In this document: piece by piece, positions 1-34,868 of the stretch
Numbering within the stretch: position 1 is the stretch's first letter
Layout: every line of letters begins with the position of its first letter
Source: Verrucomicrobiota bacterium
Lineage (GTDB): Bacteria > Verrucomicrobiota > Verrucomicrobiia > JABWAM01
Length of the DNA: 34,868 nucleotides
Direction of reading: 5' to 3'
NCBI GenBank assembly: GCA_016198745.1
Contig: JACQHZ010000040.1
Coordinates: forward strand, 1-34,868
Notes under the pieces: generated by a model
What the model was told of the DNA's origin: nothing
Seen by the model: the letters and a program-made list of their open reading frames with translations, nothing else
Database searches by the model: none
Made by a program: the position numbers and the translations under genes

Positions 1-1
1 G

Positions 2-301
2 GGGCTCTCCTCCTTCTTCCCGAACGTCACGATAACCGAGGGAAAACACCCTCTTTCCCTCGTTATCCGTGCAAAAAAACGCCCGCTTCTCCATCAATTT
101 CCAAGTCGAGTCTCAAAGGAAGTTCGGTCCAAATTTCCACAAATCCCTTGGGAGGCTATCATTGGTATGCGAAACATCCTTGCGCACGGTTACGATTCCA
201 TTGATCCCGTGAAACTCTGGCACGCGGCCACGGTCAGCGTGCCCGAACTGTTGAAGCATCTCGACTCGGCCATCGCCCAAATGCCCCCGTTCGATGCCTG
301 A
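2..301 (+). pseudogene. HepT-like (DUF86) protein, C-terminal remnant
   Basis: Frame 2 is open from the window edge to a TGA at 299-301. From about position 107 it reads like the end of a HepT/DUF86 protein, with the block IPWEAIIGMRNILAHGY containing the RN-x4-H type motif (R-N-I-L-A-H) of HepT RNases and HEPN-type toxins, followed by a helix ending LLKHLDSAIAQMPPFDA. In intact relatives this block is preceded by about 70 residues of helical HEPN fold. The roughly 35 residues upstream here (before position 107) do not resemble that fold, so the gene is probably broken by deletion or frameshift rather than only cut by the window edge. No MNT-type nucleotidyltransferase partner is visible. The fragment sits next to an IS21 remnant, consistent with rearranged DNA. 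Confidence 0.6.
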
Positions 302-401
302 GACGGGTGCGCCTCAATGACGTCCATCGCACTCAACGCCAAGGACGCGCGTTATCCAGTGCGTTTGCGCGAGCGGCTCGGCTCAAACGCACCCGCTCAA
401 A

Positions 402-575
402 TTGCTGGCCTCGGCAAACCGTTCCACCCTCATGACCTCCAACCGCCCCGTCGAGGAATGGGGAAAACTCATCCAAGATGTCCCGGCGTCCACCGCCATC
501 CTGGATCGCCTCCTCCATCACGCCCACATCCTCAACTTCAAAGGAAAATCCTACCGACTCAAAGATCGGGCTTGC
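402..575 (+). pseudogene. IS21-family istB helper ATPase, C-terminal fragment
   Basis: An open frame through this stretch encodes a clear match to the end of IstB, the AAA+ transposition helper of IS21 elements. Recognisable are the sensor-like segment RSTLMTSNRPVEEWGKLI, then TAILDRLLHHAHILNFKG and the terminal KSYRLKD. Walker A and B regions, the rest of istB and the istA transposase are absent. After about 575 the frame runs on without resemblance. Homology begins abruptly near 402, so this is a scar of an old insertion sequence rather than a working gene. Terminal inverted repeats were not found. Confidence 0.75.
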
Positions 576-612
576 CAAAAAGACAAAACGGGCTGGCGAA
601 TGTGCGCAGCCT

Positions 613-1113
613 ATGAAAAAGAAACCTTTCGTCAATCGTTCGACATCCGCAGTCGCTCCGCCATCGCTGGAAAAGCTTTTGGGCCGATTGCGCGCGTTGA
701 TTCAGGATGCGCGCCGCCAGGCTTTGCGCGCGGTGGATATTGTGCAAGTGCGCACCTGCTGGGATGTGGGCCGGCACATTGTCGAGTTCGAGCAGGGCGG
801 CGCGGCGCGCGCCTGCTATGGGGCCCAACTGCTCGCGCGGCTGGCCGAACGGCTGACAGCGGAATTTGGCAAGGGATTCGATGAGCGAAATCTGCGCCAC
901 ATCAAAAACGCGCTTGACGGCGCGTTTTTGCCGGGGATGGAAGGCGATCTCGGCATCGGCAACCGGCTCACGCGCCTTGACGACGAGCTGCTTAAGAATC
1001 TGAATGACATTCAGCTCCGCAACGGTTTGCCGCCCTCCGAAACGCTCGCCGTTCATGAATCACCGGCGGAATACAGGGTGGCGCGATCCGTGGATGAAAT
1101 TCTGAGCGCGTAG
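613..1113 (+). CDS. DUF1016 N-terminal domain (YhcG-like) protein, short chimeric form
   Basis: An ATG at 613 begins a 166-residue protein. Residues about 17-96 match the DUF1016/YhcG N-terminal domain, with WDVGRHIVEFEQGG, YGAQLLARLAERLTAEFGKGF and the NLRHI segment. In full-length YhcG proteins this domain is followed by more helices and a C-terminal PD-(D/E)xK nuclease domain, about 330-380 residues in all. Here the match stops at about residue 97, and the last 69 residues (LTRLDDELLKNLNDIQ and onwards) are unrelated to that family. The nuclease domain is missing. An upstream in-frame ATG at 478 was rejected because that extension overlaps the istB fragment in another frame and is rich in Ser/Pro with no family resemblance. 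It may be a decayed gene fused to foreign sequence; activity is doubtful. Confidence 0.65.
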   Translation: MKKKPFVNRSTSAVAPPSLEKLLGRLRALIQDARRQALRAVDIVQVRTCWDVGRHIVEFEQGGAARACYGAQLLARLAERLTAEFGKGFDERNLRHIKNALDGAFLPGMEGDLGIGNRLTRLDDELLKNLNDIQLRNGLPPSETLAVHESPAEYRVARSVDEILSA

Positions 1114-1259
1114 CGGATATTCTTCACCCCGCTTACGTTTTTCCATACGCCTGCCTTCTGACGTCAGGAGCGCGGAAGCGTGAAAAAGAACCGGCAGCCT
1201 TCGCTCCTTTTTACATATTAAGCCGTAAAAATAGAACTGGTTCAGAGACAAAACGAACC

Positions 1260-1292
1260 GCCTTCGGAGTCGCATGCGTCCAGGCCGAAGGC
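1260..1292 (-). terminator. Weak terminator-like hairpin after metE
   Basis: An 8-bp perfect inverted repeat (GCCTTCGG at 1260-1267 and CCGAAGGC at 1285-1292) lies 1 base past the metE stop codon. On the minus strand the hairpin is followed by GGTTCGTTTTGTCTC, a poor U-tract. The 17-base loop makes it a mediocre intrinsic terminator, so the assignment is tentative. Confidence 0.35.
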
Positions 1293-1293
1293 A

Positions 1294-3612
1294 TCAGACA
1301 GCGGCAACGCGCATTTGTTCCGCAGCGCAGACCAGGTTCTTCAAGGACGCCAACACCTCCTTCCAATCCCTGGTTTTGAGGCCGCAATCCGGGTTGACCC
1401 AGACATGTTCCGGCGGGAGGACACGAATGGCCTTCTTCAACAGCCCGGCCATTTCTTTCGCAGAAGGGACGCGCGGTGAATGAATATCCCACACACCGGG
1501 GCCGATTTCATTCGGGTATTCGAATTTCCGGAACGCTTCCAACAACTCCATTTTTGAGCGCGAGGCCTCGATGGAAATCACGTCGGCATCCAGCGCCACG
1601 ATGGCATCGAGGATGTCGTTGAACTCACAATAACACATGTGCGTGTGAATCTGAGTTTCGTCACGCACCCCTCCGGTGCTGAGGCGGAAACACTCAACCG
1701 CCCACTGAAGGTAGGCGGGGTGCTCGGCGGCGCGCAACGGCAGCCCCTCCCGCAAGGCGGGTTCATCAATCTGGATGATGCCGATCCCCGCCTTTTCCAG
1801 GTCCAAAACTTCATCGCGAATGGCGAGTGCGATTTGCCGGCAGGTTTCGCGGCGAGGCTGATCGTCCCGCACGAAGCTCCATTGCAAGATGGTGACGGGA
1901 CCGGTCAACATTCCTTTCATCGGCCTTTGGGTGAGCGACTGCGCATAGACGGACCATCTCGTCGTCATCGAAGCGGGGCGATGGATGTCGCCGTAAATCA
2001 CGGGCGGCTTGACGCAACGCGATCCGTACCCCTGGACCCACCCGTTTTCGGTGAAGGCGAACCCGGCAAGTTGCTCGCCGAAATACTCCACCATGTCATT
2101 GCGCTCGTATTCGCCATGCACCAGGACGTCGAGGTTGAGTTTTTCTTGCAGCTTGACCAGGAGCGCCATTTCGTTGCGAATGAATTCGTCGTGTTCCTTT
2201 TGGCTGATTTCGCCCTTTTTGAAGCGCGCGCGGTTATTCCGCACTTCAGCCGTTTGAGGAAAAGACCCGATGGTGGTGGTGGGGAACAACGGCAATTTGA
2301 AGCGCGCGTGTTGCAGCACCGCGCGCCGCGGATACGGGCTTCGCCGTTGAGCGTCTTCCTTTTTGACGGATGAACTGCGGATTTTGACGGCGTGAACATG
2401 GATGCGGGAACTGCGCTGCCGACTCGCGATGTCCTCCGCATTTTGGGCGAGTTGACGTTCCACCCGGCTTCTCCCCTGCCCCATGGCCAGCGCAAGAATC
2501 TGCGTTTCCGCCAGTTTCTCGCAGCCGAAGGCAAGCCAGCTTTTCAGTTCATCATCAAGTTTGGTTTCGTACGACAAACTGACGGGACAGTGCAGGAGCG
2601 AACAGGAGGGTGCAACCATCAACCGATCAACGCCCAAAGCGGCGCTGGCTTTTTCCAACAAGGCGAGCGAGGAATGCAAATCGTTTTTCCAGATGTTGCG
2701 TCCGTCAACAACACCCGCGGAAAGCATCATCCTGGGTCCCAGACTTTGCAGGACGGCGTCAAGCTGGCCGGGCGCCCTGACGAGGTCCATGTGCAGCGCA
2801 TCCACGGGCAGACGGACGGCAACAGGAAGATTGTCCCGGAGATCGCCAAAGAAGGTGGCCAGCAAAAACTTGAGATGCGGAGTTTTCTGCCGCAGGAAGT
2901 CATAAGCCATTGAAAAGGCTTTTTGAGTTTCGGCGGCGAGATCGGTGGCGAGAATGGGTTCGTCCAGTTGCACCCATTCCGCGCCCATTTCCTGGAGTTC
3001 ACCGAGCGCATCGGAATAAAACGGAAGCAGACCTTCAAGCAGGGACAGCGGATTGACGCGGGCGTCCAGCCTTTTGCCCAAAAAAACAAAGGTTACCGGC
3101 CCGATGAGAACGGGTTTGGTTCGGATGCCGAGATCAAGCGCCTCCTTGAACTCATCGAAAGGCTTGCGCGAAGCAAGTTTGAACGCCTGGCCGCCATCCC
3201 ATTCGGGCACCAGATAATGATAATTGGTGTCGAACCATTTGGTCATCTCCATCGCAGCGGGGGGAGCGTGATGCCATTTGCAGTCATCCGATTGTCCCGC
3301 GCCACGCGCCATGGCGAAGTACGTCTGGAGGCCAACCGTTTCCCCTTTCCATTGAAACCGGCGGGGCACGACCCCAAAAAGGGCGCACATGTCGAGCATC
3401 TGATCGTAGAAACTGAAATCATTCGAAGGAATCAAAGCGATGCCGGCATCTTTTTGAATCCGCCAGTTTTCCTTGCGAATGGCCGCGCCCGCCGCCAGAA
3501 GCTCGGTTTCAGAAACCTTCCCCTTCCAGAACGTTTCCGTCGCCCGCTTGAGTTCGCGTCTTGCGCCAATGCGGGGAAAACCAAGGTTGTGGGTGAGAGG
3601 GACCATGACCAT
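1294..3612 (-). CDS. metE: Cobalamin-independent methionine synthase MetE
   Basis: This 772-residue protein catalyses methyl transfer from 5-methyltetrahydrofolate (polyglutamate) to homocysteine, the last step of methionine synthesis, in the cytoplasm. Length and layout match MetE: an N-terminal barrel opening with LTHNLGFPRIGARRELK and a catalytic C-terminal barrel from about residue 440 (TTTIGSFPQT). Zinc ligands are all present: His658 and Cys660 in THMCYCEF, Glu682 in ISIEASRS and Cys743 in VNPDCGLKTR. His711 in WDIHSP corresponds to the proposed proton donor. Residues about 391-433, linking the barrels, are basic and Ser/Arg-rich. The start is ATG at 3612, with a second ATG two codons later equally possible. 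The aminotransferase gene ends 58 bp upstream on the same strand, so the two may be co-transcribed. No SAM or cobalamin riboswitch fits in that gap. Confidence 0.97.
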   Translation of the reverse strand: MVMVPLTHNLGFPRIGARRELKRATETFWKGKVSETELLAAGAAIRKENWRIQKDAGIALIPSNDFSFYDQMLDMCALFGVVPRRFQWKGETVGLQTYFAMARGAGQSDDCKWHHAPPAAMEMTKWFDTNYHYLVPEWDGGQAFKLASRKPFDEFKEALDLGIRTKPVLIGPVTFVFLGKRLDARVNPLSLLEGLLPFYSDALGELQEMGAEWVQLDEPILATDLAAETQKAFSMAYDFLRQKTPHLKFLLATFFGDLRDNLPVAVRLPVDALHMDLVRAPGQLDAVLQSLGPRMMLSAGVVDGRNIWKNDLHSSLALLEKASAALGVDRLMVAPSCSLLHCPVSLSYETKLDDELKSWLAFGCEKLAETQILALAMGQGRSRVERQLAQNAEDIASRQRSSRIHVHAVKIRSSSVKKEDAQRRSPYPRRAVLQHARFKLPLFPTTTIGSFPQTAEVRNNRARFKKGEISQKEHDEFIRNEMALLVKLQEKLNLDVLVHGEYERNDMVEYFGEQLAGFAFTENGWVQGYGSRCVKPPVIYGDIHRPASMTTRWSVYAQSLTQRPMKGMLTGPVTILQWSFVRDDQPRRETCRQIALAIRDEVLDLEKAGIGIIQIDEPALREGLPLRAAEHPAYLQWAVECFRLSTGGVRDETQIHTHMCYCEFNDILDAIVALDADVISIEASRSKMELLEAFRKFEYPNEIGPGVWDIHSPRVPSAKEMAGLLKKAIRVLPPEHVWVNPDCGLKTRDWKEVLASLKNLVCAAEQMRVAAV

Positions 3613-3670
3613 GCGCCCGTCCGGAACGATGCGCGTTTATCCCGTCGAAGGCATCATGAGAACCGGATCG

Positions 3671-4840
3671 CTATTTCCGGATTCGAGCGCAAAAATCCTT
3701 CAAACGGGAGATGCCCTTTTCAATGTTCTCGGTGCTGCACGCGTAGCTGAGGCGGATCGTCTTGTCATTTCCGAAGGCAATGCCGGGCACCGCTGCCACG
3801 AGCGCCTCGTCAAGAAGCAGTTCGCAAAACTGACTGGAGTTCATGCCGAAAGAAGAAATATCCGGCAACACATAGAAAGCGCCCATCGGCTTGACGCAAC
3901 GGATTCCCTCGATGGCGTTCAGACCGTCAAGGATCAGCTTCCGTCGTTCTTCGAAGACTTTCACCATTTGAGCAACACATTCCTGCGACTCCTTGAGAGC
4001 AGCCACCGCCCCTTTTTGGGCGAACGAAGTGGGATTGGATGTGGAATGGCTCTGAATCGAGTCCACCGCCTTGGCGATGTTCTCCGCCGCCGCCAGGTAG
4101 CCCAACCGCCACCCGGTCATGGCGTAGCTTTTGCTGAAGCCATTGACGGTAATTGTGTGTTCGAGAACCCTTTTGGACATGGAAGCAATGGAGAAGTGTT
4201 TCGCGTCATCATAGATGACCTTCTCGTAGATTTCATCGGAGAGGATGAAAAGATCGTCTTCGAGCGCCACTTCAACGAGCGCCGCCATCTCATTCTCCGT
4301 ATAGACCGACCCGGTGGGATTGGAGGGGCTGTTGAGAATGACCATCCGGCTGCTGGGCGAAATGGATGCCTGCAATTGTTCGGGCGTCATCTTGTAATTG
4401 TTCTCCGCCGTGGTCTGCACAATGTAAGGCTCGGCGCCAGCCATCTTCGCCATTTCCGGATAACTGAGCCAGTAGGGAGCGGGAATGATGACTTCATCTC
4501 CGGAATTACAGGTCGCCAGGATGGCATTGTAACACGAATGCTTTGCGCCGCAGGAGACAATGATCTGATTGGGTTTGTAATCCACGCCGTTCTCGGCCTT
4601 CATTTTTTCCGCGATTGCCTGCCGCAATTCGGGAATACCGGAGGATGGCGTGTACTTGGTGAAACCCTCCGCAAGGGCCTGCGCGGCCGCCAGCTTGATG
4701 TGATCGGGGGTGTCGAAATCCGGCTCTCCTGCTCCAAAACTGCAAATGTCTTTGCCCTCGGCCTTGAGTGCCTTGGCCTTGCTGTCGATGGCAAGGGTGA
4801 GCGAGGGACTGATTTTTTTGGCGATAATTGCGGCTTCCAT
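3671..4840 (-). CDS. Class I PLP-dependent aminotransferase (aspartate aminotransferase I-beta type)
   Basis: A 389-residue cytoplasmic PLP enzyme predicted to move amino groups between aspartate (or a related substrate such as prephenate) and 2-oxoglutarate. Fold type I signatures are complete: ISPSLTLAI near the N-terminus, GAGEPDFDTP (residues 36-45), SNPTG (173-177), Asp202 in LSDEIYE to bind the pyridine nitrogen, the Schiff-base lysine Lys237 in NGFSKSYAMTGWRLGY, and Arg363 in IRLSYA for the substrate carboxylate. Length and motif spacing fit the I-beta AspC/AspB-like group rather than the enterobacterial I-alpha group. It lies 58 bp upstream of metE and 58 bp downstream of the kinase-like gene, all on the minus strand. 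Linking it to methionine synthesis (aspartate is the precursor) is plausible but inferred. Some homologues act as prephenate aminotransferases, which sequence reading alone cannot exclude. Confidence 0.92.
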   Translation of the reverse strand: MEAAIIAKKISPSLTLAIDSKAKALKAEGKDICSFGAGEPDFDTPDHIKLAAAQALAEGFTKYTPSSGIPELRQAIAEKMKAENGVDYKPNQIIVSCGAKHSCYNAILATCNSGDEVIIPAPYWLSYPEMAKMAGAEPYIVQTTAENNYKMTPEQLQASISPSSRMVILNSPSNPTGSVYTENEMAALVEVALEDDLFILSDEIYEKVIYDDAKHFSIASMSKRVLEHTITVNGFSKSYAMTGWRLGYLAAAENIAKAVDSIQSHSTSNPTSFAQKGAVAALKESQECVAQMVKVFEERRKLILDGLNAIEGIRCVKPMGAFYVLPDISSFGMNSSQFCELLLDEALVAAVPGIAFGNDKTIRLSYACSTENIEKGISRLKDFCARIRK

Positions 4841-4898
4841 AATGCGATATAAGGGGCGTCAGGGTTGCGTGGGTGAAAAATGATTGAGGACGGTGAAA

Positions 4899-6077
4899 TC
4901 AGGCGGGATAAAATTCTTCGATGGTTGTCTTGAGGTTGTTCTCGGCGAGATTGAGAATCTTCATCTCGCGTTTCGCGTTTTCCGGTGAATCCGAGGCGTG
5001 CGCGGCATTGACCATGATGTTTTGGCCGAATTCCCGGCGGATCGATCCCGGCGGCGCCTTGCGCGGATCGGTTGGGCCGAGGACTTCGCGCACCTTGGCC
5101 ACCGCGTGCTCGCCCTCATAGACAATCACCACGGATTTCACCGTGCCCGGCCTTTTCTTTTCGGAAGGCGGACATTCGCACGACTTCCGTCCCGACATGA
5201 ATTTCACGATGTCGCAAAACTGCGCGTTCGCATAAAGCGGGCCAACCACTTCTCCAAGCTGGGCGGCGGCGGCGGATGGCAGAGCGAAGTTGAATTCCCG
5301 GCTCAACGCCTCGCGCGACCGCTCGCCTGAAAAAGCCTTGAATTTCTCCCGAAGCACCGGCAGCACCGGCGCATAAAACTGCTCGGCCTGCGCCACGGAC
5401 ATCTGGTTGACCTTGAAAGCGACGATATAAAGCCCGGCTTTTGAAAACATATCCATTACATTGCCGGGCTTGCCGCTGGGGAATGAAAAGTTGTCCGGCT
5501 TGATGATCACCAGCGTGCGTTGCGTGTGCGGCGTGCGTTTGTAGGGAAGCACATTTTCCAGCACCCCCCCGTCGCGGTCGGAATATTTGGCCCAAATCCG
5601 GAGTTTCTTTCCGATGTTTTCGTCCGTTGGCGGCGTCAGCACGGCGGGTTCAAAGTATTTGACCTGCCCATCTTCGCCCAGGATAAAATCAGCATAGGTG
5701 TCGCGGACGGTCTCTCCGGTCACGGAATGATGCGAAACATTTCCCACGCATGCGCTCATCTTCGCCACCGCATTCTCGCCGCGAAAAAGCAGCATCAGCA
5801 CTCGATGCCGCCTGCCCGTCGCGGGGTCCGGTGAGTAGTTGGTCAGCACATAGTCATGGGTCAGTTCGCGCACGCGGTCTTTGTGCGAACGCCCCCCTTT
5901 GCGGAACACGCGCAGTGTGGCCGCGTATTCGTTCACCAGTTCCCGGCTGGGGGCGAAAAGACGCGCCGCAGCCAGGTCCAATGCCGTGCGCGTCAGCAAA
6001 CGCGCGAGGATTCCGCCCGTGCGCGATTTGCGCAAGGTGTACGGATTCACCAAAACGTATGTCAGTTGTTCAGCCAT
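4899..6077 (-). CDS. Two-domain nucleoside diphosphate kinase-like protein (pseudo-domain plus active-type domain)
   Basis: The 392-residue product contains two NDPK-fold domains; ordinary NDPKs are about 140 residues. Domain 2 (about 187-376) has the functional residues: Lys193 in TLVIIKPD, YEGEHAVAKVREVLGPTDP, PGSIRREFG, and phospho-acceptor His360 in NAAHASDSPENA. It contains an insertion around 240-312 with a Cys pair (SCECPP). Domain 1 (about 5-150) keeps the frame of the fold (FRGENAVAKMSACVG, GETVRDTYADFI) but has VLVNPY in place of xIIKPD and YFEPAVL where the His loop should be, so it lacks both the Lys and the His. Start chosen at ATG 6077 (MAEQLTYVLV); upstream in-frame ATGs to 6212 add a Cys-rich stretch with no similarity. 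Predicted role: NTP/NDP phosphate exchange, with domain 1 structural or regulatory. It heads the minus-strand run to the aminotransferase and metE. Confidence 0.88.
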   Translation of the reverse strand: MAEQLTYVLVNPYTLRKSRTGGILARLLTRTALDLAAARLFAPSRELVNEYAATLRVFRKGGRSHKDRVRELTHDYVLTNYSPDPATGRRHRVLMLLFRGENAVAKMSACVGNVSHHSVTGETVRDTYADFILGEDGQVKYFEPAVLTPPTDENIGKKLRIWAKYSDRDGGVLENVLPYKRTPHTQRTLVIIKPDNFSFPSGKPGNVMDMFSKAGLYIVAFKVNQMSVAQAEQFYAPVLPVLREKFKAFSGERSREALSREFNFALPSAAAAQLGEVVGPLYANAQFCDIVKFMSGRKSCECPPSEKKRPGTVKSVVIVYEGEHAVAKVREVLGPTDPRKAPPGSIRREFGQNIMVNAAHASDSPENAKREMKILNLAENNLKTTIEEFYPA

Positions 6078-6236
6078 TTCAGAAACGCAATGTAAACACA
6101 CGAGCATATTGATGCAGCAAGAGAGGGTCAAGCACAGAAGCGCGCCATTTTTGTCTTTTTGTCCGGCGACGAATACTCCCCCACCCGTCTTGCTCCTTCC
6201 ACACAATGCCAATCCCCATTTCTCATTCGTTGCGGC

Positions 6237-6272
6237 TAGCAGCCTGTCGGGCGCAAGTCCGACAGGCTGCTA
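6237..6272. repeat. Perfect 14-bp inverted repeat (hairpin)
   Basis: TAGCAGCCTGTCGG at 6237-6250 and its exact complement at 6259-6272 enclose the 8-base loop GCGCAAGT. There is no T-run on either side, so it is not a classic intrinsic terminator, although it could stabilise or end minus-strand transcripts. Its right arm overlaps the last three bases of the GH95-like remnant, so it marks the point where that gene is truncated. A REP-like or mobile palindromic element is an alternative. Confidence 0.7.
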
Positions 6273-6758
6273 ATGGGAGTTTTGCAAGTGTTTGCAATAC
6301 AACGAAGGGCAACGTTTGAACGAACCGAGCAGACGGAATTTCCCGTTCGCGTCCTTCTGCAGATAATCCTCATAGAAAAGCGCGCATTCCTTGAGGATCG
6401 GATAAGCGTGTTTTTTCAGGAAAACCCGGTCCCCGCTGAACTGATAATGCCACCAGAAATGTTCCGCCAGCCAGCCGCCTGCGCCAATCCACGTCAAAAG
6501 CAGAATTCCCGGCGCGGTTTCCACGCCATCCGGTCCCATTGAAATGGGATAACGCGCCCCCCGCATTTTGAAGTAATCGGCGGCGTCCTTTTTACGTCGC
6601 GGAAGGATGCCCGACATCAAGCGGTACAACGGCTCCGCCAGTTCCAGGCGGCTCGCAGTGTACTGCCCCCAGTACAGAATCGGCATGTTGATGTTGTTGT
6701 GGAAATCCGCGTTCTTCATCGCGCTTCCAAAATGAATGTGTTGCCATGGAGCAATTGT
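6270..6758 (-). pseudogene. GH95-like glycoside hydrolase, internal fragment
   Basis: The frame from about 6758 encodes APWQHIHFGSAMKNADFHNN, then INMPILYWGQYTASRLELAE, ARYPISMGPDGVETAPGILL, and WLAEHFWWHYQFSGDRVFLK. These resemble the (alpha/alpha)6 catalytic core of GH95-type alpha-fucosidase/galactosidase-like enzymes. About 160 residues survive of a family typically above 700. A TGA at 6759-6761 closes the frame just upstream of the match, and the C-terminal end after YLQKDANGKF turns into unrelated sequence running into the hairpin at 6237-6272. The fragment therefore lacks both ends, including the catalytic acid/base region. It follows the GH4 gene on the same strand and was probably once part of the same operon. 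The family call rests on recognised motifs only. Confidence 0.65.
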
Positions 6759-6819
6759 TCAAGTCATCGAAAATGGGGACATGTTCTTGCACTTGAAATC
6801 GAAAAAGGTCAATTCGGCT

Positions 6820-8259
6820 TCAAAAAGAGCCGCAGGTTGAAGCGAAATTTTGCCTCACGTTTCTTGCCCCGGACCGCGATTTCCTGAACCAATACGACGG
6901 CAGCGCGTCGCGCTGGGCTTCCAGCAGTTCTGCGATGCAGGCGTCGGCGTCGGTGAGATTGACGCAGAGCGGATCGCCGGCAAGCGCGCGCCGCAGAATC
7001 GCGCGGTCGCCCGTGACGGCGGCATGGGCGGTCAACTCGTGCGTGTCGAGTATCTGATGTTGATGCGCAAGCAGTCCCCGCGGCATCTCGCCGAATGGCT
7101 GCGGGCGCGGGCCGCGCATGTCCACGTCGCAACGAAGCTCGACAAAGGCGGCGTCGGGCAGATTCGTGATCGCGCCGCGATTGTTGCTGTTGATGTAAAA
7201 AGACTTCCCCAGGTTGCCCCACATGGATTCGATGATATCGGTAGCGTGATCGTCGCGAATGATCTTGAGGAATTCGGCAACACTGCGCTTCCCCCCCGCG
7301 TACTCCCCGGTGATCTTCCACGCCCCGGCCATTTCGATCGCGCGACGATCCGCATCGAACAACGCGATCGGCTCCGGCTTCACAGGCGCGACGCCGTGGC
7401 CCTGAAAAAACGGGACGTATTCCTTGGTGTGCCCGATGGCGGTCGGGAATGCGCCGTAAAGATCGAAGAGCTGCAGGGCGTAGTTCCAGTTGTGGCGAAC
7501 CTTCGAGTGGTCATGCGGTTTTTTCGCCTCCTTGTTGGCATACTCGACAATCCGCCGCCGCAATACAGGCAACATGTCGCGTCCATCGTAACGAAACCGG
7601 ACGATCCACGTGGTGTGATTGACGCCGCCGATGGCGAGGTCGAGACTCCGTTGCACGGCGGGGGGAACGGTCACGACGCCCTTCGGCAAAATCCCAACCT
7701 CCTTGCACCAATGCAGCGTGTTGTAGGGCTCATGATGACCGTCGCAAAGCGCGAAACTCTTCACCTCCGGAGAAAAGCGGCGCAACGCCATCCCAATGAC
7801 GGCCGTCGGATTGACCAGGTTGATGACCCAACTGCGCGGCGCAAGCCGTTGCGCGTCACGGGCAATTTCCATGATCGGGGGAATCTCGCGAAGCGCGCGA
7901 AAAATGCCACCGGGACCGATCGTGTCCGAGCTGCACATCCGCATGCCGTGCCTGGCGGCGATCCGGGTGTCCACGCCGCGATAATGGGCGTTGCGACGGG
8001 AAAAGGTCAGGATGACGAAATCGGAGCCTTCCATGACCCGGCGCCGATCGCAGCCGGTTTCCACCCTCACGCCGCATTTTGCCGTTTTGAAAACTCGTCT
8101 CGCAAGACGCGTCATGGTTGCGAGCGTCTTCGGGTCGGTGTCCACGAGCGCGAGCACACCGCCGCGCATCACGGAACTCGTGGCCATCTTGTGAATGACG
8201 GCCTTGCCGAAAAAATAGCTGCCGGCGCCGATGACGGTGATCTTGGGTCCTGAATTCAT
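6820..8259 (-). CDS. Glycoside hydrolase family 4 (NAD- and metal-dependent glycosidase)
   Basis: A 479-residue cytoplasmic glycosidase. GH4 enzymes cleave alpha- or beta-glycosides (alpha-galactosides, 6-phospho-glucosides, alpha-galacturonides) by transient oxidation at C3 using NAD and a divalent metal. Seen here: the Rossmann motif IGAGSYFFGKAVI (residues 10-22) with acidic Asp40 ending its second strand, NLVNPTAV (148-154), the metal-site cysteine Cys172 in ALCDGHHE and His215 in GGVNHTTW, all spaced as in the family. The segment around residue 90 (SRRNAHYRGVDTRIAARHG) fits the usual GGxxxRxxDxxIPxxxG position. Substrate cannot be read; the lack of an obvious phosphate-binding cue makes an unphosphorylated sugar or uronide more likely, which is inference. 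It is the fourth gene of the leftward run behind three URO-D paralogues, 127 bp after the last. Confidence 0.9.
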   Translation of the reverse strand: MNSGPKITVIGAGSYFFGKAVIHKMATSSVMRGGVLALVDTDPKTLATMTRLARRVFKTAKCGVRVETGCDRRRVMEGSDFVILTFSRRNAHYRGVDTRIAARHGMRMCSSDTIGPGGIFRALREIPPIMEIARDAQRLAPRSWVINLVNPTAVIGMALRRFSPEVKSFALCDGHHEPYNTLHWCKEVGILPKGVVTVPPAVQRSLDLAIGGVNHTTWIVRFRYDGRDMLPVLRRRIVEYANKEAKKPHDHSKVRHNWNYALQLFDLYGAFPTAIGHTKEYVPFFQGHGVAPVKPEPIALFDADRRAIEMAGAWKITGEYAGGKRSVAEFLKIIRDDHATDIIESMWGNLGKSFYINSNNRGAITNLPDAAFVELRCDVDMRGPRPQPFGEMPRGLLAHQHQILDTHELTAHAAVTGDRAILRRALAGDPLCVNLTDADACIAELLEAQRDALPSYWFRKSRSGARNVRQNFASTCGSF

Positions 8260-8386
8260 GGTTCTGTGCTTAACACATTGCGTCTCGGATGCAACATTTT
8301 GATGGCAACGCGAAAAACAAGCCGTCTGCCTTGCCTGCCTGCGGCTTGAGAACCGGCCGCTGACCTGCGGGAGGAATCAGCGCTGA

Positions 8387-9349
8387 TCAAACTTGATTTC
8401 CTTCTTTGCGCCACACATCGAGCATGAGTTGGTAGCGTGAAAGCCGCATTCCGGTGTAAATGCAATTGCTGGTCGAGAAAATGTAGCCGCCGCCCGGCAT
8501 GCCGTGGCGCAAGGCGTAGCGGACCGAGCGGATCACATCCTCGTCCGTGCCCGTGTCCAACAAACCGCAGTTGACGTTTCCGATCAGGCAAACCTCTTTT
8601 CCGCACCGTCGTTTCACTTCCGCAATGTCAACACCGCCCTGCGGATCGAGCGAGTGCAGCGCATGCGGATGGGTCTGCACCAGTTGATCCAGAATCGGCA
8701 TGATGTTGCCGTCGGTGTGTTTGATCACGAAAAACCCCATGTCGCGATAAGCCTTCGTGAGACGGGCCAGATAGGGCGTGACAAATTCCGAGAACAGCGA
8801 CGGTCCCAGAAACGGGCCGGTGTTGAAACAGTAATCCGCGCATAACGCAAATCCGTCCAGCCCCCCGCGTTTCCGAAGGCGCGCTCCGCGCTGCAATGCC
8901 TCCTCCACCATGGCGGCCGCCTCGGCCTTCACCTTCTCCGGCTCATCGGCCAGGCGATAGGAAAATTCCTGCATTCGCGTGCCGCTCGGCACGCTGAAGG
9001 TGGCGTCTCCGTGGAGCATCAGAAAAAAGCGATCGCCCGATCTCTCGCGAATGAGGTCAATCAGCCGCTCCGTCTCTTCGACGTTGTAGGGATTTGGATG
9101 AACGAAGATCGCGCTATGTTCGAAACGTTCCGCGGTGGCGATGTGCAGATCGGCCATTTCCTGACGATGCAACTGCCTTTCCTTTTCCTCCATCTGGTCC
9201 CACTGATGATAACTGCGATGACCGGGATGCACCTTGCCGAATGCCTCCATGGTGAGGAAAAAGACCAGTTCAAAATGCGGCACCCGTCCTGTGAGCGGAC
9301 GTCGCTCCAACGCGGCAATGAACCGTTCGCGTGGTGTCATTGAGTTCAT
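8387..9349 (-). CDS. URO-D family protein A (uroporphyrinogen decarboxylase/MtaA-like)
   Basis: A 320-residue protein of the uroporphyrinogen decarboxylase superfamily, a TIM-barrel group including HemE and the corrinoid methyltransferases MtaA, MtbA and CmuA. The N-terminus MTPRERFIAALERRPLTGRV is typical. The metal-site region carries KHTDGN (His211, Asp213), with Cys261 in GNVNCG and Cys296 in TSNCI downstream, a pattern that could bind zinc as in MtaA-type enzymes. HemE's N-terminal substrate motif is not seen, so haem synthesis is unlikely. Its start codon overlaps the stop of URO-D B (4 bases, 9346-9349), indicating translational coupling. It is followed by the GH4 gene. Role inferred: one-carbon or methyl-group handling tied to sugar breakdown; this is not demonstrated by the sequence. 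A 12-bp palindrome (8376-8387) abuts its stop codon. Confidence 0.83.
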   Translation of the reverse strand: MNSMTPRERFIAALERRPLTGRVPHFELVFFLTMEAFGKVHPGHRSYHQWDQMEEKERQLHRQEMADLHIATAERFEHSAIFVHPNPYNVEETERLIDLIRERSGDRFFLMLHGDATFSVPSGTRMQEFSYRLADEPEKVKAEAAAMVEEALQRGARLRKRGGLDGFALCADYCFNTGPFLGPSLFSEFVTPYLARLTKAYRDMGFFVIKHTDGNIMPILDQLVQTHPHALHSLDPQGGVDIAEVKRRCGKEVCLIGNVNCGLLDTGTDEDVIRSVRYALRHGMPGGGYIFSTSNCIYTGMRLSRYQLMLDVWRKEGNQV

Positions 9350-10551
9350 GATGCAACAGGTTGGACGCTTTCATGTCCCGTCTGTCTGGCGGCAGACAGG
9401 TCCAAAATCTCCCAGGCTTTCTTGATGTAGAACCGATAGTTGTCGAGAGGCGTGCCGTTGGGAATGCGATGGTCGAGTCCCAGGAGGCAGCCGCCGGTGC
9501 AAACCATCGGAGGAATTTTTCGCTCCAGCTCGGTTACAATGTCCCCTTTGCTTCGACGCAACACATGCTTGTCGAGGCCGCCCATGAACGCGAGACGCCG
9601 GCCGTAAATCTCACGCAAACGAACAATGTCATTGCCGCCCACCGGTTCCATCGGTCCTATCGCGTTCAAACCGCAATCGAGCAATGCGGGAATGACGCCG
9701 CTCATGTCGCCGTCCGAATCCTGGTAGAACAGGCGCGCGCCGCGGGATTGTAATAAATCCCAAATCCGGCGGTAGTACGGCTTGATGAATTCGCCGATCT
9801 GCCTGGGACCGGCAAGCGGCCCGCTCTTGCCCGCCATGTCGTCGTGCACGTTGAGCTGGTCCACCGGCACCCGTTCCGTGACGCGATCCAGAACTCTGAA
9901 CGCCGTCTCAGCAATGGTGCCCAAAATGTCGTGTATCAGGCCGGGTTGGGCGTAATAGGCGACGCACAGTTCCTCCTCGCCCATGAGCTGGCGTGGTTCG
10001 TCGAACCCACCAGGGATGCTCACGCACACAACCTGCCCTTTCCGCGCTATCGCGCGCGCCTGGTTTTCCCAATCAGCTCCGAAACGTGCTTCGGAAAATT
10101 GATAATGCGATTTTACCCGCAGCCAATCGTCCATGTCGGCCACGGGATGATCCATGGGCAGCGGCACGGTGGCGGATTGCTTGCAAAGTTTCACCCGCCG
10201 TCCCATCCGATCCCGGGCAATGATGTGTTCTTCGGTTTCTTCCAGGATTTCCTCCTGGTCTCCTCCCAACCAGCCGGTATGGACGGGGATGTGATCCAGC
10301 ATGGGGCGTCGGTAGCGGAACGCGGAGAAATCCAGTTCTGACGGCGACGCGCCCTGGGCAGCCCATTCCTCCTTGAGTCCGATCAGCGGTCCGAATATCT
10401 CGGTGAACAGAGGGCGCTGGTTGGCGCGAAACGTCATGTAATCGAGATACTCCTCGCGCCGGACCTCCATCGCGCGATGGATTGAAAGCGCCGCATGCGA
10501 TTGATGGAGCCTGGCGATGTCGCGGGGAGTGGGCTGCAGCGTGTTGCTCAT
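9346..10551 (-). CDS. URO-D family protein B (uroporphyrinogen decarboxylase-like)
   Basis: A 401-residue member of the URO-D superfamily, the longest of three paralogues here. The barrel region is recognised from GPLAGPRQIGEFIKPYYRRI (residues 244-263), LFYQDSDGDMSGVIPALLDC and the late LNAIGPMEPVGGNDI and RLAFMGGLDK segments. At the position where A has KHTDGN and C has FHSDGN, B has YQDSDGD, so the metal-ligand-type His is replaced by Gln/Asp. The C-terminus has Cys351 and Cys355 in VCTGGCLLG. It may therefore bind a different ligand or lack methyltransferase chemistry. The stop overlaps the next gene's start, and the gene begins 7 bp after the stop of URO-D C, so the three are clearly one operon. 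Substrate unknown. Confidence 0.82.
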   Translation of the reverse strand: MSNTLQPTPRDIARLHQSHAALSIHRAMEVRREEYLDYMTFRANQRPLFTEIFGPLIGLKEEWAAQGASPSELDFSAFRYRRPMLDHIPVHTGWLGGDQEEILEETEEHIIARDRMGRRVKLCKQSATVPLPMDHPVADMDDWLRVKSHYQFSEARFGADWENQARAIARKGQVVCVSIPGGFDEPRQLMGEEELCVAYYAQPGLIHDILGTIAETAFRVLDRVTERVPVDQLNVHDDMAGKSGPLAGPRQIGEFIKPYYRRIWDLLQSRGARLFYQDSDGDMSGVIPALLDCGLNAIGPMEPVGGNDIVRLREIYGRRLAFMGGLDKHVLRRSKGDIVTELERKIPPMVCTGGCLLGLDHRIPNGTPLDNYRFYIKKAWEILDLSAARQTGHESVQPVAS

Positions 10552-10558
10552 ACGAGAT

Positions 10559-11644
10559 TCAGACGTTCGCTGAGGATGGTTCCGCGCAAGAAACGGCTCT
10601 CATCAGGCGCATCGCGTAATCATAAGCCTCCGGCGGCATTTCCTCCGGCACCGACGCCATGCCCAGAATCACCCCGCCTTCCCGCGACAACTCCATGAGC
10701 GAACGGATGTGTGATTCGATCTCCCGATGATCGTTCCGCGGCAGGATTCGCGTGTTGCAGACGCCTCCGATGAGTGCCAATTTGCTTCCATACTTGCGGC
10801 GCAAATCGGCCAGACCGGGATTGCAGCGGGGTTCCAGCGGATTGCACCCCTCGAATCCCGCTTCCAGAAGCATATCCAGCATCGGAGCGACGTTCCCATC
10901 GCTGTGAAAAAAGAAATGCTGACAGCCGGCCTTGCGGCAACTGGCGATGATGCGTTGATAGCGCGGCAAAAAATATCGCGCAAACATTCGCGGGCTGAAC
11001 ATCGGCCCCTTCAATCCCGCGAGGTCATCATAGACAAACAATCCCGTGTCGCAGGTGTGCGTCCGTTTCAAGGTTTCCAGCGCCATTTGTTCAAAGTGAG
11101 CGGCGACCTTGTCGAACAACTCGTCGCAAAAGGTTTCATCGCCCGCCATGTCCATCAGCAACCTGTCTTCACCGCGCATGAAATGACTGCGAATGTAAAG
11201 CCCGCCAATCTTTGTGAAGGCGCATTTGCCATCCTGATGGACCTTTTTCGCATGCTCCTCCAAGCCTGCGTATCGGCTTGGAAGGGCCGCCGGCTCGAAT
11301 TCAACGGCATCCAAATCCTTCGCTGTATTGAGAACCCGATCGATTTCCTCGAAAAAATAGCCGTTCGGTTTCGAGCGAACGATGCAACCCCATCCGTTGT
11401 TGGAAATGTCGTAACCGTCCTCGCGCCGCAGAACGCCCGCTTGTGACGGAAAAAAACGCTCATCACCGATGAGAATCACGGTGTCGTTTCGATAATGCGA
11501 AAGTGGATGGACCTCGTCGCCAACCCCCTTGAATGTGCGCCACTGTCGGACAAAGCCCGGATCATAGCCCGGCGTCCAGGTCGGGATTTCATTGCATCGC
11601 TCGAACCGCAGCGCGGCGAGAACGCGTTCCTTGGGAGTCGTCAT
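10559..11644 (-). CDS. URO-D family protein C (uroporphyrinogen decarboxylase-like)
   Basis: A 361-residue URO-D superfamily protein and first gene of the leftward catabolic run. The N-terminus MTTPKERVLAALRFERCNEI is the standard opening of the family. The central YDDLAGLKGPMFSPRMFARY, FFFHSDGNVAPMLDMLLEAG (His247, Asp249) and CNPLEPRCNPGLADLRRKYG are the family's C-terminal barrel elements. It keeps the His at the usual metal position but has no cysteine pair as clear as in protein A. No corrinoid protein or MtaB-like partner gene is visible in this window. The start ATG at 11644 is preceded by a gene-poor 40-bp stretch and then the inverted-repeat element at 11686-11828, so the promoter must lie in or near that element. 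Confidence 0.83.
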   Translation of the reverse strand: MTTPKERVLAALRFERCNEIPTWTPGYDPGFVRQWRTFKGVGDEVHPLSHYRNDTVILIGDERFFPSQAGVLRREDGYDISNNGWGCIVRSKPNGYFFEEIDRVLNTAKDLDAVEFEPAALPSRYAGLEEHAKKVHQDGKCAFTKIGGLYIRSHFMRGEDRLLMDMAGDETFCDELFDKVAAHFEQMALETLKRTHTCDTGLFVYDDLAGLKGPMFSPRMFARYFLPRYQRIIASCRKAGCQHFFFHSDGNVAPMLDMLLEAGFEGCNPLEPRCNPGLADLRRKYGSKLALIGGVCNTRILPRNDHREIESHIRSLMELSREGGVILGMASVPEEMPPEAYDYAMRLMRAVSCAEPSSANV

Positions 11645-11685
11645 TTGAATTCATAACCATGTTTCATGCGTGTATCCAAATCGAG

Positions 11686-11828
11686 TAAAATTTTTTGCAA
11701 CTACTCAGGTCATTCCCGCGAAAGCGGGAATCCAGTCTTATGAGTATGGCTTTGTGCGAGCACTGGATTCCCGCTTTCGCGGGAATGACGGCAAGCGAAG
11801 GGATGACCTGAGTAGTTGCAAAATTTTA
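11686..11828. repeat. MITE-like nested inverted-repeat element, copy 1
   Basis: The ends are inverted copies: 11686-11713 (starts TAAAATTTT, ends CAGGTCAT) and 11803-11828 (starts ATGACCTG, ends AAAATTTTA), differing by a 2-base indel. Inside, a 28-bp perfect inverted repeat (beginning GTCATTCCCGC at about 11710 and ending GCGGGAATGAC at about 11790) contains further small hairpins, ATTCCCGC-GAAA-GCGGGAAT and its mirror. There is no coding capacity. A shorter relative lies at 23779-23871. The right terminus supplies the TAA stop of the restriction-modification gene. This layout fits a non-autonomous palindromic element, but no transposase or target duplication was identified. Confidence 0.8.
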
Positions 11829-14800
11829 TCGCTGGACGCTCTCCTCCACCAGCTTGACTTCGCCGGGCGTCAGACCGTAGAGGGCATAGACAATTTGGTC
11901 AATGAGGCGGTCGGTGAAAACGATTTGGATGTCGAGCAGGACAAGTTTTTCTTTGGCGTTTTGAAAACGGGCGCGAATTTTCTCTTCGTCGGTCTCCTTG
12001 AGATGGATGCCCTGCGCGGCAAGCGCCCTGGCATTTTTGCGCAAGTGGGCGAATAGATCGGCGGATTCCAGTTTCCAAAATTCGTCCAGCTTGGTTTTGG
12101 GGGTGAGGCTGCGGACATCCATGCTGTGGAAATCTTTCAAGTCGGTCAGAAATTGTTTGGCGGCGGTCTGCTTGTCTTTGTTCAACGCCATCATTCGCGC
12201 GGCCAGGAACACCAGCAGATCGTGAACCACGTCGGCACGGTTTGATTTCAGTTGTTTCTCGACAAAACCCAGCGTCTCGGCCGCATCGTTCTTTGCAAGA
12301 CCGCGTTCGCAAAGCTCACGTCCTTGCGCGCCGTTCAACTTGCGTTCTGATGGCGGCGTGGTGAAGGCGATGAGGCGGATGGGAAGCACTCGCAATTGCG
12401 GCGCTTGGAATTGATAGTAACCACCGCTCATCCGCAGTGCGCCAAAATACGCCCCGTAAAGCGCAGCCATGAGATTGCTGTTAAGCAGTGCGAGCAGGTA
12501 GTGAAGATTGTGTTCCGAATCATACACGAAGTTTGTATTTGCAGACGCATATTCGCCGCTTTCATCAAGAAATGCTTCTATGCGAGCAGCCATCTTCGCA
12601 AAGACAATCTTGGGCTTTGCATACTGCTTTTTTCGCTCTTCCGTAACAGATGGATCCGATAAATCAAGATGAGGAGAAGGCATCAACCTGCCCTTGTGCG
12701 TTAAAGGGAACACCCCCCACAGGCTGGCATAGCGATCGATCAGACCCGTGTTGAGAAACTTTTTGGTTTGAGAGAGGGGCGTATTCGCCAAGGCGTTCGC
12801 ATAGGCATCGGCTTCAGCGGCCGTGCTGGAAGCCCGAACGGTTGTGCGCTTCTCCAAACTTTCGGAAATTTTCTGTGTCTTAAGAACCAGAGGCAAATGC
12901 TCTGACAAAAGGAATCCCCAGATTTTTTCTGGCAGCACAGAAAGGTTTGAACTGTCCTGGACAAAGACGGTTGTTTCCTTTGGATTCAAGGTGTCTTTTG
13001 GCACTTCGACCAAAATCTTGTAGTCATTTGCCGGCGCCGAATTTTCAATCACGCTGACGACGGGGTAAATTGACGGGTCTTCGAACACGCGGACACGTGA
13101 GACGTTCAGCAGATGAACCAATTTGGCGGAAGTGCAGAGATGATCCCGAAAAGCAACAGCGTACGGCGCGGACAAAAACTTGTTTGGAGTGATCAAAGAA
13201 CAGAGCCGCCCTTTCCGCGTCAGCTTAATGGCTTGTTCCAGAAAAAGGATGTAGAGGTCGTAAGCACCGGCCGCACTACTGAATTCCACAGCCCAATAAG
13301 GCTTCTCAAACTCCGAGAGCGCCTTGTTCAGTTCAATGGCGTTTACAAACGGCGGATTTCCGATCACTGCATCGAAGCCTGGATTCTCTTTGTGCGAACC
13401 GTCCTCGGTGAAAAAAACCTCGGGGAATTCGAGTTCCCAGTGGAAGTAAGGTTTGTCCAGTTCCTTGATATGGTAACGCTCCGCCGCTTCTTGCAATCTG
13501 TTCGCACCCGCCTGAGCCGCTGCCAGAACCGTCTTGGCTGCGGCCAAGTATTCCTCCTCGCTCAGCGGTCCATCAAAAAAGGCGTTGATCCAGAGGTCAG
13601 CGACTTTTTTGTATGGCGCGAGCCGGGGCAGGATTTCAACTTCCCAACGCTTTTCCTTTGCTTTCACCGCTGCCACCTCGCCGCTGGCTTGGGCTTCGAT
13701 TTCGTGAATCTGGCGAATGGATTCGGCAACGACGCGTTTGAAATCCGGTCCAAAGGTGAATTGGATTTGAGCAGGCGCAATGCCTTGTTTTCCGCGTGAT
13801 TTCTTTTCAGGAAGGCTGCCGAGTTGATCGAGGCGCGCGCCAATGAGCGAGTTGCCGCAACGCAGGTGGTGATCGAGAAAATTGAGCGGCTGATCGCTGG
13901 CGATGGTGGTGAGCCACAACGAAAGTTTCGCCAACTCGACGGCGAGGGGGTTAAGATCCACGCCGTAGATGCAGGCTTCAACCACGCGGCGTCGCCAATG
14001 GGCGATCTCGGCTTGTTCCTGGGATTCGCCCTTGGTAAATTCCGCCTGAAACTTCGTGGTGGGATGATACACGATTTCGTAAGCGAGGTAGGTGGTGGCT
14101 TCGACGAGGAAATGCCCCGACCCCATCGCAGGATCGCAGATGTTGAGTTTGAGAACTTCCTCGGCAAAGGAGTTGTCCTGTTTTCCGAATGCGCGCGCGG
14201 ATTTGACCGGTTCACGCTCTTCGATCTCTTTCAGCAACGGGGCAACGGTATGTTCAACGATGTATTTGACGATGTAATCGGGCGTGTAGTAGGCGCCGGT
14301 GGCTTTGCGTTCGGCTTTATTGGTCTGGAGCATCAGTTTTCCGTTTTCACGGGCGAAATGATGTTCCAGCAGTCCTTCGTAAATGGAGCCGAGTTGTTGG
14401 ACGCGCAGGCCGGCGTAGTCCACCGTCTCGATGGGGAGCGAGGGCTGATCTTTCTTCGGTAATGGATTGAAAAGCAGTTCGCGCAACACGTCCGCAAGCA
14501 CGGCGTCGCAGACGCACCATTGTTCAAGTTCGGGGTAATGCGCGGGATCGAACAGGCCGCCGTTGTAGCGGGGAACGTCAAATTCGCGGTTGGCTTTTTC
14601 GTCCGTGCCGTTAATCAGCCGGCAGAGATCGAGGATTTCGCGGTAGAGGCGCGTCTGAGTCCGGCTGTCATATTCGGCGAAACTTTTCAGCGCCGGGATG
14701 AGCCGCCGCAGTGAGAAGTGCTTGTAGTATTTGCGATTGGGACGGTCCAGAGGCAGCAAGGCGCGGCCTTCCGCATAGAGGATGAACAACAGACGATAGA

Positions 14801-15698
14801 GAAAGATCAAGCTGGCTTCATAAAGTCGCGGCAGAGCGGTGTCGGTGATGCCCTTCTCCATGCGCTCGGCGAAACCGTTGGCGAGAATCTCCAGGATGCC
14901 GAAGATGCGAAGCCGCAAGTCTTCCTCGAGTTTGCTCTGCGCTTCGGACGCGCCCTCACGAACAAGGTCGAGGCGACAGCGGCCTTGAACTTCGCGGACG
15001 AAAGCGGCAGGACAGAACAGCGCGAGGAAAAATTTGAAGTTCTCGAGCGACTTGATTGCTTCGCTCAATTCGATCTCAAAAAATTCGCTGGGCTTGGTTC
15101 CGCGGCAATAGAGCCGCCACGCGCTGCCGTTGGTCAGAATCCCCCATGAAATGACCTGGGCTTCATCAAGATAGGCGCGGATTTGCTGATGCGGATAACG
15201 TTGTTGATGCTTGCTGATTTGAGAGAGTGGATGGCCAAACTTTTTGGCTTCGAGGATGGCAATGCCGGTTTGGAACCGCTCTTTGATGCTTTTATCCGCG
15301 ACGGCCTCCTTTTCTTCCGCGCTGGCGTACAGGATGTAGTCAGGCTCCAAATCTTGTTTGGTATCGGGGAGACGAAGATTATCCGACCAGTCAAAACCAA
15401 GTTGTTGCAGAATTTTATCAATCAATTCCTGACGAACACCCATTTCGTTGTCGTAACGGCGTAATCCGAAGGCGCGTTTTTCGTAAAGTTCCTTGCAGAA
15501 CTGCCAAATCGGTTGTGTCCGAGCGTCGGTCGGCCACCAATCGTTTTTCTGAATGCGCGTCTTGAGATAGTGATCAGCGAAGAGACCCTCCGTCTGCCAA
15601 AGCCTGCGCGACTCCGGAAGACCCAGTTCGGGATGGAAATCGGGTTGCTTTCGCTTTGGCACGAAACGATTTATGCGATTGAAAATCGCCTTGGTCAA
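11826..15698 (-). CDS. Single-chain restriction-modification enzyme (type IIG-like, Eco57I-type methylase)
   Basis: A 1290-residue protein combining DNA cleavage and N6-adenine methylation. N-terminal nuclease: LEPDY (Asp120) and AILEAKKFGH (Glu150, Lys152) form a PD-(D/E)xK site. A helical linker leads to the methyltransferase: TGAYYTPDYIVKYIVEHTV (467-485), SAM motif I CDPAMGSGHFLVEA (521-534), acidic Asp581 in YGVDLNP, and catalytic NPPF (781-784). The last 400 residues, with GYYQFQAPQLRVLPI, are expected to recognise the target sequence. The start is a TTG at 15698 overlapping the stop of the toroid gene as TTGA; no in-frame ATG lies upstream of residue 86, so this start is only moderately secure. 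Base composition around 12400-13100 looks more AT-rich than flanking genes, suggesting acquisition. No separate S or R subunit is present. Confidence 0.9.
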   Translation of the reverse strand: MTKAIFNRINRFVPKRKQPDFHPELGLPESRRLWQTEGLFADHYLKTRIQKNDWWPTDARTQPIWQFCKELYEKRAFGLRRYDNEMGVRQELIDKILQQLGFDWSDNLRLPDTKQDLEPDYILYASAEEKEAVADKSIKERFQTGIAILEAKKFGHPLSQISKHQQRYPHQQIRAYLDEAQVISWGILTNGSAWRLYCRGTKPSEFFEIELSEAIKSLENFKFFLALFCPAAFVREVQGRCRLDLVREGASEAQSKLEEDLRLRIFGILEILANGFAERMEKGITDTALPRLYEASLIFLYRLLFILYAEGRALLPLDRPNRKYYKHFSLRRLIPALKSFAEYDSRTQTRLYREILDLCRLINGTDEKANREFDVPRYNGGLFDPAHYPELEQWCVCDAVLADVLRELLFNPLPKKDQPSLPIETVDYAGLRVQQLGSIYEGLLEHHFARENGKLMLQTNKAERKATGAYYTPDYIVKYIVEHTVAPLLKEIEEREPVKSARAFGKQDNSFAEEVLKLNICDPAMGSGHFLVEATTYLAYEIVYHPTTKFQAEFTKGESQEQAEIAHWRRRVVEACIYGVDLNPLAVELAKLSLWLTTIASDQPLNFLDHHLRCGNSLIGARLDQLGSLPEKKSRGKQGIAPAQIQFTFGPDFKRVVAESIRQIHEIEAQASGEVAAVKAKEKRWEVEILPRLAPYKKVADLWINAFFDGPLSEEEYLAAAKTVLAAAQAGANRLQEAAERYHIKELDKPYFHWELEFPEVFFTEDGSHKENPGFDAVIGNPPFVNAIELNKALSEFEKPYWAVEFSSAAGAYDLYILFLEQAIKLTRKGRLCSLITPNKFLSAPYAVAFRDHLCTSAKLVHLLNVSRVRVFEDPSIYPVVSVIENSAPANDYKILVEVPKDTLNPKETTVFVQDSSNLSVLPEKIWGFLLSEHLPLVLKTQKISESLEKRTTVRASSTAAEADAYANALANTPLSQTKKFLNTGLIDRYASLWGVFPLTHKGRLMPSPHLDLSDPSVTEERKKQYAKPKIVFAKMAARIEAFLDESGEYASANTNFVYDSEHNLHYLLALLNSNLMAALYGAYFGALRMSGGYYQFQAPQLRVLPIRLIAFTTPPSERKLNGAQGRELCERGLAKNDAAETLGFVEKQLKSNRADVVHDLLVFLAARMMALNKDKQTAAKQFLTDLKDFHSMDVRSLTPKTKLDEFWKLESADLFAHLRKNARALAAQGIHLKETDEEKIRARFQNAKEKLVLLDIQIVFTDRLIDQIVYALYGLTPGEVKLVEESVQR

Positions 15699-16738
15699 GA
15701 AAAGGCGGTTTTCGTTCCGCGCCTTTTCGCGGACGGAAGGATCCGATCAAGACGATAAACGTCCGCCGTGTCGAAAATATCTCCCCAACCGCAGGAGGCA
15801 ACGATGTGATCGGGCAAGAGACGCTGGAGAATGGCCAGCGTGGTGATGTTGCAAAGAACAATGTGGACCGCGCCGTTGGCGTGAAGCCGCTGCTTGCTGA
15901 CCTTGGGCAGATACAGGCCGGCGTATTTCCGCGCGGCCGCTTCAACGCCTGGCCGCAAATCGGTCTCCATCTCCGTCGCAAGCCAGAGCGCATAGAGCGC
16001 GTCGAAATCCATGTAACTTGCGCCGGGAAGATGAAACCAGGCGCCATCCGGACGCTGCAAGTTGAGAATCGTTTGAACCAACGCGCGCAAATGCAGGACG
16101 TGGCGCTTATGATGGCGGTAAACCGGCACAATGTGAACGTACCCGCCGAGCTGCTCCAGAACGCCCCAGCCGTGGGGCGGGTCGCATGGCTGGACGCCCT
16201 TGCGCCACAGTCCCGTCTTTGAGTCGAGTTCCCGATCCAACCACGACCACACCGCCTCGCGCCACGCCGGACCGGCGATGTGGCTGCAGGGCACGAGCAC
16301 GCCGAACAAATTGTGGCTGTTGCCCCAGATGCGCTGCCAGTCGGCCAGTTCGAGAAACGCAACCGCTGCGGACGGCTCGCGCACCAGGTCAAAAGCGGCG
16401 GGCCAACGCTTCAGTGGCATCTCCAACGCACAAAGGGCTTGCACCGCCGTTCCCAAAGCGTGGCCGCGGATGTGATAACTGCAGTGAAACATGCCGTTGA
16501 CTGGATCCTGGTATTTATGGATGTGCTCCGACCAGGATTGGCGATCATCGGCGTCCAACCGCGTGAGGTCTTCCCCCATCAGCCGTCGGGCGAGCGCCAC
16601 ATCGCAGATTCCATAGAAGCCCGCTCCGGAGTCAGGCGCGTCGCGATACGCGCCGTAGGGCTGGCGTTTGTCGCGCAGCGACTCGAAATATGCGCAGGTC
16701 TCTTCTCGGATCTGATCGAGATGGATTTTATTTCGCAT
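15695..16738 (-). CDS. Predicted alpha/alpha-toroid protein of unknown function
   Basis: A 347-residue protein without a signal peptide that I do not assign to a named family. Repeating helical pairs with W/G-rich turns (DPVNGMFHCSYHIRGHALGT, RPDGAWFHLPGASYMDFDAL, GLWRKGVQPCDPPHGWGVLE) resemble (alpha/alpha)6 toroid proteins such as terpene-cyclase-like, glycoside hydrolase or polysaccharide-lyase folds. Many His and Trp residues (YRHHKRHVLH) could line a carbohydrate site. The start ATG at 16738 is 19 bp after the stop of the giant secreted protein on the same strand, so it probably belongs to that operon. The last residues (SAKRRGTKTAFS) are basic and lie right at the junction with the restriction-modification gene, so the C-terminus may have been altered by its arrival. 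Confidence 0.6.
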   Translation of the reverse strand: MRNKIHLDQIREETCAYFESLRDKRQPYGAYRDAPDSGAGFYGICDVALARRLMGEDLTRLDADDRQSWSEHIHKYQDPVNGMFHCSYHIRGHALGTAVQALCALEMPLKRWPAAFDLVREPSAAVAFLELADWQRIWGNSHNLFGVLVPCSHIAGPAWREAVWSWLDRELDSKTGLWRKGVQPCDPPHGWGVLEQLGGYVHIVPVYRHHKRHVLHLRALVQTILNLQRPDGAWFHLPGASYMDFDALYALWLATEMETDLRPGVEAAARKYAGLYLPKVSKQRLHANGAVHIVLCNITTLAILQRLLPDHIVASCGWGDIFDTADVYRLDRILPSAKRRGTKTAFS

Positions 16739-16757
16739 GACAAGAGCCGGTTCGTTC

Positions 16758-19700
16758 CTATTTCAACCACCAGGCATTTGGCGCAAGGTCCGCATAGGAT
16801 GGAAGCGGCAATTTTTCCGATTGTCGCAGATCGACCGACCAAAGGGACGCCCCGTCCTTTCGCCGGACAGCGCAGACGCGGCCGCGGCTGGCGCCGCACA
16901 AGATGACTCCGTCGCTTTCGAGTAATCGGCAGCCGCCGTTCAACGGCGCGCTCCAAAGCGGTTTTCCCGTTGGCGAGATCGCGTTCAGCGAGCCATCCCA
17001 GCGTCCAAAAATGACCGCGCCGCCATCTTCGGCAACGAGCATGTCGCTGACCGCTTCCAACGCAAGGGGGCCGCGCGACATGACGCCCGACTTGACGTCA
17101 AACAGGTAAACGCGGCTGGAGACCAGCCACGAGCAGTTATCCCATTCGAATTTGCGAAGCTCGCGGTCAAAACACTGGCTGGGCATCGCGGCGACGTAGC
17201 TGCCGTCCGGAGCGATTTTCACCGTCGGGCGAACCAGGTATTCGTCAATGCCATCGAAGTAATCCATGCTCCGGAATTCAGCGGTCGTTCGCCCCTGATC
17301 GTCCAAAACTGCGATATTGCCATTTTCATCCCCCGCAGCGAGGCGGTCTCCGTTGGGGGTCGCGTCGAGGGAATGCCCCATTCGTCCTTTCATGCGAAAC
17401 CAGGCGAGGGGATCCCAGTTGTTGGGGACCCCGGTGCAGGGGGGCGCCCAGTAGCCGTGACTTTCGTTTTCCCACATCCAGTAACGGATCATTTGCAGTT
17501 CGCCGAAGGGTTCAAACTCGCGGCGCCAGATTTCGGCGCCCGTTTCGGCGTTCAAGCAGAGGATCAAGCTCTTCATCTTGGCGCGGATTTCCGGTGTGGC
17601 GTTGCGATCCACGCCGCGACAGTCAATACTGCCGCCGCCCTCGAAATTGGGAATTTTGTCGGGCGCATCCCGCCAATAGGTGATGACGGATGCGAACACA
17701 CGCTGGCCGTCCCGCGTGACGCGCACCCGCTGAAGTTGGCGGCGAAAAAGTTTATCCGGATGACTGTAGTCGAAAGTCCAGATGGTCTTGCCATCAGCCA
17801 TTGCGCGGCATTCGAGTTGAGCTTGCGGTGTGCTCATGACAAGACGCCCCCCTTTCGGAGCGACTGCGAAATAGTCAGGTTCCGGCGGAACATTATCGTC
17901 ATAAAGGCTGCCCCAGAGGGTGTCCTCCGTTTGCGGCTCTGCTTGCCACAGGATGTTGCCCTTGTTGTCGGCCACCTGAATATGGGGTGGAAACGTCACC
18001 GCCGTTGCCGTGATGCCGTCGTCGGTCACCGCCACCTGGTGAACATAAAGCCCGTCCACTTTGCGGCTGATGGCGACCGCTCCATCCGCGCCAAGGTGAT
18101 GAAGATTCTCCCGGGGGCTGTCCGTACCAGCCACTCGTTTTCCCCCATTGGGACTGGCAGCGATCGCGGAAACATTGTGGCCGATTTCCTCCGCCCAGTC
18201 GGGGGGCAAAAGATGGAGCGTCCTACCAGTGATGGGACTTGCGATTCGGGGATTTGTGGCAGGCAGAAGATTCTTGAACTTCTTGAAGTCGTCCGGCAGC
18301 AATGCAACGCGAGCATTCTCCAGGCTTTGCCAGGGATTGGTGAACGCAACCTCTTTGCCTTTCGCGAGTGCCGTCAGGGCGGCCATCCCTTTGGACAAAC
18401 CGTCTGCATCGCCGCCAACCACCAGCAGCGTGTCGTGGCCGGAGGCGTAAGCGTTCTTCAGAAGCATGGAGACACAACGACCTTTCCCAGGGTAGTGTTC
18501 TGTGGGAAAACGCGGCAGGAAATCGGCGTCCACCAGCGGCTGCACCAGGGGATGGGTCGTCCCGATGGAGAAGATCACCAGGTCGCGGGGAATCCGCAGG
18601 TCCGGCAACATGCTCTGATCGCGCAGGTTCGCTTCCCGCCAGTTTTTCCCCTCGCATTCAGACGCGGCATTTTCCTCGACCGTACGCGCCGATTGTCCCG
18701 TGGACTCGATGGCGCGGACAAAGTCCTGCGCCTGAACCGGTTCGCGGATGGGGATCGTCAGGGGACGTTTTTGCAGGAACTCCCGGATCGCCTGCGGATC
18801 GAAAATGACGTTGTCCTCGCCCCAGACCGCCTCCGCCTTCGCCTGGCGCTGCGGTTCTACATCCAGAAGCTGAATGGAAGCGCCGGATCGCGAGCCGGTG
18901 ATCAACTCGCGCGCTGCCACCCTCAGCGCAGAGGCGGGGGTGTTGATGGCGGTTTGCAGGTCCATTTGCAGGCGTCCTTCGCGGGAGGTGGCTCGATAGA
19001 GGACGCTTTGTTTTGCGCCGTCATGGATCGTGATTTCCAGCGGCAGCGCCGCCGCCAGCGGTTTCCCGTCCGCTCCCAGAACCTCAACTCCGATGCCCAT
19101 GTTCAAACCCTTCTTGACGTTGCGCGGGACCGTGAGCCGCACGGACTTTGGCGCACGGGCAAGCGCGACGTAAACCTGAGCGGGGAGACGGTCGAAATCC
19201 GCTTGAACCAGTCCTTCACGACGCTGAAGTTCGGCGCTGACTTCATGGCTTTCGGTGAGCGAATAGAGGCGTCGATTTTTCCATTCTTGCATCTTCAAGT
19301 CGGCGCGTACGGGTGCCGTGACGAACTGATGCAGCATATAGATTTTTCGCGGCATCTCCGCCACCCAACGCCACGGCGCGGGGGTGCTGTTCAGAGCGAA
19401 ATAATAGGTCGCGTCTTCACCGCCGTTAAGGTGAGTAGTGATCACGAAGGGGTTGTCGCTTTGCAAGGCGGGCGCGAGCGTGGGCCAGATCTTGCGTTGC
19501 AGTTCGGAAACGGATTGGACGGCGAACTTTTTCATGGCCATCCACTTGAGGCTGCCGACCTCCGTTCCACGGTGTTGCTTCTCGAATTCACTCGCGTAGA
19601 GTTCGGCGTATTCGTTGAAATGGCATGCTATCCGGATCACACCCGGCAGCGTCAGCGTGGCGCTCTGCTGATCCGCGAAAATGACGCCGCCGCGGGATTG

Positions 19701-22280
19701 GAATCGGCGCAGGCCGTCCAGGGTTTCTTTCGGCAGGTCCGCGTCAATTCCGACCGCCACCAACGCGCGGATTTCGGGATGCACAGCGTCCATCAAATTG
19801 TGCTCATAGACAAAGGCGGGTTCCAATCCGGCCATGGAGAGCGAGACGTACGCCTGGTACAGTTTTCCCCCATACTTTTGCGTGGCGGCGGTGAGACCGC
19901 TGTGCCGCAGGCCGATGGATTCCAATGCCAGCAGGCCGATCCTGGCGCGTTTGTGGCACTCCTGAAAGGCAGTCCCATAGCGCTGCATGAATTTCAAATA
20001 GGTCATCCAGCGCTCACGGCTTCCCCACTGTCCATGGGTCCAGATGTCGGATGTGTTTGAGATAAATTCGTGATAACGGATGCCGCGGTCCGAGGCATCA
20101 AAGAAACCGGCGCTCGCGCCATGGGCCACGCCCTCGAAGAGGAAGCGCCAGGCGCCGGTGGGATTGAGGCACGCGAGTTTCGCTTCTTCGCCCATGGCGC
20201 GCACCGGCTTGCCCGCGCGCATGGCGTTGTAAAAAACAGCGCAGGCAAGGGCTTGCGCGTAAGGATCGTCAGACTGATCGCTGCCCTCCTTGCAGGCAAG
20301 AATCATATCGACGGTTGAAACTGCTCGATCCGGCTCGGAAACACCGCTCATATAACCCACATTGCTGGGAGCATAGGCGACGCCGTAATGCGTGCTCGGA
20401 TAAAGGTTGAAGCTGCTGATGGCGGAAGGAACGGATTCCCGCAGCGCCTCACCCATCAACGCCAGGTCGCGTGGAAACAAATCCTGCATGAAATGCGTCC
20501 ACTGGCGAAACATCCCAGGATGCGTTTGGGCGTTGAAGTTTTCATCCCGCGGAATCTCAGCGGCGTACGTGCTCCACCCGTGGCGTGGAAGAGCGCCTTG
20601 GTGACCGGTTTGCCGTTGGAAAATCTCCCAGGTCGCCTTTTGCGCCGCGGCACGAATCTCGGGCGGCGCCACATAAGGAGGGGTGCCTCCCATCGAAACC
20701 AAACTGAGCCAGCGTCCATAGTCCATTCCTTGAAAGGTCGGATAGCCCCTGGCGTTCTGCGCGTGGAGTGACACCGTGCGTTGCATCATGCCAGCGCCTT
20801 CCCTTTCGTAAGGGTCCATCGCGGGGGCATCAAACTTCATGAAACGGCCGACGATGCCCGCTCGAACGCGGACGCTTTCCTGCAGAAAAAAGTTGTAGGT
20901 GGAGGGGGCGCCATCGGCAGCCGCCGGCGGCAGATCCGGGTCGTTGGCAAAGGGAACTTTCAGACAGGTTCTGCCAAGGCGCGTGTCATCGCCGAGATCG
21001 CCCGCCGTGTAAGGGCTTAATTTCTCCTTGCTCGTTCCCCAATGCACGTTGCTGTCAAAAGCGGTCATGGTCACCAGATTCCCCTCGAAAAACGCATCCG
21101 TCCGCCGGCGAAGCTGGCGCAGGACCGCCGGGTCTGAAAGGGGCCAAATCCAATAGTTGTAGGTGTCGAACACATTATGCTTATTCATGCACGTCCCGAA
21201 AAGCGGCGCGGAACTGGCCTTCACTGCAGGGACGAAAAGAATCTCGCGGTGATCGCTGGCCGCGCCAAGTTGCGCGGCCACTCGATAGCGCCCGGACATG
21301 AGCGTGGCGGTAAAGCGGCCGGGAAGCAGGAGCGAAACGGTCTTGTCATCGCCTTGATCCAGACGCAGTTCGCGCGACGCGAGCGCGAGCCGATGTCCGA
21401 TGGGAGTTTCCAGTGTAAGGATGATATCGGCGCGCACCGGCTGTTTGCCGGCGCAAGCCACGTTCAACTCGACGTCCTCGCCGGTCAGGAAACATTGACG
21501 CTGACGTTCGCAAAACAGGCGGACAAAATGACCTTCCGCCGGATTCGATATCGCCAGATCGAATTCGGCGAAAGGCCCCACGTCCGGCGAGGTGGAATGA
21601 GATGGAGACGCCACGACGCGCAAACAGTATCGGCCGCTCTCCATGGACGGAAAATCAATGGCGTATGATTCCCCCGTCGTCCGCACGGGAAGCGCGCGCC
21701 ACGGATCATCCGCAAAAACGGAAAACCGCAACGGTCTCAGGAAAGCGCGGACGCCCCGGTCTTTCAGCAGGGCATTACGCGCCACCTTCATCGGCAAAGC
21801 GCCTGCTCCGTTGAGCTTGTTGCTGGAGATTCCGACGCCCCAGAAGGCGACCTCCGCGGAGTCCTCAAATCGGCCGTCGTAAAAAAGACTCCAGAACGGA
21901 TATTGAGCGTCGGAAATCGTCAGGGCATGGTGAACGTCCACGGGCGAATCCGGCCATGAAATCTTCCGCATGTCGTCGCGCGAATAATTGCAGCGCACCT
22001 CAAATCCGGCGCCGGAAACCGGCAGATTCAGCCGCAGATACTCGAAATACCCCTTGCGGGAAATCTCCTTCTGAAAAGCGCCGTCGAGTTGCCGGCACGT
22101 CCAACGCAGTTGCTTGGCGTTCCATTTTGCGAGCGTGTCGATGCCGCGCATCACCACGCGCACAGGGCGGGTTGGTTCCGCCTCAATCGCCATCGCAGAA
22201 TCATGCGCCAGAAAGAAAACCAGCCCTGCGCCCACGAGGGATAAAGTTGACATGCAAAACAGCTTGGTGTCAGAACCCAT
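16758..22280 (-). CDS. Giant secreted multidomain protein: glycosidase-like core plus C-terminal PQQ-like beta-propeller
   Basis: About 1840 residues. The chosen start, ATG 22280, gives [20 protein letters not shown] followed by a hydrophobic stretch and AMA, a plausible signal peptide; an ATG at 22253 is an alternative. Residues about 35-360 look like beta-sandwiches. From about 365 ([15 protein letters not shown]) to 900 the sequence resembles a GH42/GH-A-type barrel with an amidotransferase-like segment ([20 protein letters not shown]). Beta-rich modules follow near 1040-1120 ([20 protein letters not shown]). From about 1350 there are repeats of PQQ/WD40-like blades: [55 protein letters not shown]. 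Catalytic residues cannot be assigned. The start overlaps the pseudopilin stop by 11 bases, implying coupling. Likely exported and acting on polysaccharide, by context. Confidence 0.72.
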
Positions 22281-23028
22281 CCCAAGCAAAGTACCAGCGG
22301 GTGTCGGCCGGCGCACGGGATAAGTACTGCTGAGAAGTCACCCATTGCACGTGATTGTCCAGGTAGAGCGCGTTGCCGCCTCGGTCGGAGCGATGCTGGA
22401 TGTCCTGAGCGTCGTTGATTTGGCCCCACATTTCTTCCAGCACGAGAACATTCTGCGGCGGATCGCTCGCCTTTTGTCGCGCCAACGTCCACGGATGCCA
22501 GTTCTGAATCGGCGGCCCGTACGCTGATCCGTCGATCGTGTCGTCGGTGCCGTAGTACGTGTAGTCCGAATCGGTGGCAGAAAAGAAGTATGCGCCGGCG
22601 CCGGTGCTGTCCTTCTTGCGCGCCCGCGGGCAGTACAAGGACGGCGTGGCGTTTGGATCGAGAGAAACGCCCCCCGTTGGTCTTCCGGGGAGGTAGGCAG
22701 GCACCAGCAGACGAAGATTGGCGTAGGTGGAGGCGTAGTTGTAGGTCCGCGGGTTGCCGCCCGTGGCATCGAACGCGGGACGCGGGAAGCGGCTCTCATT
22801 GTCTCCCGCATAGAGTTGGAGCGCCATCCCAATCTGACGCAGGTTATTGACGCAAGCCGTGCGCCAGCTCAGTTCCCGAACTTTGCCCAAGGCGGGAGAA
22901 AGCAGCGCCATGAGGATTGAAATGATGGCGATGACCACGAGCAATTCCACCAAAGTAAAGGCCGAGTGACGAGTGGCGGGTGGCGAGTGGCGAGCGCCGA
23001 AGGCCGAATGTCGAAGGGGCATCGTCAT
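22270..23028 (-). CDS. DUF1559-type pseudopilin (prepilin-like N-terminal methylation site)
   Basis: The 252-residue product has a type IV prepilin/type II secretion pseudopilin signal: cleavage expected before Phe24 in [20 protein letters not shown], with Glu29 at mature position +5. Ala rather than Gly occupies -1, common in PVC bacteria. After the helix comes [20 protein letters not shown], typical of the DUF1559/xcpG-like group, and the C-terminal [18 protein letters not shown], the usual end motif of that group. The leader before the cleavage site (residues 5-22, [18 protein letters not shown]) is encoded by short imperfect DNA repeats. Start at ATG 23028, with another two codons later. 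It sits 23 bp after the DNRLRE gene and overlaps the giant secreted protein. Such pseudopilins are abundant in PVC genomes and often accompany secreted enzymes; their exact role is unsettled. Confidence 0.92.
22961..23017. repeat. Short imperfect tandem repeats in the pseudopilin leader
   Basis: The stretch reads as variations of GAGTGGCGA/GAGTGACGA and GGCCGAATG/GCGCCGAAGG, giving alternating His-Ser-Ala-Phe and Arg-His-Ser codons on the minus strand. It occupies exactly the n-region of the prepilin leader and stops at the conserved cleavage site. Repeat length variation would change leader length without touching the mature protein. Confidence 0.6.
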
Positions 23029-23051
23029 GGAGAATAATCCGTCAGCAGTGA

Positions 23052-23750
23052 TCACTGATTTCGCGTCTTCGGCGCCGCCGCGGGCGAGAACTCGATCTCG
23101 AGCCGCGGCATTTCGTTCTCGTTCCCCGCGCCGCGATTCGCGTCGCCCCAGTGGATTTCGGGCGCATTCGGCGCGGCGATGAAGGCGATGCCAAAATTGT
23201 TGGAAGGGCTGTTCATCCAGAACCGCAATTCGCTGGTGATGTCGAATTCGTGCATACCGCTGACGGCAACGGCGGGAAGCGCCTGGTCTTTGATGAACGG
23301 TGCGGCGGCGAGGTCCTTGCCGATGCGCATGCCTGGCGCATCCCAGGCCTCGTAGTTGAAGACATCCCGCTGATTCCAGGTGGTCGCGGTTTCCGTCCAG
23401 GGTTTGAGGACGCGATAGACGCTTCCCGTGGTGGCGGATGCGGCGTTGATGTTCACGAACTTGAGCGCGGCCCTTGTGATGGTGCCGCCCGGCGGGATGT
23501 GTTTGGCGAAGGCGCTGTTCAACTGCCAGAGCACGCGCCCTTCGGCGGCGGACGCCCCGCTCCATTTCAGCGAGCCGCACGCGCCCCGGTTCAGGTCCGG
23601 CGCCTCTTCGAGCAGGACGTTGTCCTGCATCAGAACGTTGGTGATCATGCCGGCCTCGAAACCGAAGGTGATCGTTTCCGCCGGCAAGGACGCGCCGGCC
23701 CAGGCGAGGCACGCCACGAGCGCGATGCGAACGATGAACGGGTTTCTCAC
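23052..23750 (-). CDS. Secreted DNRLRE-domain protein
   Basis: With a GTG start at 23750 the product has 232 residues: a signal peptide ([20 protein letters not shown], cleaved near LPA) and one DNRLRE (disaggregatase-related, CBM96-like) beta-sandwich. Family markers include [31 protein letters not shown], and the C-terminal [20 protein letters not shown] and [14 protein letters not shown] modules occur in surface and glycan-active proteins and probably bind carbohydrate. An in-frame ATG at 23891 would add 47 residues encoded by the inverted-repeat element ([19 protein letters not shown]), which is implausible ahead of a signal peptide. It is the first gene of the leftward operon with the pseudopilin and giant enzyme, divergent from the GDSL gene. 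Confidence 0.82.
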
Positions 23751-23778
23751 GGGTTTGCCTGTCTTGAAAATTTTGTTG

Positions 23779-23871
23779 AATTTTTGCAACGGCTCACCGT
23801 CATTCCCGTCCCGCCACGGCGGGACGGGAATGACGGTGAGCGGAGGGATGGCCTGAACACTTGCGAATTTT
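23779..23871. repeat. MITE-like inverted-repeat element, copy 2 (short form)
   Basis: A 24-bp perfect inverted repeat (23792-23815 and 23818-23841) surrounds a 2-base loop. Its flanks match copy 1: TTTTTGCAAC at the left, and GGGAATGACGG...AGCG.AGGGATG.CCTGA...TTGC.AATTTT at the right. It lacks the internal spacer and second small hairpin of copy 1. It lies in the untranslated leader between the DNRLRE start and the divergent promoter region, so its transcript would form a very stable stem. Confidence 0.75.
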
Positions 23872-23892
23872 CGCTTGACGCGACAAATCAAA

Positions 23893-23917
23893 TATCATAG
23901 CTCTATCCTAGTATGAT
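23893..23917. promoter_or_regulatory. Candidate operator in the divergent promoter region
   Basis: ATCCTAGTATGAT at 23905-23917 is, read on the minus strand, ATCATACTAGGAT, 12 of 13 identical to ATGATACTAGGAT at 24621-24633. Here it also forms the right arm of a small inverted repeat (ATCATA 23894-23899, TATGAT 23912-23917). A TTGACG lies at 23875-23880. The site lies between the DNRLRE gene and the GDSL gene and overlaps the latter's ATG at 23913, so binding there could control both directions. No regulator gene was identified in the window. Confidence 0.45.
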
Positions 23918-24614
23918 TTATATTTTTCTGTCAATGCTTTTTTCGATCATTTTATGCGATCCCGGTCACGCCGCGACGAACATCGTCGCGTTCGGCGACA
24001 GCATCACCGCCGGAATCTCTGCGGACACCAACGCGATCCCATATCCGCAGGTGTATCAGACGCTCCTGGGCAGCGGGTTCGAGGTGATCAACAAGGGCGC
24101 CGGCGGGCTTACCACCCTGAACCTTCAGAATCGGTTCACCAACGACGTGCTGCGACTGACGTTCCGCGACGGAAGAAAGGCCGATCGGCTCATCGTTTTG
24201 GCAGGCGTCAATGACATCGCTTGCTGGATCAACAGCCAAAGCGCCACCAACGCGCTTTACGGACCGTCGGCGACCATCTCCCGTCTGCGCGCCTTGTCCC
24301 AACAAAGCGTCGGCGCGGGCATTCAGACCGTCGTCCTGACCATCTGGCCCGATTCCGATTTCAGCCCGGCGCAGCGGAACGGCATTGCGCAGGTCAACGC
24401 CTGGATTCTCCACGACTTGACCAACCATGTCCCGGGCGCGATCCCATTCGACTCGGCGCGGATCATCACCGGCCAACCCTCGACTCATGCGGCGGATGTT
24501 CTGCGCGAATACGACGACGGCGGCGGTCTGCATCTCAATCGGGCGGGCGGGCGGAAGATGGGCGAGGAGCTATTGAAACTCGATCCGGTCGGCGCCGGCG
24601 ATCAGCGGTATTAA
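23913..24614 (+). CDS. Secreted SGNH/GDSL-family hydrolase
   Basis: A 233-residue protein with a signal peptide (MIYIFLSMLFSIILC, cleaved near HAA) and the SGNH esterase blocks: block I VAFGDSITAG (nucleophile Ser30), block II NKGAGGLTT (Gly64), block III VLAGVNDI (Asn100), and block V DDGGGLHLN (His207). In block V two extra glycines sit between the Asp and His compared with the usual DGxH, so the acid residue may be Asp201 or Asp202 or be dispensable. Such enzymes remove acetyl or other ester groups from polysaccharides, fitting the locus. The ATG at 23913 lies inside the candidate operator and has no ribosome-binding site upstream; the next ATG, at 23934, would leave too short a signal peptide. 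A leaderless transcript is possible. First gene of the rightward operon. Confidence 0.88.
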   Translation: MIYIFLSMLFSIILCDPGHAATNIVAFGDSITAGISADTNAIPYPQVYQTLLGSGFEVINKGAGGLTTLNLQNRFTNDVLRLTFRDGRKADRLIVLAGVNDIACWINSQSATNALYGPSATISRLRALSQQSVGAGIQTVVLTIWPDSDFSPAQRNGIAQVNAWILHDLTNHVPGAIPFDSARIITGQPSTHAADVLREYDDGGGLHLNRAGGRKMGEELLKLDPVGAGDQRY

Positions 24615-24633
24615 ACTAGGATGATACTAGGAT
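24615..24633. promoter_or_regulatory. Candidate operator upstream of the propeller/CBM9-like gene
   Basis: ACTAGGAT (24615-24622), GAT, then ACTAGGAT again (24626-24633) form a direct repeat starting on the base after the GDSL stop codon and 43 bp before the next start. It shares ATSATACTAGGAT with 23905-23917. Just downstream, ATTTTGCTTGACGTGA (24634-24649) resembles ATTTTCGCTTGACGCGA (23867-23883) in the other intergenic region, so a compound element is shared by both sites. No regulator gene was found nearby. Confidence 0.5.
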
Positions 24634-24675
24634 ATTTTGCTTGACGTGAATCACGGCTTTTGTCAGGGTCGCTGT

Positions 24676-27600
24676 ATGAAAATTTTCACTCCAGCCATGG
24701 CCTTGCTTGCGGCAACGTGGGTCGGAACTGCGAGTGCGAATGTGGCCGTTCCAATGGATGGGCCGGCGGATGGTCCAACCAGCCTCGCGATTTTCGATTC
24801 AAACGGCGTGATGGTGCGGACGCTCTGGGAGGGGGCGGACAAGAAGGCGTCGAAGGAACGGGTGGAATGGGATTTGCTGGATGACGAAGGGCGGCCCGTG
24901 AAACCCGGCGCGTACGAATACCGGATCGCCGGCGGCAAACCGGTGCGGCCGCGTTACATCGCCACGCTCGCCAACGGGCGGCATCCCCAGGTGGAGGGGG
25001 ACCTGGGCAACGTCGAGGCGCTGAACCTCATGGATGTGGCGGTGGACGCGGAGGGGACGATTTTCTCCTCGGGCGGCGGCCACGGCAAAGCGGTGCAGAA
25101 AATCTCCCCCGACGGCAAAGTCGGCAAAGCCGCCACGATTGTCTCCGCGGTGGAAGTGGTTTCGGCGCTCGCGCTGTCCGATGAGCACGTTTTCGCGATG
25201 GGCGATGATGGATTCTACCGCATCCGAAAGGCAACGATGGAACACGCCCCCTTCCCGGACGGCGAGTTGGTGGTTCGATTTGAAAAAGCGCCCGTTTTTT
25301 ATCCCCCCGGCGATCAATGGGAGAAATACGAGGCGTTACGCAAGGAGGCGGAGGAATCCCGCCAATCGGACGGAAGCAGCGACCCGCGCACACATGCCTG
25401 GCGGGGTGTGATGCGTCATCCGAGCTGGCACTACGAGGCGGACCGCATTCGAGGCGCCGCGGTCTGGAACGGTCGGCTTCTGATCTCGGACAGTCATCAT
25501 GACGAGGTGCTGGTCTATGATCCGAAGACGGGCAAGAAGCTGTCCGCGTGGACCGGCATCAAGCAACCCAGCGGCATCGCGGTCGCCGGCGAAAAAGAGA
25601 TTTTCGTCGTCAGCGACCGGAAGGTGCTCGCGCTGGATGCGGAGGGCAGGATTCTTCGCGAGGTGGTCGCGGAGAAGCTGGAGCGGCCCAATGGGCTGGC
25701 CATTGGTCCGGAGGGAAATCTTTACGTCACTGATCTGGGCATTCCGAATCGGGTTAAGGTCTTTTCTCCAACGGGCAAACTGCTGCGGACCTTCGGACGC
25801 GAAGCGCCCTTCAACGGCAAGGTGACGCCCGACAAGCTCGCCATCCCGCGTGGGATTGCGGTGGATCGGGAGGGCAATCTGATCCTGGCCGAGTTCGGCC
25901 TGAACCGGATTCAGAAGCTCACGGCGGAGTTCAAGCCGGTGTGGAACGTGCAGGCGTTCTATTGCTATCTCGGCACCAACGATCAAGCCGACCCACAGCG
26001 GATTTACGGGTTCGAGGGGCCGACCTTTCCGACCATTCGCGAGTTTCTGTTGGATTACAAAACGGGCCAGTGGCAACTCAACCGCGCGTGGTATCTGAAC
26101 AAGTTCGACGACGCTTCCTCGATCTACGGCTACCTGTCGCAGGGTGGCGGCGTGGTCGCGATCAAGGGACAGCGTTTTCTTTACGTGTACCACAAGGGCA
26201 TGCGAATTTTTCGGATTGATGACGACCATCTGACGCCCGTGGCGCGGTTTGGCCCCCGCATTTCATTCGAAAAGAAGGACGGCACGCGCGCGGACTACTT
26301 TCGCGGCACCGCGCCGCAGTTCAGCATCTGGCACGACTTGAACCGCGACCAGCGTGTCACCGAGGATGAGGTCAGCATCCTGCCCGACGCCGAGGCGAAG
26401 CAACGCGGCTTGCAGGCGGTGAGTTGGGACGCCAACATCACCGACGATGGCACGGTTTATGTGGGCAACATGGCTTTCCCATTGCTCGGCGTCGAGAACG
26501 GCATCCCGCGTTACGGTTGGGACAACGTGAAGGCGATTCCCCTCGCGCTGCCGGACATTCGCGCGATCGGCGTGGACGATCAGGGCAACCGTTACTACGG
26601 CACGGCGCAGTTGGATGAACAGGGCAAGTTTCCGGGGCTGACCTTCTGGGCCAAACGCATCGGCGAACAGCACATCACCAAGTACTCCCCCGAAAACAAG
26701 CGGCTGTGGCAGGTCGGGCGAAAGGCGTATGGCCGCGTTCAGAATGGCGAGTTCTCCTACATGACGTCGCTGGATTGGGCCGGCGGTTTTGTTTTTGCCT
26801 CCGACATGGACGGCTTTGTGAACGTCTATACCGAAGACGGCTTGTTTCTCACGCGCATGTTCCGCGGCACGCGCGAAGGCGCCGATCCCGGAAAGGATCC
26901 GTACTGCATCACGGCGCACGAACTCGGCCAGGCGCGTACCTATCGAAACCCCAAAGATGGAAAGACCTACCTTGTGAGCCAGAGCCTGGAAAGCGGCGAG
27001 CACATTCGCGTCTATGCCATCGAGGGGCTTGACCAGGTCCAACGCGCGCGGGGGACATTCGAGGTTTCGGCGGCGGATCTCGCCGCCGTCAAATCCCGTC
27101 CTCCCACAACCTCGAAGCAGGCAACCTCCGGCCCGCAACTCATCGCGATTTCCTCTGTGCTCGAACCTCCCGTTGTCGATGGATCGCTCACCACCTGGAG
27201 CCGGCTGGTGACTCCCGTCGTGATGCAAACGCCCGACGGATCGCTCTCCGTGAAAATCATGCTCCGCTACGATGAGAAATATCTCTATCTCGGCGCGGAA
27301 TGCGTCGGCGACGACACTCCGGCGGTGAACAGCTACTTTCCCGATAACCCGGCGGACGCCTGGCAATCGGATTGTTTCAACCTGTTCATCAACACCAACC
27401 CAAAGGCGGACCGCAGCCGGATCAAACCCACGGCCGAGGACCATCAGATTTTCTTCCCGTTGAATCGCGCGTTCGCACGCAAGCCACTCCGACCCTATTC
27501 CTTCCGTAAGCGAGCGTGGATCGGGGAAGCGGATTATCGGATCACGGTAAAAACGGGCAAAGGCTGGACGTTGACTGGCAAAATTCCGTGGAGCGCGCTG

Positions 27601-27771
27601 GGCGATTATCGTCCCGTTCCGAACGATCAGATTCACCTGAACTTCCAGGTGGATTTCGGCAATGCCGATGGCACAGCCTCAATTTTCAGCCTGCCCTGGG
27701 GCGGCCTGGAAGGGTCGTTTGCCAACCCGTCCCGCTGGAACGGAGAAGGGCGGATCTATTACGCGCGTTGA
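24676..27771 (+). CDS. Secreted NHL-type beta-propeller protein with CBM9-like C-terminal domain
   Basis: A 1031-residue exported protein. ATG 24676 starts a signal peptide (MKIFTPAMALLAATWVGTAS, cleaved near ASA); an upstream ATG at 24637 would bury it. Residues about 22-95 resemble a FlgD-like Ig module (KPGAYEYRIAGGKPVRP). Propeller blades follow, from about 115 and clearly from 255 to 420: NGLAIGPEGNLYVTDLGIPN, LAIPRGIAVDREGNLILAEF. An EF-hand/dockerin-like loop, DLNRDQRVTEDE, lies near residue 553. The last 200 residues (from VVDGSLTTWSRLVTP, with YLYLGAECVGDD, DCFNLFINTN and YRITVKTGKGWTLTGKIPWS) match CBM9/DOMON-like carbohydrate-binding sandwiches. No catalytic site is evident, so a binding or scaffold role, or an uncharacterised lyase/epimerase, is possible. 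Next gene starts 13 bp later. Confidence 0.82.
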   Translation: MKIFTPAMALLAATWVGTASANVAVPMDGPADGPTSLAIFDSNGVMVRTLWEGADKKASKERVEWDLLDDEGRPVKPGAYEYRIAGGKPVRPRYIATLANGRHPQVEGDLGNVEALNLMDVAVDAEGTIFSSGGGHGKAVQKISPDGKVGKAATIVSAVEVVSALALSDEHVFAMGDDGFYRIRKATMEHAPFPDGELVVRFEKAPVFYPPGDQWEKYEALRKEAEESRQSDGSSDPRTHAWRGVMRHPSWHYEADRIRGAAVWNGRLLISDSHHDEVLVYDPKTGKKLSAWTGIKQPSGIAVAGEKEIFVVSDRKVLALDAEGRILREVVAEKLERPNGLAIGPEGNLYVTDLGIPNRVKVFSPTGKLLRTFGREAPFNGKVTPDKLAIPRGIAVDREGNLILAEFGLNRIQKLTAEFKPVWNVQAFYCYLGTNDQADPQRIYGFEGPTFPTIREFLLDYKTGQWQLNRAWYLNKFDDASSIYGYLSQGGGVVAIKGQRFLYVYHKGMRIFRIDDDHLTPVARFGPRISFEKKDGTRADYFRGTAPQFSIWHDLNRDQRVTEDEVSILPDAEAKQRGLQAVSWDANITDDGTVYVGNMAFPLLGVENGIPRYGWDNVKAIPLALPDIRAIGVDDQGNRYYGTAQLDEQGKFPGLTFWAKRIGEQHITKYSPENKRLWQVGRKAYGRVQNGEFSYMTSLDWAGGFVFASDMDGFVNVYTEDGLFLTRMFRGTREGADPGKDPYCITAHELGQARTYRNPKDGKTYLVSQSLESGEHIRVYAIEGLDQVQRARGTFEVSAADLAAVKSRPPTTSKQATSGPQLIAISSVLEPPVVDGSLTTWSRLVTPVVMQTPDGSLSVKIMLRYDEKYLYLGAECVGDDTPAVNSYFPDNPADAWQSDCFNLFINTNPKADRSRIKPTAEDHQIFFPLNRAFARKPLRPYSFRKRAWIGEADYRITVKTGKGWTLTGKIPWSALGDYRPVPNDQIHLNFQVDFGNADGTASIFSLPWGGLEGSFANPSRWNGEGRIYYAR

Positions 27772-27784
27772 ATGAGGCGGACGG

Positions 27785-29248
27785 ATGAAGATCGTGTTCG
27801 TTGGTTGTCTCATTCTGCTCACCGCCGCCAGCGTCCTGACCCATCTGCTTGAGCCCGACCTGCGCAGCGATGCGCCGGTGCTTTACTGGGTGACCGACGC
27901 GAACCCGGCGCGGAGCGAACAGGTTGCGACATTTCACCGCTGGCTGCGGAGCAACGGTCATCCGCGGATGCAGTTGCGGTTGGACACGGCCAATAACGCC
28001 GTCACCAAGAAAATCATCCAGGGTGTGTCGGGCGTCGGCGGCGACGTGATGGACTCGTTCAGCGGCGGCGCGCTGCGTCAATTGCATGCGGTGGGATTGT
28101 TGGCTGATGTGACGGCCTCGGCGCGGGCGCTGGGGTTCGACCCCGGCCACACGTACGCGCCGGTCGCTTCCGAGATCACGATCGCGGACTGCCAGTACGC
28201 GTTCCCCTGCAACGTCTATACGGCGCTGTTCTGGGTCAATAAGGCCACGTTTGCGAAACACGGCCTGCCCGGCCCGCCGCGGCGCTGGGATTTCGAAACG
28301 TTCGAGCGCGTGGGCAAACAGTTCGTCGCGGCGGCGAACCCGTCCGGGAAACGGCCGACCGTGTTCTTCGCCGCGGGTCTCGATCGCGACATCATGCGGC
28401 GCAGCCTGGGCTTGTCGGTGTTCAACGAAACCCTCACCCGTTGTACGCTGGACGACCCGCGCAACGTCCGGGCCTTGGCGCTGATCCACAAGTGGACCTG
28501 CGCGGACCGCATCCTGCCCACCGCTTCTGATGTCGCCTCCTTTGCCACCGAAACGGGTTATGGCGGGTCGAACCTGCAACTCTTCAACAGCGGCAACTAC
28601 GCCATGTTTCTTTCGGGTCGTTACGCGCTGATTCAGCTTCGCCAGTTTGGCGCGCTCGACCTGGCCGTGGTCGAGCATCCTTATGGCGAGTTCCCCAACA
28701 CGCGCGTGGACACCCGGTGCGCCGCCATCTACGCGGGTTCGAAACACCGGGAACTCGCCCGGTATTTTTTAGCTTACCTCGCCAGCGAAGAATACAACCT
28801 GCACATCGTCGAGGACGCCGACGCGCTGCCGCCCAATCCGATCTACACGCGGACGGAAGCTTTCTTGCGTCCGGCCAAATATCCGAACGAGTGGGGCTGC
28901 CACGAGGTGTTTGCCGACGCGGTCCAGACCATCGGCATTGGCCGAAGCCACAGCCCGTTCGTGTTGCCCAGCACGGCGGAGCGGATCGAAAGAGAAACGT
29001 TCGATGGGTTCATATCGGGTCTTTATCCCGCCGAGCAAGCCGCCCGGCTGGCCGCCGACCGCATCAACGAAGAAATCCAGCGCGCGTTGAAAGAAAATCC
29101 CAGGCTGCGGCCTCGGTACGATCAGTTGGTCGTTCGCCAGCGACAGATCGAGCAGCTTCGCGCCGAAGGCCGCCGCGTTCCGCTGGCGTGGATTGCGAAC
29201 CCGTTTCACCGCCGTTACTACGAGTTCAAAAACTGGGGGGAGAAATAG
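27785..29248 (+). CDS. ABC transporter sugar-binding protein (extracellular solute-binding family 1-like)
   Basis: A 487-residue exported protein with an N-terminal hydrophobic segment (IVFVGCLILLTAASVLTHLL) lacking a clear lipobox or AxA site, so it may stay membrane-anchored. After it, VLYWVTDANPARSEQVATFH and the NAVTKKIIQGVSGVGGDVMD segment are the standard opening of carbohydrate-binding proteins partnering MalFG-type permeases. CNVYTALFWVNKATFAKHGL and NLQLFNSGNYAMFLSGRYAL are the conserved ligand-cleft elements (cf. GKAAM in relatives). The C-terminal 100 residues (ERETFDGFISGLYPAEQAAR onward) form an extended helical tail. A purine-rich GAGGCGGACGG lies just before the ATG. The permease gene begins 9 bp after its stop. 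Substrate inferred to be an oligosaccharide. Confidence 0.88.
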   Translation: MKIVFVGCLILLTAASVLTHLLEPDLRSDAPVLYWVTDANPARSEQVATFHRWLRSNGHPRMQLRLDTANNAVTKKIIQGVSGVGGDVMDSFSGGALRQLHAVGLLADVTASARALGFDPGHTYAPVASEITIADCQYAFPCNVYTALFWVNKATFAKHGLPGPPRRWDFETFERVGKQFVAAANPSGKRPTVFFAAGLDRDIMRRSLGLSVFNETLTRCTLDDPRNVRALALIHKWTCADRILPTASDVASFATETGYGGSNLQLFNSGNYAMFLSGRYALIQLRQFGALDLAVVEHPYGEFPNTRVDTRCAAIYAGSKHRELARYFLAYLASEEYNLHIVEDADALPPNPIYTRTEAFLRPAKYPNEWGCHEVFADAVQTIGIGRSHSPFVLPSTAERIERETFDGFISGLYPAEQAARLAADRINEEIQRALKENPRLRPRYDQLVVRQRQIEQLRAEGRRVPLAWIANPFHRRYYEFKNWGEK

Positions 29249-29257
29249 CCAGCGGCC

Positions 29258-30322
29258 ATGCATTCGAAACCACATCGCCAACTCAGACTCGGCCTGGCGT
29301 TTCTCGCGCCCAACATCCTCGGGTTTCTGATCTTCACGATTGTGCCGGTCGCGTTGAGCTTCGCGTTGGCGTTCACCAACTGGGACTTGCGCCTGCACAA
29401 CCGTTTCCAGAACGAACCGCTGCGATTTATCGGCCTCGACCACTTCGTGCAACTGACGACGCATCCCGATTTCTGGCGGTTTTTGGGCAACACGTTGTTC
29501 CTGATGATGGGCATCCCGCTCGCCATTGCGGGCAGCCTGATCGCAGCAATCCTTCTCAGTCAGGATTTGCGCGGTGGCAACCGCAAGGTCTTCGGCGCGC
29601 TGGTCGGCGGGGCGGTGTTGCTGGCCAGCGTCGTGATGCTGACCGTGGTCGGCGCGGGCGGCTCGGCCATGCTGATCGTGATGAGCGGATTGGCCTGCGG
29701 CATTCTGTTGCTGGGCGTGCTCGGTGGGACGACGGTGTATCGCACGCTCTTTTATGTTCCCCATTTCACTTCCGGGGTGGCTATTTTCATCTTGTGGAAG
29801 AAACTCTACAGCCCGCACACCGGCCCCATCAACGCAGCGCTCGCACCGCTGCTGGACGCGCTCGGTTTGCAGCCGCCCGAATGGTTGACGCAATATCACT
29901 GGGCCAAGCCAGCCCTCATGATCATGAGCCTGTGGGCCGCCATCGGTTCGAACAACATGCTGCTGTACCTCGCCGGGCTGTCCAACGTGTCGCCCGAGCT
30001 GCACGAAGCCGCCGAGATAGACGGCGCATCGGCCTGGCAGAAGTTCTGGAACGTCACCTGGCCGCAGTTGGCGCCGGTGACTTTCTACATCGTCGTGATC
30101 AGCGTAATCGGCGGATTGCAGGGCGGATTCGAAATGGCGCGCGCCATGACGCAGGGCGGTCCCGCCGGCGCGACCACGACGCTCAGTTATTTCATCTACA
30201 CGGAAGGCTTCGAGACCGGCCGGCTGGGATCGGCCTCCGCCATTGCTTGGATGATGTTCCTGATGGTGTTCGTGGTGACGCTGGGCAACTGGAAATTCGG
30301 CAGCCGCTATGTCAACGACTGA
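29258..30322 (+). CDS. ABC sugar transporter permease, MalF-like, with extra transmembrane insert
   Basis: A 354-residue inner-membrane protein. TM1 (about 13-35) is followed by FVQLTTHPDFWRFLGNTLFL, the standard start of MalF/UgpA-type permeases, and the EAA loop HEAAEIDGASAWQKFWNVTW (about 249-268) that contacts the ATPase. Between LLSQDLRGGNRK and VYRTLFYVPHFTSG, normally contiguous, there is an insertion of about 48 residues (111-158) comprising two hydrophobic segments (AVLLASVVMLTVVGAG and LIVMSGLACGILLLGVLGG). That adds two predicted membrane helices to the usual six. The purine-rich end of the preceding gene (GGGGGGAGAAA) can serve as ribosome-binding site. Its end overlaps the next permease by 14 bases. 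Confidence 0.92.
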   Translation: MHSKPHRQLRLGLAFLAPNILGFLIFTIVPVALSFALAFTNWDLRLHNRFQNEPLRFIGLDHFVQLTTHPDFWRFLGNTLFLMMGIPLAIAGSLIAAILLSQDLRGGNRKVFGALVGGAVLLASVVMLTVVGAGGSAMLIVMSGLACGILLLGVLGGTTVYRTLFYVPHFTSGVAIFILWKKLYSPHTGPINAALAPLLDALGLQPPEWLTQYHWAKPALMIMSLWAAIGSNNMLLYLAGLSNVSPELHEAAEIDGASAWQKFWNVTWPQLAPVTFYIVVISVIGGLQGGFEMARAMTQGGPAGATTTLSYFIYTEGFETGRLGSASAIAWMMFLMVFVVTLGNWKFGSRYVND

Positions 30323-31187
30323 ACCAAACCAACCTCAACGCCAGGTCATGCGGGAAAGACGCAGCACGCTGCACCACCGTTTCCTTTCGACCAGCGCCCT
30401 TCATCTCCTTCTTGTGGCCTTGAGCCTGACCATGGTGTTGCCCTTCCTCTGGATGGTCCTGACCAGTCTCAAACCCGTGGCCGAGGTCGGGCTCGAGAAC
30501 TGGTTGCCCCGCAAGCCGAAATGGGACAACTACGCGGAGGTGTTCCGCGTGATCCCATTCGCCCGCTTTTACTGGAACAGCCTGTTCGTGGCGGCCTGGG
30601 TCACGTTTCTGACGGTGTTCACCAGTTCGCTCGCCGCCTTCAGCTTCGCGCGGCTGCGTTGGCCAGGCCGCGACAAGGTGTTCCTTTTGTACCTGTCCAC
30701 GACGATGCTGCCCGGATTGGTCACGATGCTTCCCAACTATCAGATCATGATCAAACTCGGCTTGGTGGATACGTTCGCAGGCCTGATTCTTCCCGCTGGA
30801 TTCACTGCGCTGGGGACATTCCTGCTGCGCCAGTTCATGCTCACGATCCCGTCGAGCCTCGACGAAGCCGCGGAGATGGACGGCGCAAGCAAATGGCGGA
30901 TTTATTGGGACATCATCCTGCCGTTAAGCCGTCCGGGCGTGATCGCGTTGACGATCTTCACCTTCATCGGCAATTATCACAGCTTCTTCTGGCCGCTGGT
31001 CATGCTCAAAAGCGTCCACCGCTACACCCTTCCGATCGGTCTCCTGTTCTTCGACACGAGCCGCGGTCAATCCACGCACTTGATCATGGCCGCCGTGACC
31101 ATGTCCGTCCTGCCGATGATCGTCCTCTTTGTCGTCCTGCAAAAATATCTGGTCAAAGGAATTCAACTCGGTGCTATAAAAGGCTGA
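30309..31187 (+). CDS. ABC sugar transporter permease, MalG-like
   Basis: A 292-residue inner-membrane protein with about six membrane helices: TM1 in LHLLLVALSLTMVLPFLWMV after a basic cytoplasmic tail (MRERRSTLHHRF), then SLKPVAEV, NSLFVAAWVTFLTVFTSSLA, FLLYLSTTMLPGLVTMLPNY, and the EAA motif DEAAEMDGASKWRIYWDIIL (185-204). The C-terminal QKYLVKGIQLGAIKG is the usual ending of MalG-type permeases. It overlaps the MalF-like gene, so the two are translationally coupled and should form the heterodimeric channel. No ATP-binding subunit is encoded here or next door; a shared MsmX-like ATPase elsewhere in the genome is likely. Confidence 0.95.
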   Translation: MSTTEPNQPQRQVMRERRSTLHHRFLSTSALHLLLVALSLTMVLPFLWMVLTSLKPVAEVGLENWLPRKPKWDNYAEVFRVIPFARFYWNSLFVAAWVTFLTVFTSSLAAFSFARLRWPGRDKVFLLYLSTTMLPGLVTMLPNYQIMIKLGLVDTFAGLILPAGFTALGTFLLRQFMLTIPSSLDEAAEMDGASKWRIYWDIILPLSRPGVIALTIFTFIGNYHSFFWPLVMLKSVHRYTLPIGLLFFDTSRGQSTHLIMAAVTMSVLPMIVLFVVLQKYLVKGIQLGAIKG

Positions 31188-31286
31188 ATGTTTATCTCCC
31201 TGCCATTCAATTCCAGACTGAGTTCATGCACTGGCCGAGGAACTCCGCAAGCTTCTTGCGGATAATTCCAGGATTATTCAAGTCCC

Positions 31287-32870
31287 ATGATGAATTGCGT
31301 TGCCCCTTCCACCGACCAGGCTTTCGATCTGCGCCGCGCCGGCTTGCTCCAGCAGGCGGTTGAGGACGGTGACCGCCGCTACCGCGAGGACATCGGGCTG
31401 GTGTACTATGAGGATCATCGTCCCACGCACCGCGGCGGACATGTGGCGCAGGAATCGCTCGGCTATGCCGCGGCCTTGTTGTCGCTTGGGCGGAATCCCG
31501 ACCGCGCGCGCACGCTGATTCGGCAGGTCTTACGCCATCAGAACCTCAACACGGCCGACTTCTCCTACGGCAGCTTCTTCTGGTTTGCAGGGCAGGAGCG
31601 TGTGATTGATCACAACGCCGTCAGCTTCGTCGTTCCGTGGCTTGGTTGGCTCGCGCGCCGCCATGCCGCCGCGCTGGACGGCGCTCTCTGCGAGACAATC
31701 CGACAATCCATGAAATTGTCGTTGCACGGCTTGCTGGCCCATCCTTCGGCCTGGTCGTACACCAACATTTATCTGCTGAACATCGCCGCCCTGTTCGCTG
31801 TCGCCCAGGCCTGCGACGATTCCCGGTCCCGAACCATCGCCGAAGAAAAATGGCGCGAGTGGCTTTACTACACGAATCAATACGGCGTTGTCGAATACCT
31901 CTCACCCACGTACACACCCGTCCAAATTGAGGCGTTGGAACTGATGCTTGATTCCACCGCCTCGGCCGGCATCGCGGCGGAAGCGCAAGCGGTGTTGGAC
32001 CATTATTGGAAAGACCTCCTGCTTTGCTTTCACCCCGCCAGCGGAAAAATTGTGGGAACGTTCTCGCGAGGCAAACCCGATGAATACCTTCAGCGTCGTT
32101 CGCCCCTCAGCCTGCTGGCTCATCTCCATCTGGGTGCGCCGTGCCGCAGCCTCGGCTGCTATAACGCCACGCACGCGCTGGCCGCGCGTGAAATTTCCTC
32201 CGCCGCGCGCGAATGTCTGTCCGCGCCGTTGCCCCGCGCGTTGCGCCGCTGGCTGCCGATGCAAGGGATCGAGCGCTGGAGTTACCTTGCCGAAAACTGG
32301 GCGCTTGCCGCCCAATCGGGCCGACACGGCCTGGAGACCGGCGTTCTGGCCGCGTGGGCGGATGGCGGTTTTTTTCACAAGGCAGCCGCGGCTGATCACC
32401 AAAACTTTTGCAGGCAAGTGGACGGACGCGCGCTGTTTGTGGAACGCTGGAGCAATTTGTCCGCGCCCGTTAGCAGCGAGTGGACGCTTTTTTCCGAAAA
32501 TGGCTCGCCGTCGCCTCAAATTCGCGCTGCGGACGAGCGTTGCCTGCTCGCTGAAATCGGCATCCCGGGCGGAAAATTTGTCATGGAATTTCTCACGACC
32601 CGCGGATATCGCATTCAGCAATCGGAACGTTTCTGGTCGTTGGTCGTGGACATTCCGCCTCACGCGGGCATGGATGAGATGGTTGCCGTTTCGCTTTCAC
32701 CGGGGTCTGCTTTGCCGGCCAAGACGGCTTTGTCTTTGACGGCGGAGGCGGATTTCTGGATTTTCCAGGACCAATCACTCCGCGTTTCGGTCCCAAAGAA
32801 ACCCGACCTGCTGTGTGGAGGCGCTGGTTGGGATGTGCCGTGCGGCGGTTTCATTGAATCCTGCGGTTAG
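31287..32870 (+). CDS. Predicted alpha/alpha-toroid plus beta-sandwich protein, lyase-like, function unknown
   Basis: A 527-residue protein without a clear signal peptide. The first 280 residues are helical with Trp/Tyr/His-rich turns (HRGGHVAQESLGYAAALLSL, LHGLLAHPSAWSYTNIYLLN, WLYYTNQYGVVEYLSPTYTP). Their arrangement, and the following beta-rich part (WSNLSAPVSSEWTLFSENGS, FVMEFLTTRGYRIQ), recall alginate/heparinase-type polysaccharide lyases and related toroid enzymes. The pair Tyr/His typical of those active sites cannot be located with confidence, so no reaction is assigned. It starts 99 bp after the MalG-like gene and probably ends the rightward operon. Its TAG stop overlaps the stop region of the converging SWIM pseudogene. 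Start taken at the first ATG of ATGATG; no strong ribosome-binding site. Confidence 0.6.
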   Translation: MMNCVAPSTDQAFDLRRAGLLQQAVEDGDRRYREDIGLVYYEDHRPTHRGGHVAQESLGYAAALLSLGRNPDRARTLIRQVLRHQNLNTADFSYGSFFWFAGQERVIDHNAVSFVVPWLGWLARRHAAALDGALCETIRQSMKLSLHGLLAHPSAWSYTNIYLLNIAALFAVAQACDDSRSRTIAEEKWREWLYYTNQYGVVEYLSPTYTPVQIEALELMLDSTASAGIAAEAQAVLDHYWKDLLLCFHPASGKIVGTFSRGKPDEYLQRRSPLSLLAHLHLGAPCRSLGCYNATHALAAREISSAARECLSAPLPRALRRWLPMQGIERWSYLAENWALAAQSGRHGLETGVLAAWADGGFFHKAAAADHQNFCRQVDGRALFVERWSNLSAPVSSEWTLFSENGSPSPQIRAADERCLLAEIGIPGGKFVMEFLTTRGYRIQQSERFWSLVVDIPPHAGMDEMVAVSLSPGSALPAKTALSLTAEADFWIFQDQSLRVSVPKKPDLLCGGAGWDVPCGGFIESCG

Positions 32871-32899
32871 CTTTCCCCAAGCGTAGTCTTGGGGAAAGC
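32870..32899. terminator. Terminator-like hairpin between convergent genes
   Basis: GCTTTCCCCAAG (32870-32881) and its exact complement (32888-32899) form a 12-bp stem with loop CGTAGT, starting on the last base of the lyase-like gene. A modest pyrimidine run (CTTCTTTCCT) follows on the plus strand after a few bases. Confidence 0.6.
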
Positions 32900-32904
32900 G
32901 TAGC

Positions 32905-32933
32905 TTCTTTCCTGTCGTTCTCTCAGGAAAGAA
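32905..32933. terminator. Second hairpin of a tandem pair
   Basis: TTCTTTCCTG (32905-32914) pairs with CAGGAAAGAA (32924-32933) around a 9-base loop. It follows the first hairpin by five bases; the pair could act as a strong or bidirectional end to transcription from both sides. Confidence 0.45.
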
Positions 32934-33721
32934 TAGGCTTTCTGGCTTTTCAAACCGGTTGGCGGCAACGGCCAGATGAAACCACCCGTTTTTCCGTCCT
33001 TCGCGGCCCCTTCGGGGCGGCAGCCCGTTTCCAGATGACAGAGCGCAAAATCCCGAACGGCGGCCCAGACCTTGGCCGCAGCGGAAGCTTTATCCAGCGC
33101 GATAAACCTGGATAGGTCCAGCCGATATAAAAACTCCATGGCGCGAAAAGCGGCCACCCGGAGAAAATCACCTTCCTTTTCCGCGAGGCTTCGCAGTCGC
33201 TCTTCCAGGTTCCAAGCAATGCCGGGCAGCGAAGAAATCGTGTTTGCATAGCCTTGACGAGACCAATGTTCCGCCTCTTGGCGACGGCCGGATGCGAGCA
33301 TGGCGTCCACCAGTTCCGGGTAACATCCCGTCACGGGAGCTTCCCGTTCCAACAAGGGAATCAATCTCCCGGCGGACCGCTTTCACCAGCTTGGCGGTAT
33401 TACCGTCCTTCAGCGCCACCTGATCCGTCAAGTCCGCCAACACTTCCGCATGTTTGCACGCCACTCCATAGGGGCAGGTGCAATGGCTGAACAATTGGCC
33501 TTGCGCGTCAAAGCCGATCTGCGTGGCGTATTGGTCGGTTCCCTGCACCCAAGCCAACAGCGCCCCATCGGTCGTGCTCCTCAAGTCGCTCACGCAGCTT
33601 TTGTACCCGCGCCCCCGGCCAACCACCCGGGAACCGGCCCAGTCTTCCAGATCCTCCCAGGTGATCTCGGCAAATGATCGCTGACGCTTGCTGCTCATCA
33701 ATGGCGCTTTCTAATCCGCAT

Positions 33722-33746
33722 TTTCTCACCAAAAGTTGGTGAGAAA
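33722..33746. repeat. Hairpin upstream of the SWIM pseudogene
   Basis: TTTCTCACCAA (33722-33732) and TTGGTGAGAAA (33736-33746) form an 11-bp perfect stem with a 3-base loop, 20 bp upstream of the SWIM start codon. It could be an operator palindrome or a transcript-end structure. The rest of 33702-33921 shows no gene. Confidence 0.5.
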
Positions 33747-33921
33747 TACAGGCTAAACGGAGCGGAACTGACAGTCAAGCATGACAACCGTTATGCTGAA
33801 GTCACCAATTGGTTGCGTCTGCGGGGCGGTGGGCAGTATTGACACAAAATTGGCGGGATCGTTCCAACAGGGCAATCACCTGTTCGCGTTTGACGCTCAG
33901 AAATGTGACCGTCTTGATGTT

Positions 33922-34410
33922 CTATTCGCGGGCTAGTCGCCTGGCTGCTGCAATGATCTTGTCCGACAACCAGTAGCCGTTGGCCCGCATCAGCAAGAGC
34001 GTCTCCGACACGCTTTTTGCCAGCCTCTTTTCTTTCGCGGCAAGCAACAGTCCAACCGTTCCGATTACAGGCAGTTCGAGGCCCACCGCGGCTCTTCTGC
34101 CGGCTTGATCATCCATCAGAACCATCACGGCGGGCGAAAAGCTCGATGCCAGATGAATGGCATCCCGCTCGCCATCGCCGAGATGTTCGGTGGCGGATTC
34201 CGTTTCTGACGTTACGAAGCCTGCCGCTCGAACTCGGATGGTCGAGCCCACCGCCGCTTCAATCCTGTCCGCTTCGGCATCCGTCTTGGCCAACAGTTCT
34301 CGATGCACCCTCGGTGGGATAAACACCTCAGCGGCCAATTGCGACAGAAGATGCAGGCAATCTGCCTTGGCGAAAGCGATGATAGGGCCGGTATCCGCGA
34401 CGAGGATCAC
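33922..34410 (-). CDS. DUF3368 PIN-like protein (probable toxin)
   Basis: A 162-residue PIN-domain-like protein of the DUF3368 family, expected to be a metal-dependent RNase acting as toxin. Acidic residues sit in the usual places: Asp6 in VADTGPII, Glu38 in VHRELL, Glu81 in GDGERDAIHLA, and Asp100/Asp101 in VLMDDQAGRR. GLELPVIGTVGLLLAAKEKR (109-128) is a diagnostic block of DUF3368. Start is a GTG at 34410 whose bases overlap the TGA stop of the upstream UPF0175 gene as GTGA, so translation is coupled and the partner is made first. Length is normal for the family (150-170), and nothing suggests decay. Confidence 0.9.
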   Translation of the reverse strand: MILVADTGPIIAFAKADCLHLLSQLAAEVFIPPRVHRELLAKTDAEADRIEAAVGSTIRVRAAGFVTSETESATEHLGDGERDAIHLASSFSPAVMVLMDDQAGRRAAVGLELPVIGTVGLLLAAKEKRLAKSVSETLLLMRANGYWLSDKIIAAARRLARE

Positions 34411-34706
34411 TTGGCAAGTTTTTTGGCTGCGGCCTGCTCGCGAGTCAACTCCTGTTCAAACTCCTCGGGCGGGTAATTGAGCGCGCTCACGCCATATTGG
34501 GCGCAGGCTTCCAAGAATTGGACCCGACTCATGCCGGCCAACTCAGCCGCCTTCCCTGAAGAAAGTTTCCCCAACTCGAACATTTTCAAGGCGGCCATGA
34601 GACGGAGATTCCGCTCAAACTCCGACTTGGTCATGTGCGCGGCTGTTTCCACCCCTGCGGGATAATGCACCTCCGCCTCTTTCACTTTGTCTGGCTTCGA
34701 TATCAT
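34407..34706 (-). CDS. UPF0175 family protein (probable antitoxin)
   Basis: With ATG 34706 the product has 99 residues. The core RLMAALKMFELGKLSSGKAA, then ELAGMSRVQFLEACAQYGVS, is the UPF0175 helix-turn-helix domain (about residues 35-74), followed by the family's NYPPEEFEQEL end and a charged tail. UPF0175 genes are regularly paired with DUF3368 PIN-like genes, and here the overlap (GTGA) supports an antitoxin role with autoregulation through the HTH. The longer frame up to 34796 adds a Cys/Thr-rich stretch without family resemblance and was rejected. Confidence 0.88.
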   Translation of the reverse strand: MISKPDKVKEAEVHYPAGVETAAHMTKSEFERNLRLMAALKMFELGKLSSGKAAELAGMSRVQFLEACAQYGVSALNYPPEEFEQELTREQAAAKKLAK

Positions 34707-34868
34707 CGTGTTTCCGTCACAAACCCTAGCACAAGGACGGGTGGCGCGCAACGTATTCCACGTGACGGAGCAGGAGGCGGCAGCGAATCCAGTCAACCAG
34801 AAGCTTTTTCGGAGCTTGCTTGGAAGCGGGCCGGGGTCAGTCCTTGGAGTGCAGCCTTCGTTCTTTGA

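What the first reader, a model, noticed from the sequence alone, without database searches (positions are those of the whole stretch)
11686..11828. Inverted-repeat element provides the stop codon of a restriction-modification gene
The TAA of the 1290-residue enzyme lies in the right terminal repeat, so the element either inserted into the gene's 3' end or moved together with it. It also occupies the upstream region of the URO-D operon and may act as promoter or insulator.
Basis: seen in the sequence. Interest (0 to 1): 0.55.

Follow-up and report, generated by a model that had tools for sequence, protein, structure and literature searches.

The report
Miniature transposon beside an intact gene
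A 123-base miniature mobile element, one of dozens in this genome, landed six bases after a gene's own stop codon, so it did not supply the stop; its interior is a pair of common bacterial hairpin repeats whose way of moving is unknown.

Summary
The inverted repeat is real, but its edges were misread. The element is 11697-11819 (123 bp). The outer AAAATTTT is a palindromic 8-bp target duplication, not element DNA. The TAA (11826-11828) is one host base plus two duplication bases; joining the flanks either way keeps CGA-TAA. The three homologues whose C-termini could be compared, one a paralogue in the same genome, end within three residues of the same place and have no such element behind them. 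The stop codon predates the insertion.

The element belongs to a MITE family in this (probably Verrucomicrobiota) MAG: 77 TIR sites, 38 bounded copies (0 with the reversed pattern), consensus end GTAACTAYTCAGGTC, duplication length peaking at 8 bp. This fits IS66. In a relative (G050) the same end follows a short IS66-transposase-like C-terminus. No complete partner was found.

Inside lies a head-to-head dimer of CGTC-1-type REP hairpins (dRS3-like). 33 of 38 copies share one polar layout; 53 of 69 such hairpins in the genome lie beside these ends. CGTC REPs are published as lacking a dedicated transposase, so IS66 ends as their vehicle is the interesting point, though hairpins also spread without them (G282).

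Promoter or insulator: no evidence.

The parts
11697..11819 (.). MITE, 123 bp (element proper)
   Evidence: TIR-bounded; 38 such elements in the DNA held from this genome, 0 with the reversed pattern; 8-bp duplications
11697..11711 (+). left TIR GCAACTACTCAGGTC ('direct' arm: the REP tag GTC is the last 3 bases of the TIR)
11805..11819 (-). right TIR ('spacer' arm: 17-nt stretch between CAGG of the TIR and the REP)
11709..11735 (+). CGTC-1-type REP hairpin, stem ATTCCCGC, loop GAAA, tail CCA
   Evidence: feature list of PMC3733652
11763..11789 (-). second CGTC-1-type REP, head-to-head with the first (tags outside)
11820..11827 (.). right target-site duplication AAAATTTT (palindromic)
11689..11696 (.). 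left target-site duplication AATTTTTT (6/8; alternatively AAAATTTT at 11687-11694 plus TT)
11826..11828 (-). TAA stop codon of the restriction-modification gene; pre-existing, 6 bp from the element
11826..15698 (-). type IIG / DrmMI-like restriction-modification enzyme, 1290 aa, C-terminus intact
10559..11644 (-). URO-D-family gene downstream on the same strand; ATG 52 bp from the element

Best explanation
It is a non-autonomous MITE with IS66-type ends whose interior is a head-to-head dimer of CGTC-1-type REP hairpins. An IS66-family transposase acting in trans (inferred) inserted it at an A/T palindrome 6 bp past the existing TAA of the restriction-modification gene, duplicating 8 bp (shown for the family; 6 of 8 bases still equal here). 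It lies in what had been a gap of about 50 bp before the URO-D gene (inferred from the coordinates). It neither supplied nor changed the stop codon. Any effect on the neighbours would be through the very stable hairpin in read-through RNA (inferred).
For: 77 TIR sites and 69 hairpin sites in the genome at up to 3 mismatches, 0 with the reversed control patterns. 38 TIR-bounded elements in the DNA held, 0 with the reversed pattern. Duplication length peaks only at 8: exact in 11 of 33 (1 of 33 at length 7, 0 at the other lengths from 4 to 12), at least 6/8 in 22 of 33, against 13 of 1056 mismatched pairings; in the later set of 38, exact in 12 of 37 and at least 6/8 in 24 of 37. 33 of 38 elements have one direct and one spacer arm. 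A second MITE family with the same TIR in G157 has exact 8-bp duplications in 7 of 13. In G050 the same TIR follows a 55-residue frame that matches the C-terminus of the IS66 transposase model (NF033517, positions 351-381 of 387, E 7.8e-6), with related ends at two more contigs. The stop codon is kept in both empty-site reconstructions. Homologue tails after the shared motif: 13, 10, 13 and 13 residues (window, L172, L095, L155).
Against: No orthologous empty site was observed, only reconstructed. The window's own duplication is imperfect (6/8). 13 of 37 elements show fewer than 6/8 matches. 4 of 38 elements have other sequence in both arms and 1 more in one arm. No complete IS66 element with this TIR was found. 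The G050 match is 25.2 bits, far below the model's cut-off of 180, and Pfam gave none for the same peptide. The one IS66 stretch that PF03050 found in the MAG (C195) has no convincing matching end: best 4 mismatches of 15, noise level. 24 of 27 other homologue loci lack the C-terminal motif and could not be compared. The MAG is 74% complete and in 522 contigs.
Confidence: 0.85

Rival explanations
1. The element supplied the stop codon: it inserted inside a longer gene and cut off C-terminal residues.
For: TAA abuts the repeat. In another copy (C48, L077) the TIR does supply a TAA, with about 9 further residues in the reconstructed empty site. GTAG REPs are reported to provide stop codons (PMC3733652, passages).
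Against: TAA is host plus duplication sequence and survives in both reconstructions. The three comparable homologues end within 3 residues of the same place. This copy's TIR end is GCAAC, which holds no TAA.
Confidence: 0.03
2. The element and the restriction-modification gene moved together as a unit.
For: They are adjacent, and restriction-modification genes often move (recalled).
Against: The element has its own flanking duplication; the TIR occurs on many other contigs; the paralogue at C172 has none behind it. The neighbours of the other copies were not annotated one by one.
Confidence: 0.04
3. It is a plain REP/BIME cluster spread by a RAYT (Y1) transposase; the TIR is only conserved flank.
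For: Six Y1_Tnp matches in the genome; REP dimers inside; 16 of 69 hairpins have no TIR at up to 2 mismatches.
Against: 8-bp duplications and TIRs fit a DDE transposase; none of the six Y1 loci, held with about 1.5 kb on each side, has the hairpin at up to 4 substitutions.
Confidence: 0.08
4. The copy is now a working RNA element: mRNA 3' protector, read-through attenuator or insulator between the two genes.
For: The minus-strand RNA of 11645-11840 folds at -90.2 kcal/mol, z -12.0; it sits right after a stop codon between co-directional genes, a position reported for REPs (PMC3733652, passages).
Against: Any such inverted repeat folds well. No promoter-like or terminator-like match in the element. 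Conservation at this site was not tested.
Confidence: 0.15

Closest known systems
IS66-family insertion sequences and MITEs derived from them
   Same: Ends beginning GTAA (PMC11946415, PMC12888890) and 8-bp direct repeats (PMC11946415, PMC3281130); passages read. A relative's IS66-like C-terminus ends beside the same TIR.
   Different: No transposase inside; TIR consensus GTAACTAYTCAGGTC, not GTAAGCG; the window copy begins GCAAC; no complete autonomous partner found.
CGTC-1 REPs, including Neisseria dRS3 (PMC3733652, 2013)
   Same: GTC tag, 8-bp stem starting AT, 4-base loop, CCA tail, head-to-head dimers; REPs near gene 3' ends.
   Different: Here the dimer is bounded by TIRs with 8-bp duplications; the paper reports CGTC repeats in five phyla, Verrucomicrobia not among them, and no associated transposase.
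H. neapolitanus CGTC-1 dimers inside 41-bp palindromes (same paper, section 7)
   Same: CGTC dimer regularly enclosed by an outer palindrome.
   Different: Different outer sequence; no target duplication or transposase mentioned in that section.
GTAG REPs / REPINs with RAYTs
   Same: Paired hairpins in inverted orientation, many copies.
   Different: Different tag; 8-bp duplications and TIRs; no RAYT flanked by the hairpin found.

Membership tests
MITE | short, TIR-bounded, multicopy, no transposase gene | tested here: met
   123 bp; 38 bounded copies, 0 in the reversed control; 77 TIR sites
MITE | target-site duplication | tested here: met
   peak at 8 bp only; window copy 6/8
IS66-derived | 8-bp duplication | tested here: met
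IS66-derived | ends begin GTAA | tested here: met
   51 of 76 arms of the 38 bounded elements begin GTAA, 7 begin GCAA; column consensus GTAAC. The window copy itself has GCAAC at both ends
IS66-derived | same TIR bounds an IS66 transposase gene | tested here: inconclusive
   55-aa IS66-like C-terminus beside the TIR at a contig end of G050 (NCBIfam E 7.8e-6 but below cut-off, Pfam none); no complete element; 30 held IS66 loci, own included, gave no clear match
IS66-derived | mobilised in trans by the IS66 transposase | not testable with these tools
   needs a transposition assay
CGTC-1 REP | CGTC/TGTC/CCTC tag, 8-bp stem with AT first, 4-base loop, CCA tail | tested here: met
   right REP CGTC-ATTCCCGC-GAAA-GCGGGAAT-CCA; left REP has GGTC because its tag overlaps the TIR (criteria; Figure 2 consensus not seen)
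CGTC-1 REP | head-to-head dimers predominate | tested here: met
   tags outside in the window; 33 of 38 elements have a tag-outward arm at both ends, one direct and one spacer
GTAG REP / RAYT REPIN | GTAG tag and RAYT gene flanked by the repeat | tested here: not met
   GTC tag; 6 Y1_Tnp loci without the hairpin

The most novel reading that the evidence does not exclude
IS66-family transposases are a vehicle for CGTC REPs, which are in print as lacking a dedicated transposase: REP dimers fused to IS66-type ends at the shared GTC are amplified as IS66 MITEs and can then shed free hairpins.
Probability: 0.25. Interest if true: 0.6.

Novelty: new variant of a known kind. Interest (0 to 1): 0.36.

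Why it matters
The stop-codon claim falls away and shows a trap: a palindromic target duplication mimics a longer terminal repeat. What remains is a concrete, testable link between an orphan REP superfamily (CGTC, including dRS3) and a known transposase family.

Tried and rejected
Element supplies the stop codon: rejected. RAYT origin: no hairpin at the six Y1 loci. Rfam match in the window: none. tRNA: none. Own IS66 fragment as autonomous partner: end not matching beyond noise; one search showed a second, 26-residue IS66 stretch in the MAG (C363), not followed. IS66 genes in G050, G157 and G088 found by PF03050 with the TIR close by: none convincing; one G050 IS66 apparently split over two contigs has other ends (GTTATCGTCC..., both flanked by GATTGATC). 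Viral contigs: 65 hits to the 15-mer, no more than chance gives by my own rough estimate, no opposing TIR pair within 4 kb.

Crude ORF context classified 27 of its 38 elements (18 unidirectional, 7 convergent, 1 divergent, 1 inside), but at least one call was wrong: at L023 the true neighbours are a GntR gene and a prepilin-like gene on one strand, so I draw little from it. The first arm classifications were mis-specified and replaced. One search counted hairpins beside a TIR at up to 4 mismatches (58 of 69); its reversed control reached 27 of 69, so I use the count at up to 2 mismatches (53 of 69, control 0). The 158 arms likewise hold many chance matches (84 with the reversed pattern) and were replaced by the 76 arms of bounded elements. 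In one search, frames of L023, L073 and L057 also stop at a TIR TAA; I do not count them, because the L023 frame is antisense to real genes and the other two have duplications of only 1/8 and 2/8.

Full report
Observation. The nested inverted repeat is present. Six-frame ORFs give the 1290-aa minus-strand gene 11826-15698 and the URO-D-family gene 10559-11644 downstream on the same strand. The enzyme matches Eco57I, N6_Mtase and TaqI_C in Pfam; its best PADLOC match is DrmMI (E 1.1e-109), and type IIG models follow.

Family and borders. The window lies in a 6.4-Mb, 522-contig MAG, 74% complete. I take it as Verrucomicrobiota from the named best homologue L095; the tools give the MAG no name. 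The TIR pattern occurs 77 times and the hairpin 69 times (up to 3 mismatches); the reversed control patterns occur 0 times. Copies end at GTAAC...GTTAC and are flanked by direct repeats. In the 239 kb held from this genome, 38 TIR-bounded elements are found and none with the reversed pattern. Duplication length was tested from 4 to 12 in a first set of 34 elements, 33 with both flanks: only 8 stands out (exact in 11 of 33; at least 6/8 in 22 of 33, against 13 of 1056 mismatched pairings). In the later set of 38, with a degenerate TIR pattern and eight more loci, it is exact in 12 of 37 and at least 6/8 in 24 of 37 with both flanks held. The duplications lean towards GANNNNTC.

The stop codon. 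In the window the element ends at 11697 and 11819. The right duplication AAAATTTT (11820-11827) is self-complementary, so it looks like more terminal repeat. TAA is 11828 (host) plus 11827-11826 (duplication). Removing the element and either duplication copy leaves ...GTC CAG CGA TAA. A paralogue at C172 (60% identity over the aligned region) ends LVEGR*, the named Verrucomicrobia MAG locus L095 (50% identity in its best segment) ends LVESTTKI*, and the more distant G282 locus L155 (44% over residues 762-1108) ends IVEQAGGK*; the window ends LVEESVQR*. None of the three has a TIR within 200 bp downstream. One search examined 28 loci besides the window; L147 is the window's own locus again, and the other 24 had no such motif in the stretch held, so they say nothing either way. 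The stop is therefore natural.

That ORF has no Pfam match.

Which transposase. GTAA ends and 8-bp repeats are published for IS66 (passages in PMC11946415 for both, PMC3281130 for 8 bp, PMC12888890 for the ends). Here 51 of 76 arms of bounded elements begin GTAA. In G050, of another family in the same class, the TIR stands at contig ends, as repeated elements do. At C94 the adjacent frame matches the C-terminus of the IS66 transposase model (NF033517 positions 351-381 of 387, E 7.8e-6, 25.2 bits against a cut-off of 180; Pfam none), and C109 and C110 carry related ends. G157 holds a separate MITE family with the same TIR and exact 8-bp duplications in 7 of 13 copies. Of 188 relatives including the MAG itself, 4 hold the TIR 17-mer at up to 1 mismatch. 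Against: no complete autonomous element was found, and 30 IS66 loci (own included) recovered with the MAG's own IS66 fragment show no clear copy of this end.

What is inside. The hairpin fits CGTC-1 REPs as described in PMC3733652 (passages and section 7 read, Figure 2 not seen): GTC tag, 8-bp stem beginning AT, 4-base loop, CCA tail, head-to-head dimers; in Neisseria these are dRS3. That paper says CGTC repeats apparently lack a dedicated transposase and lists five phyla without Verrucomicrobia. Here 33 of 38 TIR-bounded elements have one arm in which the REP's GTC is the end of the TIR and one arm with a spacer (17 nt in 39 of 47 spacer arms). At up to 2 mismatches, 53 of 69 hairpins have a TIR beside them (46 on the tag side, 7 only at the other end), 16 do not, and the reversed control gives 0 of 69. 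One copy of the same composite, duplication 7/8 read by eye, is in G475, of another class. Of 387 phylum genomes, 8 hold the hairpin (up to 1 mismatch) and 9 the exact TIR 15-mer, own genome included in both counts. G282 has 15 hairpins and no exact TIR, and G475 has 45 hairpins but 2 exact TIR sites, so these ends are not the only route.

Effect on neighbours. No promoter-like or terminator-like match falls inside the element. The minus-strand RNA of 11645-11840 folds at -90.2 kcal/mol, z -12.0, as any such repeat would. A terminator, protector or insulator role is untested.

Literature. The listings of my searches on IS66 and MITE, Verrucomicrobia MITEs, MITEs with stop codons, and CGTC repeats showed no paper that describes IS66-bounded CGTC REPs; the library is open-access only and I read passages of four papers. 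PMC7593972 (listing only) is the one paper there that prints the hairpin core.

Noticed in passing
L077 1007-1155 (G000 C48): Another copy whose TIR end GTAAC supplies the TAA stop of a 285-315-aa ORF; the reconstructed empty site would run about 9 residues further.
   Followed up: partly
L172 3052-6996 (G000 C172): Paralogue of the window's restriction-modification enzyme in the same genome, 60% identical with a diverged stretch around residues 850-1100, no element behind it.
   Followed up: yes
L023 1617-1757: Copy whose exact 8-bp duplication CGCGCATG contains the start codon of the downstream prepilin-like gene.
   Followed up: partly
L098-L125, G157 loci only: A distinct MITE family (mostly 96-98 bp) with the same TIR (GTAACTATTCAGGTCAG) and exact 8-bp duplications in 7 of 13 copies.
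   Followed up: partly
L127 and L142 (G050 C86, C111): An IS66 element apparently split over two contigs with ends GTTATCGTCCGAACATTGACC and GATTGATC on both sides.
   Followed up: partly
L036 1528-1877; L076 931-1105: TIR-bounded elements with unusual interiors: a 350-bp copy with extra sequence, and a 175-bp copy without the REP hairpins.
   Followed up: no
window 16758-22316, minus strand: 1852-aa ORF with a PQQ_2 match near its C-terminus, next to an ORF with a prepilin-type motif (22270-23712).
   Followed up: no
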